DNA of 64,000 nt from Akkermansia muciniphila (GCA_943333275.1 CALQSQ010000006.1:1-64000), one strand, 5' to 3'; positions 1 to 64,000 are shown, counted from the stretch's first letter. Notes: a model not told the origin generated them from the sequence alone. Translations and numbers: made by a program.

Positions 1-270
1 GAAAAGGAGGTGTGGAAATCCACGGAAGCATTGAAGACCGGAGGCCTGGTGAAGATGCAGAAGTCCGACCTGAAGGAATTTCAATTGGCGCTGGGCAAGC
101 ACCTGTTTGCGAATCATCCGAGCCTCACCGAAATGCAGAAAGGGCTGCTCCCCGGGCATTTCTATGCGCTGACCACGCATCCCTCCGCCGAAATGATCAC
201 GTCACTGAAGGCCATCGACTGGCAGGAAAATCACACGCTGGTCTGGGGGCCGGTAGTCCCATCGCCATGA
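1..270 (+). CDS. C-terminal fragment of unknown protein
   Basis: The frame is open from the first base of the window, so this is the last 89 residues of a gene that starts outside it. I do not recognise the family. The fragment is soluble-looking, with mixed charged and hydrophobic residues and no membrane segment, and ends W-G-P-V-V-P-S-P. Its stop codon overlaps the start of the next gene in an ATGA, so the two are translationally coupled. It probably belongs to the same ABC-transport operon, but that is inference from position only. An internal Met at nucleotide 55 could be a start; the open upstream frame makes a longer protein more likely. Confidence 0.6.
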   Translation, partial: EKEVWKSTEALKTGGLVKMQKSDLKEFQLALGKHLFANHPSLTEMQKGLLPGHFYALTTHPSAEMITSLKAIDWQENHTLVWGPVVPSP

Positions 271-1220
271 GCAAAAATCCGGACATCGCCATCGAAGTGG
301 AAAATCTGCACCGGTTCTTCGGTGGTCTGAAGGCCGTGGATGGGGTGAGTTTCCAAATTCCCAAAGGGGCAGTGGTGGGATTTGTCGGAGCCAATGGTGC
401 GGGAAAAACCACCACCATGCGCATTCTCGCCACACTGGATTATCCAAGTTCCGGACGCGTCTCCGTGCTCGGTCATAACGTGGTCCTGCGACCTCAGGAG
501 GTGCGCAGGCAACTGGGCTGGGTGCCGGACAGTTTCGGCACCTACGAGCACATGAGTGTCGTGGAATACCTCGATTTCTTCGCCCGGGCCTACAACTTCA
601 AAGGAGCCGACCGCGAGCAACGCGTGCGCGAGGTGATGGATTTCACGGACCTTGGAGTGCTGGGGTCGCGCATGATCAACAAGCTCTCCAAAGGCCAGGG
701 TCAACGGCTGTGCCTGGGCCGCGCGCTGCTCCATGATCCCGCCGTGCTCATTCTCGACGAACCCGCCGCGGGTCTTGATCCCAAGGCTCGCGTGGAACTC
801 AAGCACCTCATCCGCATTCTCGCCGAGGAAGGAAAAACGATCCTCATCTCCAGCCACATCCTCAGCGAACTCGGGGAAATGTGCGATACCCTGCTGTTCA
901 TCGACAAAGGGAAAATCGTCCATCACGGCACCGCCGAAGCCCTTCAGCGCGGCACCGAAGAGGTGACCTTCTTCGACGTGCAGGTATCCCGCGATCCTGA
1001 GAAACTCCGCGAATGGGCCATGGTCAATGCCCATGTCTCGCTGGCCGAGGAACGCAAGGACGGCGCGCGCATTCAGATTCACAGCATCGACACCGTCGTG
1101 ATCGGTTCCGTGCTGCGCCGCATGATCCAGGACGGCCTGGAGGTCGTGGAATTTCGTCGGGAGGAAAGGAATCTGGAGGATGCGTTCATCGACATGCTTG
1201 GAAAGTTGGATGGGAAATAG
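267..1220 (+). CDS. ABC-2-type transporter ATP-binding protein
   Basis: This is the ATPase subunit of an ABC transporter, 317 residues, predicted to sit on the cytoplasmic face and power a separate permease. Visible motifs are Walker A G-A-N-G-A-G-K-T-T (about residues 41-49), the signature L-S-K-G-Q (140-144), Walker B L-I-L-D-E-P (161-166) and the H-loop in S-S-H (195-197). The L-S-K-G-Q signature and the roughly 90-residue C-terminal extension fit the NatA/CcmA-like ABC-2 group that serves drug, antibiotic, polysaccharide or gliding-type exporters. The frame is open further upstream, but ATG 267 overlaps the preceding stop and gives a normal N-terminus. No permease follows; it is presumably upstream of the window. 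Substrate unknown. Confidence 0.88.
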   Translation: MSKNPDIAIEVENLHRFFGGLKAVDGVSFQIPKGAVVGFVGANGAGKTTTMRILATLDYPSSGRVSVLGHNVVLRPQEVRRQLGWVPDSFGTYEHMSVVEYLDFFARAYNFKGADREQRVREVMDFTDLGVLGSRMINKLSKGQGQRLCLGRALLHDPAVLILDEPAAGLDPKARVELKHLIRILAEEGKTILISSHILSELGEMCDTLLFIDKGKIVHHGTAEALQRGTEEVTFFDVQVSRDPEKLREWAMVNAHVSLAEERKDGARIQIHSIDTVVIGSVLRRMIQDGLEVVEFRREERNLEDAFIDMLGKLDGK

Positions 1221-1276
1221 AATCCGAATGGTCGATATTGCTTGATGTAGCGGTCCAAATTTCATAACTCATAACC

Positions 1277-1951
1277 ATGACAAAATTCACCACTTGCCTG
1301 ATGTTAGCGCTCACCATTTTGCCACTCGGCGCACAGGAGAAAGCAGAACCGGCGAAGAAACCCAAGGCTCCGCCTATTGGTGTGCTCAGGCCACCTGAGG
1401 ACGTGGACCCTACGGGTGACGTGCTGGATTTGAAACTTAACGAGGCTGCAGTGAAATTAGCGCTCAGGCAACTCTACCAAATTCACCAAGCGTGTTTTGC
1501 TTTTGCAAGCGGTCATGATCAAAAATTGCCCGTTGGAAAGACTTCGAATGAAGTTTTTCGGAAATTGTTCATCGCGGGTCTGGTGGATGATGAGAAGCTT
1601 TTTTACCTTTCAAAGTTTGGAGATAAAAAGGGACTGCCTGATGGGAATTATGGGAACGCGGCATCAGGTTATTCAGAAGCGTTGGAACCCGGTGAATGTA
1701 ATATTTCCTATGTCAACGGGCTGACGACTGATCGGGATGATTCCATCTTGCCATTGATCTTCGCCAAAATTACCGGCGAAGATGGAAAGATCTATGTCAT
1801 CGCTGTCCGCATCGGGGGCCAAGCCCGGGTTTACACGACGGAAGATGGTATCGTGCGCGATAAGCGGGATGGAAATGAAGTGGACATTTTCAGCGAGGAA
1901 TACGGCACCGATCCTGCAAATATCGTACTTCCGGCGAAGAAGGTGAAATAA
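1277..1951 (+). CDS. Secreted hypothetical protein
   Basis: A 224-residue protein with a clear signal peptide (residues 1-19, ending L-G-A-Q) followed by a Pro/Lys-rich linker. The body (about 55-215) resembles the globular part of verrucomicrobial and planctomycetal pseudopilin-like hypotheticals: an amphipathic helix near L-R-Q-L-Y-Q-I-H-Q-A, a segment about a kinetics-like F-R-K-L-F-I-A-G-L-V-D-D, then beta strands with N-I-S-Y-V-N-G-L. The prepilin N-terminus itself is absent, so it is not a pilin. It stands alone, 56 bases after the ABC ATPase gene, and is followed by an inverted repeat. Function unknown; periplasmic or secreted location is inferred from the signal peptide. Confidence 0.7.
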   Translation: MTKFTTCLMLALTILPLGAQEKAEPAKKPKAPPIGVLRPPEDVDPTGDVLDLKLNEAAVKLALRQLYQIHQACFAFASGHDQKLPVGKTSNEVFRKLFIAGLVDDEKLFYLSKFGDKKGLPDGNYGNAASGYSEALEPGECNISYVNGLTTDRDDSILPLIFAKITGEDGKIYVIAVRIGGQARVYTTEDGIVRDKRDGNEVDIFSEEYGTDPANIVLPAKKVK

Positions 1952-1967
1952 TCCTGTAAAGAGCAGT

Positions 1968-2121
1968 GAATAGCCGCAAAGAGGCGCAAAGAGGCGCAAA
2001 AGGCGCAGGGAAGGCCATCGGGGAATTTTTCCTGCGCATCTCCCAAGTGGATAAAATCAGCCTCGCAACGCAACCGCCACCTTTCATTTTTGCGTCTCTT
2101 GCGCCTTTTTGCGGCGATTCC
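1968..2121. repeat. Imperfect inverted repeat rich in GGCGCAAA units
   Basis: The left arm (1968-2001) contains tandem copies of an A-G-A-G-G-C-G-C-A-A-type unit. The right arm (2088-2121) is its reverse complement, about 34 bases with three mismatches and one indel. The spacer is about 86 bases. The element lies in the gap between convergent genes ending at 1951 and 2151. It could act as a bidirectional transcript-end hairpin or be a dispersed REP-like sequence; nothing here decides between these. Confidence 0.65.
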
Positions 2122-2150
2122 TATTTCCGTTTTTTCGAGTAATTCAATCG

Positions 2151-3929
2151 TTACCCGGTATACACGCTCTGAAAGGGCAGACGTGGGTCCACATCCGGCG
2201 AGGCAGGTTTTGTCTCGGCATCTTCGCGAAAGGAACTCTGGCAGAGTTTGGCGTAGAGGCCCCCGGCGTTGACGAGATCCTCGTGTTTGCCGTGTTCGAC
2301 GATGTTGCCCTGGTCCATGACGTAGATGCGATCCGCCTTGCGGATGGTGCTGAGGCGGTGAGCGATGACGAAGGCGGTGCGACCTTTCATGAGATGATCC
2401 AACGCCTGCTGGATGAGGCGTTCGGTTTCGTTGTCCACGCTGGCGGTGGCTTCGTCGAGGAGCAGGATGGCGGGGTTTTTCAGGAGGACGCGGGCGATGG
2501 AGAGGCGTTGTTTCTCGCCGCCGGAGAGGCGCACGCCGCGTTCGCCGACTTCTGTATCGAGTCCCTGGGGCTGGCGTTGGACAAAGGCTTCGGCGTTGGC
2601 GGAACGGAGCACGGCCCAGATTTCTTCATCGGTGGCGTCCGCCTTGGCGATGCGTAAATTTTCCCGAATGGTGCCGTTGAAGAGAAACGCCTCCTGGGTG
2701 ACATAGCCGAGATTTCTGCGCAAGCTGGCTTTGGAGAGCGTATTCAGTTCCTTTCCATCCACGAGGATGCTGCCGCCGTTGTATTCGTAGAACCGGGTGA
2801 GAAGATAGAGAATCGTGCTCTTGCCCGCGCCGCTGGATCCCGCCAGGGCAATGGTCTCGCCGGGCTTCGCCTCGAGGCTGATTCCTTTGAGCGTGGGTTG
2901 TTCACCGTAGGAGAAAGTGACATCGGTAAATTTCACCTCGCCCTGGAGGCTGTAAACCACCTGACCGTCATCGATGCCGATTTCATCCGGAAGATCCATG
3001 ATGGAAAACACCCGCTCCGCCGCCGTCCGGGCGCTTTGAAGCAGTTGGTGCAAATCTTTCAGCCGTTGGATGGGATCGTAAAACGCCCAGAGGAGGAGCA
3101 GGTAAACCGACAAATCACCCGCCCTTAGATGGCCCTCGAAACAACGATACGCCCCGTAGCCCAGCACGGCGGTGTAACCCAGAGCCACGACGGAGCCAAT
3201 CAGCGGAGAGGACAGGGCCCAGAAGAAATTAATTTTCAAATTGGCCTCGCGCATCTGGTTGCTGGCGGCGTTGAATCTTGCCAGCTCGGCGTCGAGCAAA
3301 TGATACGCCTTGATTTGCCTGATGCCGCCGATGTTATCGTTCACCAGCGAATTCAACGCCGAGGAGGCTTCGCGTCCGTGACGGGAAACCCGCTGCGCCG
3401 CCTTGGTGGAAATCAGCCCGCCGATGATGAGGAAGGGGATCGGGATCATGGCCACGAAGGTGAGCGGTGCATCCGTGAGAAAGAGCGTGGCGGCTACGGC
3501 GATGACCTGGAAGATCAGCCGCACCGCCGTTTCCAGACCTTCATTGAGCACGCGTTCCATGGCGGGAACATCATCGGCCACGCGGGTCATGATGTCGCCC
3601 GTGCGCTGGTTGTCGAACCATTTCACCGGCAGGCGCTGGAGCTTGTTGTAAAGCGAGGAGCGGATGTTGAACGTGATCATCTGGCCGAATTTCCCGCTCG
3701 TCCGCGTGCGGAAAAACGCCAGCACATCCCGCAGCACGCCTACACCTACCACCAGCCCAATGGCGAGCCAGAGTTTGTGATAGTCCTTGTTGGGGATGAC
3801 ATCATTCTGGATGTAGGCCGTGACCTTGGGAAACACCGGAGCCCACAAACTGTCCACGATGGAAAGCAGCAGCAGCGCGATGGCGAGTCGTGGGGAAAGG
3901 CGGGCGTAGCGGGCGAGTCGGCGGAGCAT
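2151..3929 (-). CDS. ABC exporter, fused membrane-ATPase (MsbA/ABCB type)
   Basis: A 592-residue half-transporter that would work as a homodimer in the inner membrane and export lipid, drug or peptide. The N-terminal half (about 1-320) is a six-helix ABC transmembrane domain with the typical R-L-P-V-K-W-F-D segment and a G-D-I-M-T-R-V coupling region. The C-terminal half is the nucleotide-binding domain: Walker A G-S-S-G-A-G-K-S-T (about 362-370), L-S-G-G-E (about 468-472), Walker B L-L-L-D-E-A (about 489-494) and the H-loop A-H-R. Length is normal for the family. It starts 12 bases after the ammonium transporter stop on the same strand, so the two are probably co-transcribed. Substrate cannot be read from sequence; MsbA is only one option. 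Confidence 0.9.
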   Translation of the reverse strand: MLRRLARYARLSPRLAIALLLLSIVDSLWAPVFPKVTAYIQNDVIPNKDYHKLWLAIGLVVGVGVLRDVLAFFRTRTSGKFGQMITFNIRSSLYNKLQRLPVKWFDNQRTGDIMTRVADDVPAMERVLNEGLETAVRLIFQVIAVAATLFLTDAPLTFVAMIPIPFLIIGGLISTKAAQRVSRHGREASSALNSLVNDNIGGIRQIKAYHLLDAELARFNAASNQMREANLKINFFWALSSPLIGSVVALGYTAVLGYGAYRCFEGHLRAGDLSVYLLLLWAFYDPIQRLKDLHQLLQSARTAAERVFSIMDLPDEIGIDDGQVVYSLQGEVKFTDVTFSYGEQPTLKGISLEAKPGETIALAGSSGAGKSTILYLLTRFYEYNGGSILVDGKELNTLSKASLRRNLGYVTQEAFLFNGTIRENLRIAKADATDEEIWAVLRSANAEAFVQRQPQGLDTEVGERGVRLSGGEKQRLSIARVLLKNPAILLLDEATASVDNETERLIQQALDHLMKGRTAFVIAHRLSTIRKADRIYVMDQGNIVEHGKHEDLVNAGGLYAKLCQSSFREDAETKPASPDVDPRLPFQSVYTG

Positions 3930-3941
3930 GGGTTGGGCGAA

Positions 3942-5267
3942 TCAATGGCTGTAGCCTGCTTCGCCATGATCCGCAAGGTCCAGACCTTCGCTTTCCTCCT
4001 GCTCGGAGACACGCAGGCCGATGGTTTTGTCGATGATTTTCAGGAGCACATAGGACACAACTCCGGAGAGGATGATGGTGTAGAGCGCCGCCAGCAGTTG
4101 CGTGGTGAGCTGGCTGCCGATGTTGAAATCACCGAGGCCCCCGCAGAACGATTTCGTGCCAAAGACGGCCACCAGAATTGTTCCGACAAATCCGCCCACC
4201 CCGTGCACGCCGAAGACATCCAGCGAATCATCGTATTTAAATTTCGCCTTGAGTTTGGAGCAGGCCAGCCAGCAAAGGATGGCGGAGACGGACCCAATGC
4301 AGAGCGCGCCGATCGGGCCGACCTTGCCCGAAGCCGGAGTGATGGCGGCAAGACCGGCGATACTGCCGGTGGCAATGCCGAGCACGCTGGGTTTGCCATT
4401 TTTGATCCATTCGATGGCCATCCAGACGACGGAGGCGGCGCAGGCGGAGAGATGGGTCACCACGAGCGTCATGGCTGCGGCTCCATTGGCCGCAAGCTGG
4501 CTGCCGGCGTTGAAGCCAAACCACCCCACCCAGAGCATGGCGGCTCCGGTGATGGTGAAGGGCAGGTTGTGGGGAATAAAGGGCGAGTGCCCGAATCCCC
4601 TGCGCGGGCCCACCATGATACAGGCAACGAGCGCGGCCACTCCGGCGGTGATATGCACCACGATGCCGCCCGCCAGATCGATTACGCCCGTCAAACCCAA
4701 AAAGGCTCCGGCCTTGTGCCAGACGCCATAGCAGCAGGGAATATAGACCAGCAGGCTCCAGAAAATACTGAAGACCATGACGGCGGAGAAGCGCATGCGT
4801 TCCGCAAAGGCCCCGATGAAGAGGCCCGGCGTGATCAGAAAGAACATCATCTGGTAGGCAAAATGCGAGAGCACCGGAATGGTGGGGGCATCGCTCCTTG
4901 GAGCGGAGTCCGGCGTAATGCCATTCAGAAACGCATGCTGCAGACTGCCGATGAATCCATTGCCATCTGAAAAGGACAGACTGTATCCACAGGCCAGCCA
5001 GAGCAGGCTCATCACGCAGGTCAGCGCGAAGCACTGCATGAAGAGGGACAGGACGTTTTTGGACTTCACCAGGCCCGCATAGAACAACGCGAGGCCGGGA
5101 ATCATCATGAACAGGACCAGCGCTGTGGCCGTCAACATCCACGCGGTGTCGCCGGAATTAATCGCAGCGGGCGCGGCGGATTCGGCAGCATGGAGTGCAG
5201 GGGCCGTGGTGAGGAGGAGGACTGGGAGAAGGAGACGTTTGCGACAGGAGAGTAGTGTTTGAAACAT
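3942..5267 (-). CDS. amtB: Ammonium transporter (Amt family)
   Basis: A 441-residue ammonium channel of the inner membrane. Residues 1-27 form a signal peptide, as in many Amt proteins, and about eleven hydrophobic helices follow. Family hallmarks visible are the N-terminal L-F-Y-A-G-L-V segment, the first pore histidine in G-I-V-V-H-I-T-A-G and the second in F-G-V-H-G-V-G-G, and an acidic cytoplasmic C-tail after the last helix. A PII (glnK) gene, which often accompanies amtB and gates the channel, is not adjacent; an ABC exporter gene follows after 12 bases instead. The 166-base upstream region shows no convincing sigma-54 box by eye. Confidence 0.95.
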   Translation of the reverse strand: MFQTLLSCRKRLLLPVLLLTTAPALHAAESAAPAAINSGDTAWMLTATALVLFMMIPGLALFYAGLVKSKNVLSLFMQCFALTCVMSLLWLACGYSLSFSDGNGFIGSLQHAFLNGITPDSAPRSDAPTIPVLSHFAYQMMFFLITPGLFIGAFAERMRFSAVMVFSIFWSLLVYIPCCYGVWHKAGAFLGLTGVIDLAGGIVVHITAGVAALVACIMVGPRRGFGHSPFIPHNLPFTITGAAMLWVGWFGFNAGSQLAANGAAAMTLVVTHLSACAASVVWMAIEWIKNGKPSVLGIATGSIAGLAAITPASGKVGPIGALCIGSVSAILCWLACSKLKAKFKYDDSLDVFGVHGVGGFVGTILVAVFGTKSFCGGLGDFNIGSQLTTQLLAALYTIILSGVVSYVLLKIIDKTIGLRVSEQEESEGLDLADHGEAGYSH

Positions 5268-5433
5268 AAGTGAAGAGTGAGACGCGCGGATTTTAATCGC
5301 ATCGCGCCAAAATCGTCACGAATCTTTTACAGCGAAATGCGCCCTCCCCGGTCACGGCTACGGAACACGTTGGACTCTTTTCAAGAGCCTGGGGCCTGAA
5401 ATATCCGGAAAGCCCGGAAGCCAGGGTGGGCCC

Positions 5434-6633
5434 CTAGGGGTTGGTCACTCCGTTGGTGAGGCTGGCGCTGGCTTCTTCCTTAAGCCGGCGCAGCGTGACG
5501 AAATCCGCCTGGAGGACTTTTACCTGCTTGCTGAGTTGGTCGAGCTTTTTGATGAGTTCGCCGCAGGCTCCGGTAAGCTGATCACGCTCGGTTTTCAACT
5601 GGTCGCGCTCCTGACCGAGTGAGGTCAGCAATTCTTTCTGGGTGCCGGCCTGGGTGGTCATGGCGGTCATTTGCTCGCTGAGCGCCTGCACCTGGGTGCT
5701 GAGCTGCTTTGCCTTCTCGTCGATGGTATCGCGTTCGGCCTTGATCTGCTGGTTGGCGTTTTCCTGGCCCTTGTTTTTCTCCTGCAGGGCTTTGACGAGG
5801 CTGTCGAGTTCGGTCAATTTTTTGGTCAACTCCTCACGGGCGGCGACGAGCTGGACTTTTTCCTGATTGAGGGCTTCCACCGCCTTCTTGGTTTCCGTGA
5901 GTTCCTTGGTCATACCATCGTTCGTCGTGTGCAGGGCGGCGATGTCCTTGGTCATCTGATCATTGCTGGTGGCCAGGGAAACCGCTTTGGCCTGCTCGGC
6001 GGCGAGGGCTTGGTTCAAGGCGGTGAGGCCCTTGTCTACTTCGGCCATCTTGACCTCGTTGGCGGCGAGAAGTTTCGCCTGCTCGGCTTTTTCTGCATCG
6101 AGGATTTTGATCTGTGCTTCCTTCTGGACGATGGCCGCGGCCAATTCAGTTTTCGCTTTTTCAAGTGAGGCGACCGTTTCCTTGAGCGTGACCTCGCGCT
6201 TCAATCCCGCATCGACATCGGCCTTGAGGGAGATTTCGACTTTTTTGGAGGCCGCCAGATCGGCATCCAGTTTTCCGGCCTTGTCCGTCATGGCAACGAG
6301 TTCGGCGGTGGTTGCTTCAAGTTTTGTGGTGGTGGTTTTCAACTGACCATCCAGGGAATTCACGCGGATGTTGAGCTTGCCATTGTCCGTGGTGAGCGCG
6401 GCGACCTTGAACTGCTCGGATTCGAGTTTGGTGTTCAGGCCGATAATTTCCGACCTCTTGTCATCGTTCTCATGATGCAGGGTTTTTACGGTGCCCACGA
6501 GCTGGAGGTTGCGGGCATTGAGTTCGCGATTTTCCGTATAGGAAATTCCGGTGAGGCAGAGCAGTCCGGTGCCTCCGATCAGGGCGAGACGGCTAATACG
6601 CGGAGGTTGGGCAGGGGTGCTTGGAGTGCTCAT
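5434..6633 (-). CDS. Membrane-anchored coiled-coil protein
   Basis: A 399-residue protein with a short Pro/Ser/Thr-rich cytoplasmic start, one transmembrane helix (about residues 14-32) and then a very long coiled coil (about 40-385). The coil is rich in Lys, Glu, Gln, Thr and Leu with repeated L-x-x-E-x-x-x-L patterns and Ala/Thr-rich stretches. No enzymatic domain is visible. Such proteins commonly act as envelope spacers or scaffolds, but this is inference. It is transcribed in the same direction as amtB, with a 166-base gap, so it is likely an independent unit. The sequence is low complexity, so similarity searches would give many spurious hits. Confidence 0.75.
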   Translation of the reverse strand: MSTPSTPAQPPRISRLALIGGTGLLCLTGISYTENRELNARNLQLVGTVKTLHHENDDKRSEIIGLNTKLESEQFKVAALTTDNGKLNIRVNSLDGQLKTTTTKLEATTAELVAMTDKAGKLDADLAASKKVEISLKADVDAGLKREVTLKETVASLEKAKTELAAAIVQKEAQIKILDAEKAEQAKLLAANEVKMAEVDKGLTALNQALAAEQAKAVSLATSNDQMTKDIAALHTTNDGMTKELTETKKAVEALNQEKVQLVAAREELTKKLTELDSLVKALQEKNKGQENANQQIKAERDTIDEKAKQLSTQVQALSEQMTAMTTQAGTQKELLTSLGQERDQLKTERDQLTGACGELIKKLDQLSKQVKVLQADFVTLRRLKEEASASLTNGVTNP

Positions 6634-6822
6634 GGCGATGTTGGTTGAGTTACAGTGAGGCAGAAGAAATTTGGGAGGAGAAAGAATGGCTTAAGGTAAG
6701 CAAAGTTGTTCCGGTGGCAAGGCCAGATTCCCCGGGGCGCTCATTTTACCGCGCGGACCCGGTGGGTGCTGTCAGGGCGCTTTTGATTTGCATCGCCGGG
6801 AGGGCCGTGGCCATGTCAGCGT

Positions 6823-7392
6823 ATGACGGATTACTTCGAGGAGCTGGGAATACCAAGGCGGGCGGCGCTGGATGCAGAGGCCGTGCGGGCCGCATTTCAG
6901 GCACGCGGTGCGGCGCTGCACCCGGACCATGCCCGCGGGGAGTCGGATCGGGCGGAAAAAGCTGGTGCTTTTCAGGACCTTCAGGAGGCCTATGCGGTGC
7001 TGTCCTCCACACCGCGCCGCCTGCGTCATCTCGGGGAACTTCTCGGTTATGTCGCACCGCGTGCGGGGATCATCGATGAATCTTTGATGCCTTTATTTTC
7101 AAAAATTCATACACTTTTGCAAAAGGTCGATGCCCTGCTGGCGCAAAAGACCCAGGCGACGTCGGCCCTGTCAAAGGCGCTGCTGACGGCTCCGACTCTG
7201 GAAATGGAATCCTCCCTCGCGGAATGCGCCGGGGAGCTGCTGGAAAGGTCCCGCGAGCTGCACGACAGACTTCGTGCGTGGGATGAGGCTGCCCCGGTGC
7301 CGGATGTGCTTGCGGGTGCCGGGCAGGAAGCGGCCTTTCTCGAAAAATGGGAGCTGCAAATTCAGCAACGGCGATTGCGTTTGATGGAGTGA
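6823..7392 (+). CDS. J-domain co-chaperone, HscB-like
   Basis: A 189-residue J-protein. The J-domain is at residues 1-70 with the diagnostic H-P-D at 33-35, followed by the A-F-Q-x-L-x-x-A-Y-x-V-L helix. Residues 80-189 form a helical domain that would bind client or partner, as in HscB/Hsc20. It should stimulate the ATPase of an Hsp70, and the very next gene (19 bases downstream, same strand) is an Hsp70, which supports a dedicated pair. The HscB assignment rests on size and architecture. No iscU, fdx or other iron-sulfur assembly gene lies nearby, so a role in Fe-S maturation is unproven. No strong ribosome-binding site is present. Confidence 0.82.
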   Translation: MTDYFEELGIPRRAALDAEAVRAAFQARGAALHPDHARGESDRAEKAGAFQDLQEAYAVLSSTPRRLRHLGELLGYVAPRAGIIDESLMPLFSKIHTLLQKVDALLAQKTQATSALSKALLTAPTLEMESSLAECAGELLERSRELHDRLRAWDEAAPVPDVLAGAGQEAAFLEKWELQIQQRRLRLME

Positions 7393-7411
7393 TGTTCCAT
7401 CTCTTTTCCGT

Positions 7412-9226
7412 ATGAACGAACCCATCGCCGGCATCGACCTTGGCACCACCAATTCCCTGATCGGAGTGGTGGAGGCGGGATTTCCCATCCTCCTCGCCGA
7501 CGAACAGGGGTCGCGGCTCACGCCGTCCGTCGTTTATTTTCCGAAGGATGGCACGGCGCCCGTGATCGGTTCAGCAGCTCTGAGACGTCGTGCCACAGAT
7601 CCGGAGCGAACGATCGTCTCCGTCAAAGCCCTCATGGGCCGCCGTCGTGGCGATGTGGACATCCATCCGGCATTTCCCATTGCCTACAATGCGCAGGGGG
7701 AAATCCAGATTGAAGTGGATGGGAAATATCACTCCCCCGTGGCCATCGGCGCCCTCATCATTGGCCGTCTCAAAGAGATTGCGGAAGCCCGGTTGGAGCG
7801 TCCCATCCATCGGGCCGTCATCACGGTGCCCGCCTATTTCAACGACGCCCAACGCCAGGCCACCAAGCAGGCGGGGGAAATGGCGGGATTCACCGTCGAG
7901 CGTATTTTAAATGAACCCACGGCCGCCGCTCTGGCATATGGTCTTCAGCGCCTCGGTGAGGCTGCAAAGATCGCGGTGTTTGATCTGGGAGGCGGGACGT
8001 TTGATTTGAGCATTCTGGAAATGCGCGAGGGCGTTTTCCAGGTGCTGGCCACGCATGGCGATACCCAGCTGGGTGGCGATGACTTCGACCGCGCGCTCGT
8101 GGCCTGGCTCGCCGCCCGGGCCTTTCCGGATGGGGGATCGCCACCTCCCGATGCCACCGCACGCCTGCTCGATGCCGCCGTAGCTGCGAAGCATCAGCTC
8201 TCCTCAGCCGAACAAACGGACATTTCCCTTCCCTTCATGCGAGGCACGGAGCATTTCCAGATCACCCTTTCGCGCAGCGAGTTTGAGAACATCATCCGCC
8301 CGATTGCCGATCGCACCCGCCAGCCCTGTCGCCAGGCGCTGTCCGACGCGAAAATGCTGCCTGCGGATCTGGATCAAATTCTGCTGGTGGGCGGCAGCAC
8401 GCGCATCCCATTGGTGCGGCAGATCGCTGCGGAAATTTTCGGCCAGGAACCCAATACCTCCTCGCATCCCGACGAGGCCGTGGCGCTCGGAGCCGTGATC
8501 CAGGGCGGCATTCTCAATGGCTCCATGCAGCAAATGACGCTGCTCGATGTCACGCCACTCTCCCTGGGCATCGAGACCTTCGGCGGCCTCATGAATGTGA
8601 TCCTGCCGCGCAATACCACCATCCCCTGCAAGGCTGGTGAAATGTTCACCAATGCCGTGGACCAGCAGCCCTCCATGCTCATCCGCATCCTCCAGGGCGA
8701 ACGGGAAATGGCCCGCGACAACTGGACGCTGGGCCAGTTGCAAATCGACTTCCCGCCCGTCCCGCGTGGCTCCGCGCGTGTCGGGGTGCAGTTCTCCATC
8801 GATGCCGACGGCATCCTCCACGTGCTCGCCCGCGATACCAAAACGCAGCAGGATGTGGTCTTGGAAATCCGCCACGCTGCCATTCAGGTGGACGATGCCA
8901 GAGTCGAGGAAATGATCAGTGCCAGCATCGAAAACGCCTTCGACGACATCCACGAACGCCAGTGGACCGAAGCCAAACTCAAGGCCCACGAACTGCTCGC
9001 CGCCGTCCAAACCGCACTCCCGCTGGCGGTGGAATTTCTCTCCAAAGAGGAAAACGAAACCATCACCCAGGCCGCGCAGGCTGTGAACTCCGCCCTGGAA
9101 AAATCCTCCCTCCCCGATCTCAAACAAGCCAACCACACCCTCGACCAAGCCACCGAATCCCTAGCCGCCATCCTCGTGGAGAAGGCCATGGACGACGCCA
9201 TGCGGCGGCAGGGGCTGATGGATTAG
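7412..9226 (+). CDS. Hsp70 chaperone, HscA/DnaK paralogue
   Basis: A 604-residue Hsp70. The nucleotide-binding domain begins with I-D-L-G-T-T-N-S (residues 8-15) and carries phosphate-binding D-L-G-G-G-T-F-D-L-S (about 191-200) and L-V-G-G-S-T-R-I-P (about 325-333). The substrate-binding domain follows the T-P-L-S-L-G-I-E-T segment (about 388-500), then a helical lid to the end. It lacks the acidic, disordered C-tail of housekeeping DnaK and is slightly short, as in HscA. It is paired with the J-protein 19 bases upstream. Most likely it is a specialised Hsp70 with its own co-chaperone rather than the main dnaK, which usually sits with grpE and dnaJ. The client is unknown. Confidence 0.88.
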   Translation: MNEPIAGIDLGTTNSLIGVVEAGFPILLADEQGSRLTPSVVYFPKDGTAPVIGSAALRRRATDPERTIVSVKALMGRRRGDVDIHPAFPIAYNAQGEIQIEVDGKYHSPVAIGALIIGRLKEIAEARLERPIHRAVITVPAYFNDAQRQATKQAGEMAGFTVERILNEPTAAALAYGLQRLGEAAKIAVFDLGGGTFDLSILEMREGVFQVLATHGDTQLGGDDFDRALVAWLAARAFPDGGSPPPDATARLLDAAVAAKHQLSSAEQTDISLPFMRGTEHFQITLSRSEFENIIRPIADRTRQPCRQALSDAKMLPADLDQILLVGGSTRIPLVRQIAAEIFGQEPNTSSHPDEAVALGAVIQGGILNGSMQQMTLLDVTPLSLGIETFGGLMNVILPRNTTIPCKAGEMFTNAVDQQPSMLIRILQGEREMARDNWTLGQLQIDFPPVPRGSARVGVQFSIDADGILHVLARDTKTQQDVVLEIRHAAIQVDDARVEEMISASIENAFDDIHERQWTEAKLKAHELLAAVQTALPLAVEFLSKEENETITQAAQAVNSALEKSSLPDLKQANHTLDQATESLAAILVEKAMDDAMRRQGLMD

Positions 9227-9310
9227 GTTGGCTAAGGGAACCCTGGATTCGCCGGATCCCGCAGGCCGACCTGAAATGCTCAGGTGATTTCGAGCAGCTG
9301 GATTTTCAGG

Positions 9311-9982
9311 CTAGGTCACGTCAGAGTCGGGACCCGGGGACTGCCCCGGGGACTGTGGCGTAGGAGCAGGGACCGGGATTTTGGGCATACTGGGTGGGTG
9401 CCGGATGATCAATGGTTTTTGCCCGGGCACATATTTCGGCCTCGGCGGAATCTTCCTTGCGCGCACGTCCACCACGATGGTTTTCGAAAGACTATCGTGC
9501 CACATTCTGTGGTCGGAGGTCAAAATACTGAATTGTTCAAAGGGAATCAGCCGGGCGATGGAACGGCCCAGGATTTGCAGGAAAGACGCGCGGTGCTGCT
9601 GGTCGGCGGTGACCACTTTTGTTCCAGTGATCAACTTGCCGAGACTCCTCCCGGTTGTAGCTTCAAAAATCAGGTAATAAATGACAAGGACCGCCCAACC
9701 GACCATCGTGTCATTCACCTTGCCGGTAGACACCAATGAGGTCGAGGATGTCGATGATTCCGCTTCACTTTCGGCCAATTGTTCGGGAAATGCCAGGGCC
9801 CACAGCAGGCCTACCCCCATGCTTAAAACGAACATGGCACCAAAATCCAGGAGGTAATTGAGGAACCTCTTCCCCACAGAGGCAGGTGGGAATGTCCCTG
9901 AATCATCGACATACGTTACCTCCGAACTGGGCGCTGCATAGGGATTGGAATTATCATTTGGAGGAATCGGCGGCTCATTCAT
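9311..9982 (-). CDS. RDD-family membrane protein
   Basis: A 223-residue protein with an N-terminal N-P-Y-A-A-P segment, common in planctomycetal and verrucomicrobial membrane proteins, then an RDD-type domain (about 45-165). This has two or three hydrophobic helices, a G-K-R-F-L-N-Y-L-L-D-F start in place of the usual R-x-x-A-x-x-x-D, and G-R-S-L-G-K-L-I-T-G in the second half. The C-terminus is Pro-rich. The frame is open to 10093, but that extension crosses A/T-rich promoter-like DNA and I chose Met 9982. RDD proteins are poorly defined; some are proposed ion transporters. It is divergent from the large gene starting at 10183. Confidence 0.78.
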   Translation of the reverse strand: MNEPPIPPNDNSNPYAAPSSEVTYVDDSGTFPPASVGKRFLNYLLDFGAMFVLSMGVGLLWALAFPEQLAESEAESSTSSTSLVSTGKVNDTMVGWAVLVIYYLIFEATTGRSLGKLITGTKVVTADQQHRASFLQILGRSIARLIPFEQFSILTSDHRMWHDSLSKTIVVDVRARKIPPRPKYVPGQKPLIIRHPPSMPKIPVPAPTPQSPGQSPGPDSDVT

Positions 9983-10182
9983 CAGCTCGATTATCGAATA
10001 ATAGCAGACACTTACAATACCTTTCTCCAATATTATATCCACAGCCAACCAACGCACCTTCGGCTGCGATGATCTCAGCCGAAATTTTTCCATCCCCCCC
10101 CATCCGTGTCCTGCTCTGGGGCCAGTGGCCCGGCGAGATGAAAGAACCCGCGCGGATTTTCCTAGAAGTGCAGGATTGATCC

Positions 10183-13100
10183 GTGATACGATGGGGCATG
10201 CCCCCCCGAATATTTCCAGCTTTGCTGGTGCTGTTTGCCTCCTCAGCAGCCGCGCAGGCCGCAGGATCGTTTACTGTGACGACCCTGACGGGCGATGCGA
10301 ACTCCGGCATCGCCGCCGACTCCTCCTACACGCATGCGATCGATGTCTTCGACACCGCCAATGCAAAAATCAACGGCGCGGTGTTCACCGGGTCGGGAGC
10401 GGGGGCGAATCCGTTGTCGAACAACTACTCCACGTCGGGATTCAACAATGGCTTCAATGGATTCGATGCACTGGCCAACGATGGCATCAGTGGCGGCGTG
10501 GGAGCGATGATGACGAATTTCCTCTACAATGGAAATCCCGCAGTCGTCACGCTGAAGAACCTTCGGATTGGGGAGCAGTATGAAACGGTCTTTTACAACG
10601 GGGCCTTTGGCGGGCCTGGAGTCCGCTTTCAGACGATCACCATGAACGAGGGAGGGTCGATTCTCTTCGATCAGAATGGCATCCCCGGCAGCCTGCTGAA
10701 GTGCACGTTCACCCCGGCGGCGACCACCGTGACCTTCAACATCACGCCCTCGATTCCTGGCAACACCTTTCACCAGTATGCGTTCAGCAACCGGGCCACG
10801 CGCTTGCAGGCATTGGTGACGGATAATTTCTATGCGCTGGCGAATCCAGTGACGACGAACTTCAATTTCAATCTTGCGGCGCGACAGGGAGGATCGCTCG
10901 TGCAGGCTGGCGGGCCCATCCCCTGGGTCGGTGTTGGAGATGTCCAGGTAGGAAATAATACCGGTGGTGTGGATGCGGGAAATTTTTTGCTGACGGGGTC
11001 GGGGACAGGGATCGCGGCGCTGGATCATAATTTCAATGGCGCGGAAACGCATGGTGGGCTGAGCATTGCGTTTGATCTGGCTCCGGATCTTACGGCGGCG
11101 GGTTCGGGAAATTCCTGCGCGATAAATCTTGGGCAGTCGTCTGCGGATAAAAACGGGAGTGTGGACGGCGTGCAGGCCCATTTCGGTGTGAGGATTCGTG
11201 GCAGCACCGGAACGTTGCAGGCGTTCGACGGCAGTACGCTGCTCACGGCTGTGGAGCCGTCGTGGGGATCCACCAGCGTCACGACCCAGCTGCATCATTT
11301 CGAAATCCTGATTACGGATACGGTGGATCTCAATCCGTTCGACGGAGCCAATGCCACACGCATCGAAATTTTCGCGGATGGTGTCTCGCGCTATGTTTTC
11401 ACCAAGACGGGAGGCGGGTATGCGGACAATTTTCTCAACTTTCAAAGCAGCCAGTCCGGGGCGATCGATAATCTGATCATCTCCAAACTCAATGCCATTC
11501 CGGCCGTTCCGGTCTTCACCACGGAGCCGGTGGCGCAATCTCTCTGGGTCGGTGACACCCTGACGCTGACGGCCGCCGCCACCGGCTATCCCGCAGCCAT
11601 CAATTACCAGTGGAAGAAAAATGGCACAAACATCAATATCAACGGGACCAGCGCCACTTACACGGTTGATGCAACGAACGCGGCGGGCGTCTACACGGTG
11701 GTGGCCACCAACGCCACGGGTTCCAAGACGAGCCAGGCGGTGACGGTGACGGTGATCGCTCCCACGCGGGCGCAGCGGACGTGGGAAGGTGCTGGAGCCT
11801 CATCCAGGCGTACGGGACTGGCGTTTTCAGAAATTCATTATCATCCGCCCACGCGATTGGACGGAAAGAATTTGGAGTTTGTGGAACTCTACAATTCGAA
11901 TCCGTGGATCGAGGATCTCGCGGGTTGGCGGCTGACGGGCGATGTGGATTTTGTCTTTCCCGCAGGGACGCAGATCGCAGCGAAGGGCTATCTGGTTGTG
12001 GCAAAAGTGCCTGCGGATGTGCAGTCGGTTTACGGCCTCAGCGGGGTGATCGGGGGATTTCCTGAAAACCTCTCCAATCAAGGTGGCACGCTTCGACTCC
12101 GCAAACCCAGCAACGCCATCGTGCTGGAAGTGACCTGGAATGACCAGCCCCCCTGGCCGGTAGCCGCTGATGGCACGGGTCATTCGCTGGTGCTGGCCAG
12201 GCCGAGTTTTGGAGAAGCCTCCCCCAAGGCCTGGGATGCCAGCGCGGTGGTAGGAGGTTCGCCTGGTGTTGGGGATGTTCCGCCCGGCAGTGCGCAGGAT
12301 CATGTGGCCATCAATGAGGTGCTGACACGATCGCTGCTGCCAGCCGTGGACTACATCGAACTGCGCAACGATGGCAGGAGCGCTGCGGATATTTCCGGAT
12401 GCAAGTTGAGCGATGATCCAGCTCTGCTCGGGAAATTTGTGATTCCCGCCGCCACTTCGCTGGCTGCGGGAGCAACCCTTTCCTTTACCGAGACGCAGCT
12501 AGGGTTCGCATTAAGCGCGGAGGGCGAGACGCTTTATTTTACAAATGCGGCGGGCACGCGGGTGCTCGACTGTGTGAGGTTCGGAGGCTCGGCCGAGAAT
12601 GTTAGCCTGGGCCGTCCAAAAAACCGTCAAGGCCCGCTGCGTCCCCTGGCAAGTTCCACCCCCGGTGCATCGAACTCCGGCCTGCGTGTGCCGGAGGTGC
12701 TCATCAGTGAAATTTTCTTCGATCCCATCAGTGGCGATGATCTGGACGAATGGCTGGAACTGTACAATCCTGGTGCAGCGGATGTGGACGTAAGTGGGTG
12801 GAAATTTGTGGATGGAGTCAATTTCACAATGCCACCTGGAACCAGCATTCTGGCGGGGGGACGGCTGGCAGTGGCGAAAAATGCAGCCCGCACCCGGGCC
12901 AACTATCCCGCACTGAATCCGGCGCTGGTGGTCGGAGATTACAGCGGAACGCTGGGCAATAGTGGCGACCGCATCACTCTGGTGCGTCCTGAACTCGATG
13001 GAGTGGTGCCAGTCGATGTGGAAGTGGATACGCTGACCTATGAAGGATCCGGCCGCCGGAGCCGCTGGGCTGAGGGCGGGGGATCGAGTCTGGAGGTGAC

Positions 13101-16092
13101 AGACCTGCGCGCGGATCGGGAATTGGCGAATGCGTGGGCGGACAGCGATGAAAGCGCCAAGGCTCCGTGGACGACCGTGAGCACGAATGGAACGCTCGAT
13201 CTCGGACATTCCGCGCTTCCTGCCGGGGCGGATCGTGTGCAAATGTTCCTGATGGGAGCTGGCGAGGCGTTGATTGATGACGTGGCGGTGATGCCGAATG
13301 GTGTGGGCTCGGCATTGGTCAATGGAGGTTTTGAGAGCGGTATCACTGGATGGACGGTGCAAGGAAATCAATCGCGCTCCTCTGTGGTGACGGGTGTTGG
13401 GGTCACGGGTTCGGCGTTGAAACTGCGCGCCAGTTCCTCGGGCGATCCGGACGGCAACCGGGTGTTTGCCAGTCTCACCTCCACGCTGGCACCCAATACC
13501 ACCGCCACTGTCTCCGCCAAGGCCCGATGGCAGCGGGGCAACCCGGAAATGGTGCTGCGCCTGAAAGGAGGCTACTTGGAAACGCTCACGAAGCTGATTG
13601 TTCCAACCAATCTCGGCACTCCCGGCGCCACCAACAGCCAGGCCGTGGCCAATGTCGGGCCAGCGATTACAGAGGTCTTCCATCGGCCTCTATTGCCGAC
13701 GATCAACACCAAGGTGCGTGTTTTCGCCAGAGTCAATGACCCTGATGGCGTGGTGACCGTGACGCTGCGCTGGCGTCTGGAATCGAATTCCACCTTTCTG
13801 CCCGTGACGATGAGGGACGACGGGACCAACGGGGATATTTTTTCCGGCGATGGAGTCTACACCGGGTCCATTCCAGCCCAATCCCTTTCCACAACTGTTG
13901 CCTTCAAGGTGGAAGCCACCGACGCGTTCGTCCCTGCAGCCGCGGCTGTATTTCCACCGGATGCACCGGCGCATGAATGCCTTGTGCGCATCGGCGATCC
14001 TCCGCAGGATGGGGATTTCACGGCGTATCGGCTGTGGGTCACCTCGGCCAACGTGACGGCCTGGACGAACCGTGCGAGATTTGGAAATGAACCCGTTGAT
14101 GCCACATTCATTTATGGCGGAGTGCGCGCTGTTTACGGATGTGGGGTCTGGTATTCCGGCAGCGAGGCCAGCACCCCGGGATTCAACTCCCCGCTGGGCA
14201 CCCTCTGCGGCTACAACCTGACCTTGCCCGATGACGACCTGGTGATGGCGGAGGATCATTTCACGCTGGATTTCCCAGTTCGCGATGTCACCGACCAGCG
14301 CGAACAGCTCATGTTCTGGATGGCCGAGCAGCTTCATTTGCCGAATCTCTATCGGCGTTATGTCCATCTGTTCTTCAATGGGACGCGTCGATCCGTAATT
14401 TACGATGACGTCCAGCAGCCGGATCAAACCCTTCTCAATGAATTCTACCCGGGCGACAGCGGCGGCCACCTTTACAAAACCAACAACTGGACGGAGGGCC
14501 TTGACGATGGCAACTCCACCCATGGCAGCGTGAGCAATCTGCTCCAGCACTACGACTCCGCCGGCCAGCACAAGCTGGCGCGCTACCGCTGGAACTGGCG
14601 CCCGCGCGCGGCAAGCTCCGCCAACGAATTCGGTGACATGTTCACGCTCATCGATGCCGCCAACGCGACCAGCAACTACCAGGCAACGGTTGAATCCGTA
14701 GTCGATGTGGACAACTGGATGCGCACGTTTGCCTTCCATGACCTGTGTTCGTATTGGGATGCCTTTGGAAATCCCAACACCAAGAATACCTACATTTACA
14801 AACCGCAGGCGGGCCGCTGGGCGCAGTTTACCTGGGACATGGATGTGGGCCTGGGAGTGTTCGTCGATCCTGTGGATGCGGAACTTTTTCCGGTGACCAT
14901 TGATCCTAAAATCGATGCGCTTCAGGCCACCCCAGCATTCCGACGCATTTACTGGCGCACGATGCATGAAGCCCTCGCCACCTTCTTCAGCAGTGCCGGG
15001 GTGAACACCCAACTGCAGCGGAAATACGACGCGCTGGCCGCGAACAATCTTGGCCTCACCTCCCCCTTTGTGCCCAGCGGTGCCTACGGCCTGAGCATTC
15101 CGCAATGGATTGATCAACGCCGTGCCTTCCTGCAATCGCAGCTCAATACTGTGGCGGCGAGCTTTGCCATTCTCAGTCCGTCAAATGTCACGGTGACAAC
15201 GCCGGTTCTGACGATCAGCGGCACTGCGCCGGTGGAGGTGGAGAAACTTTTGATCAATGGCATCGAGTATCCTGTCGTGTGGAGTTCGGTCACGGGATGG
15301 TCCATCACCCTGGTCCCGGCGGCGGGCACGAATCCTTATGTGGTTGAGGCTTTCGATTACAACGGCGTGCAGGTTGGCATGGACACGGTGACGGCCAATT
15401 TCACCGGCGTGAATGCCTGGCCGGCGCTGCGCATCAACGAATGGATGGCCTCAAATCAGGGCAGCGTGCTGGATCCCGCCGATGGCAAGGCGGATGACTG
15501 GATGGAAATTTTCAATCCCACCGCCACCACCACGAACCTGACCGGCTGGCGCCTGAGCGATACCAATCCAAGCCCGACGGTCTTCATTTTCCCGGACGGA
15601 TACAGCCTTTCCGCCGGAGGTCGGCTTGTGGCTTGGTGTGATGGCGAAACGATCCAAAGCTCGGCCCCGACTTCATTGCATCTCCCTTTCAAACTCTCCG
15701 CCAGCGGCGAAACGCTAACGCTCTCCGCCCCTGACGGCACGGTGATCGATACCGTCACGTTCACGACTCAGGTCACGAATATCAGCCAGGGCCGCATTCC
15801 CGACGGAGGCTCCACCATCCAATTTCTCAAAGTCCCCAGCGCTGGCACCGCAAATTCCGCAGCCATCGATCCACCCGTCGCCACCGCCACCGCCGTCAAT
15901 CCAGACCTCATCAACATCACCGTCAAAACCACCCCGGGCTTCAACTATCAACTGCAGGCGAACGACCAACTCGCGATTGGCGATTGGGACAATCTCGGTG
16001 CCGCCATCACCGCCACGGGTGCTTCCTACACCTTCCAAGACACCACCAGCCTGGGGCCCAGACGCTTCTACCGGGTGGTCCGCACGCCGTAG
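10183..16092 (+). CDS. Giant secreted lamin-tail/CotH-domain protein
   Basis: A 1969-residue exported protein. A signal peptide covers about residues 1-27; the GTG start has an AGGA seven bases upstream, and ATG 10198 is an alternative. In order: a jelly-roll-like N-terminal region (about 30-440), an Ig-like domain (440-525), three lamin-tail domains near 545, 707 and 838 with the E-L-Y-N-x-G-x-x-x-x-x-x-G-W core, a carbohydrate-binding-like module (about 1010-1150), an Ig-like domain (1165-1260), a CotH-kinase-like domain (1278-1650) with W-D-M-D near 1548, a fourth lamin-tail domain (1745-1860) and a C-terminal beta domain ending F-Y-R-V. This architecture is typical of Verrucomicrobiota and planctomycetes. 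CotH domains phosphorylate spore-coat proteins elsewhere; activity here is untested. Confidence 0.88.
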   Translation: MIRWGMPPRIFPALLVLFASSAAAQAAGSFTVTTLTGDANSGIAADSSYTHAIDVFDTANAKINGAVFTGSGAGANPLSNNYSTSGFNNGFNGFDALANDGISGGVGAMMTNFLYNGNPAVVTLKNLRIGEQYETVFYNGAFGGPGVRFQTITMNEGGSILFDQNGIPGSLLKCTFTPAATTVTFNITPSIPGNTFHQYAFSNRATRLQALVTDNFYALANPVTTNFNFNLAARQGGSLVQAGGPIPWVGVGDVQVGNNTGGVDAGNFLLTGSGTGIAALDHNFNGAETHGGLSIAFDLAPDLTAAGSGNSCAINLGQSSADKNGSVDGVQAHFGVRIRGSTGTLQAFDGSTLLTAVEPSWGSTSVTTQLHHFEILITDTVDLNPFDGANATRIEIFADGVSRYVFTKTGGGYADNFLNFQSSQSGAIDNLIISKLNAIPAVPVFTTEPVAQSLWVGDTLTLTAAATGYPAAINYQWKKNGTNININGTSATYTVDATNAAGVYTVVATNATGSKTSQAVTVTVIAPTRAQRTWEGAGASSRRTGLAFSEIHYHPPTRLDGKNLEFVELYNSNPWIEDLAGWRLTGDVDFVFPAGTQIAAKGYLVVAKVPADVQSVYGLSGVIGGFPENLSNQGGTLRLRKPSNAIVLEVTWNDQPPWPVAADGTGHSLVLARPSFGEASPKAWDASAVVGGSPGVGDVPPGSAQDHVAINEVLTRSLLPAVDYIELRNDGRSAADISGCKLSDDPALLGKFVIPAATSLAAGATLSFTETQLGFALSAEGETLYFTNAAGTRVLDCVRFGGSAENVSLGRPKNRQGPLRPLASSTPGASNSGLRVPEVLISEIFFDPISGDDLDEWLELYNPGAADVDVSGWKFVDGVNFTMPPGTSILAGGRLAVAKNAARTRANYPALNPALVVGDYSGTLGNSGDRITLVRPELDGVVPVDVEVDTLTYEGSGRRSRWAEGGGSSLEVTDLRADRELANAWADSDESAKAPWTTVSTNGTLDLGHSALPAGADRVQMFLMGAGEALIDDVAVMPNGVGSALVNGGFESGITGWTVQGNQSRSSVVTGVGVTGSALKLRASSSGDPDGNRVFASLTSTLAPNTTATVSAKARWQRGNPEMVLRLKGGYLETLTKLIVPTNLGTPGATNSQAVANVGPAITEVFHRPLLPTINTKVRVFARVNDPDGVVTVTLRWRLESNSTFLPVTMRDDGTNGDIFSGDGVYTGSIPAQSLSTTVAFKVEATDAFVPAAAAVFPPDAPAHECLVRIGDPPQDGDFTAYRLWVTSANVTAWTNRARFGNEPVDATFIYGGVRAVYGCGVWYSGSEASTPGFNSPLGTLCGYNLTLPDDDLVMAEDHFTLDFPVRDVTDQREQLMFWMAEQLHLPNLYRRYVHLFFNGTRRSVIYDDVQQPDQTLLNEFYPGDSGGHLYKTNNWTEGLDDGNSTHGSVSNLLQHYDSAGQHKLARYRWNWRPRAASSANEFGDMFTLIDAANATSNYQATVESVVDVDNWMRTFAFHDLCSYWDAFGNPNTKNTYIYKPQAGRWAQFTWDMDVGLGVFVDPVDAELFPVTIDPKIDALQATPAFRRIYWRTMHEALATFFSSAGVNTQLQRKYDALAANNLGLTSPFVPSGAYGLSIPQWIDQRRAFLQSQLNTVAASFAILSPSNVTVTTPVLTISGTAPVEVEKLLINGIEYPVVWSSVTGWSITLVPAAGTNPYVVEAFDYNGVQVGMDTVTANFTGVNAWPALRINEWMASNQGSVLDPADGKADDWMEIFNPTATTTNLTGWRLSDTNPSPTVFIFPDGYSLSAGGRLVAWCDGETIQSSAPTSLHLPFKLSASGETLTLSAPDGTVIDTVTFTTQVTNISQGRIPDGGSTIQFLKVPSAGTANSAAIDPPVATATAVNPDLINITVKTTPGFNYQLQANDQLAIGDWDNLGAAITATGASYTFQDTTSLGPRRFYRVVRTP

Positions 16093-17492
16093 CTTTGAGA
16101 ACTCTTAGTTGGGGATGTCGCAGCTTCAGCGTCCTGCTCGGCTTTTTCCTTCTGCCAAGCCTGTTCTAAACGCTCCAACTGGTTGGAAGCAAAAACGATA
16201 TCCCGCTCACTAACCTGAGCGGGAACGCCCCCGTCGTCCATCCGGTCGGGTCCGATGGAATAAACCACCCAAGTCCCATTTTTTTCTAAGCGGTATCGCA
16301 GCGGCTTTCCGTCGAAGGGATCGAGGGGCACCTCGGGCATGGCATCACTCAAAACAGCGGGCCAGGTTCCGTTTCTCAAATGGTGGCTGTGGAGCGCGAG
16401 CACGGCCTGTGTGGCATGGAGATGGCCGGTGAATTGAAGATAATACCCATAGAGCAGAACAACGGGGGTCGCGGGAATTTGAAGGCGACTGATGGGATCC
16501 GCCTTAAGATAAACCATCCACTTTGGATTCACAGTCAGGTAGCGTTTGATGGGGATTTGGAAATCGGGGTTGGAAGGATTGCGGTCGATTTCATGGAGCA
16601 ATTCTGAAAGGACTACCTTCATATGGTGGATACGATGCGCATTCTCGCTGCCAATGAGATTTTGAAAATTGAACAAGCTGGAATCCACGTATCGCAAGGG
16701 AAGTTCTTTAGGATTCCGATTGTTGGAAAGAGCTATTTCGAAGGCCTGAGAGAAGAGCCTAATCCTTTCGGAAAATGCGTCCTCTGAGGGCCTCGAATTT
16801 GCCAACAATCGGGACCAGGCATCCAGGACTTCAGCACTCACACCTTGCAGTGCGGCACTGCGCATACAGTGGAGGACCCATGGGCGGAAACCATCCGTCC
16901 AGCCACCATGCCACAAATCAGTCCCATTAGCCATCGACTGGCCCGCCAGAAAAGCGCCGGCAAGGCGCTCCTGGAGCATTGGTGGGATCTCTCCGGCCGG
17001 AGATAACAGGGATTGGGCTAACGCAAGTCTCAGCAGCGTAGTCAGGGGACGGACGTTAGAGGGATGGTCATTCAGCAAACTGAAACCCTCCTGCTTTTTC
17101 CATGATAGGAAAATTAGGTCCAGGGAACTCTGATTCTCGGCAAGGTAGGTGGCCAATTCAGGGTAGTCCGTTGCCTGCCAAAATTTCCATCCTCGTGCCT
17201 GTATTTCATAAAGTGCCGCAGTAACCTCCTCCGGTTCCTCCTTCGTTCCATAAGCATCAAGCGCCTGCGACTGCAGATCCCAGAAGCAACCGGGCGTCAC
17301 ATCCTTTTCCGTATAAACGCGCAGCGGTTCCATGCGCACGCCAGGATGAATCTGGCCCCAGGGGCGGTGCATGGCCCAGATCGTAAGCAGAATCCAGGTC
17401 ACGACCAGCCCGAGCATGACCAGCATCACGCGTTTCCACTGGCCCTTCTTGGGCTCAATGGGGAGGACGACTTCGTTTTCGTCGAATTTCAT
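16068..17492 (-). CDS. Single-pass membrane hypothetical protein
   Basis: A 474-residue protein with a short cytoplasmic start, a transmembrane helix at about residues 20-41 and a large extracytoplasmic, mostly helical domain. Near the C-terminus is P-L-D-P-F-D-G-K-P-L-R-Y-R followed by V-Y-S-I-G-P-D and D-D-G-G. This is a motif seen at the end of pseudopilin-like proteins and of many planctomycetal/verrucomicrobial hypotheticals; there is no prepilin leader. The frame continues upstream to 17576, but Met 17492 gives a sensible N-terminus. Its last 25 bases overlap the end of the convergent giant gene. Function unknown. Confidence 0.7.
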   Translation of the reverse strand: MKFDENEVVLPIEPKKGQWKRVMLVMLGLVVTWILLTIWAMHRPWGQIHPGVRMEPLRVYTEKDVTPGCFWDLQSQALDAYGTKEEPEEVTAALYEIQARGWKFWQATDYPELATYLAENQSSLDLIFLSWKKQEGFSLLNDHPSNVRPLTTLLRLALAQSLLSPAGEIPPMLQERLAGAFLAGQSMANGTDLWHGGWTDGFRPWVLHCMRSAALQGVSAEVLDAWSRLLANSRPSEDAFSERIRLFSQAFEIALSNNRNPKELPLRYVDSSLFNFQNLIGSENAHRIHHMKVVLSELLHEIDRNPSNPDFQIPIKRYLTVNPKWMVYLKADPISRLQIPATPVVLLYGYYLQFTGHLHATQAVLALHSHHLRNGTWPAVLSDAMPEVPLDPFDGKPLRYRLEKNGTWVVYSIGPDRMDDGGVPAQVSERDIVFASNQLERLEQAWQKEKAEQDAEAATSPTKSSQSYGVRTTR

Positions 17493-17625
17493 GAGGCGCA
17501 GGCTAACCTCTGGGCTGGAGGGCGTCGAGAGAATCCCAAAACGATCCTGCAGGCCGTCCGACCCCACCTCAAACAACCTAGATGAGGTCCCTTGCTAGCA
17601 GGGAGCTTTGCGAATAGTTTACGGC

Positions 17626-18192
17626 ATGCTCCAGATTCTAGAAGAACCGACCGTTCGCGAACGCGCCATGCCCGTCAGCGTCGAAGGCTATCATTGCATG
17701 CTGCAGGCAGGACTTGTGAGTGAGAAAGCGGAATTAATTCGCGGTGTGATTATTGAAAAAATGAGCAAATCCCCTCTCCACATCTATTTCACGGATCTCC
17801 TGGCCGAACTCGCCAAATCCGCCATTTTTTCCGGACAGATGGTGCGGCAGGAGTCGCCGCTGACTCTGGCTGACTCGGAGCCGGCGCCGGATCTTGCCAT
17901 CGTTCAAGGGCAGCGTGCGGATTATCTAACCAGCCATCCCACCACCGCCCTGCTCGTGATTGAGATTGCGACCGGCAGCGAGCGCCTTAACCGCGAGATG
18001 GCCACGATCTACGCGGAAGCAGGGGTACAAGAATACTGGATCATTCTTGGGCAGAAACGCGCTGTCGAAATTTTCCGGCGGCCCGTGAATGGCGTGTATC
18101 AGGAGCAGCAAATTTTCCAATTGGGTGAAACGATCCAAAGTGCCATCATTCCGGGCTGGACGCTGGCAGTGTCCGACATTTTTCCAGCCTGA
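17626..18192 (+). CDS. Uma2-family (DUF820) putative restriction endonuclease
   Basis: A 188-residue protein of the Uma2 family, which has a PD-(D/E)XK nuclease fold. Visible are the E-L-I-R-G-V-I-I-E-K strand near residues 40-50, the core S-E-P-A-P-D-L-A-I-V (about 90-99) and V-I-E-I-A (about 115-119) that carry the metal-binding Asp and Glu, then E-Y-W-I-I and a final G-W-T-L. Cellular role is unknown; family members are expanded in cyanobacteria, planctomycetes and Verrucomicrobiota and have no partner methylase. A TTG at 17608 could extend it by six residues. A second family member lies at 39682-40251. Confidence 0.85.
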   Translation: MLQILEEPTVRERAMPVSVEGYHCMLQAGLVSEKAELIRGVIIEKMSKSPLHIYFTDLLAELAKSAIFSGQMVRQESPLTLADSEPAPDLAIVQGQRADYLTSHPTTALLVIEIATGSERLNREMATIYAEAGVQEYWIILGQKRAVEIFRRPVNGVYQEQQIFQLGETIQSAIIPGWTLAVSDIFPA

Positions 18193-18204
18193 GCCAGTTT
18201 ACGA

Positions 18205-20208
18205 TCACTCCTCCATCAACGCCGCCCGCATCCGTTCGAAGGCGGCGTCGGCTTCGTCTTCATCCAGCGGGCGGCTTTGGATTTCGGTGTAGGTGAGCCA
18301 TTCGACGTAGCGTTCGTCGAGTTCCTTGATGAAGCTGCTGGGATTGCAGGGGACTTTATCGCCCCATTTGGTGCGGGTGAGGCAGTAGGTGAGCGTGAGC
18401 TGGAGTTGGGCGCGGGTCATGCCCACATAGAGCAGACGGCGTTCTTCATCGCGGCTGTTTTCCTCGATGCTGCGGCGGTGCGGGAGGATGCCTTCCTCCA
18501 GGCCCGGCAGATAGACGATGGGGAATTCCAGGCCCTTGGCCGCATGCATGGTGATGAGGCTCACGCCCTTCTTGCGCTCGAGTTGTTCCTGCCCGCTTTC
18601 GCTGCGCGCGTCTTCATCGAGCGACATGCTGCCGAGGAATTCGCTCAGGTCATCCACGCCGCGCACCATGCGTTCGCGGATGGAGGAAATGACTTCGCGC
18701 ACGCCCGCCTCGCGGTTGGTGGCTTCCTCGGGCTCCTTGCAGGTGCGGCGGAGGTAGGCGAGGTAGTCGGTCTCGACCAGCAGGCCTTCGATGATTTCCC
18801 AGACGGGGGTTTTCCCCTCCTTTAAGGTCTCGCGATAGCGCTCGATCATTTCCAGAAACCGTTCCACGGACTGTTGGGCCTTGTTGGAAAACAGACTGCG
18901 GAATTCGTAACTGTGCAGCGTCCTGAGCACGGGTTCCTTTTTCTCCCTGCTTTCGGCGGTGGCTTGTTCAATCAGGGTTTCGCCAATGCCGCGCGGCGGA
19001 TTGTTGACGATGCGCAGCAGGTTCACATCGTCGTCTGGATTCGCCAGCACATGGAGATACCCCAGCAGATCCTTCACCTCACGCCGGTCAAAGAAACTCT
19101 GTCCACCCACCACGCGGTAGGGGATTTTCCATTGCCGCAAGGCCTCTTCGAAGGGGCGGGTTTGACTGTTGGTGCGAAAGAGGATCGCAAAATCATCAAA
19201 CGAACGGGAGTCGACCATCTGGCGTTCGCGGATTTCATCGATCACCAGCTCCGCCTCCTCCTGATCGCCGGGCATGGAGATGAGACGGACCTTGTCGCCC
19301 AGGTCCTTGCTGCTCCAGAGCTTCTTCGGGTGGCGGTTGCGGTTGTGCTTAATGAGTTCGTTGGAGGCGTTGAGGATGGTGTTGGTGGAACGGTAATTTT
19401 CCTCCAGGGTGACGATCTTGGGCTTTGGAAAGAAGCGGCCGAAATTCAGGATGTTTTCAATTTCCGCGCCGCGCCAGCCATAGATGCTCTGGTCGTCATC
19501 GCCGACGACGCAGATGTTGTGATGCGGGCCAAGGAAATATTTCAGCAACTCCATCTGCAGCGCATTGGTGTCCTGAAATTCGTCCACCATCACATAGCGG
19601 AAACGGCTTTTCCATCGCTCACAAACGTCGGGGTTCTTGCGCAGAATCTGACAGGCCAGCACCAGCAGGTCATCGAAATCCACCGCGTTGAGAAGCTTCA
19701 ACTGCCGGGCGTATTCACTCATGACGGCCACGACGAGCGAATCCTCCGTGCCGGCCGGGATGCCCTTGTTGCGCTGGCGGCTCCAGAGGCCGATGGCCTC
19801 CTCAGGCTTTAGTTTTTCATCGCGTCCCGCCATTTTGGTAATGAGCTTTTTAACCAGCCCGACCTGGTCACTGCCCGTGTAAATCGTAAAATTTTTCTTA
19901 TAGCCAATCCGCTCGATGTCCGCGCGCAGCACCTTCACGCAGAGGCTGTGAAACGTGCTGATCATCAGCTTGGATTTTGTCCCTTTGGGGGTGCTCTCGG
20001 CCACCCGCTCGCGCATTTCATTGGCCGCTTTGTTGGTAAAGGTCACCGCCAGAATAGCGTGGGGTGGCACTCCCTGATCCAGCAGATGGCAGATGCGAGT
20101 TGTGACCGTGCGCGTCTTGCCCGTGCCGGCTCCGGCAAGGATGAGGACGGGACCTTCGGTCGTTCGGGCGGCAGTTTGTTGGGCGGGGTTGAGGTCGGAA
20201 ATTCGCAT
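18205..20208 (-). CDS. UvrD/PcrA/Rep-type DNA helicase
   Basis: A 667-residue superfamily 1A 3'-5' helicase acting in repair or replication restart. Motifs: Q-motif L-N-P-A-Q at 6-10, Walker A G-A-G-T-G-K-T at 26-32, motif II V-D-E-F-Q-D, motif III G-D-D-D-Q-S-I-Y-G-W-R-G, motif V H-A-A-K-G-L-E-F and motif VI Y-V-G-M-T-R-A. Length matches Rep or PcrA and the fold seems complete. The frame is open to 20382, but that extension runs antisense through the cobalamin riboswitch, so the family-typical Met at 20208 was chosen; Met 20235 is an alternative. The 3' end lies 12 bases from the convergent Uma2 gene. Confidence 0.93.
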   Translation of the reverse strand: MRISDLNPAQQTAARTTEGPVLILAGAGTGKTRTVTTRICHLLDQGVPPHAILAVTFTNKAANEMRERVAESTPKGTKSKLMISTFHSLCVKVLRADIERIGYKKNFTIYTGSDQVGLVKKLITKMAGRDEKLKPEEAIGLWSRQRNKGIPAGTEDSLVVAVMSEYARQLKLLNAVDFDDLLVLACQILRKNPDVCERWKSRFRYVMVDEFQDTNALQMELLKYFLGPHHNICVVGDDDQSIYGWRGAEIENILNFGRFFPKPKIVTLEENYRSTNTILNASNELIKHNRNRHPKKLWSSKDLGDKVRLISMPGDQEEAELVIDEIRERQMVDSRSFDDFAILFRTNSQTRPFEEALRQWKIPYRVVGGQSFFDRREVKDLLGYLHVLANPDDDVNLLRIVNNPPRGIGETLIEQATAESREKKEPVLRTLHSYEFRSLFSNKAQQSVERFLEMIERYRETLKEGKTPVWEIIEGLLVETDYLAYLRRTCKEPEEATNREAGVREVISSIRERMVRGVDDLSEFLGSMSLDEDARSESGQEQLERKKGVSLITMHAAKGLEFPIVYLPGLEEGILPHRRSIEENSRDEERRLLYVGMTRAQLQLTLTYCLTRTKWGDKVPCNPSSFIKELDERYVEWLTYTEIQSRPLDEDEADAAFERMRAALMEE

Positions 20209-20289
20209 TGGTCGGGCGGAGGAACGTATTTCCATGCAGCGGAAATTTTCATCGCGCAACCGCCATCCAAATTTCTCTTGCGCTTGCAG

Positions 20290-20456
20290 GCATCGACCTG
20301 ACGGTGCGCCAAGCCTTCGTGCATGGAATCCGGTGAGAACCCGGAACAGTGTGCGCTGCTGTAACTGGTTACAATGCCCCATGAAGTCAATCCGGCCCTT
20401 AACAGGTGGGGTGAAGACGGGGCGGAGGTCTGAAGCCAGGAGTCAGAATACTTCAC
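20290..20456 (+). promoter_or_regulatory. Cobalamin (adenosylcobalamin-type) riboswitch
   Basis: Conserved blocks occur in the right order: G-G-A-A-T-C-C-G-G-T-G at 20325-20335, the pairing C-C-G-G-A-A-C-A-G at 20341-20349, C-T-G-C-T-G-T-A-A-C-T-G-G at 20356-20368, and the B12 box G-A-A-G-C-C-A-G-G-A-G-T-C-A at 20432-20445. It reads toward the surface-protein operon that starts at 20534. A 9-bp imperfect stem at 20474-20501 without a T-run follows and may belong to the expression platform; a start-site G-G-A-A-A-G lies at 20523-20528. Expected effect: expression is switched off when cobalamin is plentiful. Outer limits are approximate. Confidence 0.9.
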
Positions 20457-20533
20457 GGTGGCCCCATTCACATCCCATCCGGCGCGCAAGCTCCGGGCGG
20501 GAAATCCCTGCGAACACACAACGGAAAGAAATC

Positions 20534-21214
20534 ATGAAAAACAGAAACTCACGCGTCTTTGGGTGCGGCGGGATGGCGCTGGCATTGCTACTCAGCGCTT
20601 CCGCCCAGGCGGCCATCACGATGACGGATATTCAAATCTGGGCTGGCTCCGGTCCCAACCGGGCCGCGCTGGTCATCGATTGGTCTGACGGCGGCCCGGC
20701 TCTCGTCTGGGGTTTTCGCTGGTCCAATGGCGCAACACCGAATGGCACGGACATGCTGATGGCGGTGATTGGTGCCGATGCGCGGCTGCGCGTTCCGGGC
20801 CTCAATCCCAGCACGAATTTCATCAACACGATTGAATTCGACGCAGACGGAAACGGAATTTTTGAGCGATCCCAATCAACTTCTGCGGGGCCGTATTGGG
20901 GCTACGTCGTGAACAACGACGTCTATTATGATCCGGTGGATTTTCATCTGAACTCCCACATTGTGTCGCCGAATCTGACGGTGGTTCCCAATGGTAATCC
21001 GTTCGACGGGGGAGCGTGGGTGGATTCCAGCACGGGGATTTTTGACAGACCCCTGGCGAATGGTTCATGGGATGGATTTGCCTACGGCGAATTTAATCTC
21101 TCCACGTTCACAGGCCCCTCGCCGGCTTCGCCGATTCCCGCCCTTCCCGTGCCGGAGCCCGGGATGCTATGGGGCGTGGGTCTGGTGCTGCTGGCATTTT
21201 ATACCCGCAGATGA
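20534..21214 (+). CDS. PEP-CTERM surface protein, first gene of riboswitch operon
   Basis: A 226-residue exported protein with a signal peptide (about 1-27) and a C-terminal PEP-CTERM tripartite signal: V-P-E-P at 206-209, a hydrophobic helix and a final T-R-R. This marks it for exosortase processing and anchoring. The body begins with I-Q-I-W-A-G-S-G and contains [10 protein letters not shown] and W-G-F-R-W-S-N-G segments, then a beta-rich region with D-A-D-G-N-G. I do not know a named family for it. It is the first gene after the cobalamin riboswitch and its stop overlaps the next start in an ATGA. A role in cobalamin capture at the surface is inferred only from the riboswitch. Confidence 0.82.
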
Positions 21215-23262
21215 AATTTCCATTCGCCATCGCCTGCATCTGGCTCGCAGCCTGTGGCCTTGCGTGCGCGGGACCGTATGCCCCGGCGGCCGGGCAGGTG
21301 GGCACGACCGCCCTCCTTCGCACGGCACCCCAGATTGTGGCATGGGCGGACCGCGTGATTTCCTATCAGGTGGGCACCGATTGTCTGCCGCAGTGGCAGG
21401 ACACGTCAAAAGCGCTGGGGCCGGCGACATCCGATCCCGCGCATGTCACTTGCCTGGGAGAGGGAGGCACCATCACCCTGGGCTTTCCAGGGTTCATCAA
21501 GAATGGTCCGGGGGCGGATTTTGTGATCTTTGAAAATGCGCTCGCCGATACTTTTATTGAATGCGCTTTCGTCGAGGTCTCGCGCGATGGGGTGAACTAC
21601 GTGCGATTTCCGAACCATTCGCTGACTCCCTCCGCAGTGAATTCGTTCGGCTCCCTTGACCCGACGAACCTCGTCGGGCTGGGCTGCAAATATCGCCAAC
21701 CCTACGGGGAGCCTTATGACCTGGCGGACGTTGGTCTGAGCGATGCGGCCTACGTGCGTCTGGTGGATGTGATAGGCGATGGTTCGGCGCACGACAGCGA
21801 TGGTCACAGCATCTATGATCCCTATCCCAACGCGCAGACCGCCGGTTTTGATCTGGATGCCATCGGCGTCATCAATCGTTCCACCTGGCAGACGATAACC
21901 GTGGGCACCTTTGCGGTGGATCTCATCAATGCCACGGCGCTGGCGCATTTGCCCGACGGGCGATTTCTGCTGGGATTCCAGGGGCAAATCAGCGCGCAAA
22001 ATTCCTGGTCCCAGCCTGGGAGAACGAATCTGAATTTAAATGGCGTGGAGCCCGATCCCAGTTTCATCGCCGTGCGGAATGCCACGTCCGCGCTGGTGGG
22101 TGCGGGGGGAGGTTTTGGATTGAACACAGGCGTGCATGCATTGAATCCGACTGGTTCGTTGCAGGCGGCGCCACTGGCCACATTACAAAATTTCGCCTGT
22201 GCTTACTGGCATTCGCCCACCACGAGCCGCGAGGGCTGGCTGATTGGAGGCACCAACGGTCCGACTGGGAAACATGCGGTGAGTTTTGTTTCGCTGGATG
22301 GTAGCAAGACCGGCCTGGTGACTCAGGAGTTGTGCACGTATAGCGCGGGCCTGGCGGTGGATGCAGGGGGCAATGTGTTCGTGACTCTCTACGAACTCCC
22401 CGGCAGTCCCCTTGAATTCGATGCGGAGCGAGTTTTAAAATTCTCCGCCGTGCAGGTGGAATCTGCCATTGCGGCTATCGTTTCAGGTTTATCCGCTCCC
22501 GTTGCCAAAAATTCGGCGGCATCTCTTTTCAAATTCGACAGCGCCAGCTCCCTTGCGGTGGACCAACGCGGTCGGCTCTGGGCCAGCGGACCCAAGCACA
22601 GTCGCCTGCAAGTTTACGATCCTGCCAATGGAGCCTGGCAGCGGGTGGTGCCGGACCACGCCCCCATCATCGGCGCGACGGATGTGGTTTATCAGGTGGC
22701 GACTTTTTCCAGAAATGGAGAGAATTACGTTTCCTATCTGGCGCAGGAGGAAGCGGGCACGCCGGACACGTCCGTCCTTTATGGGATCGCTCCGCTGAGT
22801 GCCGTCACCGTGACGGAAACTCTGGCGTCGTGGCAGGCCTTTCATTTTGGCTCCCTGCCGCCAGCCACCGAATCCGCAGTGTGGGGGGCGCTGGCGGATC
22901 CGGATCGTGACGGCCGCAGCAATCTGCTTGAATACGCACTGCATACCTCGCCGTTGATCGCTGAAACGGCACCGATGTCCGTGAGTCTCACCGCGTCGCG
23001 ACTTACGCTCGCCTTTCCACGCGATCCCCTGCGCACCGACCTTCGCTACACGGTGGAGGGTGCGGATGCCTTGAGTGGACCATGGACGGAGTTGGCGGCA
23101 AGCGAGGTTGGCGGCCCTACGAAAGCCATTTCCACACCGCCCCCGACCATCACGGAAACGCCCGCTGCCGGACTGATTCAAGTAAGTGTGCGCGATGTTT
23201 TCACCACCACGAGCCGAACGAAAAGATTTCTCCGGCTGCGCATCACCCAACCTTTCCCATGA
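21211..23262 (+). CDS. Secreted propeller-like surface protein under B12 riboswitch
   Basis: A 683-residue exported protein; an L-A-A-C at 12-15 could be a lipobox, otherwise cleavage is near A-C-A-G. Residues about 25-225 form a domain with [24 protein letters not shown] and G-F-D-L-D-A-I-G. About 235-540 looks like a beta-propeller, with repeated blades such as [13 protein letters not shown] and [13 protein letters not shown]. Then comes [15 protein letters not shown] and a C-terminal beta domain ending R-F-L-R-L-R-I. It overlaps both neighbours by ATGA. In Bacteroides the cobalamin-capturing BtuG is a surface propeller; equivalence here is a hypothesis. Confidence 0.8.
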
Positions 23263-25409
23263 AAAATCGCCGCCGATCCCGCTGGCTGCCTTGGTTGATT
23301 TGCCTGGGCTGCGTGACGATGGGTGGGGTTGGAATATTTACAAATATGGGCGCGCCATTGCGGCAATTCGCCGCCGATTTGTTCAGCGGATTTGATTCCG
23401 ATGAACAGGCATCCTCGGAATCGATTTCTGGAAATACAATTCCGGGGTCTGATGCCGCTGCGACGGATGGGAGGTTGGAGAAATCGCAGACTCAAGAGGA
23501 GCAGTTCGATCCTCATGCGCTGCCAAGGGGATTGAGTTCCATCGATGGCGAGGCGGGCGAGGGGCTGCAACGTGCGGTGAAAAAGAATGGCGTCTGGTTT
23601 CCGGTTTATTCCCAGACTGCCCAATCATCCCAGGGCAGGCCGACCCTGAATATTCTGCCGCTGGCCATTGCCTCCGGTCCGGCACCGCAGGGAATGGTGA
23701 ACGAGGCTTACGCTTATCAATCCGAGGCCATCGGCGGCACTCCGCCCTATCGTTGGGAGGCGACGATGAATCCAGCCGCCGCTGGTTTTACCTTCGAAGC
23801 CACCAGCGGAAAACTCAATGGCATCAGCGCAGAACCAATCACGACGGTGCTCGCACTTTCCGTCACGGATGCAGATGGGGCGAAAAATTCCGTACAAATG
23901 CCGCTGGTGATTCGTCCGGCCAAGGCGCTGACGATGCTGACGGAATCCCTGCCGGTGCAGGAGCCGGAGGCCTCTTTGATGCTGGCGATGGAAGCGGAGG
24001 GTGGCGTTGTGCCGTATCGTTGGAGCAGTTCGGGAGTTTTGCCGCAAGGCCTGCAACTGGAGGCTGACGGGAAGTTGGTTGGGACGACGTCGGAAGCCGG
24101 AGACTTTCCACTCACCATCACGGTGACGGACCAGCAGAACGTGCGGGTGGGTCGGGAAATGGTTTTGAAAGTGCAATATTCGCTGGAGATCCTCACGGAT
24201 GCCGCGCTGCCAAGTGTCGCGCCGGGGGAGGCTTACGAGACAGTGTTTGAAGCCTCCGGTGGCATGGAGCCATACACCTGGGAAATCACGCAGGGCGCGC
24301 TGCCACAGGGTTCCGGACAGCTGGGAGCGGATGGAATTTTGAGTGGCGTCGCTGGCGGCGTGGAGGAACTCGCCACCTTTACGCTCATGGTGCGCGATGC
24401 CGAGGAAGCGACGTTTCAGAAAACATTCCGCCTCGCGGTCAGCGATCTCCTCACCGCGATTCCCAGCGCACGCAAGGTTGGACTGGCCTGGTCGCCAGCA
24501 GCCGTGCGATCCCTGATGCGCGGTGCCGCGGAGCGTTTTGTGGTGCGGCGTGATGAGGCGGTGATTTATGAGGGGTCGGGCAGCAATTTTGTCGATCATC
24601 AGGTTCCCACTGGAGCCTCGCCGTTGTATGAACTTTCGGTCGTGATGGAGGATGGAAATCTACAACCCATCGCTTCCAAGCGTGTGAATGTGCTGCCAAT
24701 GTCCTTGCAGCGTGGAGAGGCCGGAGTGCGCGGTGATCCTTATGTGGACGTGGTTACAGCCTATCGTCCGCTTTCTGCAAAGGCCTATGGCGCCAGCAAA
24801 ATTTCCACCAACGTCACCGGGCCTCCGGATGGCCGGAGCACATTTTCGCCAGCCACGAAAGCCACGGAGGTGGCGTCGCTTGGTGCCACGATTGGCGGCG
24901 GCGGTTTCATTGAACTGGCTTTCACGGACAACATTGTGGAGCTGGGCGGCGGTGAGGATCTGACGGTGTTTGAAAATGTTTTCTTCATTGGTGGTGACCC
25001 CAATCAACGATTCATGGAGGCCGCCATTGTCAGTGTGGCGCTGTTTCCAGGCGAGTGGCATCGGATTCCCTGCGATGTCCTGCCTCCGGCTGACGGATCG
25101 CCTGTGAACACGCGCAATCCCTTTTATTACGCCCGTGGCATCGCGGGCCGCAATGCCACAACCGGCGAGGACCCCACGGATCCGAATCGCAGCGGCGGAG
25201 ACAGTTTCAATCTGGAGGGGGCGCTGGCGGGCACCGGGCTCACGTGGATTCGTTTTGTGCGCATTCAATCCACTGGCGATGCCTGGCTGCAGGATGATGC
25301 CGGGGGCGATTTGATCCGGCACGAAAATGATCCTGCTTTCCAACCTCTTTCCGGCACGGGCAGTTCCGGCTTTGACCTCGATGCCGTGTGCGCGACTCGC
25401 GAGAGGTGA
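23259..25409 (+). CDS. Membrane-anchored Ig-repeat surface protein under B12 riboswitch
   Basis: A 716-residue protein with a basic N-terminus and a single hydrophobic segment (about 9-27) acting as anchor or uncleaved signal. After an acidic linker come three or more Ig-like putative-surface repeats (about 130-400) with G-G-x-x-P-Y-x-W and L-P-Q-G-L-x-L-x-x-D-G-x-L-x-G motifs. The C-terminal domain (about 490-716) has [24 protein letters not shown] and G-F-D-L-D-A-V, the same pattern as the first domain of the preceding protein. The start lies inside the preceding stop (ATGA). The last gene of the operon, it ends directly against the convergent glycosyltransferase. Confidence 0.82.
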
Positions 25410-26567
25410 TCAGCGGACCGCAAGGGCGCAGGACTCTTCGTAGAACGATTCAAGAACTGCCGTCTGTCTCACGCGCTCAAATTTTTTCATGACGGTGGCG
25501 CTGGCGGCCCGGGCCATGGATTCGTAGAGCCGGGGTTGCTGCATGATCTCCAGGGCACCCTGGGCCAGCGATGCGGCATCGCCCTCCGCCACAAGCCATC
25601 CACTCTCGCCGTGCGTCACGGCTTCGGGGATGCCGCCGTGGAGACTCGCCAGCACCGGGAGTCCGCTGGCCATGGCTTCCAGCATGGAATTGGGAACGCC
25701 CTCGCGATTTCCATCTGCGGGAGTTTCGCTTGGATGCAGAAACAGGTGCGCCTGATAGGTGAGTTTGCGAAGATCGGCCTGGGACAGGAATCCCGGGAAA
25801 TGCACGCGGTCCTTCAGCCCCCATTGGGCCACGAGCGACTCCAGTTCCTCCCGCATGGGTCCGTCGCCGGCGAGCGTCAGTCGGGCTTGGGGAAATTTTT
25901 CCGCCACCATGCGAAAGGCCGCGAGCGTGGTGCGCAGGCCTTTTTTGGGAACCAACCGGCATGCCTGCATCCAGTGCCACGCCCCGTCTTCCGGCCACGG
26001 ACGCAGTTGCAACGGCCATTCGTTCAGGGGGATGCCGGTGCGTTGCAGTCGCAACTTCTCCGGCGGGCAGCCCAACTTCCTAAGCCCCTCCATGAGCGAC
26101 TCCGAGCGCGCCAGAATCAATGTGCTGCGGCGAAAGATCTCCTCCAACGCAGCACGTGCCGCAGGCTTTTCCGCATCCACCCCAACATCCGCGCCATGAA
26201 AGGAAACCACCACGGGCTTGGGGCAGGCCTGGATAAAAGGCAGCAACTGGATGGCGATGTGGCCGAAATAAATATGCACGACTTCCGAATCGTGACGATA
26301 GACCTCCTTCAATAGTTCAATCACCCGGCCGGTGGAAATCGTCAGCGGCGCGCGGCGCACATGTTTTGCCCATTGGCGACGAAGCCAGCGCCAGGGAGGC
26401 TTGGGGAGGACGGTGGTGCTTTTATCCGAAAAGGGAAAGGTCGCGGCGTTCTCGCGGTTCTGGCAGATGACGAAGGGCTTCCAGTCTTTCAACGATACGA
26501 TCTGCCGATACACATGCTGCATGTCCGGCTTGAGAAAATCATGGCAATAACAGGCTACGGATCTCAT
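25410..26567 (-). CDS. GT4-family glycosyltransferase
   Basis: A 385-residue GT-B glycosyltransferase. The N-terminal half has V-V-V-S-F-H-G-A-D-V, typical of the acceptor domain. The C-terminal half has the nucleotide-sugar domain with A-C-R-L-V-P-K-K-G-L, L-A-G-D-G-P and the G-V-P-N-S-M-L-E-A-M-A-S-G-L-P-V block holding the E-x7-E pair. It would transfer a sugar in the cytoplasm to exopolysaccharide, lipopolysaccharide or a lipid; acceptor unknown. The frame is open to 26678, but Met 26567 lies 16 bases after the stop of the lactonase gene and gives the standard start. The two genes are probably one transcript. Confidence 0.9.
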   Translation of the reverse strand: MRSVACYCHDFLKPDMQHVYRQIVSLKDWKPFVICQNRENAATFPFSDKSTTVLPKPPWRWLRRQWAKHVRRAPLTISTGRVIELLKEVYRHDSEVVHIYFGHIAIQLLPFIQACPKPVVVSFHGADVGVDAEKPAARAALEEIFRRSTLILARSESLMEGLRKLGCPPEKLRLQRTGIPLNEWPLQLRPWPEDGAWHWMQACRLVPKKGLRTTLAAFRMVAEKFPQARLTLAGDGPMREELESLVAQWGLKDRVHFPGFLSQADLRKLTYQAHLFLHPSETPADGNREGVPNSMLEAMASGLPVLASLHGGIPEAVTHGESGWLVAEGDAASLAQGALEIMQQPRLYESMARAASATVMKKFERVRQTAVLESFYEESCALAVR

Positions 26568-26583
26568 CGCAATCGGGCGGTCC

Positions 26584-27696
26584 TCAGGGAATGTGGAGGA
26601 AGGCGATGCACACCGGCATGCCGACGGCGGTGGTTTCGCCATGTAATGTGAGTTTTCCGGAAACCGGGTCCACCGCAAACGTCACCACCTTGTTCTCATC
26701 CTGCACGCCGGCAATCATCCACTTGCCGGACGGATGAACGGCGAAGCCACGCGGAACGGGTCCGGTAGTGCTGGTGGTGTCCTCGAATTTCATCTTTCCG
26801 TCCTTGTCCACAGAGTAGCGCACAATGCTGTTGTCGCCGCGGTTGGAGCCGTAGAGCACGTGTCCATTCGGATGAAAGGCAATTTCCGCCGTGCTATTGC
26901 CGGGCACGGGCTTGGGCGTGGTGGGCAGGTCCTGGAACTGCGTGAGAGTCCCAGCCTTGGCATTCCAAGTGAGCGCGGTGACCGAACAGGCCATTTCGTT
27001 GATGACGTAAAATTTCGATCCATCCGGACTGAATGTTCCATGGCGCGGCCCGGATCCCGGGGCCATGATTCCGGCCGGGGGATCATTTTTCGTGAGCAGG
27101 CCCTTGGCGGAATTGAAATGATAAACAACCACGCGATCCATTCCAAGATCGGCGACGAGGGCGAATTTTTCATCGGCACTCAGATACGCCCCATGCGCGT
27201 GCGGGGCTTCCTGGCGTTCCTTGTTGGGCCCCGTGCCCGTATGTTGGTGAAAGGAACTCGCCGGGGCCAGACTGCCATCGTCCCTGATGGGCAGGCAGAC
27301 CACGCTGCCGCTGCCGTAGTTCGAGACGAGCACATTCTTGCGTCCCTTGTCCACGATGATGTGGCACGGGCCGTCGCCCCTGGCGCTCTCCTTATTGAGG
27401 AACGTGAGCTTGCCGGTGGTGCGGTCGATGCGATAGGCGGCCACGGCTCCGGGACTGTTCTCATAGATGGCGTAAAGAAAATCCCCCTTGGCATCGACGG
27501 CAAGAAACGACGGATTGGGAGCGGCGGCGGCGACTCCCAAATTTTCGAGCTTGCCAGTGGCCTCGTCCATTTTCAGCAGGGAAATGCCACCATCCGGTCC
27601 CTTGGTGTAGGAGCCGACATAAACGTAGCACGTGGACGCAAGCGCGGTGGCGCCGAGGCCGGCGGTGACGAAAAGCGAGAGGAGAGTGGATTTCAT
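26584..27696 (-). CDS. Exported lactonase, YbhE/6-phosphogluconolactonase-like propeller
   Basis: A 370-residue seven-bladed beta-propeller of the lactonase family. A signal peptide (about 1-20) exports it, unlike cytoplasmic 6-phosphogluconolactonase. Family features: Y-V-G-S-Y-T at the first blade, A-x-N-P-S-F-L-A, C-H-I-I-V, P-H-A-H-G-A-Y near the middle with conserved His residues, G-S-G-P-R-H-G-T-F-S-P-D-G, and R-G-F-A-V-H-P-S-G-K-W near the end. Because it is exported the substrate is probably a sugar lactone in the periplasm, not 6-phosphogluconolactone; that is inference. Met 27696 was preferred to the upstream open frame for the signal peptide. It is divergent from the M13 peptidase with a 70-base shared promoter region. 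Confidence 0.87.
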   Translation of the reverse strand: MKSTLLSLFVTAGLGATALASTCYVYVGSYTKGPDGGISLLKMDEATGKLENLGVAAAAPNPSFLAVDAKGDFLYAIYENSPGAVAAYRIDRTTGKLTFLNKESARGDGPCHIIVDKGRKNVLVSNYGSGSVVCLPIRDDGSLAPASSFHQHTGTGPNKERQEAPHAHGAYLSADEKFALVADLGMDRVVVYHFNSAKGLLTKNDPPAGIMAPGSGPRHGTFSPDGSKFYVINEMACSVTALTWNAKAGTLTQFQDLPTTPKPVPGNSTAEIAFHPNGHVLYGSNRGDNSIVRYSVDKDGKMKFEDTTSTTGPVPRGFAVHPSGKWMIAGVQDENKVVTFAVDPVSGKLTLHGETTAVGMPVCIAFLHIP

Positions 27697-27766
27697 ATGG
27701 AGAGTTTGGCCACCATCGGTAAGGGTGCCGGGCCACCGCGTCAATTCCCCACTTTCCCAGCCCACC

Positions 27767-29773
27767 ATGCGCCTCGTCACCCTGCTATCGTTTTGCTTCC
27801 TGCTCTCCGTCTCCCGCGCGGAATTGCCGGAATTTCGATTCTCGCTGGATCACATGGATCTCAAGGTGGCGCCGGAGGAGGATTTCTTTCGTTATGCCTG
27901 CGGCACCTGGTTGAAACAAAACAAGATTCCGTCGGATCGGGCATCGTGGGGACCGACGGAGTATCTCATGGAGAGAAATGCGGCGCAACTGAGGGCGATT
28001 TGTGATGCAGTGGCGGCGGGCTCCGGTGGCGGGCCGGAGGCGTTGGTGGGGCCGTTTTTTGCGGCGGCGATGAACGAGACGAAAATGAATGAACTCGGCT
28101 GGACTCCCGTGGCGGGGGATCTGGCAAGCATCGAAGCCATCACAGATAAATCCTCCCTCGCCGAACTCATGGGCGCCTTCCAATTCCACGGCGACAGCAC
28201 GCTCTTCGGCTGGTATGTCGATGCCGATGCCCGTGAGAGCGACCGCTACGCCTTCCACATTACGCAGGGCGGGCTGTCCCTGCCGGATCGCGATTATTAT
28301 CTTCACGCCGACTTCGCAAAAGTCCTCTCCGCCTACACCTCCCATGTGGAGAAAATCTTCACCCTCGCAGGCGATGATCCCCCCGCCGCCCAAGCCCATG
28401 CCGCCACCATCGTGCGCCTGGAGACCGCCCTCGCCAAAGTTTCCAAACCCGCCGAGGACCTCAACGATGCCGTGGAAAATTACCACAAGCTCACCGATGC
28501 GGAACTCACCGCCCTCGCCCCGGATTTCCCCTGGCCCTCCTTCTGGAAAGGCCTCACGTTCCACCCCACCACCCTCGTCCTCGGCCAGCCGGAGTTCCTC
28601 GCCGCCGCCGCCAAACTCTTCGCCGCAGAGTCCCTCGCCGACTGGAAGACCTACGTCCGCTGGAACATCCTCAGCAACGCCTCACCCTCCCTCCACCAAG
28701 CCGCCGCCGACGAAAATTTCGCCTTCTACGGCAAAGTCCTCGAAGGCCAGCAGGAACAAAGCCCCCGCTGGAAACGCGCCGTCAAGATCACCGATGCCTC
28801 GCTCGGCGATGCCCTCGGCCAGCTCTACGTCGCCAAGCATTTTCCCCCCGCTGCCAAGCAGTGCATGGAAACAATGGTCGCCAACCTCAAAGCCACCTAC
28901 GCCGACCACATCCGCCAGGCCACCTGGATGAGCCCCGCCACCCGCGACAAAGCCCTCCTCAAGCTCGACAAATTCCACGCCAAGCTCGGCTACCCCGATA
29001 AATGGAAAACCTACGACGGCCTCCAAATCCTCCCCGGCGACTACTACGGCAATCTCCAGCGCACCGCCCTCTGGCACTCCCAGTTCCAGCTCCGCCGCGT
29101 CGGCCAGCCCGTCGACCGCGACGAGTGGGCCATGACCGCCCCCACCGTCAACGCCTACTTCAACCAGAACAACAACGAGATCGTCTTCCCCGCCGGCATC
29201 CTCCAGCCACCCTTCTTCGACCTCACCCTCGACGACGCCATCAACTACGGCTCCACCGGCGCCGTCATCGGCCATGAAATGACCCACGGCTTCGACAGCG
29301 AAGGCCGCAAATTCAACGCCTCCGGCAACCTCGAAGACTGGTGGACCCCCGCCGACGCCGCCGAATTCAACCGCCGCGCCGACGTCCTCATCCAGGACTT
29401 CAACCGCCGCGAAGGCCTCCCGGGCATCAAAGTAAACGGCAAACTCACCCTCCCCGAAAACATCGCGGATCTCGGCGGCATCGTCCTCGCCTACGAAGCC
29501 CTCCAGCGCGCCCTCAAAGAAAACCCACCCCCCACCGCCACCATCGGCGGCTTCACCCCCCAGCAACGCTACTTCCTCAGCTACACCCAGAGCTGGATGC
29601 AACTCGCCCAGTCCGCCATCATCCGCAAACGCATGGCCAGCGACTCCCACGCCCCCGACCACCTCCGCGCCATCGCCCCCCTGCAAAACTTCCAACCCTG
29701 GTACGACGCCTTCCACATCCCCCCCAAAAGCAAAATGTACCTCCCCCCCGCCAAACGCGCCACCATCTGGTAG
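27767..29773 (+). CDS. M13-family zinc metallopeptidase (PepO/neprilysin-like)
   Basis: A 668-residue exported peptidase with a signal peptide at about 1-18. The zinc site is H-E-M-T-H at 503-507 with the third ligand in E-N-I-A-D-L-G-G (564-571). The substrate-binding N-A-Y-F motif and the N-terminal F-F-R-Y-A-C-G-T-W segment are both present, and length is typical. It would degrade small peptides in the periplasm or outside. Codon choice changes sharply at about 28140: the first 120 codons end in mixed bases with many G, the rest almost all in C. The upstream open frame to 27632 lacks signal-peptide character, so Met 27767 was chosen. Confidence 0.94.
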   Translation: MRLVTLLSFCFLLSVSRAELPEFRFSLDHMDLKVAPEEDFFRYACGTWLKQNKIPSDRASWGPTEYLMERNAAQLRAICDAVAAGSGGGPEALVGPFFAAAMNETKMNELGWTPVAGDLASIEAITDKSSLAELMGAFQFHGDSTLFGWYVDADARESDRYAFHITQGGLSLPDRDYYLHADFAKVLSAYTSHVEKIFTLAGDDPPAAQAHAATIVRLETALAKVSKPAEDLNDAVENYHKLTDAELTALAPDFPWPSFWKGLTFHPTTLVLGQPEFLAAAAKLFAAESLADWKTYVRWNILSNASPSLHQAAADENFAFYGKVLEGQQEQSPRWKRAVKITDASLGDALGQLYVAKHFPPAAKQCMETMVANLKATYADHIRQATWMSPATRDKALLKLDKFHAKLGYPDKWKTYDGLQILPGDYYGNLQRTALWHSQFQLRRVGQPVDRDEWAMTAPTVNAYFNQNNNEIVFPAGILQPPFFDLTLDDAINYGSTGAVIGHEMTHGFDSEGRKFNASGNLEDWWTPADAAEFNRRADVLIQDFNRREGLPGIKVNGKLTLPENIADLGGIVLAYEALQRALKENPPPTATIGGFTPQQRYFLSYTQSWMQLAQSAIIRKRMASDSHAPDHLRAIAPLQNFQPWYDAFHIPPKSKMYLPPAKRATIW

Positions 29774-29781
29774 CGTGGTGC

Positions 29782-30102
29782 TCAGCGTCGTGAAGGCTTC
29801 GAGTCCAGCACGAAGCGGATCAGACCCTGCACCGTGCAGTGCGACTCGATGGCGTGGCGCAGCGGGAGTTTGCCGTGGAGGGTGTAGACATTGCGGCGGC
29901 CCTGACGTTCGCGTTTGAGCACGCCGCCGGCTTCGAGTTCGGAAATGATCTTGTGCACCGCGCGTTCCGTGATGCCCACGGAGGTGGCGATGTCGCGCAG
30001 GCGCATCTCCGGATCCGAGGCCAGGCTGAGCAGCACGTGGGCGTGATTGGTGAAGAACGTCCAGCCGGAGGGCGGCGGACTGGGTGCGGCAGATTTTTTC
30101 AT
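29782..30102 (-). CDS. Winged-helix transcriptional regulator
   Basis: A 106-residue DNA-binding protein. A winged helix-turn-helix occupies about residues 15-75: L-R-D-I-A-T-S-V-G-I-T-E-R-A-V-H-K-I-I-S is the helix-turn-helix, followed by L-E-A-G-G-V-L-K-R-E-R and R-R-N-V-Y-T-L as the wing. It resembles the MarR/ArsR-like small regulators. The frame is open to 30153, but that extension would run into the palindrome at 30131-30160, so Met 30102 was chosen. It is divergent from the bicarbonate transporter gene with the palindrome between, which suggests it controls both itself and the transporter. The effector is unknown, perhaps inorganic carbon. Confidence 0.82.
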   Translation of the reverse strand: MKKSAAPSPPPSGWTFFTNHAHVLLSLASDPEMRLRDIATSVGITERAVHKIISELEAGGVLKRERQGRRNVYTLHGKLPLRHAIESHCTVQGLIRFVLDSKPSRR

Positions 30103-30130
30103 TTTAAATTGGACAGGAGACAAATGCGGT

Positions 30131-30160
30131 GAAATACATGAATAACAGTTCATGTATTTC
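30131..30160. promoter_or_regulatory. Perfect 12-bp palindromic operator candidate
   Basis: Arms 30131-30142 (GAAATACATGAA) and 30149-30160 are exact reverse complements separated by six bases. It sits in the 115-base region between the divergent winged-helix regulator and sbtA genes. Position and symmetry fit an operator bound by a dimer of the adjacent regulator. The stem could also fold as a hairpin, but there is no T-run after it. Confidence 0.75.
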
Positions 30161-30217
30161 TATTCCAGCAAATAAACACCAGAAACCCTCAACACGCAAG
30201 TCCCCACCAGCCCCCTC

Positions 30218-31204
30218 ATGGAACTCATCCAATCCCTCACCGCCAGTCTGCTCTCCCCCATGGTCCTCGCCTTTGTGCTGGGGATTGTCGCCACGCTCAT
30301 CAAGAGCGACCTCAAGTTCCCGGACGAGCTGCAGTCGGCGCTGACGATCTATCTGCTCTTCGCCATCGGCCTCAAGGGAGGCATGAAGCTGGAAGGCCTG
30401 AGCCTTTCCGTGGTGGGCGGGCCGCTGCTCAGCGCCATTCTGCTCAGCGTGGTGATTCCGGTGTGGTGCTTTTATATCTTGAAAGGTTTTGTCCGGCTGA
30501 ATTCCATCAATGCCGGGGCCATTGCCGCCCATTATGGATCGGTCTCCGCGGTGACGTTCAGTGCGGCCCTGGCATTTCTGGAGAATGCCAGGGTGCCTGT
30601 GGAGGGATTCGTCCCCGCCCTGCTTGCCATCATGGAAGCCCCCGCCATCATCGTCGCGGTGTTTCTGGCCTTGAGAAAAAGGGGCGGTGGCGACTCCGCT
30701 CCCGGCGAGTTCAAGCACCTGCTCCACGATCTGCTCACCGGCAAGGGCATCATCCTCCTCCTCGGCGGCCTGGCCATCGGACTGGCCTGCGGCAAAAAGG
30801 GTTTCGATCAGGTGGCACCCATGTTCGATGCCCCATTCAAAGGCGTGCTCACCCTCTTCCTGCTCGAAGTCGGGCTCGTCACCGGCCGGAGGCTGGGTGA
30901 TTTAAAGGCTGCGGGCTGGAGGCTCGTGGCCTTTGCCATTGTCATGCCCATCCTGCACGGGTGCCTTGGGGCCCTGCTGGGGAAATGGTGCGGCTTGGGG
31001 CTGGGCGGCAGCACGGTGCTGGCCACGCTCGCCGCCAGTGCCTCCTACATCGCCGCCCCCGCCCCCGCCGCCATCCGCATCGCCCTGCCCACCGCCAGTC
31101 CCGCCTACTACTTCACCTCCTCCCTGGCCATCACCTTTCCCTTCAACATCGTCCTCGGCATCCCTCTCTACCACGGCGTGGCCAAGTTCCTGCTCAACGC
31201 ATGA
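30218..31204 (+). CDS. sbtA: SbtA-type sodium-dependent bicarbonate transporter
   Basis: A 328-residue inner-membrane protein with about ten hydrophobic helices arranged as two inverted halves. It matches the SbtA/DUF897 family in several motifs: G-L-K-G-G-M-K-L, A-A-H-Y-G-S-V-S-A-V-T-F in the first half, and A-S-Y-I-A-A-P-A-P-A-A-I-R and T-F-P-F-N-x-x-x-G-I-P-L-Y in the second. The family imports bicarbonate with sodium and is best known from cyanobacterial carbon-concentrating mechanisms. A carbonic-anhydrase lipoprotein gene follows after 42 bases and a regulator is divergent. No SbtB PII-like partner is adjacent. It likely supplies bicarbonate to carboxylases in a heterotroph. Confidence 0.92.
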   Translation: MELIQSLTASLLSPMVLAFVLGIVATLIKSDLKFPDELQSALTIYLLFAIGLKGGMKLEGLSLSVVGGPLLSAILLSVVIPVWCFYILKGFVRLNSINAGAIAAHYGSVSAVTFSAALAFLENARVPVEGFVPALLAIMEAPAIIVAVFLALRKRGGGDSAPGEFKHLLHDLLTGKGIILLLGGLAIGLACGKKGFDQVAPMFDAPFKGVLTLFLLEVGLVTGRRLGDLKAAGWRLVAFAIVMPILHGCLGALLGKWCGLGLGGSTVLATLAASASYIAAPAPAAIRIALPTASPAYYFTSSLAITFPFNIVLGIPLYHGVAKFLLNA

Positions 31205-31246
31205 CGCCCCGCACCGCACCGCCCATCACCCACAACACCCATACCC

Positions 31247-31948
31247 ATGCAACACCCCATCCACACCACCACCGCCCTCCTGTCCCTCAGCGCAGCCCTG
31301 TTCCTTTCCAGCTGTGCCACCTCCGTCGTCCAAACCAAGCAGTCCCAAGCCTCCCTTTCACCAGCCCAGGCCGTGGAAGCGTTGAAACAGGGGAATGACC
31401 GCTTCGTCTCAGGCCACGGCAAACACCGCGATCTCCAGGCCCAGGCTCGGAAGACCGCAGCCGGCCAGTATCCCTTCGCAGCCGTGCTCGGCTGCATCGA
31501 CTCCCGCGCCTCCAATGAAATCATTTTCGACCAGGGCATTGGCGACATCTTCAGCGCCCGCGTCGCGGGAAATGTCCTTAACGACGACCTCCTCGGCAGC
31601 CTCGAATACGCCGCAGCCAAGGCTGGTGCCAAGGCCATCGTCGTCGTGGGCCACACCGGCTGCGGCGCGGTCGGCGGCGCTTGTGCCAACGTGAAGCTCG
31701 GCCACGTCACCGGACTGGTCGATAAAATCAAGCCCTCAGTCAGGAAAGTCCTCGCGGATCCCCACGCCGCCCACCAAGGTCCGGCCTTTGAAAACCGCGT
31801 GGCCGAGGAAAATGTGAAATACGTCACCCAGCTCATCCGGCAACGCAGCACCATCCTGCGCGACCTCGAACGCCAGGGTAAACTCCAGATTACCGCCGGC
31901 ATTTATCATCTCGACACCGGGAAGGTGGAATTTTTCGACAGAAATTAA
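31247..31948 (+). CDS. Beta-carbonic anhydrase, predicted lipoprotein
   Basis: A 233-residue zinc enzyme interconverting carbon dioxide and bicarbonate. Zinc ligands are C83, H136 and C139, with the catalytic Asp85-Arg87 pair in G-C-I-D-S-R and V-G-H-T-G-C-G-A-V around the second site. Residues 1-23 look like a lipoprotein signal with lipobox L-S-S-C, so the mature enzyme would be anchored outside the cytoplasm, whereas most beta-carbonic anhydrases are cytoplasmic. It is 42 bases downstream of sbtA on the same strand, so it probably prepares bicarbonate for uptake. All catalytic residues are present. Membrane side (inner or outer) cannot be decided. Confidence 0.92.
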   Translation: MQHPIHTTTALLSLSAALFLSSCATSVVQTKQSQASLSPAQAVEALKQGNDRFVSGHGKHRDLQAQARKTAAGQYPFAAVLGCIDSRASNEIIFDQGIGDIFSARVAGNVLNDDLLGSLEYAAAKAGAKAIVVVGHTGCGAVGGACANVKLGHVTGLVDKIKPSVRKVLADPHAAHQGPAFENRVAEENVKYVTQLIRQRSTILRDLERQGKLQITAGIYHLDTGKVEFFDRN

Positions 31949-32071
31949 AAAACCCCCGTCGGACCGGCGTCTGCGATGGCAGCCAGTCCCACCAGCATCG
32001 CGGCGCCGGCCATCTTCATGGGCATCCCCCCGCCCTTGCCAAATGCACCCTTCATGTTATAGTCAGTACAC

Positions 32072-32818
32072 ATGGCCACCCTGCTTCCCCGCACGCTCCT
32101 CGCACTCTGCCTGCTCCTCACCGCCTGCCAGAAAGAGAAAACTCCCCCCGCGAAAAACACCCGCGCAGAGAGAATCCAACTCCTCCTCAACCAGGGCAAC
32201 GAACAGCGCCGCAACTTCGCCAACACCGACGCCCTCGCCATCTACCAGCAAGCCCTCGCCCTCTGCGGCAAATCCAAAGACGCCCACCTCTGGTCAGACA
32301 TCGCCAAACAGATCGCCTTCACCCATCAAAGCCTCGGCGATCCTGAAAGCGCCGTCGCCCTCTACCGCGAAATCCTCGCCCAGAACAACAAACACTTCGG
32401 CAAGACCTCCCCGGAGAGCGCCGACACCGCAGACAACCTCGCCCACCTCCTTTGGTTGCGGGGCGACTACGTCGCAGTGGAGACCCTCCTGCGCCGCATG
32501 GTCGCCTTGAATGAGAGCGCCTTCCGCAGAAAGCACTATCCGGAAGCCGGCATCGGCAGATGCGCCCACCAGCTCACCAGCAGCCTCACCAGCCTCGGCA
32601 CCTTTCTTGAACAATCCAAGCCCCTCAAGGAAGTGGAGCCCCTCATCAGGCGCGCCTTGAAGGTGGAGATCGGCTACCATGCGAAAACCAAGAAAATGGA
32701 CGCCTCCCTCTATGACGCCATGGACAAATACCATTCCACCCTCGTCAAAATGGGCGACACAGCGGAGCAGGCCCAGGAAAAGATCGATGCCATGATGCAT
32801 TCGGTCGCCAAAAGGTGA
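32072..32818 (+). CDS. TPR lipoprotein, copy 1 of three
   Basis: A 248-residue lipoprotein with lipobox T-A-C (Cys19) and a body of helical repeats of the tetratricopeptide type (about 40-230), for example A-L-A-I-Y-Q-Q-A-L-A-L-C, A-V-A-L-Y-R-E-I-L-A-Q-N and V-E-P-L-I-R-R-A-L. The end, M-G-D-T-x-E-Q-A-Q-E-K-I-D, is shared with the next two genes. Role unknown; TPR lipoproteins often scaffold envelope complexes. It is the most diverged copy of a tandem set at 32072-34519 and keeps the signal peptide nearly identical to the others. Confidence 0.8.
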   Translation: MATLLPRTLLALCLLLTACQKEKTPPAKNTRAERIQLLLNQGNEQRRNFANTDALAIYQQALALCGKSKDAHLWSDIAKQIAFTHQSLGDPESAVALYREILAQNNKHFGKTSPESADTADNLAHLLWLRGDYVAVETLLRRMVALNESAFRRKHYPEAGIGRCAHQLTSSLTSLGTFLEQSKPLKEVEPLIRRALKVEIGYHAKTKKMDASLYDAMDKYHSTLVKMGDTAEQAQEKIDAMMHSVAKR

Positions 32819-32911
32819 GGCCCGCCCCGCAGCCTTCAGGAAACATCCGCCCCCCATGGGCCACCGCCGGGACCCTTGCCAACCCCGCCCCCTCTGTGTA
32901 TCCTCCGCCCC

Positions 32912-33658
32912 ATGGATATGCTCCTCCCACGCACCCTCCTTGCACTCTGCCTGCTCATGAGTGCCTGCACGGATAAGCAACCTACCCTCACCTTCAAAGA
33001 GCGCGCGGCGAGATTCAAGGCTCTCAACGAGGAAGGAACAGCCCTGTGCAGCAAATTCGCCTACCGCGAAGCCCTCGCCGCCTACCAAAGCGCCCTCGCC
33101 CTTTGTGATAGAACCGCCTACCCCCTCCCCTGGTCCAATACCGCCAAAGATGCCGCCTGGACCCTTCGACAACTCGGCAAACACGACCAGGCCGAAGCCC
33201 TCTACCGCGAGATCCTCGCCCATAACGAACGATACATCGGCAAGGACTCCCCCGAGACCCTGGACACCATCGACTCCCTCCTCTCCCTCCTTTCACTGCG
33301 CAACGACGTCACCGAATCCGCCTCCCTCCAGCGCCGATTGGTAACCATCCATGAAGCAAACCTCGCCAGGAACACCCCCGAGGAACGCAACAGCGGCAGG
33401 GACAGCCGCCTGTTGAGCAGCAGCCTGGAAAACCTCGGAGTCCTGCTGGAAAGCTCCCAGCGCTTTGACGAAGCAGAGCCCCTCATTCGCAAAGCATTGC
33501 AAGTCGAAGTGGCCTGCCAAATCAAAACCAAGACCACGAACACCGGCATCAACTCCCTGCAAGCCTCCTACCGCAACCTCCTCCTCAAAATGGGCGACAC
33601 GGAAGAGCAGGCGCAGGAGAAGATCGATAAAATCATGGAGCCGCTCTCTAAAAAGTGA
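32912..33658 (+). CDS. TPR lipoprotein, copy 2 of three
   Basis: A 248-residue lipoprotein (lipobox M-S-A-C, Cys19) with the same repeat layout as its neighbours: A-L-A-A-Y-Q-S-A-L-A-L-C, A-E-A-L-Y-R-E-I-L-A-H-N and A-E-P-L-I-R-K-A-L-Q-V-E. The frame is open 12 codons upstream, but the signal peptide fixes Met 32912. The 36 bases just before the start are similar to those before copy 3, so the duplicated unit includes upstream DNA. Function unknown, as for copy 1. Confidence 0.82.
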   Translation: MDMLLPRTLLALCLLMSACTDKQPTLTFKERAARFKALNEEGTALCSKFAYREALAAYQSALALCDRTAYPLPWSNTAKDAAWTLRQLGKHDQAEALYREILAHNERYIGKDSPETLDTIDSLLSLLSLRNDVTESASLQRRLVTIHEANLARNTPEERNSGRDSRLLSSSLENLGVLLESSQRFDEAEPLIRKALQVEVACQIKTKTTNTGINSLQASYRNLLLKMGDTEEQAQEKIDKIMEPLSKK

Positions 33659-33751
33659 GGCCGGGAGCGGGATTTTGAAGCCGAGGGGGCCACCCTCTGG
33701 CCACTCCCCCCGCCCTTGCCCCCCGCGCCCATCCCGTTTACACTCCCGCCC

Positions 33752-34519
33752 ATGGCCACCATGCTCCCGCGCACCCTCCTCGCACTCTGCCTGCTCATGA
33801 GCGCCTGTGAGGAAAAGCAAACTCCCACGCCCAAACCCCCGGCAACTGCCAAGCCTGCCGAGAAAACCGACGCGTTCACCGAATTGTACAATGAAGGAAA
33901 CCTCCAGCGTGAAAAATTCGCTTACCGCGAAGCACTCACTGCCTACGAGAAGGCCCTCGCTCTCTGTGATAAAGTTGCAGATGCTCAGAGGTGGTCCAAA
34001 ACAGCGAAACAGGCCGCCTGGACCCATCAAGCGCTCGGCGCGTATGACAAAGCCGAAGCCCTCTTCCGTGAAATCCTCGCCCAGAACGACGCCCAATTCG
34101 GCAAGCCATCCCCAGACAGCGCCGAAACCAACGATGCGCTCGTTCGCATCCTGTGCTTAACAGGCAAACTGGCGGATGCGGAGTCCCTTCTGCGCGACAT
34201 GGTAGACGTTTGTGAAGACACCCTTGGCAAAAACAAACCCCAGGAAACCACCATCGGCAGCGACAGCCACCGGTTATCGGAAAGTTTGTTCAACCTAGGA
34301 AATTTTCTCCTAGATCTAAACCGCCAAAAGGAAGCAGAGCCCATTGACAGAAAAGCGCTGCAAGTAGAGATCGACTGCCAGGTAAAAACAAAAATCCAAG
34401 ACTCCAAATTATATTTCTACCAAATCAACTACCGCGGCACACTTATAGGATTGGGCGACACGGAGGAGCAGGCGCAAGCCAAGATCGATAAAATGATGGA
34501 GCCGTTGAGGAAGAAGTGA
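33752..34519 (+). CDS. TPR lipoprotein, copy 3 of three
   Basis: A 255-residue lipoprotein (lipobox M-S-A-C, Cys19), most like copy 2 in the signal peptide and in the last 20 residues, M-E-P-L-R-K-K. A Pro/Lys/Ala-rich linker follows the lipidated Cys and is longer than in the other copies. TPR-type repeats cover about 45-245. The 3' third turns A/T-richer (T-K-I-Q-D-S-K-L-Y-F-Y region) and is followed by a cytosine-poor tract, suggesting that the edge of the duplication or a recombination point lies here. Met 33752 was chosen over the upstream open frame for the signal peptide. Confidence 0.82.
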   Translation: MATMLPRTLLALCLLMSACEEKQTPTPKPPATAKPAEKTDAFTELYNEGNLQREKFAYREALTAYEKALALCDKVADAQRWSKTAKQAAWTHQALGAYDKAEALFREILAQNDAQFGKPSPDSAETNDALVRILCLTGKLADAESLLRDMVDVCEDTLGKNKPQETTIGSDSHRLSESLFNLGNFLLDLNRQKEAEPIDRKALQVEIDCQVKTKIQDSKLYFYQINYRGTLIGLGDTEEQAQAKIDKMMEPLRKK

Positions 34520-34782
34520 GGTAGGGAGAGTGGTTTTTAGGAAGGGGTTGGAATAAAGTGGGTAGGGTGGGCTTGAAGGGGAAAAGGGAGAGTTGGGAAG
34601 TGGAACTGGGGGATAGAAAGGTGAAGGTGGAAAGTGAGGAATTGAAAAAGGCGAGGTAAATTCTAGAACAAGTAGAAGGAAATGTTGGACCGGGGAGAGT
34701 GATTGTGAAATTGGGAGAAATGTTTTTGATAATGGGTGAGATGTTTTGAGTCTAATATTTAAATGCGGAGTTATCATTGCGG
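34520..34782 (+). other. Purine-rich, cytosine-poor intergenic tract
   Basis: Between the third TPR gene and the next gene is a 318-base gap. Bases 34522-34750 contain only about seven cytosines by hand count, and the plus strand is mostly G and A with some T. No gene, RNA or hairpin was found. The complementary open frame is rich in Pro/Ser/Leu only because of base composition. Confidence 0.6.
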
Positions 34783-34810
34783 TTGACATTTTCAAAAAGG
34801 AGCTTACTTT
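34783..34810 (+). promoter_or_regulatory. Sigma-70-type promoter candidate for the 34838 gene
   Basis: A perfect -35 box TTGACA at 34783-34788 is followed after 16 bases by TACTTT at 34805-34810, a weak -10 box. Transcription would start near 34818, about 20 bases before the ATG at 34838. A GGAG at 34799-34802 is too far upstream to be a ribosome-binding site. Confidence 0.5.
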
Positions 34811-34837
34811 TTTTCCCTAATCTGAATCTTTATTACC

Positions 34838-35548
34838 ATGGGAGGAGAATCTTTTATCGAACGTTACAGTCGGGCTGACTTGTTGAAGAGCATGATTAAT
34901 GGGTTTTCTCCTGCTTTTAATCCTGCGGATACTCTGCTAACCATTTCTTCCTTCACTTCCTTTCTTACTTCCATCAGCACCATCAATGTTTTGATAGCGA
35001 CTCAGGAGGGGAGCCTCACTACCAGTGCTGAGACGCGGAGTGCTCTGGTGAAGACGATGAAGAAGCGGGGGACGCAGATCGTGGGGAGGCTGAAGAGCAA
35101 TGAGGCGTGGGTGGCGGAATGGGGGGCGGCGAAGTTGGTGGCGGATCGGCTGCGGGGGATGCGTGCGCCGAAGGGGAAGGGGGCGGCGCAGGGGCTTTTC
35201 CCGGAGGCTTCGGTGACGCGGGGGAAGGGGGGGCAGGCGTTTGCGGAGACGGCGTTGCTTTTTGAGCAGCTCATGGGCATCGCGTCGGGCGCGCCGAACT
35301 GGTCGCTGGGGGTGCCGGTGGATATTTCCCCGACGACGCTGACGACGCTGCTCAACCAGCTCAAATCCCTGAACACCTCCATCGCCACCCTGCAAAGCAC
35401 CCTGAAAACCAACCGCCAAAAACGCCAGGCCCTCTACACCGGCCCCAAAAGCCTCCAAGTGAAATTCCAAGCGCTCAAAAATGCGGTGAAAGGCCAATAC
35501 GGGCAGGATAGCGCGGAAGCGGCATCGGTGCGGGGGGTGAAGTGGTAG
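34838..35548 (+). CDS. Hypothetical protein
   Basis: A 236-residue protein with no signal peptide. It has a short helical N-terminus with L-T-I-S-S-F-T-S-F-L, a long middle region of basic and hydrophobic helices, and a C-terminal K-N-A-V-K-G-Q-Y-G-Q-D-S-A-E-A segment ending G-V-K-W. This last pattern, a helix ending in a K-W or K-F strand, recurs in small hypotheticals of planctomycetes and Verrucomicrobiota. Codon usage shifts twice: A/T-rich until about 35030, G-ending until about 35345, then C- and A-ending. No function can be given. It is preceded by a cytosine-poor tract and followed by a nested inverted repeat. Confidence 0.65.
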   Translation: MGGESFIERYSRADLLKSMINGFSPAFNPADTLLTISSFTSFLTSISTINVLIATQEGSLTTSAETRSALVKTMKKRGTQIVGRLKSNEAWVAEWGAAKLVADRLRGMRAPKGKGAAQGLFPEASVTRGKGGQAFAETALLFEQLMGIASGAPNWSLGVPVDISPTTLTTLLNQLKSLNTSIATLQSTLKTNRQKRQALYTGPKSLQVKFQALKNAVKGQYGQDSAEAASVRGVKW

Positions 35549-35577
35549 GGGAGCGCTGATTTAAGCAGGGTGCCTTT

Positions 35578-35764
35578 CAGGCCAACGGCCTGAAACATGC
35601 CAGCCCAGGGCAACGCCCTGGGTTGCCAAGGAAGGGAATCTCAGCCCTGAAGGGGCGACCCATCCGGGGTGGTGGCGCCTGTGCCGCCCCTTCAGGGCTA
35701 CCTTCCATGGGGATCTTGACCCAGGGCGTTGCCCTGGGCTGGCATGTTTCAGGGCGTTGCCCTG
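35578..35764. repeat. Nested inverted-repeat (REP/BIME-like) element
   Basis: Outer arms 35578-35622 and 35720-35764 are reverse complements over 45 bases with two mismatches; 31 bases (35592-35622 with 35720-35750) match perfectly. Inside are shorter arms, 35643-35657 and 35685-35699, also perfectly complementary over 15 bases. The arms are themselves made of small palindromes around CCAGGGC and GCCCTGG. This is typical of REP-like elements moved by RAYT transposases; no transposase gene is nearby. The rest of the 35549-35920 gap shows nothing else. Confidence 0.8.
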
Positions 35765-35920
35765 GAGAACCCTCGCTCCCGTTGGGGCTGATGAATGGCC
35801 CTGGCGCTCTCAGATTCCCAGCGCCTCAAAGTTCCCCTGAATCTTTAATCAGCGCTTCCGTAGGGGGTGGGGCGGCGCGCGGCTTGACGGAGAGGCGGGG
35901 GGTGGGTAGTTTGGTGGCGA

Positions 35921-36376
35921 ATGTTTGAGAAGCGCAAAGTCGTGGCGGTGGTGTTGCTGATGGCCTTTTCGGTGGGGCTGACTGCGGGCGGGCAGATCTT
36001 ACTCATGTTATTGAGCGGAGAGGGGCATTCCTTGCGACCTTATCCCTTTTTGTCTGGTTTGGGGGCTGTCGCAGGCGGTCTCTTGCTGCACGTGTGTCTG
36101 ATCCGAAGAATTCTGCCGATTCATCGAACGCCAACGCAAGTGTTGGGCCTGCTGATTTCCGGGTTCCTTGCCATTGTTCTCTGGGCGGTGCTGCTGGAGT
36201 CTCCCAAGGATCTTGCCGGTTTTGTTTCCCGCCTCCCATCCTTGTTTTGGCTCGCCATTTTTTCCGGCATCCTTTGGTTTCCAGTGCTCACGCTGCTTGA
36301 GCTTTGGGCTTATTGCGGAACGAGTAGAGAGCAGGCGCGGAGGAGCTTAACCAAGACCGCTGAGGAATTGCCATGA
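35921..36376 (+). CDS. Four-helix membrane hypothetical
   Basis: A 151-residue protein with four predicted membrane helices (about 7-30, 43-62, 74-93 and 105-132) and a short charged C-tail. It has no domain I recognise. It overlaps the next gene by ATGA, so the two are made together and may form one membrane complex. The repeat element lies upstream, ending about 157 bases before the start. Confidence 0.65.
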   Translation: MFEKRKVVAVVLLMAFSVGLTAGGQILLMLLSGEGHSLRPYPFLSGLGAVAGGLLLHVCLIRRILPIHRTPTQVLGLLISGFLAIVLWAVLLESPKDLAGFVSRLPSLFWLAIFSGILWFPVLTLLELWAYCGTSREQARRSLTKTAEELP

Positions 36377-36735
36377 GCCGTAAAGATTTTCCTTCTGACC
36401 ACCCGCCCGATGCTTTGCAGACGCAGTTGGTGAAGGGGCTTGGTCTGGCGGCGGTGCCGATCATTTTTGGGGTTGTGTGTCTCCATCGCGGGAACACGTT
36501 GCTTTATCTTATCAACAGTTCCTCTGATACCGATACCATTGAGTTCCTAGGCACGGAAGGAGTTTGGCTTGCGGTTGCCTACATCGCCTTGGGGGTGGCT
36601 GTGCATTTCAACTATTTCTGGGGCTACAGCGAGAACTACTGGAGGTATAGCGACTACGGAAGGGATCTGGCCACGGTGGTCTGTGTGGTGAGCTTTTTCT
36701 ATGCTCTCTACCTCTATTTCACGTCCTTTTTCTGA
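36373..36735 (+). CDS. Membrane hypothetical, coupled to upstream gene
   Basis: A 120-residue protein with three hydrophobic segments (about 22-44, 62-80 and 97-118) and an aromatic-rich loop Y-F-W-G-Y-S-E-N-Y-W-R-Y. It begins inside the stop of the preceding membrane gene (ATGA) and ends 15 bases before the convergent M20 peptidase. No family is recognised. Confidence 0.65.
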   Translation: MSRKDFPSDHPPDALQTQLVKGLGLAAVPIIFGVVCLHRGNTLLYLINSSSDTDTIEFLGTEGVWLAVAYIALGVAVHFNYFWGYSENYWRYSDYGRDLATVVCVVSFFYALYLYFTSFF

Positions 36736-36750
36736 GGAAGGGGCTTTGCG

Positions 36751-38085
36751 CTACACTTCGGCGAGTGCTTGGAGGAGGTGTTGGTTTAGTTTCTGGCCGG
36801 CTTGGAAGTTGGCGAGGGGGAAGTTTTCGTTGGGGGCGTGGGCTTGGCAGTCGGGGAGGGCGAGGCCGAGGAGGAGGGTCTCGGCATGGAGGATGTCGCG
36901 GAAGGATTGGACGATGGGGATGCTGCCGCCTTCGCGAATGAGGGCGAGGGGGTGGCTGGGGAAGGTGGCGGTGAGGGCGCGCTGGGCGGCCTGGCCGAAG
37001 GGGCTGTGGGGGTCCATGGCGTAGGGTTTGCCGTGGTGGCCGGTGTGGATCTCTGCGCGGACGCCGGGGGGGGTGTGTTTCTCCAGATGCTGGAGGATGA
37101 GCGCCTGGATGGTGGCGGGGTCTTGATGGGGGACGAGGCGGAAGGATAATTTCGCGAAGGCGTTGGTGCCGATGACGGTCTTGGAGCCCTGGCCTTGGTA
37201 GCCGCCGCCGATGCCGTTGACTTCGGCGGTGGGGCGGGCCCAGCGGCGTTCGAGGTCGCTGTAGCCGGCTTCGCCAAAGAGGGCGGGGACGCCGGTGAGG
37301 GTGAGGGTTTCTTCGATATTTTCGAGGCGTTTCCAGGCTTGGCGTTCCCAGTCCTGGAGGGGGGCGACGGTATCGTAGAAGCCGGGGATGGCGATGTGGC
37401 CATTTTCGTCATGGAGGGTGGCGATGAGGCGGGCGAGGGCGGTGGCGGGGTTGGCGACGGTGCCGCCGAAGATGCCGGAGTGGAGGTCGACGCTGGGGCC
37501 GTGGAGAGTGACTTCGAGGCAGGTGATGCCGCGGAGGCCGTAGGTGAAGGTGGGCACGCCGGGGGCGACCATGCCGGTATCGGAGATGGCGATGATGTCG
37601 CAGGCGAGGTCTGCGCGGTGTGCTTCGAGGAAGGGAGCGAGGTTGGGGCTGCCGATTTCTTCTTCGCCTTCAAAGAGGGCGATGAGGTTGACGGGGAGGT
37701 CGGCGTGCTGGCGCATCGTTTCTGCGAGGCCGCAGAGGTGGGCCATGAGCTGGCCTTTGTTGTCGGTGGCGCCGCGGGCGTAGACGATGCCGTTTTCGAT
37801 CTGGGGGTCGAAGGGTTTGCTGCGCCAGACGTTGAAGGGGTCATCGACGGGCTGGACGTCGTAGTGGCCGTAGAGGAGGACGGTGGGGCGGCCGGGCTTG
37901 TGGATATTTCTGGCGACGACAATGGGGTGCCGGGCGGTGGGATGGATGGTGGTGGTGAGTCCGCTGGCAGTGCACTGGGCGGCGAGCCACTCGGAGCAGC
38001 GTTTCACATCGTCGGCGTAGGCGGCATCTGTGGAGATGCTGGGGAAGCGGAGGAAGTCGAGGTAGAGTTCGAGGGGGGTGGGCAT
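36751..38085 (-). CDS. M20-family dipeptidase
   Basis: A 444-residue cytoplasmic metallopeptidase that cleaves dipeptides or related amides. Metal ligands are visible: H74 and D76 in L-L-Y-G-H-Y-D-V-Q-P, D108 in A-T-D-N-K-G-Q, the catalytic E in E-G-E-E-E-I-G-S (139-146), D169 in I-S-D-T-G-M, and a C-terminal His in the A-H-A-P-N-E-N-F-P block. There is no signal peptide. Length fits the carnosinase-like branch of M20 rather than ArgE or DapE. The gene stands alone, convergent with the membrane-protein pair, and codons are almost entirely C-ending. Confidence 0.93.
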   Translation of the reverse strand: MPTPLELYLDFLRFPSISTDAAYADDVKRCSEWLAAQCTASGLTTTIHPTARHPIVVARNIHKPGRPTVLLYGHYDVQPVDDPFNVWRSKPFDPQIENGIVYARGATDNKGQLMAHLCGLAETMRQHADLPVNLIALFEGEEEIGSPNLAPFLEAHRADLACDIIAISDTGMVAPGVPTFTYGLRGITCLEVTLHGPSVDLHSGIFGGTVANPATALARLIATLHDENGHIAIPGFYDTVAPLQDWERQAWKRLENIEETLTLTGVPALFGEAGYSDLERRWARPTAEVNGIGGGYQGQGSKTVIGTNAFAKLSFRLVPHQDPATIQALILQHLEKHTPPGVRAEIHTGHHGKPYAMDPHSPFGQAAQRALTATFPSHPLALIREGGSIPIVQSFRDILHAETLLLGLALPDCQAHAPNENFPLANFQAGQKLNQHLLQALAEV

Positions 38086-38168
38086 GATGGAGGAATGATT
38101 AACACGATCCGTCTCAGTCGTAAACTGTTACCATCCACCTCCCGGGCAGGTGGTGCCGTTCCGTAAGC

Positions 38169-38888
38169 TCACTCACGAAACTTTGCGGTCAGATGACCAT
38201 AGCATTCTTGAATGATCGTGGAGTTGATCGGTTCGCAGCGTTCGCTTCCGCCGCCAATTGCTCCAACGATGCGAACGACGAACTGCTTCTCACCCGATGG
38301 TTCATCATCATGCCGCGTGATCGTAAACTCGCTCATTCCCAGATTGCCCGTCAGTTTCTTCTTCAAATAATGCCAGAGGAAGCGCGCCTGATCCTGAGGG
38401 ATGTGAAGCGAGAGAGCTTCCATGCTGAGGGCTTCAATTTCTTGAATTGCCGTCGGTGGAGCTTGCAGGCTCAGAACTTTTTCGCCAAGGGCATTTTGGC
38501 CCATGGCAGCAAACTGGGTCTCCAATTTCGCCCCATGCAGCAAGACACGATTCAAAGCGTCTGCAATGCCCGCGCTCTGAGGGCTGAGACCCATCTCATC
38601 AAAGGTCTTGGGTAGAAAGGGGTCTCGATCCGCAGTCTCAGGGGATTGTTCTTCCACGAGCTTCAACAGAGCGGTGGAAACTTGCAGCGATTTATCACTG
38701 CCAGCATCGACGGTCGCGGACGTTGATTGCACACTGATGTTCTGAGGACTTTCAATGGAGGTGGAATTGGATGGAGGAGCAAAACTGTCCGACAACCCCG
38801 AGTCGGTTCGTGTTCCCTGCCACTGCCACCAGATGCAGATCCCGAGAATCAAGTTGATGAGCCAGACGATCAAGTTGCGAGAGATCAT
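38169..38888 (-). CDS. Membrane-anchored hypothetical, partner of the 38885 gene
   Basis: A 239-residue protein with an N-terminal membrane helix (about 4-22), a Ser/Thr/Pro-rich linker to about residue 75, then a soluble domain containing M-G-L-S-P-Q-S-A-G-I-A-D-A-L-N-R-V-L. No known family. It begins within the stop of the preceding gene (ATGA, bases 38885-38888). The architecture (one helix, disordered linker, G-L-S-x-x-Q/A-x-x-I helix) matches the neighbour, so they may be diverged paralogues or partners in the envelope. Confidence 0.65.
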   Translation of the reverse strand: MISRNLIVWLINLILGICIWWQWQGTRTDSGLSDSFAPPSNSTSIESPQNISVQSTSATVDAGSDKSLQVSTALLKLVEEQSPETADRDPFLPKTFDEMGLSPQSAGIADALNRVLLHGAKLETQFAAMGQNALGEKVLSLQAPPTAIQEIEALSMEALSLHIPQDQARFLWHYLKKKLTGNLGMSEFTITRHDDEPSGEKQFVVRIVGAIGGGSERCEPINSTIIQECYGHLTAKFRE

Positions 38889-39649
38889 GGCGGTGGGGAT
38901 TTTCGAAGTGCCGCTTCGATGAAGGAAAGGTACCGCTCATTGAACAACTGCTCACCCATGCCACACCCGCGCCACTTCACCGGGATTTGATCTTTAATCA
39001 CGCGCTCCTGGAAATGATACTCGCGTTCATATTTCGGATTCTTTTTCACCTCCTCTGGGAGTTGGATAATCGCCAAGTCGTGCTCGTAATTGCCGAAATC
39101 ACAAGTTTCCTCCGTCAACGCAAAGCGAATGATCCCTGCTGCACCGGAATCGGAAATCTGAGTGATGCGTTGGATGAGAGAGTCCGAGAATTGGCTGGAT
39201 GCGGCACCCAAAGACGGGATGCGGATGTATTCCCCGCCTTGCTCATCTGAGACTTTCTCGACCATGACGAGTTGCTGGTTTTTCATCGCGGAGATTGTTT
39301 CGCGGATGGCTGCTTGAATGGATTGGATTTGTTCGGCAGAGAGCCCCAATGCGTTATAGAGCGCGTTATCAAAAGCCCAATCGAAAGACACCGAACGCAT
39401 TCCCGCCGCCACCATCGTTGCTGGAATCTTCAAGGGCTCTGGAGTCAAGGTGGTCCCGCTGGTTGTCACGATCACCTGGCTAAGCGGTTGTGGCACCTCC
39501 CGCTGTGAATTCGATTGGATTGGACGAGCGTCCGGTTGCGAAACGCGATGACCTCCGCCGCGCACCGGAACGTTCAGCGCCAAGATCAGTAGCTGGGCAA
39601 GCGCGGTGGCGATGCCAAGGCAAAAGATTAGGTCTCTTTGTTTCGGCAT
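38885..39649 (-). CDS. Membrane-anchored hypothetical with disordered linker
   Basis: A 254-residue protein with a membrane helix (about 7-26), a long low-complexity linker with many Pro, Gln, Ser and Thr, and a C-terminal domain (about 90-250) with G-L-S-A-E-Q-I-Q-S-I-Q-A-A-I, Y-E-H-D-L-A-I-I-Q-L-P and a Cys-containing G-C-G-M-G. No recognised family. It is followed, with an ATGA overlap, by the 38169 gene. Neither carries catalytic motifs I can see. Envelope location is inferred from the helix. Confidence 0.65.
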   Translation of the reverse strand: MPKQRDLIFCLGIATALAQLLILALNVPVRGGGHRVSQPDARPIQSNSQREVPQPLSQVIVTTSGTTLTPEPLKIPATMVAAGMRSVSFDWAFDNALYNALGLSAEQIQSIQAAIRETISAMKNQQLVMVEKVSDEQGGEYIRIPSLGAASSQFSDSLIQRITQISDSGAAGIIRFALTEETCDFGNYEHDLAIIQLPEEVKKNPKYEREYHFQERVIKDQIPVKWRGCGMGEQLFNERYLSFIEAALRKSPPP

Positions 39650-39681
39650 GTCGTTGATGCCTCTAGCGGCGGTTGAAAAAT

Positions 39682-40251
39682 CTACCCGCCGGCGTTCCAG
39701 TTTTCGTAGAACTGGGCGAGGGGGAGGGAGAGGCCTACGGAGTGGAGGTGGATGATGGCGGTGGGGTCGTCGATGAGTTCGAGTTTCCAGCCGTTGGAGC
39801 GGCGGAAGAGGGTGACGGCGGGGCGGCTTTGGTCGATGAGGACGTATTCCTCCAGGGTGGGGATGGTGGTGTAGGTGAAGAATTTCTCGTGGCTGTCGAG
39901 GCGTTCGGTGCTGGGGGAGGAGACTTCGATGACGAGCTTGGGGAAGCGGAGGAAAAGGGGATCGGTGTCGCGTTCGTCGCAGCCGACGACGACATCGGGG
40001 TAATAGAAAACGTCCCGTTGTTGGACGAGCATGCGGACTTTCATGTCGGCCATGAAGACGCGGCAGGGTTTGCCACGCAGGTGGGCGTGGAGCGCGGCGA
40101 AGGCATTGCCGCTGATGAGATTGTGATTCGCGGTGGCGCCGGCCATCGCATACACGTCGCCGTGGATGTAGTCGTGGCGGACATCACTGAGGGGCTCGCC
40201 GTTGAGATAGTCTTCGACGGAGAGGAAGGGGCGGGGGTGAGGGATTCCCAT
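39682..40251 (-). CDS. Uma2-family (DUF820) putative endonuclease
   Basis: A 189-residue Uma2 protein. It contains Y-D-Y-I-H-G-D-V-Y-A-M-A-G-like strand-helix at the start, Y-Y-P-D-V-V-V-G with the core Asp, V-I-E-V-S-S-P-S-T with the core Glu, and E-Y-V-L-I-D-Q. These fit the PD-(D/E)XK fold. It differs in sequence from the copy at 17626-18192, with only the motifs shared. Role unknown. It lies between two minus-strand genes with short gaps, but no operon link is clear. Confidence 0.85.
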   Translation of the reverse strand: MGIPHPRPFLSVEDYLNGEPLSDVRHDYIHGDVYAMAGATANHNLISGNAFAALHAHLRGKPCRVFMADMKVRMLVQQRDVFYYPDVVVGCDERDTDPLFLRFPKLVIEVSSPSTERLDSHEKFFTYTTIPTLEEYVLIDQSRPAVTLFRRSNGWKLELIDDPTAIIHLHSVGLSLPLAQFYENWNAGG

Positions 40252-40311
40252 GGCGGGAGTGTGCCTTAGTTTGTCCTGCTTCGCAAGTCGAGCTTGCCGG
40301 GGGTGAGGCGT

Positions 40312-41376
40312 CTAGTAAACGCCTTCGATGACTTTCTTTTCCAGCATGCCGAAGGGGCGGACGTCGCCGACGCCGTCCCAGGGGTATTTGTCGCAGGGGG
40401 AGCGGCGGATGGCTTCGTCGCGTTCGAGGAAGCGTGGCATGAAGAATTCCTTGGTGAGGGTGGTGAGTTCGACGCGGCCATACTGGCCGTAGTCCATGAG
40501 TTCGTCCGTGCGGTCTGCGTGGACGATGCGGAGGACGGCGCGGGGCTGGGGGGCGTAGTAGGTGACGCTGTAGCCGTTCTCCTTGAGCTGTGCGGGGAGG
40601 CTGCAGGCGAGGCCCATGAGGGTGTTGCCGTAGGTGGGGACGAACTGGGCTTTTCCTTCGAGGACTTCCTCGCTGAGGAAGCGGACCATCTGGGGGGTCA
40701 TGCTGGTGCCGCCGCAGAAGACGCCTTTGATGCCGAGGCCGGGGAGGGAGATTTTCTCGGCGAGGGATTCGAGGAGGCGGGGGGTGGTGAAGAGGCAGGA
40801 GATGCCGCGGTGTTTGATGATTTCCGCGCCCTGGTCGATGACGTGTTTCATGTAGCGCTCGACTTCATCGTATTGCTTGCGGGCGATGAGTTTCTTGACC
40901 CAGCGGGGGTCGAGATCGACGAAATAGCAGGAGCCGCCGCGGTAGTTGGCGAGGTGCTCTATGGCCATGCGGAGGCGGCGGGGGCCGGTGGGGCCGAGCA
41001 TGAGCCATTTCCCGCCACGGGGGAAGTAGGTGTCATCGAGGTTGTCGCCAAATTCTTCGTAGTCGGTTTTGTAATCCTCCCAGCCGACGCGTTGTTTGGG
41101 GAGGCCGGTGGTGCCGCCGGTTTCGAAAATATTGAAAGGGCGGTTGCCGAATCCGCGGGGGACGAAGCGTTCGTTTTGTTCATCACGCAGCCATTCGTCC
41201 TGGAAATGCGGGAAGCGGCTGATGTCGCTGATGGTCTTGATTTCCTTGCGCGGATCCCATCCGGCCTGCTTCGCCCAGTCGAGCCAGAAGGGGCAGCCGG
41301 TGGCTTCATCGAAATGCCAGGCGACCATCTGGCGGAGGTGTTCATTGAGGGCGGCGGCGGCTTGGGTAGTGGGCAT
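40312..41376 (-). CDS. Short PaaK-like adenylate-forming enzyme
   Basis: A 354-residue member of the AMP-binding superfamily, closest in feel to phenylacetate-CoA ligase (PaaK) and arylcarboxylate-adenylating enzymes. The phosphate-binding loop is T-G-G-T-T-G-L-P-K at about 86-94, G-G-T-S-M lies in the middle, and the end has Y-G-Q-Y-G-R-V and D-V-R-P-F. PaaK enzymes are about 430 residues, so this one lacks an N-terminal portion and the usual C-terminal domain with the catalytic Lys. The start is clean and there is no frameshift, so the short form may be native. Substrate unknown; a full ligase function is doubtful. Confidence 0.75.
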   Translation of the reverse strand: MPTTQAAAALNEHLRQMVAWHFDEATGCPFWLDWAKQAGWDPRKEIKTISDISRFPHFQDEWLRDEQNERFVPRGFGNRPFNIFETGGTTGLPKQRVGWEDYKTDYEEFGDNLDDTYFPRGGKWLMLGPTGPRRLRMAIEHLANYRGGSCYFVDLDPRWVKKLIARKQYDEVERYMKHVIDQGAEIIKHRGISCLFTTPRLLESLAEKISLPGLGIKGVFCGGTSMTPQMVRFLSEEVLEGKAQFVPTYGNTLMGLACSLPAQLKENGYSVTYYAPQPRAVLRIVHADRTDELMDYGQYGRVELTTLTKEFFMPRFLERDEAIRRSPCDKYPWDGVGDVRPFGMLEKKVIEGVY

Positions 41377-41478
41377 GATATGGGGATGGAAAAGAGAGCC
41401 CTAGGCAAAGCGCAGTTTCCCCGCGCCTTCAACCGGAGAATTTTTCGCATTTACGCTGCATCCACGACGGCGGCGCGA

Positions 41479-43041
41479 TCAGGGCGCAATTTTCAGAAAT
41501 TCATCCGCTCCCGCATCCGGCTTTCCGTCCAGTGCGCGTGCGTGGCCATCGATATCCAGCAGGCCTGCGAGGAGGAGGAAGTTGGGATCGAAGCGGTCGC
41601 GTGCGGCGGAGCCATCGGTGAGGTGGAGGTCGGGTGTGGTGGCGCTCATGGAGCGGAATTTGGGATCGGCGAAGGTGGAATTGGCATCGGTTCCGGAGAG
41701 GGCTTTCCAGGCACCGAAGCCCAGCCGGTAGTTCCCCTGCCACATCCACTGGCTGGCGGTGAGCGCCTGCGCGCCGCTGGGGGAGTAGTAGACATTCCAG
41801 TCGATGACATTGCCCTTGTTCCCCACGAAGTCCCAGTTGCCGATGAACCGGTTCAGGGAGGAGGCGTGGATGATGTTCTGCTTGATGACATTATTCACGG
41901 CGTAGTTCTGGATGACGATTTCCGCCATGCGGTCCGGGGTGACATCATTCTGGTAGAGCGTGTTGTTGTGAATGAGATTGCCCACCGCGCCTCCATTCAG
42001 ACCAGCATCAGAGCCGCCGAGGAAAATGCCGCCGACATGATTTTTCCAAACGAAATTATTCCGCACCACGCATCCTTCCGAGGCCTCGCCGCGGTGCTCA
42101 CAGGCGAGTTCGATGCCCAGATTGCAATTGGTCACGTAGTTCCGCTCGATGACGATGTTCAGGCCGCCGTCCACGTAAATGCCATCGGCAGCGCGCACGC
42201 CACCGTAGGCGGGATTGGGGTAACCGTCGATCCCGCTGACGACGTTGGCCTGAATGAGCCCGTTGCGGGCGCGGTCACTGGGGCCGCCTGCCGGCAGGAC
42301 ACGCTCGTAACCGATGCAGTCGATGCCGATGTTGTTGCAGTCGTGAATATTGCAGTTGGTAATGCGGAAATTTTCGACGTTTCCATTGAAGACCACGGAC
42401 TCGCCTGCGCCGCATTTCAAATGATGCACTTCACACTGGTCGATGATGATGTTGTTGACCGGCGAGGTGGCCACCTGACCCAGGACGGCAATGCCGTTGG
42501 CCGTCCCCTGGGTGCCGTTGGGGGATGAAAGATTGGTCTCAATGTGGTGAATATTGCACCGGCGCACCGTGATGTGGTGCGAGGATCCGCGGATCAGGAT
42601 TCCGACCACGTCCGAACTGTTGCCAGTCCCGAGGTTGCGCACCTCCAAATTGTCGAAAATCAGGTAGGACCGGTTTGTGCATGTCACCAGCCCCCGCATG
42701 TCACCATCATCCGGCAGGTAGCGCCAGGCGTTGGTTCCGTCGATGGTAACCTTTTCCCCCGGATACGAGGTAAACGTGATCGGAGCCCCTTCCCTGCCGC
42801 TCACGGTAAATTCGGTCAGGGAAATATTGGCATACACACCACCGCGAAAACACACCGTGTCCCCGGGCTGAGCCTTGCTGATGGCGTACCCCGGCGACCA
42901 CGGCGCGGCCTCGGTGCCTGCCCCTCCGGCCACGCCTTTGAGCGAGACATATCGGTTCGCCGCCTGGATCTGCGCTGACGCGAAGACGCCAAGCATCAGG
43001 ATCAACCCGAGGGCTGATTTTGGAGAGAGAGGGAGATGCAT
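41479..43041 (-). CDS. Secreted right-handed beta-helix protein
   Basis: A 520-residue secreted protein with a signal peptide (about 1-28) and a parallel beta-helix of the pectate-lyase-like type. Visible features include an N-terminal Y-V-S-L-K-G segment with A-K-P-G-D-T-V-C-F-R-G-G-V-Y, then many turns with Asn-rich I-x-I-x-N-N-x-V patterns, for example I-T-N-C-N-I-H-D-C-N-N-I-G-I. The C-terminus has D-G-K-P-D-A-G-A-D-E-F-L. Such proteins bind or cleave polysaccharide; active-site residues cannot be assigned here. The upstream open frame extends to 43092 but crosses a clear promoter, so Met 43041 was chosen. Confidence 0.87.
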   Translation of the reverse strand: MHLPLSPKSALGLILMLGVFASAQIQAANRYVSLKGVAGGAGTEAAPWSPGYAISKAQPGDTVCFRGGVYANISLTEFTVSGREGAPITFTSYPGEKVTIDGTNAWRYLPDDGDMRGLVTCTNRSYLIFDNLEVRNLGTGNSSDVVGILIRGSSHHITVRRCNIHHIETNLSSPNGTQGTANGIAVLGQVATSPVNNIIIDQCEVHHLKCGAGESVVFNGNVENFRITNCNIHDCNNIGIDCIGYERVLPAGGPSDRARNGLIQANVVSGIDGYPNPAYGGVRAADGIYVDGGLNIVIERNYVTNCNLGIELACEHRGEASEGCVVRNNFVWKNHVGGIFLGGSDAGLNGGAVGNLIHNNTLYQNDVTPDRMAEIVIQNYAVNNVIKQNIIHASSLNRFIGNWDFVGNKGNVIDWNVYYSPSGAQALTASQWMWQGNYRLGFGAWKALSGTDANSTFADPKFRSMSATTPDLHLTDGSAARDRFDPNFLLLAGLLDIDGHARALDGKPDAGADEFLKIAP

Positions 43042-43063
43042 GTAAATTAAGTATTCCAGAACT

Positions 43064-43092
43064 ATAATAAATACTATAATTTCAATATTCAA
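43064..43092 (-). promoter_or_regulatory. Sigma-70-type promoter for beta-helix gene
   Basis: On the minus strand a TTGAAT box (43087-43092) and a TATTAT box (43064-43069) are separated by exactly 17 bases. The -10 box lies about 23 bases before the ATG at 43041, so the leader is short. The region is markedly A/T-rich compared with the genes around it. Confidence 0.65.
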
Positions 43093-43215
43093 GCAAAATC
43101 ATCTCCCTCGTTTCATTTTTTCATCCCTCCCAATTCCACCCTTGTCCTGACACCCGTGCGCCAGATGTCTTGATTCGGACAGGCTCCAGTCCAGAGGGAT
43201 CAAAAAGGATCCCCC

Positions 43216-43680
43216 TTATTTCAATCCACCCAATTTCCGGATGATCTTCAATTCCTCCGGCGTCAACGGCGTGATACTCAATCGGTTGCCGCGTTGGAGG
43301 GTTTTCATTTCCGCCAGGCCCGGGTGCTGGCGGAGCATGTCGATGGTGACGAATTTTGGGAAATCCTCCACCCAAGTCACATCGACCATGAACCAGCGCG
43401 GATGTTCCGCCGTGGCCTTGGGGTCGTGGTATTCACTGTGCGGATCGAACTGGGTGGGGTCCGGGTAGGGCTGGCTGGCAATTTTCAGGACGCCCGCGAT
43501 GCCCGGTTCCGGGCAGCTGCTGTGGTAGAACAGCCCGAGATCACCGGGCTCCATGGAATCGCGCATGTAGTTGCGGGCCTGGTAATTCCGCACGCCCGTC
43601 CACGGTTCGCGTTTGCCGGGACGCGCCTTGAGATCGGCGAACGAGAAGACATCGGGTTCGGATTTAAAGAGCCAGGGCAT
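43216..43680 (-). CDS. EVE-domain protein
   Basis: A 154-residue protein that is one EVE domain, the PUA-like fold that binds modified bases in RNA or DNA. Family pattern: W-L-F-K-S-E-P near the start, W-T-G-V-R-N-Y-Q-A-R-N-Y-M-R-D-S-M-E-P-G-D-L-G-L-F-Y in the first half, and W-F-M-V-D-V in the second. Length is typical. Family members are often seen near restriction or modification systems, but none is visible here. Precise ligand unknown. Confidence 0.92.
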   Translation of the reverse strand: MPWLFKSEPDVFSFADLKARPGKREPWTGVRNYQARNYMRDSMEPGDLGLFYHSSCPEPGIAGVLKIASQPYPDPTQFDPHSEYHDPKATAEHPRWFMVDVTWVEDFPKFVTIDMLRQHPGLAEMKTLQRGNRLSITPLTPEELKIIRKLGGLK

Positions 43681-43708
43681 GGGAAGAGGGGGGGGACTTT
43701 TTCGATTT

Positions 43709-45112
43709 TTAAACGTCGTGATGCCCGTCAGCGTAGGTTTTGGCCGGGACCAGAGCGCCTTCAGGAGAGTGCGATTGCAGGCTTACAATGCCGGAAAATT
43801 TCACGCCGGGGGCAAAGGTCATTTTCCCTTTTACGGTCAGGCGCTTGCATTCGAGCAGGTCGGGAACGCCCTGGGAAATGAGCGTTTCCAAGCCATCGAC
43901 GAGTCTATAGTGGGCCTTGTCGAGTTCCAGCAGCGGCGGCTGGCCGCGACGGCTGGGGTGGAGTTCGATGCGGAAATCCTCCGTGAGCACGCAGGCGTTC
44001 GAGCGGATCACCATGAGGTCGCTGGTCGTCTTGACCGGGGCAAAACGTTCCCTGGGCACCTCGATGGCGGCAGCACCGGAGAAGCATTCCAGGGCGGCCC
44101 CCATGGCGGTTTCGAGCTGGTAAACCTTCGGGCTGGATTCGTCGCGGGGATCGGCGGTCTTGGTGTTGCGGATCATTGGCAGGAGGATCAGCCCGCCGTT
44201 GTCTTCCAGGGCTTCTTTGAGGCGGTCCAGGCGAATCCACAGGTTGTTGGTATTGAAAAATTGGTGCCTGCTGATGTCCTCGAAGGAAAGCGCATCTTCG
44301 GCGGCACACTGGGCGGACTCGCGCAGGATCAGGCGCTGGTCGGAATGGCGTCGCGCAAGGTGGCCTCCCTTGCTGTCGGCGGCGGTTCGCCGCGTCACTT
44401 CCATGGCGAAAGGGGCCGAGCTCTGAGCGAACCAGCTGAGCAACTTGGGATTGAGGTCGGCGCCAAGGTTGTCGGAGTTGGAAACGAAGGCGTAGAGAAT
44501 GCCGTCCGCGAGCAGGGAATCGAGCACACCCGAGCCGAGCAGGCTGGCGTAAATATCCCCATGACCGGGCGGGCACCATTCCTGAGCGGGATTTTTCGGC
44601 CAGGCCAGCGGGGCCAGCGTGCTGGCGTCCACCTTGGGCACCCGGTTTTGCAGCATTTCGAGCTTGGCCGGATCCCCGAGCGTGGGGTGCTTCTGCAGCG
44701 CGGCCCGGGTGTCGGCACTGGTGCTGAAACTATTCATCAGCAGGAACCTCGGGGCCGTGCCTCCGGTGGCTGCGCGGAGATGGAGGATTTGCTTGGCAAT
44801 GAGGTCGAGAAAGCTCATGCCATCGCGCACCGGGAGCAGGGATTTGGCCTTTTCCAAGCCCATGCCCGTGCCCAGACCGCCGTTTAATTTGATGACCACC
44901 GTTTGCTGGAGCAGGCGGAGATATTCCTCCGGAGCCACCTGGGGCAGGTCCTTGCAATGCGGCAGCTGATGCACGGGATCGATGTCGCTCTCGCGGATCA
45001 TGCCCGTTTCATTGCGCTGCAGCGCCCGGTAGCTGTGTTCGAAAGCCCGGATGGCAGCCTCGCTGAGGCCATCGGCTTCCATTTTGGTGCGAAAGGGTGA
45101 AAACGGATCCAT
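43709..45112 (-). CDS. UTP-glucose-1-phosphate uridylyltransferase (UDPGP family)
   Basis: A 467-residue enzyme of the eukaryote-like UDP-sugar pyrophosphorylase family, making UDP-glucose or a related UDP-sugar from a sugar-1-phosphate and UTP. The nucleotide loop is K-L-N-G-G-L-G-T-G-M-G at about 75-85, followed by K-S-L-L-P-V-R-D-G; P-P-G-H-G-D is the uridine-binding segment, and F-N-T-N-N-L-W lies further on. The C-terminal left-handed beta-helix is suggested by the last 60 residues. The bacterial GalU family is unrelated. The frame is open to 45274; Met 45112 matches the family start. UDP-glucose would feed envelope polysaccharides. Confidence 0.9.
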   Translation of the reverse strand: MDPFSPFRTKMEADGLSEAAIRAFEHSYRALQRNETGMIRESDIDPVHQLPHCKDLPQVAPEEYLRLLQQTVVIKLNGGLGTGMGLEKAKSLLPVRDGMSFLDLIAKQILHLRAATGGTAPRFLLMNSFSTSADTRAALQKHPTLGDPAKLEMLQNRVPKVDASTLAPLAWPKNPAQEWCPPGHGDIYASLLGSGVLDSLLADGILYAFVSNSDNLGADLNPKLLSWFAQSSAPFAMEVTRRTAADSKGGHLARRHSDQRLILRESAQCAAEDALSFEDISRHQFFNTNNLWIRLDRLKEALEDNGGLILLPMIRNTKTADPRDESSPKVYQLETAMGAALECFSGAAAIEVPRERFAPVKTTSDLMVIRSNACVLTEDFRIELHPSRRGQPPLLELDKAHYRLVDGLETLISQGVPDLLECKRLTVKGKMTFAPGVKFSGIVSLQSHSPEGALVPAKTYADGHHDV

Positions 45113-45300
45113 GATGCCGACGATAAGGCGGAGGTGGGGGCGGACGTCAACTGGGATTCCGTGATTTGGCCCCGAACCAGCCCGGTTGGAAATTTCCTCC
45201 ACCCCGATTGAACGAACCGAGGGTGCCGATTGACTAATGTCTTTGGAAAGCGATGATGCGCCCCGTCTTCCCATCCATTTTATCCCACCAACCTCCTACT

Positions 45301-45708
45301 ATGAAATACCACACCTCCCCCTCCCGGAAGCTCAGCGTGCACCGCGCCGGCTTCACCCTCATGGAACTCATGCTCGTGCTGGGCATCATTTCCATCCTCG
45401 TTGTCGCCGGCGTCAAGATCGGCCCGGCCATTCAAAAGCAGGCGAAGAATGGCACCGCCAAGGCCGCCGTTGCCACCCTGAGCGGATTCGTCATGAGCTA
45501 CCAGAGCGGACACTCCGGCAAGCTGCCCACCAGTATTGATCAGATGGTCAAAAACGGCATGATCACCGAGGATATCGCCACCGACCCCTGGGGCAACAAA
45601 TACCAACTCGTCGTCCCCTCCAAACGCTCCAAGGACAAATTCGATCTCTTCTCCCAAGGCGACAGCGTTGAGGATGAGTCGGATGATGTAGGCAACTGGG
45701 GGGATTAG
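45301..45708 (+). CDS. gspG: Major pseudopilin, GspG-like
   Basis: A 135-residue prepilin. The leader ends A-G (16-17) and the mature chain starts F-T-L-M-E-L-M with Glu at +5, as prepilin peptidase and assembly need. The long hydrophobic N-helix is followed by a small domain with the D-P-W-G-N-K-Y segment typical of GspG, and an acidic calcium-loop-like end. It is the first gene of a nine-gene operon. The upstream ATG at 45253 would add 16 residues without helping the leader, so 45301 was chosen. Confidence 0.93.
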   Translation: MKYHTSPSRKLSVHRAGFTLMELMLVLGIISILVVAGVKIGPAIQKQAKNGTAKAAVATLSGFVMSYQSGHSGKLPTSIDQMVKNGMITEDIATDPWGNKYQLVVPSKRSKDKFDLFSQGDSVEDESDDVGNWGD

Positions 45709-45720
45709 CCCACCTGCTTC

Positions 45721-46257
45721 ATGAAATTTCTCGCCCCGAATCCCCCACGCCGATCCGGCTTCACGCTCATTGAGCTGATGGTCGGTCTGGGCATTGCCAT
45801 GCTGTTGATTGGGGCGGGGTTGGGAGCGGGAAAATTCTGGCAGGCGAACCAGGCGTTGCACAAGCCGATGGATGAGATCAAGGGCATGGCCAAGCTCGCG
45901 AACCATCGGGCCATTGCCGAGCAGCGGGACTGGGAGATCGTGCTCCGGGCGGATTCGCTGGAGCTGCGCCCCAAAAAGGCGGCCTCGGATGCCGACCAGA
46001 AATTTCTGGATACCGCCGACGAGAAATTGAAGCGCAAGGATGGCGTGCAAAGTGTGGGACTGGGCGAGAACGTGCTCCTGTCAGTGAAGCGTTTCGGCGA
46101 GGACCAGTGGCACAAACCCAACCCGGATTACTGGGTGTTCCAGCACAGTGGCATTTGCGAACCCATCCAAATCCGCGTCGAGGTGGGGGATCGGGCGATC
46201 GAAGCCCAGTTTGATCCCCTGACCGCCGGCGTGCAATTTGAAGAAGAATTCCCCTGA
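45721..46257 (+). CDS. Minor pseudopilin, GspH-like
   Basis: A 178-residue prepilin-like protein. Cleavage is predicted at G13-F14, with F-T-L-I-E-L-M following (Glu at +5). A hydrophobic helix spans to about residue 40 and the globular domain has W-E-I-V-L-R-A-D-S-L-E-L-R. It begins 12 bases after gspG. The assignment to H rests on operon order and length; the body shows no H-specific motif I can rely on. Confidence 0.85.
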   Translation: MKFLAPNPPRRSGFTLIELMVGLGIAMLLIGAGLGAGKFWQANQALHKPMDEIKGMAKLANHRAIAEQRDWEIVLRADSLELRPKKAASDADQKFLDTADEKLKRKDGVQSVGLGENVLLSVKRFGEDQWHKPNPDYWVFQHSGICEPIQIRVEVGDRAIEAQFDPLTAGVQFEEEFP

Positions 46258-46259
46258 AC

Positions 46260-46736
46260 GTGACCTTCCACCCTCCACCACCCTCCCGCCGCCGTCAGGC
46301 CTCCGCGTTCATTCTCATGGAAATGATGTTCGCGCTGATTCTTTTCGGCATGTCCGCCGTGGGGCTCATCAAGGCGCTGGCGCGCACATCCCAGCTGGCG
46401 GCGGAATCGCAGATGGACGTGCGCATGCTTCTGCGCCTGCAATCACGCCTCACGGAAATCAGCAAGCTGACCGACATCACTCCCTGGAAGGATAAGTCCG
46501 AGACCTCCACGCCGGATGAACTGGGCGTCTGGACGGAGACGAGTGTGGAGGAAATGAAGGATCTGAAAAATGAGGACGGGCAGGAACTCACCCAGATGTA
46601 TCGCGTGTATGTCAAAGCCTTCTACACCGTGGAATGGCAGAAGGACCCCATCATGATGGATGCCGAAGTCTGGCGGTTCGCCCCGCTTTATCGCACCAAC
46701 TCCGCCGCCGCGCCCACCGCCGCACCCCCCCAATGA
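46260..46736 (+). CDS. Minor pseudopilin, GspI-like, with unusual leader end
   Basis: A 158-residue prepilin-like protein starting at GTG two bases after the preceding stop. The helix begins F-I-L-M-E-M-M with Glu at +5, but the residue before the predicted cut is Ala16, not Gly. A tail rich in Ala and Pro ends the protein. Position between H- and J-like genes supports GspI. Overlaps the next start by ATGA. Confidence 0.82.
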   Translation: MTFHPPPPSRRRQASAFILMEMMFALILFGMSAVGLIKALARTSQLAAESQMDVRMLLRLQSRLTEISKLTDITPWKDKSETSTPDELGVWTETSVEEMKDLKNEDGQELTQMYRVYVKAFYTVEWQKDPIMMDAEVWRFAPLYRTNSAAAPTAAPPQ

Positions 46737-47611
46737 AACTTTCCCGCTCCCATTCACGCTCTGCGGGTTTCACCCTGCTGGAGGTCATGCTCGCGGTGGC
46801 GTTGTTTGCCCTGTTGATCGGCGGCATCTTTGCTACGCAGCGCGGGGCGATGATCATTGCCGCCAACATCACCGAGTCCCAGGAGAAATCCATGCGCATC
46901 AACAGTTTTGTGGAGTTGATGCGCCGCAGCTTTGAACAGGCGCCGGGCAACTCCCGCGTCCACCTGCTCCTGCCCCGCGGCCAGAGCAACACGAGTGAAA
47001 TTTATTTCAAGGACTACCCGCTGGTGTTCTCGTGGAGCGGCATTTCCGCAGGTTCCAAGGGCGTCATTTTCCGCACGGAACGCAATGCCGAGCGCCAGCT
47101 GTCCGCCGTCGTCCTCTACCTCGACGAAGAGGCCACCCAGGATTACGAAAATGGCAAACTGGATGAAAAATCCATCGACCACACCACCAAGAAACCCCAC
47201 GTGCGCCGGCTCGAACTCATGACCGGCATCAAGAGCCTCGAGTGGCTCGTCATCGATGACTCCACCATCGCCAGAAACTCCCGCTCGGGCAAGACCGCCG
47301 ACGATGCCTGGGTGGCCGAGTGGCCGCTGGACAAGACCACGCGTCCCTCCCGGGTGAAATTTACCATCGCCCTGGCCGACAATTCCGACCCCATGACCCT
47401 CATTTTCTGGATTCCCATGACCGTCAATCCCCAGACCTTTGCCAACGGCGGCACCGGCACCCCGAACGGTGGCAGCGGCAAGCCTCCCGGCATCAATGGT
47501 CAGGGTGGGATTCCCATCCCTGCACCGGGGGGCGCGGGCGGGGCTCCAGGTGGTGCTCCCGGGCGGCCTCCCGGTAATCCCGGCGGCGGAGGTCCTCCCA
47601 TCCGCAGATAA
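46733..47611 (+). CDS. Minor pseudopilin, GspJ-like
   Basis: A 292-residue prepilin-like protein with the cut at G12-F13, then F-T-L-L-E-V-M (Glu at +5). The globular domain (about 45-245) has beta strands typical of J, for example R-R-L-E-L-M-T-G-I-K-S-L-E-W. A Gly/Pro-rich low-complexity tail follows from about 245. J proteins cap the pseudopilus together with I and K. Coupled to the upstream gene by ATGA. Confidence 0.85.
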   Translation: MKLSRSHSRSAGFTLLEVMLAVALFALLIGGIFATQRGAMIIAANITESQEKSMRINSFVELMRRSFEQAPGNSRVHLLLPRGQSNTSEIYFKDYPLVFSWSGISAGSKGVIFRTERNAERQLSAVVLYLDEEATQDYENGKLDEKSIDHTTKKPHVRRLELMTGIKSLEWLVIDDSTIARNSRSGKTADDAWVAEWPLDKTTRPSRVKFTIALADNSDPMTLIFWIPMTVNPQTFANGGTGTPNGGSGKPPGINGQGGIPIPAPGGAGGAPGGAPGRPPGNPGGGGPPIRR

Positions 47612-47629
47612 CCTGCACTCCTTTTTCCC

Positions 47630-48604
47630 ATGAAACTCCCGCCTCCATCACCGCGTCGCCGCCAGCAAGGGTCTGCCCTCATGATGGTCTTCGCGCTGGT
47701 GGCGATGCTCAGCTACCTCATTTTCACCACGCTGCGCATCGTGGTCAGCGACATCGATTTCACCATCGGCCAGAAGAAAGGCTTCCGCTGCCGCTGCCTC
47801 GCGGAAATGGGCATCAACGTGGCCATGAACCCCACGGTGAAAAAAACGGACCTCGATCTCCTGAACATGAGTTTCGACGACAACTACGAGTCCTTCTCCG
47901 TGAAAATCCGCGGCGAGGGCGGACGGCTCAACATCAACACCCTCCTCAATCCCTCCAACCCCGACAAGGAACTCCTCAAACGCCTCTTCGAAGCCTGGGG
48001 CATGACTGAGGAGGATGACCGCATTGCCCTCATCGACAACCTCATCGACTGGGTGGACCCCAATGACGAGCATCAGGAGCACGGCATGGAAAAGGACCAG
48101 TACGAAAAGGACTACGGCATCACCGGTTACCCCTTCAATCGCTATTTCTACAGCCTCGATGAACTGCTCCTCGTCCCGGGTTTCGATACCATCGCCTCGC
48201 TCAAACCCAACTGGCGCGATTACCTGACCATTTACAGCCAGGGGAAACTCGACCTCAATGAAGCCCCCGCCGACCTCCTGGCCATCGTCTGCGACACCAC
48301 GGACACCGCCGCCCAGGAATTCGTCGAAACCCGCTGGGGTGATGACCACAACGAGGACACGAAAGATGACAAACGCTACTCCAGCGTGGAGGAGGCGCTT
48401 GCCCTGCTCGACGTCGGCAGCGGCCCGCTCGCCAACGATCCTGAGTTCGCCGAACGCACCTCCCAGCGCCTCACCATTAACGACGGCACCACCCGGATCG
48501 AGTCCACCGGCACCGTGGGAGATTTCCGCCGGCGCATCATCATGGTGGTCCGCAGCCGCCAGCAACCCCAGATTCTGACCCGGGAGGAAATTCCCCTCTT
48601 CTAA
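47630..48604 (+). CDS. gspK: GspK-like pseudopilus tip protein
   Basis: A 324-residue protein. The leader ends G14 and the helix starts S-A-L-M-M-V without Glu at +5, as is normal for GspK. It contains the conserved K-helical region: G-R-L-N-I-N-T-L-L-N-P, L-I-D-N-L-I-D-W-V-D-P-N-D, and G-K-L-D-L-N-E-A-P-A-D-L-L. Such features give a confident call. It is the largest of the pseudopilins and expected at the tip. Eighteen bases separate it from the J-like gene. Confidence 0.92.
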   Translation: MKLPPPSPRRRQQGSALMMVFALVAMLSYLIFTTLRIVVSDIDFTIGQKKGFRCRCLAEMGINVAMNPTVKKTDLDLLNMSFDDNYESFSVKIRGEGGRLNINTLLNPSNPDKELLKRLFEAWGMTEEDDRIALIDNLIDWVDPNDEHQEHGMEKDQYEKDYGITGYPFNRYFYSLDELLLVPGFDTIASLKPNWRDYLTIYSQGKLDLNEAPADLLAIVCDTTDTAAQEFVETRWGDDHNEDTKDDKRYSSVEEALALLDVGSGPLANDPEFAERTSQRLTINDGTTRIESTGTVGDFRRRIIMVVRSRQQPQILTREEIPLF

Positions 48605-48693
48605 CATTTCCCCGCAAGATACCATTTCCCAAATCGCCCCGGACGAGTAAAAGAATCCCCGCCGACCCGACGTCCTCCCCAGATTTATTCATC

Positions 48694-49929
48694 ATGCCCG
48701 AACTTTCCACCACCATCTGCCTGCCCGGCGAAGAAGCCTGGGAACTCTGGAAACAGGGTCCCGCGGGCATGAGCATCGCCCAGAGCGTGCGCCTGGACGA
48801 AGGCGGCAGCCCGGCTGCGTTCAAGTCCGCGGATTGTTTCGGCTACCCCGTCATTTCCTCCTACGCCGTGCCCGTCTGGGCGGCCAGTGGCGATCCCGAG
48901 ATCATCGATGGCGTGGTCCAGATGCAGTTGGAGAAAAATAATCTCTTCCCCAACAATGCCGTCGGCCAGCTCGTGGACACGCGCATCATCGAGCGCATGG
49001 AATCGCAAACGCTCGTCACTGCCACCGTGCTGGACGACAAATCCGAGCTGCCGCTCACGCAGACCGCCCCGGCCAGCTTCGAAATTTCCCCCGCCCTCTT
49101 TTACCTCCCGGACAATTCCATCGTCTTGTGGAAGGAACTGGGCCGGCTCATTTTCTGCCTCACGCGGGGAGAGCATCCGTTGTATTTCCACGCGCTGTCG
49201 GATTCCGAACTGAGCCCCGCTGCCGTCAGTGAAATTGAGAGCCTGCTCATGCCGCTTTATTTGCAGGACATGGTGCCGGAGCTGGAAAGCATCGTTCTCT
49301 GGACCGATGCCGTTGTCCCCGGGGCCGAACAGGCGCTGGCCGACTCCCTGCACCTCCCGGTGCACCGCCAGCCCAAGCCCGCGCCCACGCTGCCACGCAC
49401 GCCCAGCGCGTTCGAACCGGTCAGCGTGGCAATGGGGAAAATCCGCGCCGCCAAGCTTCGGCGCATTCGCAACTACGCCGTCGTCGCCGTGGCGGCCTAC
49501 GCGGCCGTCATTTTGGGATTCGTTGGCTGGTATTGGTGGCAGGACCGGCAGGTCGATACCCTGCGCAAGTCCGTGGCGGCATTGCGTGGCAGCGTGGGAT
49601 TTGTCGAGCCCGCCCTGCGCCAGTGGACCGCCACCGAGCCCCTGCGTGAAAAGGACCTCTACCCCATCGAGAGCCTCCGCGCCACTCTCGAACCGCTCTC
49701 CGTCCGCCAGTTTCTGGGCGTCAAGGCCACCAGCGTGCGCCTGGAGGGCCAGACCCTGGAAATCAAAGGCGAGGGCCAGCCGCAAAATATGCCCATCCAG
49801 TATTGCAATTTCCTGAAAACCACGCTGAAAAACTACGACTGGACCGGACCCACTTGGGGCCCGCAGCGCAACAACCTCTTCACCTTCACCTTCACCGGCA
49901 AAAGAAAGGGCACGGTCAATGACACTTAA
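48694..49929 (+). CDS. GspL/PilM-PilN-like inner-membrane assembly protein
   Basis: A 411-residue protein with a cytoplasmic actin-like region (about 1-245), a single membrane helix (about 259-282) and a periplasmic ferredoxin-like part ending in F-T-F-T-G-K. This layout is that of GspL, or a PilM-PilN fusion. In type II systems the cytoplasmic part recruits the GspE ATPase, and no gspE is visible in the window. The next gene overlaps its end by 11 bases, which supports a shared complex. The sequence itself is too diverged for a firm L or PilN call. Confidence 0.8.
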   Translation: MPELSTTICLPGEEAWELWKQGPAGMSIAQSVRLDEGGSPAAFKSADCFGYPVISSYAVPVWAASGDPEIIDGVVQMQLEKNNLFPNNAVGQLVDTRIIERMESQTLVTATVLDDKSELPLTQTAPASFEISPALFYLPDNSIVLWKELGRLIFCLTRGEHPLYFHALSDSELSPAAVSEIESLLMPLYLQDMVPELESIVLWTDAVVPGAEQALADSLHLPVHRQPKPAPTLPRTPSAFEPVSVAMGKIRAAKLRRIRNYAVVAVAAYAAVILGFVGWYWWQDRQVDTLRKSVAALRGSVGFVEPALRQWTATEPLREKDLYPIESLRATLEPLSVRQFLGVKATSVRLEGQTLEIKGEGQPQNMPIQYCNFLKTTLKNYDWTGPTWGPQRNNLFTFTFTGKRKGTVNDT

Positions 49930-50686
49930 GCCCAGCGAAAAGCGTCTGCTGATCATTTTCTGCATCGGGGGATTCATCGCCGCCAATGTCGGCGCCTGGA
50001 CGATCCTGCAGCAGAAAAATATTTCCCTCAAAGTCGCCAAAACCAAGCTGGACGCCGACTACAAGCACCTCAAGTCCCTCAAGGACCGCGTCTCCGAGGC
50101 CACTGAATACCAGGAGATTCTGGCGAAATACCTCAAGGCCTATGCCTCCCTCGATGCCCGGGACACGCATCTGGGGAATTTCGTCTCCAACGCCGCCTCC
50201 CAATATGGCCTCAAACTGGCCAAAAACACCCCGCTCGCCGTGGAATTTCCCGATCCCGAAAAGGGCGGCGACTTCATCAAATCCGGCTACCAGGCCGAAG
50301 TGGCTGGCGGTTACAAAGCGATTTTCCAGTTCATCCACAAGCTCCAGTCCCCCACGGATTTCCACTACATCAAGAGCATGACCCTCACCACGAGGAAGAA
50401 TGAACAGCAGGATGGTGCGATGGATGTCGTCTGCAATTTCGTCATCCAAAAATGGTGGCATCCTGACAGCCAGACCCTGCTCGATGGACAATCCCCGGAA
50501 CTGGCCGCCGCTCCCGTGACTCCATCCGCGACTCCCGCACCGGTGGAAACGCCCCCGGCACCAACTCCAGCTGAGGCCCCCGCCAAGGCCGCCCCCGCCG
50601 AAATCCCCGTCGCGGACGAAACTCCCCCCGCCGAGCCCGACGCTAGCCCCGCCGTGGCCCCAGCCCCGCCCGCTCCCGTGCAGTAA
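49919..50686 (+). CDS. GspM/PilO-like inner-membrane protein
   Basis: A 255-residue protein with one membrane helix (about 8-27), a coiled-coil stretch (28-70) and a periplasmic ferredoxin-like domain (about 85-185). Then comes a long Ala/Pro-rich low-complexity tail (185-255). The arrangement fits GspM or PilO, partners of GspL/PilN. It overlaps the previous gene by 11 bases. The disordered tail is unusually long. Confidence 0.8.
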   Translation: MTLKPSEKRLLIIFCIGGFIAANVGAWTILQQKNISLKVAKTKLDADYKHLKSLKDRVSEATEYQEILAKYLKAYASLDARDTHLGNFVSNAASQYGLKLAKNTPLAVEFPDPEKGGDFIKSGYQAEVAGGYKAIFQFIHKLQSPTDFHYIKSMTLTTRKNEQQDGAMDVVCNFVIQKWWHPDSQTLLDGQSPELAAAPVTPSATPAPVETPPAPTPAEAPAKAAPAEIPVADETPPAEPDASPAVAPAPPAPVQ

Positions 50687-50709
50687 TTTTTTCAAAACCC
50701 ACCACTCCC

Positions 50710-51561
50710 ATGAAACTAACCACCCTCCTCATCGGTTGCCTCCTCAGCCCGGCATTCCTCCATGCGCAGGAAACGGAGAAGAAGCCGACTTTCGATCCCG
50801 CCCCCAGCGGCTTGGATAAATATGGGAAATTGTTGGAGAAGGATCCGTTTGATTTCGACAAGCAGGACGCCCCACCCCCACCCCCCACCCCGCCCATGGA
50901 GGGCTGGCTGCTCGCGGGCATCACCAAGACCGAGGATTACCAGACGGCCATTCTCGTCAATCTCAAGACTTCCGAGCGCCTCCGCCTCAACCACTACCAG
51001 AACCCGCCCAGCAAACGCGCCAACACCACCATCCACGGCGGGGACAAGTACGAACTCGTCTCCATCGACTTTGAGGATGGCGAACCAAAGCTCAAAAACG
51101 CTAGTGCAGTCATCACCAAGAATGGCGAGCTCACCAAGGTGGAATACAGCGATGAAGTTCTGAAGTTAAAACCCGCCGCCCCCGCCGGTCCGGCCGGTGC
51201 CGGGAAGGGACCCGTGCCCCCCGGAGGCGCCCCCAGCCCGATGGTCCGTCCAGCAGCCCCCGGTGCCGCCCCCGCTGGCGGCGGCAGTTCCAACGCCGAA
51301 CTCATCAAAATGCTCCAAAAACAACGCGGCGAGCACCCCGCCGGCACCCCCGTCGCCCCGGCCTCATCCGGTGGCACCAACCCAGCCAGCACCGCCCCGG
51401 GAACCAGTTCCAACCCCACCCAGCCCGGAGCCGTCCCGCCCCAGCCGCGCCGCCGCGTCGTCCTCCCCACCGACGCCGCAGGTGCCGCTCCTGCCGCTCC
51501 TGCCGCTCCTGCCGCCACGCCGGCACCCGCAGCCCCGGCACCCGCAGTCCCCGGCAATTAA
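50710..51561 (+). CDS. GspC/PilP-like periplasmic protein
   Basis: A 283-residue protein with a signal peptide (about 1-19), then K-D-P-F-D-F and a short beta domain (about 60-155) with G-W-L-L-A-G-I-T-K that resembles the homology region of GspC or PilP. These connect the inner-membrane platform to the secretin. The second half is low complexity, rich in Ala, Pro and Gly. It lies between the M/O-like gene and the secretin, as pilP does. Call is by context and weak motif. Confidence 0.75.
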   Translation: MKLTTLLIGCLLSPAFLHAQETEKKPTFDPAPSGLDKYGKLLEKDPFDFDKQDAPPPPPTPPMEGWLLAGITKTEDYQTAILVNLKTSERLRLNHYQNPPSKRANTTIHGGDKYELVSIDFEDGEPKLKNASAVITKNGELTKVEYSDEVLKLKPAAPAGPAGAGKGPVPPGGAPSPMVRPAAPGAAPAGGGSSNAELIKMLQKQRGEHPAGTPVAPASSGGTNPASTAPGTSSNPTQPGAVPPQPRRRVVLPTDAAGAAPAAPAAPAATPAPAAPAPAVPGN

Positions 51562-51621
51562 AATTTCCTCCATTCTTCGCCTTCTCACTTCCCGCAATCC
51601 GCCCCTGGCACTCCTAATTTC

Positions 51622-54495
51622 ATGTCCCGAACCTCGTTCCTCACTCTCAGCCTGATCACTGCCTCCGCCACCTGGGTTCTCTCCCAGAGCGGCATCGAGC
51701 CACCCCGCCGCGCCGTCCCGCCTCCCAATCCCGTTGCGGATGCGCCTGCCACCGACACGCCGCCCGCCGAGGCCCCCACCCCGGTGCCAGTCCCGGAGCC
51801 CACGGCCGCCCCGGCCCCGACCGACGCCAAGCCACCCATCGCCACCGGCCTCTCCCCGGCTCAAATCGAAGCCATGAAGGCCAAGGCCGCCGCCGCACGC
51901 AAGGCCAAGGAAGCCGCAGGCGGAAATACTGCGGGCACCACGCTCGATAGCGTCAAAAACGCAATCGGTGGAACCAAAAAATCTACCACCCCGGACCCCA
52001 TCCCCAATCCCAACGCATCGGGAGTGCCGCTCAGCGAGTTCGTTCCCGCCAGCAAATCCGCCAGTGCCCTGCCCAATAAGGACGCCTTTTCAGGCAACAG
52101 CGCCGCCACCTCCGAGGGTGGATACGTGGACGTTTTTGCCAATCCCACCGCCACCGTCGAGGACGTGCTGGCAGATTACGAGAAATTTACCGGGGTCACC
52201 GTCGTCCGCGCTGGAAATATCACGGGAAATGTGCCCATCCAGGTGAATCCGGCAGCCAGAATGAAGGAGTCCGAATATGTGGACTACCTCAAGGTCGCCC
52301 TCATGATCAACGGATTCGGCATTCACGAATACACCACCAAGCTCCACATCATCACCGTCACCGGAACCGCCAACCCGTTCTTTCATACTGCTCCACCCCC
52401 AGAGGGACACGCCGTCTTCACCCGCGCCGTGGACCTGCCTGAGGCCGAGGTTTTCGTGAATTATTTCATGAAGTTCGACTACATTTCCGTCCAGGACGCC
52501 ACCACCATCCTCGGCGCCCCGCAGCACCAATCGGGCAAAATCACCGCAGTCCCCAACGCCGGGGGCATTCTCATCACCGAATCCGTGCCCGTGGTTCGCA
52601 GCATGATTGCCATCAAGGAAAAAATCGACGTGCCCTCCGGTGAGGTCGACCGCCGCTTCGTCCAACTCAAGCTCGCCGACGCCGAGGAGATCGCCCAGAT
52701 CATTCAGCAGATCATCCAGCAGCAAAATACCGCCAACAAGAGCGGCGGCGGCGGTGGAGCCAGGGTCATTAATCCCGGCAATGCTGCCACCCAACTCACC
52801 GCCCAGCTCAACCCCGGTGCCCCCGCCGGCGGCGCCCCGCCCAGTTCCAGCGCTGCAACTTCCACCACCGCCGGTGCCCAGACCGCCCCGGACGGGTCCT
52901 CTGTCGTCGTGCAGGCCGACCGCCGCACCAACCGCATTCTCCTCAGCGGCAAGAAATCCGATATCGTTTACATGGAAAAACTCATCCGCGACTTCGATGT
53001 CGCTTCCGAGGTCACCAACCTCGAGACTTACCAACTCCGCTACATCAGCGTCGTCGATTTCATCGATCTCGCCGCCGGAGCCCTCGAAGCCCGGGGATTT
53101 GGAACCAGCACCGGTGGCAGCGGAGGCTCCGGAGGAACCGCCAACCGCCAGGCCAGTGGCAATGGTTTTCCCACGGACTCTCGCACCAATCCCGGTGCTA
53201 GCGCTTTCGGCGGTCAGAGTGGCACCAATTCCCGCTCCAGTTCCTCCAACCGCAGCAGCAGCAGCGGGAGTTCGTTCGGGGGCAGCAGCAGCGGCAGCCG
53301 CGGTGGATCCTCCCGTGGGGGGAGTGGTGGTGGTGGCTCCGGTTCCACCCTCGCCAGCCCCTCCTCCACCACCGTCGGCAAGACACTCCTCATTTCCGAC
53401 CCCCAATCCAACTCCATCATCGTTTCCGGTCCGCCGGAATCCCGGGAACAAATTCGCCTTCTGATCGTCGAAATCGACAAACATCCCCGCCAGGTTCAAA
53501 TCGACTGCGTCATCGCGGAACTCACCCTTGGCGATAACATGGAGTTCGGCATCGATCTCCTGCGCAAGGTGGACAACGTCACGATCGGCGGTCAGTCTGT
53601 CGATGTTGCCGGCCTGTTCCGCAATACCTCTGCACTCGGTGGCATCATTGACCCCGGCACGCTCAACAACGTCGCAGCCTTCCCCACCGCCGCCTCCGGT
53701 CTCAACACCTATTTCCAGGTTGGCGAGTTGCTCAACGGCTACATCAAGGCCACCGAGGACACGAATAAACTCAAGATCCTTCAGAAGCCCAGCATCGCCA
53801 TGGCCAACAATGAAACCGGCTACATCTCCGTCGGCAAGGAGGTCCCCTTTGCCGGAAGCCAGCAGTCCAGTGTCACCAACGGTAGCAACCAATCCCTCAA
53901 CAGCCAGATTGAATACAAGGATGTGCTCCTGAGCCTCGAGGTCACGCCACTCATTAGTTCCAGGAACGAAGTCTCGCTCCAGATCACCCAGATCAATGAC
54001 AACGTCTCCGGCGTCACGAAAATCAACAACGACAACGTCCCCATCATCAGCAAGCAGGAGCTCACAACCAAGCTCATCGTCCCCAATGGAGGGATTGCCA
54101 TCCTCGGAGGACTTACCTCCGATTCCCGCAGCAACGCCATCGCCGGCGCCCCCCTCATCGCTCGCATCCCCATCCTTAGGACCCTCTTCGGCAGCAACAA
54201 AAAGGAGGACTCCCGCCGGGAACTCATGGTCTTCATCCAGCCCCGCATCATGGAGACCGCCGATGAAATGCTCGACGTCAACGCCAAGGAGGTCCAGCGC
54301 AACATCATCGGCCCAGCCGCCGAAAGCTTCATCCATCCCCCCTACGCTACCTCCAACATCCTCCTCCCCCAGGAATCCGGGCCCATCCCCTACGACCAGG
54401 CGGGCTATCCCCGCGAAGAGGAGAAACCCGGCTTCTGGAAACGCCTCGGCAACACCTTCAAACGCAAAACCAACGTCCCCGCCGAATCCCGCTGA
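51622..54495 (+). CDS. gspD: Secretin, GspD/PilQ-like outer-membrane channel
   Basis: A 957-residue secretin that would form the outer-membrane channel. A signal peptide (1-22) precedes a Pro/Ala-rich segment (25-70), then N-domains at about 168-250, 270-340 and 343-368. A Gly/Ser-rich insert covers about 497-586. The secretin core runs from about 610 to 900 with Q-V-Q-I-D-C-V-I-A-E-L near 624, V-P-N-G-G-I-A-I-L-G-G-L near 820 and R-R-E-L-M-V-F-I-Q-P-R-I near 865. A C-terminal region of some 50 residues may bind a pilotin. It is the last gene of the operon. Confidence 0.95.
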   Translation: MSRTSFLTLSLITASATWVLSQSGIEPPRRAVPPPNPVADAPATDTPPAEAPTPVPVPEPTAAPAPTDAKPPIATGLSPAQIEAMKAKAAAARKAKEAAGGNTAGTTLDSVKNAIGGTKKSTTPDPIPNPNASGVPLSEFVPASKSASALPNKDAFSGNSAATSEGGYVDVFANPTATVEDVLADYEKFTGVTVVRAGNITGNVPIQVNPAARMKESEYVDYLKVALMINGFGIHEYTTKLHIITVTGTANPFFHTAPPPEGHAVFTRAVDLPEAEVFVNYFMKFDYISVQDATTILGAPQHQSGKITAVPNAGGILITESVPVVRSMIAIKEKIDVPSGEVDRRFVQLKLADAEEIAQIIQQIIQQQNTANKSGGGGGARVINPGNAATQLTAQLNPGAPAGGAPPSSSAATSTTAGAQTAPDGSSVVVQADRRTNRILLSGKKSDIVYMEKLIRDFDVASEVTNLETYQLRYISVVDFIDLAAGALEARGFGTSTGGSGGSGGTANRQASGNGFPTDSRTNPGASAFGGQSGTNSRSSSSNRSSSSGSSFGGSSSGSRGGSSRGGSGGGGSGSTLASPSSTTVGKTLLISDPQSNSIIVSGPPESREQIRLLIVEIDKHPRQVQIDCVIAELTLGDNMEFGIDLLRKVDNVTIGGQSVDVAGLFRNTSALGGIIDPGTLNNVAAFPTAASGLNTYFQVGELLNGYIKATEDTNKLKILQKPSIAMANNETGYISVGKEVPFAGSQQSSVTNGSNQSLNSQIEYKDVLLSLEVTPLISSRNEVSLQITQINDNVSGVTKINNDNVPIISKQELTTKLIVPNGGIAILGGLTSDSRSNAIAGAPLIARIPILRTLFGSNKKEDSRRELMVFIQPRIMETADEMLDVNAKEVQRNIIGPAAESFIHPPYATSNILLPQESGPIPYDQAGYPREEEKPGFWKRLGNTFKRKTNVPAESR

Positions 54496-54752
54496 TCCCC
54501 GCTCCCGGCTGTTGCCATTGAAAAAAGGAAAATTCCAGCCATCCCGACCCCGGTTCCAGCGCTCATCGAATTAATTTCCCTCAAACCACGAATTTTCTCC
54601 GAATTGAGCCTGATTTTTTCAACCCTGATCCCCTAATCGCCCCAAAATCCTCCCTCGGAGCCCGTAAATCCAACAGAATTCTTCGGAAACAAAAATCGCC
54701 CCAACCAGCCTCCCACAAGCCTTGCAGGCGATTTCAGCCCGAGCTGTCCCGC

Positions 54753-54817
54753 AAAAAAAAATCCCATCAAAAAAAATCGAAGAAAATCTTTACAAAATTT
54801 CCCGAATCCACTAATCT
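54753..54817 (+). promoter_or_regulatory. Strong promoter with A-tract upstream elements
   Basis: A -35 box TTTACA (54789-54794) and -10 box TAATCT (54812-54817) are 17 bases apart. Upstream are two runs of A, nine bases at 54753-54761 and eight at 54769-54776. These fit bent DNA or UP elements. The start of transcription would be near 54824. The region 54496-54752, also without a gene, is A/T- and C-rich and shows no other feature. Confidence 0.7.
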
Positions 54818-54855
54818 CACGTTGCCCACCAAAAAAAATCCACCCATCCTTCAAA

Positions 54856-55917
54856 ATGAAACTCAATCTCTCAATCCTCACAGGCGTCGCTAGCGTAGCC
54901 GCCATCATGTCGAATGTTTTCGCTGATACCGCCGTGACCGATCCGGTCGGGTATGTCACCGTTCAGGTCCGCGCTCCTGGCACTCTGAGTTTCGTTGCAC
55001 CTAGCTTGGTGAACAAGACGGAATTCGTGGGGGTCGTCGCGAGTCATGGGGCATCGACAATTACTGTCAGCGGAACCCCCTTCACAGCAAATGCTTTTGA
55101 CGCGAACCCCGATCCAGCCGTTGGTGTTCAGTATTACGTGGAAATCACGAATGGTGCCACCGCCACTGGTCTTTGGACAAACATCCTATCAAATATCAAC
55201 AATCAAATCACCACCGAGGATGATCTGAGTGCTTCCATTGTTGACACCACGACCACGATCAAGATTCGCAAACACGTTACGATCGCCAACATGTTTGGGG
55301 CTACGAACACTGCTGGTCTCTTCGGTTCTGACCAAGTGAGCACTGCGGATGAAATCAAAATCCTCGATACGCAAACAAAGAACGTAAAGTCAGTATTCTA
55401 CTATGATGATGGTTCCTACCAGCAGTGGGTTGATGCCGACTTCATTGAGGTCCCAAATCTTGCCATTCAGCCTGGTCAGGGTTTATATATTGACCGCAAG
55501 GCACCAGGAGCCCTCAGTTTCGTAAATGTCGGTCACGTCAAGACGGGCCCAACGATGATGTCCTTTGACCCGGGTATCAGCATCGTTGGGGTCCCTCATG
55601 CCGTGGGTGCAAATTTTGTGCTGAACAATACAAATCTCGCTAATATCTTGCCGACGCCTCTCGGTCCGCAGTCGGGTCGTGTCGTCGGGAGCGATCAGAT
55701 TGCGACGGCTGACGTTCTCAAGGTTGCCCAATTGGACGGATCACTCAAAGAGTGTTTCTACTACGATGACGGCTCATATACTGCATGGGTTGATGCGGAC
55801 TTCGTTGAAATTGGAGCCACAGAGCAGCTCAAGGAAGGAACTTCCTTTGTTTTTGTTCGTCAGGCTGTTGGCGGAACTTTCACTTGGACATCCCCACTCG
55901 AAGTCATCGCCCCATAA
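54856..55917 (+). CDS. TIGR02597-type surface protein
   Basis: A 353-residue exported protein with a signal peptide (1-23) and the D-P-V-G-Y-V-T motif at 29-35 that marks a Verrucomicrobiota-typical family. It contains two similar segments Y-Y-D-D-G-S-Y-x-x-W-V-D-A-D-F near residues 181 and 301, about 120 residues apart, so the fold is probably a tandem repeat. There is no sorting signal at the end. Family function is unknown. It is the first gene after the strong A-tract promoter and probably abundant. The two PEP-CTERM genes follow, with a 39-base gap to the first. Confidence 0.87.
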   Translation: MKLNLSILTGVASVAAIMSNVFADTAVTDPVGYVTVQVRAPGTLSFVAPSLVNKTEFVGVVASHGASTITVSGTPFTANAFDANPDPAVGVQYYVEITNGATATGLWTNILSNINNQITTEDDLSASIVDTTTTIKIRKHVTIANMFGATNTAGLFGSDQVSTADEIKILDTQTKNVKSVFYYDDGSYQQWVDADFIEVPNLAIQPGQGLYIDRKAPGALSFVNVGHVKTGPTMMSFDPGISIVGVPHAVGANFVLNNTNLANILPTPLGPQSGRVVGSDQIATADVLKVAQLDGSLKECFYYDDGSYTAWVDADFVEIGATEQLKEGTSFVFVRQAVGGTFTWTSPLEVIAP

Positions 55918-55956
55918 TTCATCAGAAAACATTTAGATAATTACGAAACAAAATTT

Positions 55957-56595
55957 ATGAGAAAAACTTCACTACTCGCAGCAATCGTCTTGGCTATGCC
56001 CTTAGCGTCGCATGCGTCGACTATGTCCTTGTCAAGCACAGCCACTGGTCCCTCTGTTTTTACAGCTGCTGCTGCCGGAACCATAGCTGGCTTGGTTCCC
56101 AATGGAAGTTTGATCCGCGTAGGGACACTCATTGGTGGAACTACGTCTGCTTTCTTCGTGGAATTTGGCACTTCTACGGTCAAGAATGCGGGGGCCGGCG
56201 CGAGCGCCAAGGCTAGCAAGGTCACTGGTAGCGTTCTAAATGCATCGGAGGCTGACGATACGCAGTTTAATGGTTTGCCTGTGTACGTTTGGATCTACAA
56301 TTCGGCAACTGTAAGTGCATCAGCTGATCAAGCAATCTTCAAGTCCACCTTCGTATTCCCTGTCAATGACACGGGAGGTGTCGGTGATGCCGCAACCCCA
56401 ACAGCCACTTCCTTCACTGCGGGCATTGTGTCAATCGTAGGGTTTACCGATGGAGCGTTTAACCCGACTGGTGATAACGCGACCGGTAGTGTGACCGGAG
56501 GACAATTTGTCCTTGGAACCGCGGTTCCTGAAATGTCCACATCTCTATTGTTGATCTCTTGCTTGGGTTTCGTAGGGTTCCGACGCAGACGGTAA
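55957..56595 (+). CDS. PEP-CTERM surface protein, copy A
   Basis: A 212-residue exported protein with a signal peptide (about 1-21) and a sorting signal at the C-terminus: V-P-E-M-S-T-S at 190-196, a hydrophobic helix and R-R-R-R. Here M replaces the second Pro of the usual P-E-P. The middle region begins S-T-A-T-G-P-S-V-F and has V-Y-V-W-I-Y-N-S and F-K-S-T-F-V-F-P. The same layout recurs in the next gene. Expected to be processed by an exosortase; no exosortase is in the window. Confidence 0.85.
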   Translation: MRKTSLLAAIVLAMPLASHASTMSLSSTATGPSVFTAAAAGTIAGLVPNGSLIRVGTLIGGTTSAFFVEFGTSTVKNAGAGASAKASKVTGSVLNASEADDTQFNGLPVYVWIYNSATVSASADQAIFKSTFVFPVNDTGGVGDAATPTATSFTAGIVSIVGFTDGAFNPTGDNATGSVTGGQFVLGTAVPEMSTSLLLISCLGFVGFRRRR

Positions 56596-56679
56596 CGCCA
56601 GGCCAAACCCTAAGGAGAAAGTTTTTCCACAATCACAAAACTCAACATTGTCTAATCTTTAAGCATTCCCCATTCGCTA

Positions 56680-57312
56680 ATGAAAACTATCTTATCGCTA
56701 ATCGCACTATTCTCTATGGTTCCAGCCGTGCTGCAGGCTTCCTCAGTTACCCTGTCAAGCACCGCTACTGGACCGTCGGTTTTTGCTTCAAATGCCGTTA
56801 ACTTGGTGCCAAATGGGTCCATGATAAAGGTCGGGACATTCATCGGAGGTGTGGAAACCTTGGCAAACTGGAGAGAATATGGGGGAAGCACGGTTAAAAG
56901 CGCTGGACCTGGCGCTACTGCCAAAGCTAGCAAAGTTACGGGAACTGTCACAAATAATAACGCTGAAGCTGATGATTCTCAATTCAACGGATTGGCAGTC
57001 TACATTTGGATCTACAATTCAACCACCGTAAGCGCCATCGCAGACCAAGCGATCTTCAAGTCGACCTTCGTCTTTCCAAATAATGATTTGTCAGGAACTG
57101 GTGACTCCGTAACACCAACAGCCACTTCCTTCACCGCAGGTGTTGTTGCAATCGAAGGTTTCAGTAATGGACAATTTATTGCAAATGGGGACAACGGGAC
57201 TGGCAATGCCACGGGTGGGAAATTCATTCTAGGAGCAGCCGTTCCGGAACTTTCGACATCAATGATGTTGGCATCTCTTATCGGACTAGTGGCTATCCGC
57301 CGCCGACGCTAA
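56680..57312 (+). CDS. PEP-CTERM surface protein, copy B
   Basis: A 210-residue paralogue of copy A, 84 bases downstream. The signal peptide is shorter and sequence is diverged in the middle, but S-T-A-T-G-P-S-V-F, V-Y-I-W-I-Y-N-S and F-K-S-T-F-V-F-P are kept. It ends V-P-E-L-S-T-S (188-194), helix, R-R-R-R. The gene is followed by a strong terminator, so copies A and B close the unit that begins at 54856. Confidence 0.85.
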   Translation: MKTILSLIALFSMVPAVLQASSVTLSSTATGPSVFASNAVNLVPNGSMIKVGTFIGGVETLANWREYGGSTVKSAGPGATAKASKVTGTVTNNNAEADDSQFNGLAVYIWIYNSTTVSAIADQAIFKSTFVFPNNDLSGTGDSVTPTATSFTAGVVAIEGFSNGQFIANGDNGTGNATGGKFILGAAVPELSTSMMLASLIGLVAIRRRR

Positions 57313-57332
57313 CCATCAGTAATATTTAATCG

Positions 57333-57367
57333 AAAAGGCGGTTGGCATCCATAGCCAGCCGCCTTTT
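57333..57367 (+). terminator. Rho-independent terminator
   Basis: The stem is 57333-57346 pairing with 57354-57367, 14 base pairs including one G-T pair and an A4/T4 end, with a 7-base loop. It follows the second PEP-CTERM gene by 20 bases. The T4 run is short but the stem is strong. Confidence 0.85.
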
Positions 57368-57379
57368 CATGTAAAGACA

Positions 57380-58336
57380 ATGAGGCATCACAAAATACGG
57401 GGGGTAGTATACGCTGTGTGTTGGGCATTTTTGGCATGGGTGCCATCAAAAGCAGCGGATGAGGGTTCCCAATTTTTCAATACCCTCAAGACCTCAAAGC
57501 ACGACGCGTTTCTGCTGAGGTTGGGCACCGGGGCACTTTCTGAAGAGGTTTTACAAAAAATCGAAAAAATGCTCAAGGACCCACAATTGGTGACAGATGC
57601 TGGTGGCAAAATCAGGTTCTATTTGTTAGACCGAAATGACAAGGATCTTCTCACACAGGATTTGGAGGAGAAATACTTTTTTGACAGCATTCCTGTAGGA
57701 ATTCTCGTCGATGAGGATGGAAGGCCCGTGGGGAGAACTATCGTTACCGATGACCGAAGGGATACCCTCGTCAGGGAGATCAGGCGGATGCGGGACATCA
57801 AGGAGATTCGAGACAAGGCCTTTGCCGAATCAGCTAAGTCCGAGAAGGGGTTTTCAGTGCAATTGTTGGACAAGGGATTGGATCTCCTGCCAAAAAACGA
57901 ATTGGGTAAATATTACCAGAAAGAAGTAAAACAAATCCTGGATGGGGACGACCCAGGGTTGACCAAAAAGTACCAGACCATCCTTCACGCCGAAGGGGAT
58001 AGATCGCTTTTGGAGGCAGCTCTCGAGCGATTGCGGCGCAAAATCAGCGCCGGGACCATGGACCTTCCGGCGATCATAAACACCTTAAATGAGGAAATGT
58101 CCAGAGAAGGCCTGAGCAAAGAGGTCAAGCAGAAGTTTGAAATGCATAAATTTCGTTATTTTGCGACGGCCAAGCAATATGAGAAGGCATTAGCCTCACT
58201 GGACGAGGCATTTAAACTGGCACCTGAATCACCTTTTGCTGAGAAAATTGAAGGGTTCAGGGACCGAATCCGAAAAGCAAAAAATCTCCAGGAGAAAAAC
58301 CCGGAAGAACCAGTTCAAGGTGTTCCAACCAAATAA
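57380..58336 (+). CDS. Secreted hypothetical with thioredoxin-like N-domain
   Basis: A 318-residue exported protein (signal peptide about 1-25). Residues 30-140 look like a thioredoxin-like strand-helix order, with V-G-I-L-V-D-E-D-G-R-P-V-G-R, but there is no C-x-x-C, so no redox activity is expected. The second half (150-300) is helical and TPR-like, with A-K-Q-Y-E-K-A-L-A-S-L-D-E-A-F-K-L-A-P near its end. It starts just after the terminator, so it needs its own promoter. Call is tentative. Confidence 0.65.
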   Translation: MRHHKIRGVVYAVCWAFLAWVPSKAADEGSQFFNTLKTSKHDAFLLRLGTGALSEEVLQKIEKMLKDPQLVTDAGGKIRFYLLDRNDKDLLTQDLEEKYFFDSIPVGILVDEDGRPVGRTIVTDDRRDTLVREIRRMRDIKEIRDKAFAESAKSEKGFSVQLLDKGLDLLPKNELGKYYQKEVKQILDGDDPGLTKKYQTILHAEGDRSLLEAALERLRRKISAGTMDLPAIINTLNEEMSREGLSKEVKQKFEMHKFRYFATAKQYEKALASLDEAFKLAPESPFAEKIEGFRDRIRKAKNLQEKNPEEPVQGVPTK

Positions 58337-58355
58337 CCATTAAACCACGCTCTCT

Positions 58356-59654
58356 ATGACATCCCGCCGCTCCTTTCTCAAATCCACCAGCCTGCTCGCC
58401 GCGCCGGCTTTCATCGCCAATCTCCGCGCAGCTTCGCCAAATGGAAAAGTGCGACACGCCAGTTTTGGGGGAGGGGGGCAGGCATGGGGGGACTTGCAGA
58501 GTTTTGCTGGGCATCCGGATTTTGAATTGGTGGCGGTGGCGGATATTGACCGGCGCACACATGATCAGGTGAAGAAGCAGTGGCCGAATGCTCGATGTTA
58601 TCAATCCTGGCGGGATTTGTTGGCCAAGGAAAAGGACTTGGATTCGGCGAACATTTCCATTCCGGATCACATGCATGGCATCGTGACCGTCAGTGCGTTG
58701 AATCGTGGACTGCATACCTACACGCAAAAGCCCCTGGCCCAGAATCTTTGGGAATGTCGTCAACTCATGCTGAAGGCCCGTGAGAAGAAAGCGGTGACGC
58801 AGATGGGAATCCAGATTTCCTCGGAATTCACAGAGCGTTACGCCGTTGATTACATCCGCAGCGGAGTGATTGGCAAAATCAAGGCGGTGCACACGTTCTC
58901 CAACAAGACGTGGGGCGACCCCGATCCGATTCCAGAAAGGACCGACCCGGTCCCCGCCGAGCTGGATTGGGATTCCTGGCTCGCCATGGCCAATCCACGT
59001 CCCTATCTGGATGGTTATTATCATCCGGGGAACTGGCGCAAGCGTCGCGATTTCGGCACCGGAACTCTCGGCGACATGGGCTGTCACATGTTCAGCGGTT
59101 GGTTCCGGGCCTTGGAATTAAATTCCATCCTCAGTGTGAAATCCAGCGGACCTGCGCCGAACAAGGATAACTGGGCCATCAACGGAAAGATCGAATACAC
59201 CTTCAAGGGCACCGCCCACACGGCGGAGGCCACCGTGCCGGTGACTTGGTATGATGGCAACCAACGCCCCCCGAAGGAAATCATCGACCAAATCGGCGGC
59301 TGTCCTGATCAGGGATCGATCTATATCGGCACGGAAGGAATCCTGGTCGCCGCGCATATGAGCACGCCGATGCTTTTCCCCAAGGAAAAATTCGCCAGCG
59401 CACGGCCCGCGAAACTCGAACCACGGAACCACTACCATGAGTTCATCGATTGCGTGAAATCCGGGAAACAGGCTTCGGCGAATTTTGATTACGCCAGCCC
59501 CATGACCGAGGCTGTGCTTCTGGGTTGTCTGAGCAGCGTGTTTCCAAATGAAGCTCTGAAGTGGGACACGGAAAAATTGATTTTCCCCGACAACGAAGCT
59601 GCCACCAAGCTGGTGCGCCGGCACTACCGCGAAAGTTGGGAATTCCCAGTCTAA
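58356..59654 (+). CDS. Tat-exported Gfo/Idh/MocA-family oxidoreductase
   Basis: A 432-residue NAD(P)-dependent sugar oxidoreductase. A twin-arginine signal S-R-R-S-F-L-K at 3-9 sends it folded to the periplasm. The Rossmann domain has F-G-G-G-G-Q in place of the usual G-x-G-x-x-G, then V-A-V-A-D-I-D; the family catalytic Lys is in T-Q-K-P. The C-terminal domain has H-Y-H-E-F-I-D-C-V-K-S-G. Such Tat-linked enzymes often oxidise sugar C3 or act on glycans. The next gene encodes an SGNH-DUF1080 fusion, which fits the 3-keto-sugar chemistry of this family. Substrate not determined. Confidence 0.9.
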   Translation: MTSRRSFLKSTSLLAAPAFIANLRAASPNGKVRHASFGGGGQAWGDLQSFAGHPDFELVAVADIDRRTHDQVKKQWPNARCYQSWRDLLAKEKDLDSANISIPDHMHGIVTVSALNRGLHTYTQKPLAQNLWECRQLMLKAREKKAVTQMGIQISSEFTERYAVDYIRSGVIGKIKAVHTFSNKTWGDPDPIPERTDPVPAELDWDSWLAMANPRPYLDGYYHPGNWRKRRDFGTGTLGDMGCHMFSGWFRALELNSILSVKSSGPAPNKDNWAINGKIEYTFKGTAHTAEATVPVTWYDGNQRPPKEIIDQIGGCPDQGSIYIGTEGILVAAHMSTPMLFPKEKFASARPAKLEPRNHYHEFIDCVKSGKQASANFDYASPMTEAVLLGCLSSVFPNEALKWDTEKLIFPDNEAATKLVRRHYRESWEFPV

Positions 59655-59726
59655 GCGGCCATTTTCGGCTTCAGTATCCATCGCCAACTCATCGGCCGGA
59701 AAGGCTGGTAATAATTCATTGCCCTC

Positions 59727-61019
59727 ATGAATCCCAAATCAGTCCTAACGCTCACTGGCACTTGCCTTGCCGCATTTGTGATTTCACTCTGTCAGGCAGA
59801 GGAACCGAAATCCGACCCCTATTTGGAAGTGCCTGCGACGGACCAGGGATTGCCTGGTTCAGGGCCATTACGGCATGCAGATTGGTTTACCAGCCTGTGG
59901 AAACAACGTCGAGCGGAGTGGGCGAAGCAGGTGGAGAAGGACCAGGGAGCGGTGGTCTTCCTTGGCGATTCGATCACGCAGGGGGGGGGGGATGTCATGG
60001 GGGGAAATTTCAAGGAACTCAAGGTCGCGAACCGCGGCATCAGCGGCGACACAACCCGGGGCATGCTCATCCGCCTGCCCGGCGACGTACTCCAACTAAA
60101 ACCGCGCGGCGTGGTCATGCTCATGGGCACAAACGACCTCGAGGAAAAGGCCACCCCTGAGACCATCGCCGGAAATGTCGCACTAATCCTCGATGAGCTC
60201 ACCAAGGCAAACCCACAGCTTCCCATCGTCATCTGCGAAATTTTCCCCAGTTCCGCGTCAAAATCCCGCCCGGCGGACAAAATCAAAAAAGCCAATGAGT
60301 TGATCTACAGTCTGGCTAGAGATCGCAAAAATGTCACGGTCCTGGACACGTGGTCTTTGTTTGCCGACCCCCAGGGCGATGCCAAACCATCCGAGTTCCC
60401 CGACGTGCTTCATCCAAATGAACTGGGCTATGCCAAATGGGCATCAGCCCTGCGGCCCATTTTCTCCACCCTGGGATGGGTGGAAACGGAACCGGACAAT
60501 TTTAAGATGGAGGATGGCTACGTAAATTTGACGAATGGCAAAGACCTGTCGGGCTGGGGATTCAGGGATGGAGAGGGAAAAATCCTGGAATCCTTCGATG
60601 GTAAATCGCTGAGCAGTGATGGCAGGTATCTGGCGCAGAATGGTAAAATCATCGTCACCACCCCATCCACCAGAAGCAAACTGGGCCAGTTGTATACAAC
60701 GCGGGAGTTTCCGAAAAATTTCACCCTGAAATTGGAATTCCGGGCCTCACCCAATGCGGACAGTGGAGTATTTCTCCGCAAACCGCAGCTACAATGCCGC
60801 GATTATCCCCTGGCTGGCCCCTACAAGTCCCTCACGAAATACAAAGCCCAGGATTGGAATGAAATGGAAGTTGTGGTGAAGGAAAATGTCGCCCGCTGCA
60901 CCTGCAACGGCGAGGTGCTGGAGGAGGCGTTGCAGCTGCCTGCCACCGGGCCGATCGGCTTGGAGGGGGACCGGGGCCAGATGGAATACAGACGCATCAG
61001 GATCAAGGAAAGCCCGTGA
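59727..61019 (+). CDS. SGNH hydrolase fused to DUF1080 (3-keto-disaccharide hydrolase) domain
   Basis: A 430-residue secreted protein (signal peptide about 1-24). The N-terminal SGNH/GDSL esterase has the nucleophile S82 in G-D-S-I-T-Q, G-I-S-G-D-T-T for the second block, G-T-N-D for the third and D226/H229 in the D-x-x-H block. The C-terminal domain (about 255-430) is a DUF1080-type jelly roll, with F-R-A-S-P-N-A-D-S-G-V-F-L-R and an E-x-x-V-x-x-N pattern. A run of eleven G at 59981-59991 lies right after the nucleophile motif; in-frame as it stands. Possible deacetylation plus sugar cleavage, inferred from the families. Confidence 0.9.
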   Translation: MNPKSVLTLTGTCLAAFVISLCQAEEPKSDPYLEVPATDQGLPGSGPLRHADWFTSLWKQRRAEWAKQVEKDQGAVVFLGDSITQGGGDVMGGNFKELKVANRGISGDTTRGMLIRLPGDVLQLKPRGVVMLMGTNDLEEKATPETIAGNVALILDELTKANPQLPIVICEIFPSSASKSRPADKIKKANELIYSLARDRKNVTVLDTWSLFADPQGDAKPSEFPDVLHPNELGYAKWASALRPIFSTLGWVETEPDNFKMEDGYVNLTNGKDLSGWGFRDGEGKILESFDGKSLSSDGRYLAQNGKIIVTTPSTRSKLGQLYTTREFPKNFTLKLEFRASPNADSGVFLRKPQLQCRDYPLAGPYKSLTKYKAQDWNEMEVVVKENVARCTCNGEVLEEALQLPATGPIGLEGDRGQMEYRRIRIKESP

Positions 61020-61170
61020 TTTCCCGAATATTGCCATTTCCGAAAATGAGCCGCCTCGGGCGGGTTCGGGGGCGGGCAGCCTTGCGCAAAGGTCTTCGAG
61101 GGCGGACGATGGTTACAGTCTAACGATTTTTTTGATTGCCCGGAGGCATGAAAAATATTAAAAGCTCTCG

Positions 61171-63213
61171 ATGAAATTCCCCAATTTTTGCCGGGTATGG
61201 TGTTTTCTGACCATGCTCGCCGGCTTCGTTTACGCGGACCCCTCCATCACCAATGTCGCCGCCGGCCAGCGCTATGGAACTCGGTTGGTGGATATCACCT
61301 ACGATCTTGTCAGCCCCAATGGACCAAGCACCATCTCCGTGGAGGTGTCCGATAACGGGGGGGTAACGTACCTGGTGCCGGCCACAAGTTTTTCCGGTCA
61401 TGTGGGGGCTGGAGTTACCACGGGAGTGGGAAGAAAAATCACCTGGAATGCCGGCATCGACCGTCCCGGCCAGTTGTCCACCAACATGAGATTCCGCGTG
61501 ACGGCCAACGACGGCTACCCATCGGATTCAAGTTACGATCCCTCGACCCTGGAATACATCAATCGCAGTCTGGCCAACGGGGATCCCGTCACAGCCACGG
61601 CGCGGGTGCAGCTGGACCTGTTCGTCCGGGAATGCAAGCGCCTGGGATTTTGGAACACCATGGTTTATGTGCCATGCCGGTTGGGTTTCGGGGCGCTGAA
61701 CACGCTGGGTGGTTCCCCAAAGCGGACCAACGCCAAGTTCGTGCGCGCGGGAACCACGGGCATGACCACTGCAGGAGTCAAATTTAACCAGGGAAGCTGG
61801 TATGTGAACCACGTTGAAACACCCTTTAATTGGAACCCCGATGACGAACCAGTCTTCGTGGGTGTTTTGGGTTATGTGGAAACCGGGCCGGAATTCACCC
61901 CATATTATGCATTCCTGCGGCAGTCCACAGGATCCAGCTACGTTCTGGGGACCTACAACAGCGGACGGGGAGTGGCGGGTTTCCAAACCGCATCTGCGAC
62001 GGGCCTTCAGTTTTACATGGACAACAATGATTTTAAAACCTTGAAGAAGCCAAATTTCATGGGAGCCCAATTCGATGGCACCGGCCATACACTGAAATGT
62101 GTGCTCGGAACCCTCTATGCCGAATTGCCCCACGAAACGGCTGTGACCGGTCGTCCCAACGGCAAGCTTTGGTTCATGCAAGCCACCGACCACCTGGTGA
62201 CCGATGTTCTCCAGGGATTGGTGCTGTTTTACGGCGACGTGAGTGCCATGCCCATGCAAACTTTTTACAATCTGCAGGCCAGCACCCTGCTGGATGATGT
62301 TTACGGCAAGACGGTCCATCTCCATTTGGGAGGCCAGAGCAACGCCCAGTATGAATTCCTCACCAGAATGCAGAAGGTGCACTGGCTGGGCGCGACGACC
62401 CCCATTTTCCAGACCTCCTTTCAGTATTTCCCGGGTCAGGGAATCTCCAACTGGATCGGCAACGATCCGCAGAATCCCGTCCGGCAGACGGCCTATCAGA
62501 CACAGAAAAGCACCTGGGAGGCGCGCAAGCCGCTGGTGGCTGAGGAGAAGTGGGAAGCGACATTTGTATGGGTGCAGGGCGAGACAGACACCGAGCAGGA
62601 GCCCCTTGCGCTGGCCTATTATGACCAATTGCGAAATTACGTCACCTTTCTGCGTCAGGATCTGCGGCAGGACCTGCTCATGGCCATCGGCCTGATTGAT
62701 TACACCGTGCTGGCCAGAACCAGTGTGGGTTATGGAAACATCGCTGTCTCCGGATGCGGAGGTGCCGGGGCCACGGGCAATGGCGTCTGGAGCATTACTC
62801 CCTGGAGCGGTCTGGCCAATGCCAACATCACCTATGACTGGACCCGTTCCGGAACCTGGAGGATCACGAAGGATGGAGGCACGAACAGCAACCAATGGCG
62901 CATCCACAATGATGGTGTCACCTACTACCTCGGAGCTGGTTCAGAGCCTCATCCCAGATTGGTCACGTCCTGGACCGCCCTCAATGGCGCCACCGGCGCG
63001 CCCGTCATCGCTCCTTCCCGCACTGGAAATATCGAAATCGTCCGCAAAGCCCAGCGGGACTTTTTCGCTCAGGACAGCCGGGCCATCATGTTTGACTCCA
63101 GAGGCTGCGAGCGCGGCAAGGACACGGATGGGGCCGATGATGTGCATATGACGGTCCCCGGGCACCAGGCATTTGCCGACCGCTTTTTCGCAGCCTACCA
63201 GGCGGTTCATTAA
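61171..63213 (+). CDS. Secreted sialate O-acetylesterase-like (SASA) protein
   Basis: A 680-residue secreted protein with a signal peptide (about 1-22). An N-terminal beta domain (about 25-115) contains D-N-G-G-V-T-Y and precedes a middle region of unclear fold, about 115-380. The C-terminal SASA-type hydrolase has the nucleophile in G-G-Q-S-N-A (S390), W-V-Q-G-E-T-D near 467-473, and the D-x-x-H pair D656/H659. It would remove acetyl or similar ester groups from glycans. The three downstream-region enzymes (Gfo/Idh, SGNH-DUF1080 and this one) suggest a small glycan-processing cluster. Substrate unknown. Confidence 0.85.
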   Translation: MKFPNFCRVWCFLTMLAGFVYADPSITNVAAGQRYGTRLVDITYDLVSPNGPSTISVEVSDNGGVTYLVPATSFSGHVGAGVTTGVGRKITWNAGIDRPGQLSTNMRFRVTANDGYPSDSSYDPSTLEYINRSLANGDPVTATARVQLDLFVRECKRLGFWNTMVYVPCRLGFGALNTLGGSPKRTNAKFVRAGTTGMTTAGVKFNQGSWYVNHVETPFNWNPDDEPVFVGVLGYVETGPEFTPYYAFLRQSTGSSYVLGTYNSGRGVAGFQTASATGLQFYMDNNDFKTLKKPNFMGAQFDGTGHTLKCVLGTLYAELPHETAVTGRPNGKLWFMQATDHLVTDVLQGLVLFYGDVSAMPMQTFYNLQASTLLDDVYGKTVHLHLGGQSNAQYEFLTRMQKVHWLGATTPIFQTSFQYFPGQGISNWIGNDPQNPVRQTAYQTQKSTWEARKPLVAEEKWEATFVWVQGETDTEQEPLALAYYDQLRNYVTFLRQDLRQDLLMAIGLIDYTVLARTSVGYGNIAVSGCGGAGATGNGVWSITPWSGLANANITYDWTRSGTWRITKDGGTNSNQWRIHNDGVTYYLGAGSEPHPRLVTSWTALNGATGAPVIAPSRTGNIEIVRKAQRDFFAQDSRAIMFDSRGCERGKDTDGADDVHMTVPGHQAFADRFFAAYQAVH

Positions 63214-63228
63214 TCCAGATCATCCAGC

Positions 63229-63849
63229 ATGCCGCGCTACCGATCCATCATTTTACAAATCCACCTGATCCTTTTGGTTGGGTTCGGGGTGTTGCAAAAA
63301 GCCCACGCCGTGAGCGTTACAGCGGAGTCGAACATCATCAGCGTCGAGACGCGTGCCTTCGGCGCCGGTGGCGAAACCTCACCCATCATCGTGGACACCC
63401 GCATCACCTATGCGGAATGGGCCACCAGTGCCAACCTGGTCCCGCCCGACGATGGGCCAACCGCCATGCCGCATCACGACGGGGTCACCAATCTCAACAA
63501 ATTTGCCTTCAACATGGATGCCAGCAAGCCTGACAGCCATTCGATGACCGCCGAGGGTTCCTCCGGATGGCCAATCGGCGAGGTGGTCTCCCAGGATGGC
63601 AACAGCGTGCTCTGTCTGATTTCCGTGCGCCGGAGGGACTCGGTGGGATTGAATTACAAGGCGCTTTTCAGCCGGGATTCCGCGACTTGGATCGAAGTCA
63701 CCACCCCCGTCGAGGTCACTCCGCTCAGTCCGGCCTGGGAGCGGGTCCGTTATCAGGTTCCAGTGGGGGTAGCTCCGAGCAACCGATGGCTGGGTAAGAT
63801 GGAAGTCGGCTATCAATCCCGCAGGCCCCCGGTTATAACTGCACCGTGA
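63229..63849 (+). CDS. Small secreted protein with verrucomicrobial C-domain
   Basis: A 206-residue exported protein (signal peptide about 1-27, ending A-H-A). It starts 15 bases after the preceding gene. Its middle has H-D-G-V-T-N-L-N-K-F-A-F-N, a variant of the D-G-x-x-N-L-x-E-Y-A segment, then a beta-rich domain with A-L-F-S-R-D-S-A-T-W-I-E-V. The normal family end, an F-Y-R-like strand, is replaced by S-N-R-W-L-G-K-M-E-V-G-Y and a short unrelated tail. The codons for that last part occur again downstream, so the 3' end may be rearranged. Confidence 0.7.
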   Translation: MPRYRSIILQIHLILLVGFGVLQKAHAVSVTAESNIISVETRAFGAGGETSPIIVDTRITYAEWATSANLVPPDDGPTAMPHHDGVTNLNKFAFNMDASKPDSHSMTAEGSSGWPIGEVVSQDGNSVLCLISVRRRDSVGLNYKALFSRDSATWIEVTTPVEVTPLSPAWERVRYQVPVGVAPSNRWLGKMEVGYQSRRPPVITAP

Positions 63850-63890
63850 AGGTGAGCAACCGGTGGCTGGGTAAGATGGAAGTCGGCTAT
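63777..63890 (+). repeat. Direct 37-base duplication
   Basis: Bases 63777-63813 and 63854-63890 are identical except for one A/G difference. The first copy is inside the 63229 gene; the second follows its stop and sits in the -1 frame relative to it. The second copy reads S-N-R-W-L-G-K-M-E-V-G-Y-A-P-P then stops. Confidence 0.8.
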
Positions 63891-63958
63891 GCTCCGCCCT
63901 GATCAGGCTGGAAGCTAATCGGTTGAAATGCGCCCGGCATGGCGTTGATTAGCCTCAG

Positions 63959-64000
63959 ATGATGAGCGATCAGGAAATACAAAATCACACCGCCGAGTGT
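63959..64000 (+). CDS. Possible 5' end of a gene running off the window
   Basis: ATG 63959 opens a frame of 14 codons to the window edge, M-M-S-D-Q-E-I-Q-N-H-T-A-E-C. There is no clear ribosome-binding site, and 42 bases are too few to judge. Listed only so that the edge is not overlooked. Confidence 0.2.
   Translation, partial: MMSDQEIQNHTAEC

Follow-up and report, generated by a model that had tools for sequence, protein, structure and literature searches.

The window, by which we mean the whole 64 kb stretch of DNA analysed, contains a three-gene operon preceded by a cobalamin riboswitch, and the operon probably (at close to four chances in five) encodes a B12-repressible system of surface and secreted proteins that captures cobamides. 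Two of its three proteins carry domains homologous to BtuH, and genes 1 and 2 are linked in other genomes to cobalamin riboswitches, TonB receptors, BtuG, BtuH, BtuF-like proteins and MetH. An earlier note on this DNA had read the operon as a verrucomicrobial surface system for cobalamin; both lines of evidence favour that reading, in which cobamide binding is the predicted element. The features of the locus, in window positions, are as follows.

20271-20473, + strand: cobalamin riboswitch aptamer, RF00174 (Rfam, 53.7 bits)
20534-21214, + strand: gene 1 (P1), 226 aa, secreted PEP-CTERM protein, first in the operon (ORF, translation)
20603-21148, + strand: P1 domain of gene 1, residues 24-205, an unnamed family of B12 loci (alignment A5 of 68 sequences, AlphaFold)
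21146-21211, + strand: PEP-CTERM sorting tail of gene 1, residues 205-226 (PF07589, TIGR02595)
21211-23262, + strand: gene 2 (P2), 683 aa, exported, with a BtuH-like domain and a propeller-like region (ORF, translation)
21271-21918, + strand: BtuH-like domain P2N of gene 2, residues 21-236 (hhalign, AlphaFold, Foldseek)
21907-22830, + strand: propeller-like region of gene 2, residues ~233-540 (weak SGL/NHL match, clearer in homologues)
23259-25409, + strand: gene 3 (P3), 716 aa, with an N-terminal hydrophobic segment, Ig repeats and a C-terminal BtuH-like domain (ORF, translation)
23634-24458, + strand: Ig-type repeats of gene 3, residues ~126-400 (He_PIG, three stretches)
24699-25406, + strand: BtuH-like domain P3C of gene 3, residues 481-716 (hhalign)

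Riboswitch, operon and host genome

The aptamer matches the full RF00174 model (positions 1-189) with 53.7 bits and an E-value of 1.5e-10, the gathering score being 31.5 bits. The riboswitch reported earlier is thus present, although the start given for it, 20290, lies about 20 nt too late. It is the sole Rfam match within the window and the sole cobalamin riboswitch above cut-off across the genome to which the window belongs (G000; 5.79 Mb in 215 contigs, 94.9% complete). Between the end of the aptamer and the ATG of gene 1 lie 60 nt, in which no terminator-like site was found, and the leader at 20440-20545 folds no better than its shuffles (z -0.98). As originally described, the three frames (20534-21214, 21211-23262 and 23259-25409) are joined by two ATGA overlaps, at 21211-21214 between genes 1 and 2 and at 23259-23262 between genes 2 and 3.

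The genome encodes MetH, recognised in two stretches with 72% and 50% identity, without corrin-synthesis methylases. Searches for corrin-type methylases gave two matches, neither in the window, and since by their length these read as siroheme type and RsmI, de novo corrin synthesis is unlikely on genomic grounds. A short Meth_synt_2 protein of 419 aa is also encoded, for which reason dependence on B12 may be less than strict. Models for the TonB plug and barrel (PF07715, PF00593) and for BtuF-type proteins (PF01497) found nothing genome-wide while the control genomes were positive, a result read from an incomplete assembly of 215 contigs, so that an importer could sit in the missing 5%. As regards btuB, btuF and cob genes, these searches agree with the earlier observation that none accompanies the operon. 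No relatives of a verrucomicrobial TonB receptor were found in this genome. Matches to FecCD (42, 29 and 20 bits) were considered as candidates for BtuC; being weak and partial, they are better read as related ABC permeases.

BtuH-like domains in genes 2 and 3

Profile-to-profile comparisons with hhalign relate both larger proteins of the operon to the BtuH family. P3C matches it with P 5e-9 (probability 96%), P2N with P 1.5e-6 to 2.3e-6 (probability 89-90%), and a related domain, FEN2, with P 3e-9; each match spans some 70-130 columns, which is part of the domain. Decoys made of unrelated, reversed or column-shuffled profiles reached P 0.017 or worse. The aligned segment holds a conserved stretch around G-G-x-I-x-V-x-F-D...D-F-x-V-F-x-N-x-F. 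The reference family consisted of the PKD-plus-270-aa proteins of Bacteroidota P1 loci, and it represents real BtuH because one member, L152_020 of B. salyersiae, matches in the PDB both chain B of 8blw (the BtuB1G1 complex; E 4e-77) and BtuH2 (7biz; E 4e-46). P2N and P3C are also homologous to each other, as their profiles align mutually at 100% probability and both match, weakly, the NCBIfam model LIC_13355. Judged by these profiles, both domains are homologues of the part of Bacteroides BtuH that binds B12. Modelled with AlphaFold from an alignment that contained no BtuH sequence (pLDDT 80), P2N forms a discoidin-like sandwich, and a Foldseek search of the PDB placed 8blw_B (BtuG1/BtuGH, B12-binding) third, with an E-value of 7e-4, amid CBM32 domains.

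The remaining parts of the two proteins are of a different kind. Gene 3 carries three He_PIG repeats (E 1.8e-16 for the protein), so its previous labelling as an Ig-repeat protein was correct. In gene 2, P2N follows a signal peptide, and beyond the propeller-like middle lies a C-terminal portion that is widespread in the class. Its description as propeller-like holds loosely: its own sequence matches the Pfam models SGL/NHL weakly (E 0.1-0.2), and some homologues give clearer matches (SGL, SBBP, Reg_prop). Designed-Kelch matches in the PDB (E 0.013) were taken as generic propeller likeness. DUF5074 was not matched in gene 2, and the profile of its propeller against BtuG/DUF5074 gave an E-value of 0.06; with no detectable profile similarity to that family, identity with BtuG is unsupported. 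The analogy with Bacteroides that the earlier note had drawn through the BtuG propeller is therefore not supported in that form, whereas the connection to Bacteroides itself stands, through the BtuH kinship of genes 2 and 3.

In Bacteroides thetaiotaomicron the homologous domain, of about 230-270 aa, is found in the BtuH proteins BT_1956 and BT_1488 and at the C-terminus of BT_1490. Likeness to these proteins extends to regulation by a cobalamin riboswitch and to export to the surface, both of which are predicted here. In BtuH2, Ig/PKD repeats are followed by the B12-binding domain (PMC8941943), the same arrangement as in gene 3. BT_1490 (BtuGH) combines a propeller with a BtuH domain (PMC12751083); gene 2 has the two in the opposite order, with its BtuH-like domain N-terminal to a propeller-like region that is not demonstrably BtuG. 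The operon also differs in that the sequence homology is remote, the phylum is another one, and no btuB, btuG or btuF adjoins it.

Relatives of genes 2 and 3 elsewhere show several arrangements. Across 13 Verrucomicrobiae genomes, 14 loci have a P2N-type gene directly after the gene for a TonB-dependent receptor, at least seven of them with a riboswitch. Pfam identifies those receptors that were checked as TonB receptors; because they match the B12-receptor model weakly, the name BtuB rests on context for them. Within the same order as the window, one riboswitch is followed by P1, a TonB receptor and P2N (locus L029; genome G180). The receptor is missing from the locus in L075, L076, L079, L088, L090 and L096-L102; in L076 a riboswitch is accompanied by propeller, P2N, pseudopilin and BtuF-like genes, and L075, L079, L088 and L090 are similar. 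A full-length homologue of gene 2 (39% identity) occurs in G184, where the P2-P3 pair recurs; locus L074 holds a full P2 homologue together with a P3 homologue. A propeller protein accompanies a P3 homologue elsewhere (genomes G139 and G171; loci L077 and L078). L074 and L077, nearest to the window in architecture, have no riboswitch above threshold; L078 has a sub-threshold cobalamin match of 25.1 bits directly upstream. Conserved linkage to B12 riboswitches, on which the first reading had been staked, is seen for genes 1 and 2.

The P1 family of cobalamin loci

Gene 1 begins with a signal peptide (identified by eye) and ends in a PEP-CTERM tail; the 180-aa domain between them matched no family of Pfam or NCBIfam. 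The tail scores 17.4 bits with TIGR02595 (cut-off 16) and falls slightly below the cut-off of the Pfam model (20.3 versus 20.7); it has the PEP motif, the hydrophobic stretch and the basic end, in C-terminal position. This sustains the PEP-CTERM label first given to the protein.

Relatives of gene 1 are present in 19 of 236 genomes of the class. A profile scan of 84,980 species genomes, with a six-row alignment as the query (a 15-row alignment being too diverse), yielded 253 P1 relatives, 80 of which were retained; with the single P1 sequence as query, a scan of the species genomes found no relatives. The hosts include Verrucomicrobiota, Planctomycetota, Armatimonadota, Bacteroidota, Desulfosarcina-type bacteria and others, and the system cannot be called verrucomicrobial only, as had been supposed. 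A cobalamin-class riboswitch (RF00174 or AdoCbl-II) lies directly upstream in 12 of the 16 usable P1 loci of the class, and non-Bacteroidota loci elsewhere have a same-strand cobalamin riboswitch in cis in 20 of 21 cases, or 21 of 22 with L149; these counts leave out L019 (G188, probably a spurious match) and L018 (cut by a contig end). P1 is the first, second or third gene after the riboswitch in those loci. Since genomes hold one to a few such riboswitches, the linkage goes beyond chance.

About 40 P1 loci of the Bacteroidota type contain btuB and/or btuG, and BtuH is encoded in 37; the P1 gene tends to come at the end. Fusion of P1 to the BtuG propeller is frequent in them: among the examples checked against Pfam, L110 (Flavobacterium, gene at 8869-11148) and L161 join P1 to a DUF5074 propeller with a T9SS tail, and P1 and DUF5074 proteins adjoin in L164. 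These fusions and neighbourhoods, together with the propeller-like region of gene 2, constitute the likeness of the operon to BtuG systems. In Verrucomicrobiota and others, the BtuH-like FEN2 domain comes after P1 or is fused to it, and a pseudopilin gene often follows. A BtuF-like gene is also found in P1 loci L027 and L102, and metH lies near P1 in L023, L031-L033 and L040. On the strength of these gene neighbourhoods, P1 is a previously unrecognised family of B12 loci.

The AlphaFold model of the P1 domain, based on the 68-sequence alignment (pLDDT 82, pTM 0.81), had no significant neighbour in the PDB by Foldseek. Transcobalamin and intrinsic factor occupy ranks 1-4 and several others of the 35 neighbours listed, with E-values of 1.5 or worse and TM of about 0.35, and ubiquitin-like beta-grasp folds are among the rest. 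Transcobalamin's C-terminal domain has a beta-grasp fold and belongs to the SLBB superfamily (PMC1796856). Comparison of P1 with DUF4430 proteins gave two co-linear local profile matches, singly insignificant (P 0.05-0.08), and the phylum survey yielded two DUF4430 members, a number insufficient for testing by profile. P1 had no sequence-level match to known B12-binding families or to the transcobalamin/DUF4430 domain, and it differs from transcobalamin and intrinsic factor also in having no alpha/alpha toroid partner. We regard fold kinship with these carriers as a lead suggested by modelling and not as a demonstration. A match of the P1 profile to the rhodanese YnjE (E 0.02) was gone once the alignment was enlarged.

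DUF4465/BtuJ proteins are exported B12-binding proteins of B12 loci, some with PEP-CTERM tails and with members in Verrucomicrobiota and Planctomycetota (PMC12751083, PMC13398666), and in this they parallel gene 1. Membership of gene 1 in that family was rejected, as a Pfam scan of the operon's three proteins and of 68 P1 family members gave no match to DUF4465. No PEP-CTERM proteins tied to cobalamin riboswitches in this manner were found in the literature searched.

Proposed cobamide capture and competing explanations

We infer the following course of events for the proposed capture system. Low cellular cobalamin would relieve the riboswitch, and the operon would be expressed. The product of gene 1 would be sorted by a PEP-CTERM/exosortase pathway and held at the envelope by its tail, and those of genes 2 and 3 would be exported to the envelope. 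There the BtuH-type domains, and probably P1 too, would bind scarce cobamides outside the cell, which may then be passed to an entry route through the outer membrane for which the operon has no gene. A bolder version combines two propositions: that P1 represents a new domain for binding cobamides, spread across phyla and remotely akin to the transcobalamin beta-domain, and that P1 and the two BtuH-like proteins acquire B12 without a TonB-dependent receptor. Taken together, they are possible, with the odds somewhat against them.

Gene 1 could instead be a structural or assembly partner (a surface scaffold, or a link to vesicles or exopolysaccharide), the BtuH-like domains alone binding cobamides. 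There is precedent in BtuL of B. theta, a B12-regulated lipoprotein of a B12 locus that binds no B12 (PMC12751083); the PEP-CTERM tail would suit such a role, and the pseudopilin gene after P1 in many loci suggests that P1 may belong to an envelope structure. We nevertheless consider this unlikely, given that, transporters aside, no protein of the non-Bacteroidota loci found is more constant than P1, that Bacteroidota have it fused with the BtuG propeller, and that its nearest solved folds, although singly insignificant, are B12 carriers.

He_PIG repeats and PEP-CTERM tails are common in surface adhesins, and both are present here; many CBM32/F5-8C domains also stand near P2N in the Foldseek ranking. 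The proteins might accordingly be carbohydrate-binding or adhesion proteins of the surface that merely respond to B12, the discoidin-like P2N binding glycans. This is improbable, as profile homology points to BtuH and, in many genomes, P2N-type genes under cobalamin riboswitches adjoin those for TonB receptors. It is also improbable that the riboswitch mainly served an importer since lost from the genome or the assembly, leaving three genes as a remnant without uptake. The lack of a TonB receptor, BtuF or a clear BtuC in the assembly would fit such a loss, as would the receptor between P1 and P2N in G180; however, the three frames are intact and overlapping, a receptor is missing from the dozen or so other loci listed above as well, and the P2-P3 and propeller-P3 pairs recur in other genomes (G184; G139 and G171).

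Under the capture reading, the operon resembles the accessory proteins BtuG, BtuH and BtuJ of Bacteroides, with the difference that its genome has no recognisable TonB receptor. This raises the question of how cobalamin crosses the outer membrane in a Gram-negative bacterium that uses B12 but has no detectable TonB receptor. Surface capture of cobamides is a known theme: BtuG, BtuH, BtuJ and BtuK are established in gut Bacteroides, and DUF4465 alone has been shown to extend further. We rate the BtuH branch as new and the P1 family as unrecognised. The BtuH superfamily now takes in Verrucomicrobiota as well as related loci in other phyla, and P1 emerges as an unannotated family, with members in cultured Flavobacterium and Chryseobacterium, that is repeatedly found across phyla alongside cobalamin riboswitches and btuB-btuG-btuH clusters.

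Genes flanking the operon

Three genes on the opposite strand flank the operon:
18205-20382, minus strand, UvrD/PcrA-type helicase ORF
25410-26678, minus strand, glycosyltransferase gene
26584-27780, minus strand, 7-bladed lactonase-type propeller gene

The annotated start of the helicase ORF runs into the riboswitch, and the real start probably lies more internally than listed. The propeller gene, close to the operon and oppositely oriented, is separated from it by the glycosyltransferase gene.

Other genes in riboswitch loci and in the genome

In many loci, a pseudopilin-like gene, recognised by its prepilin N-methylation motif, lies downstream of a P1 (gene 1 family) or BtuH-like gene under a cobalamin riboswitch. 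Such loci (L024, L025, L030, L033, L035, L037, L096-L099 and others) occur in Verrucomicrobiota, Planctomycetota and Armatimonadota, and hint at a possible connection of pilus-like structures with B12 uptake. The B12-dependent methionine synthase gene metH was observed within a few kb of P1 genes in L023, L031, L032, L033 and L040. The genome holding the window, G000, encodes a Meth_synt_2 protein that is short compared with full-length MetE, possibly a core-MetE-type enzyme:
G000:C43:33312-34289, short Meth_synt_2 protein, 419-aa frame

A whole-genome search with PF07715 and PF00593 identified no TonB-dependent receptor of any kind in this 95%-complete Gram-negative genome.

Relationship to a Leptospira lipoprotein family

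Both BtuH-like domains of the operon are weak homologues of the Leptospira LIC_13355 lipoprotein family (NF033170):
21271-21918, P2N, domain of gene 2, E 1e-4
24699-25406, P3C, domain of gene 3, E 6e-4

Members of this family may be BtuH-type proteins and not solely adhesins.
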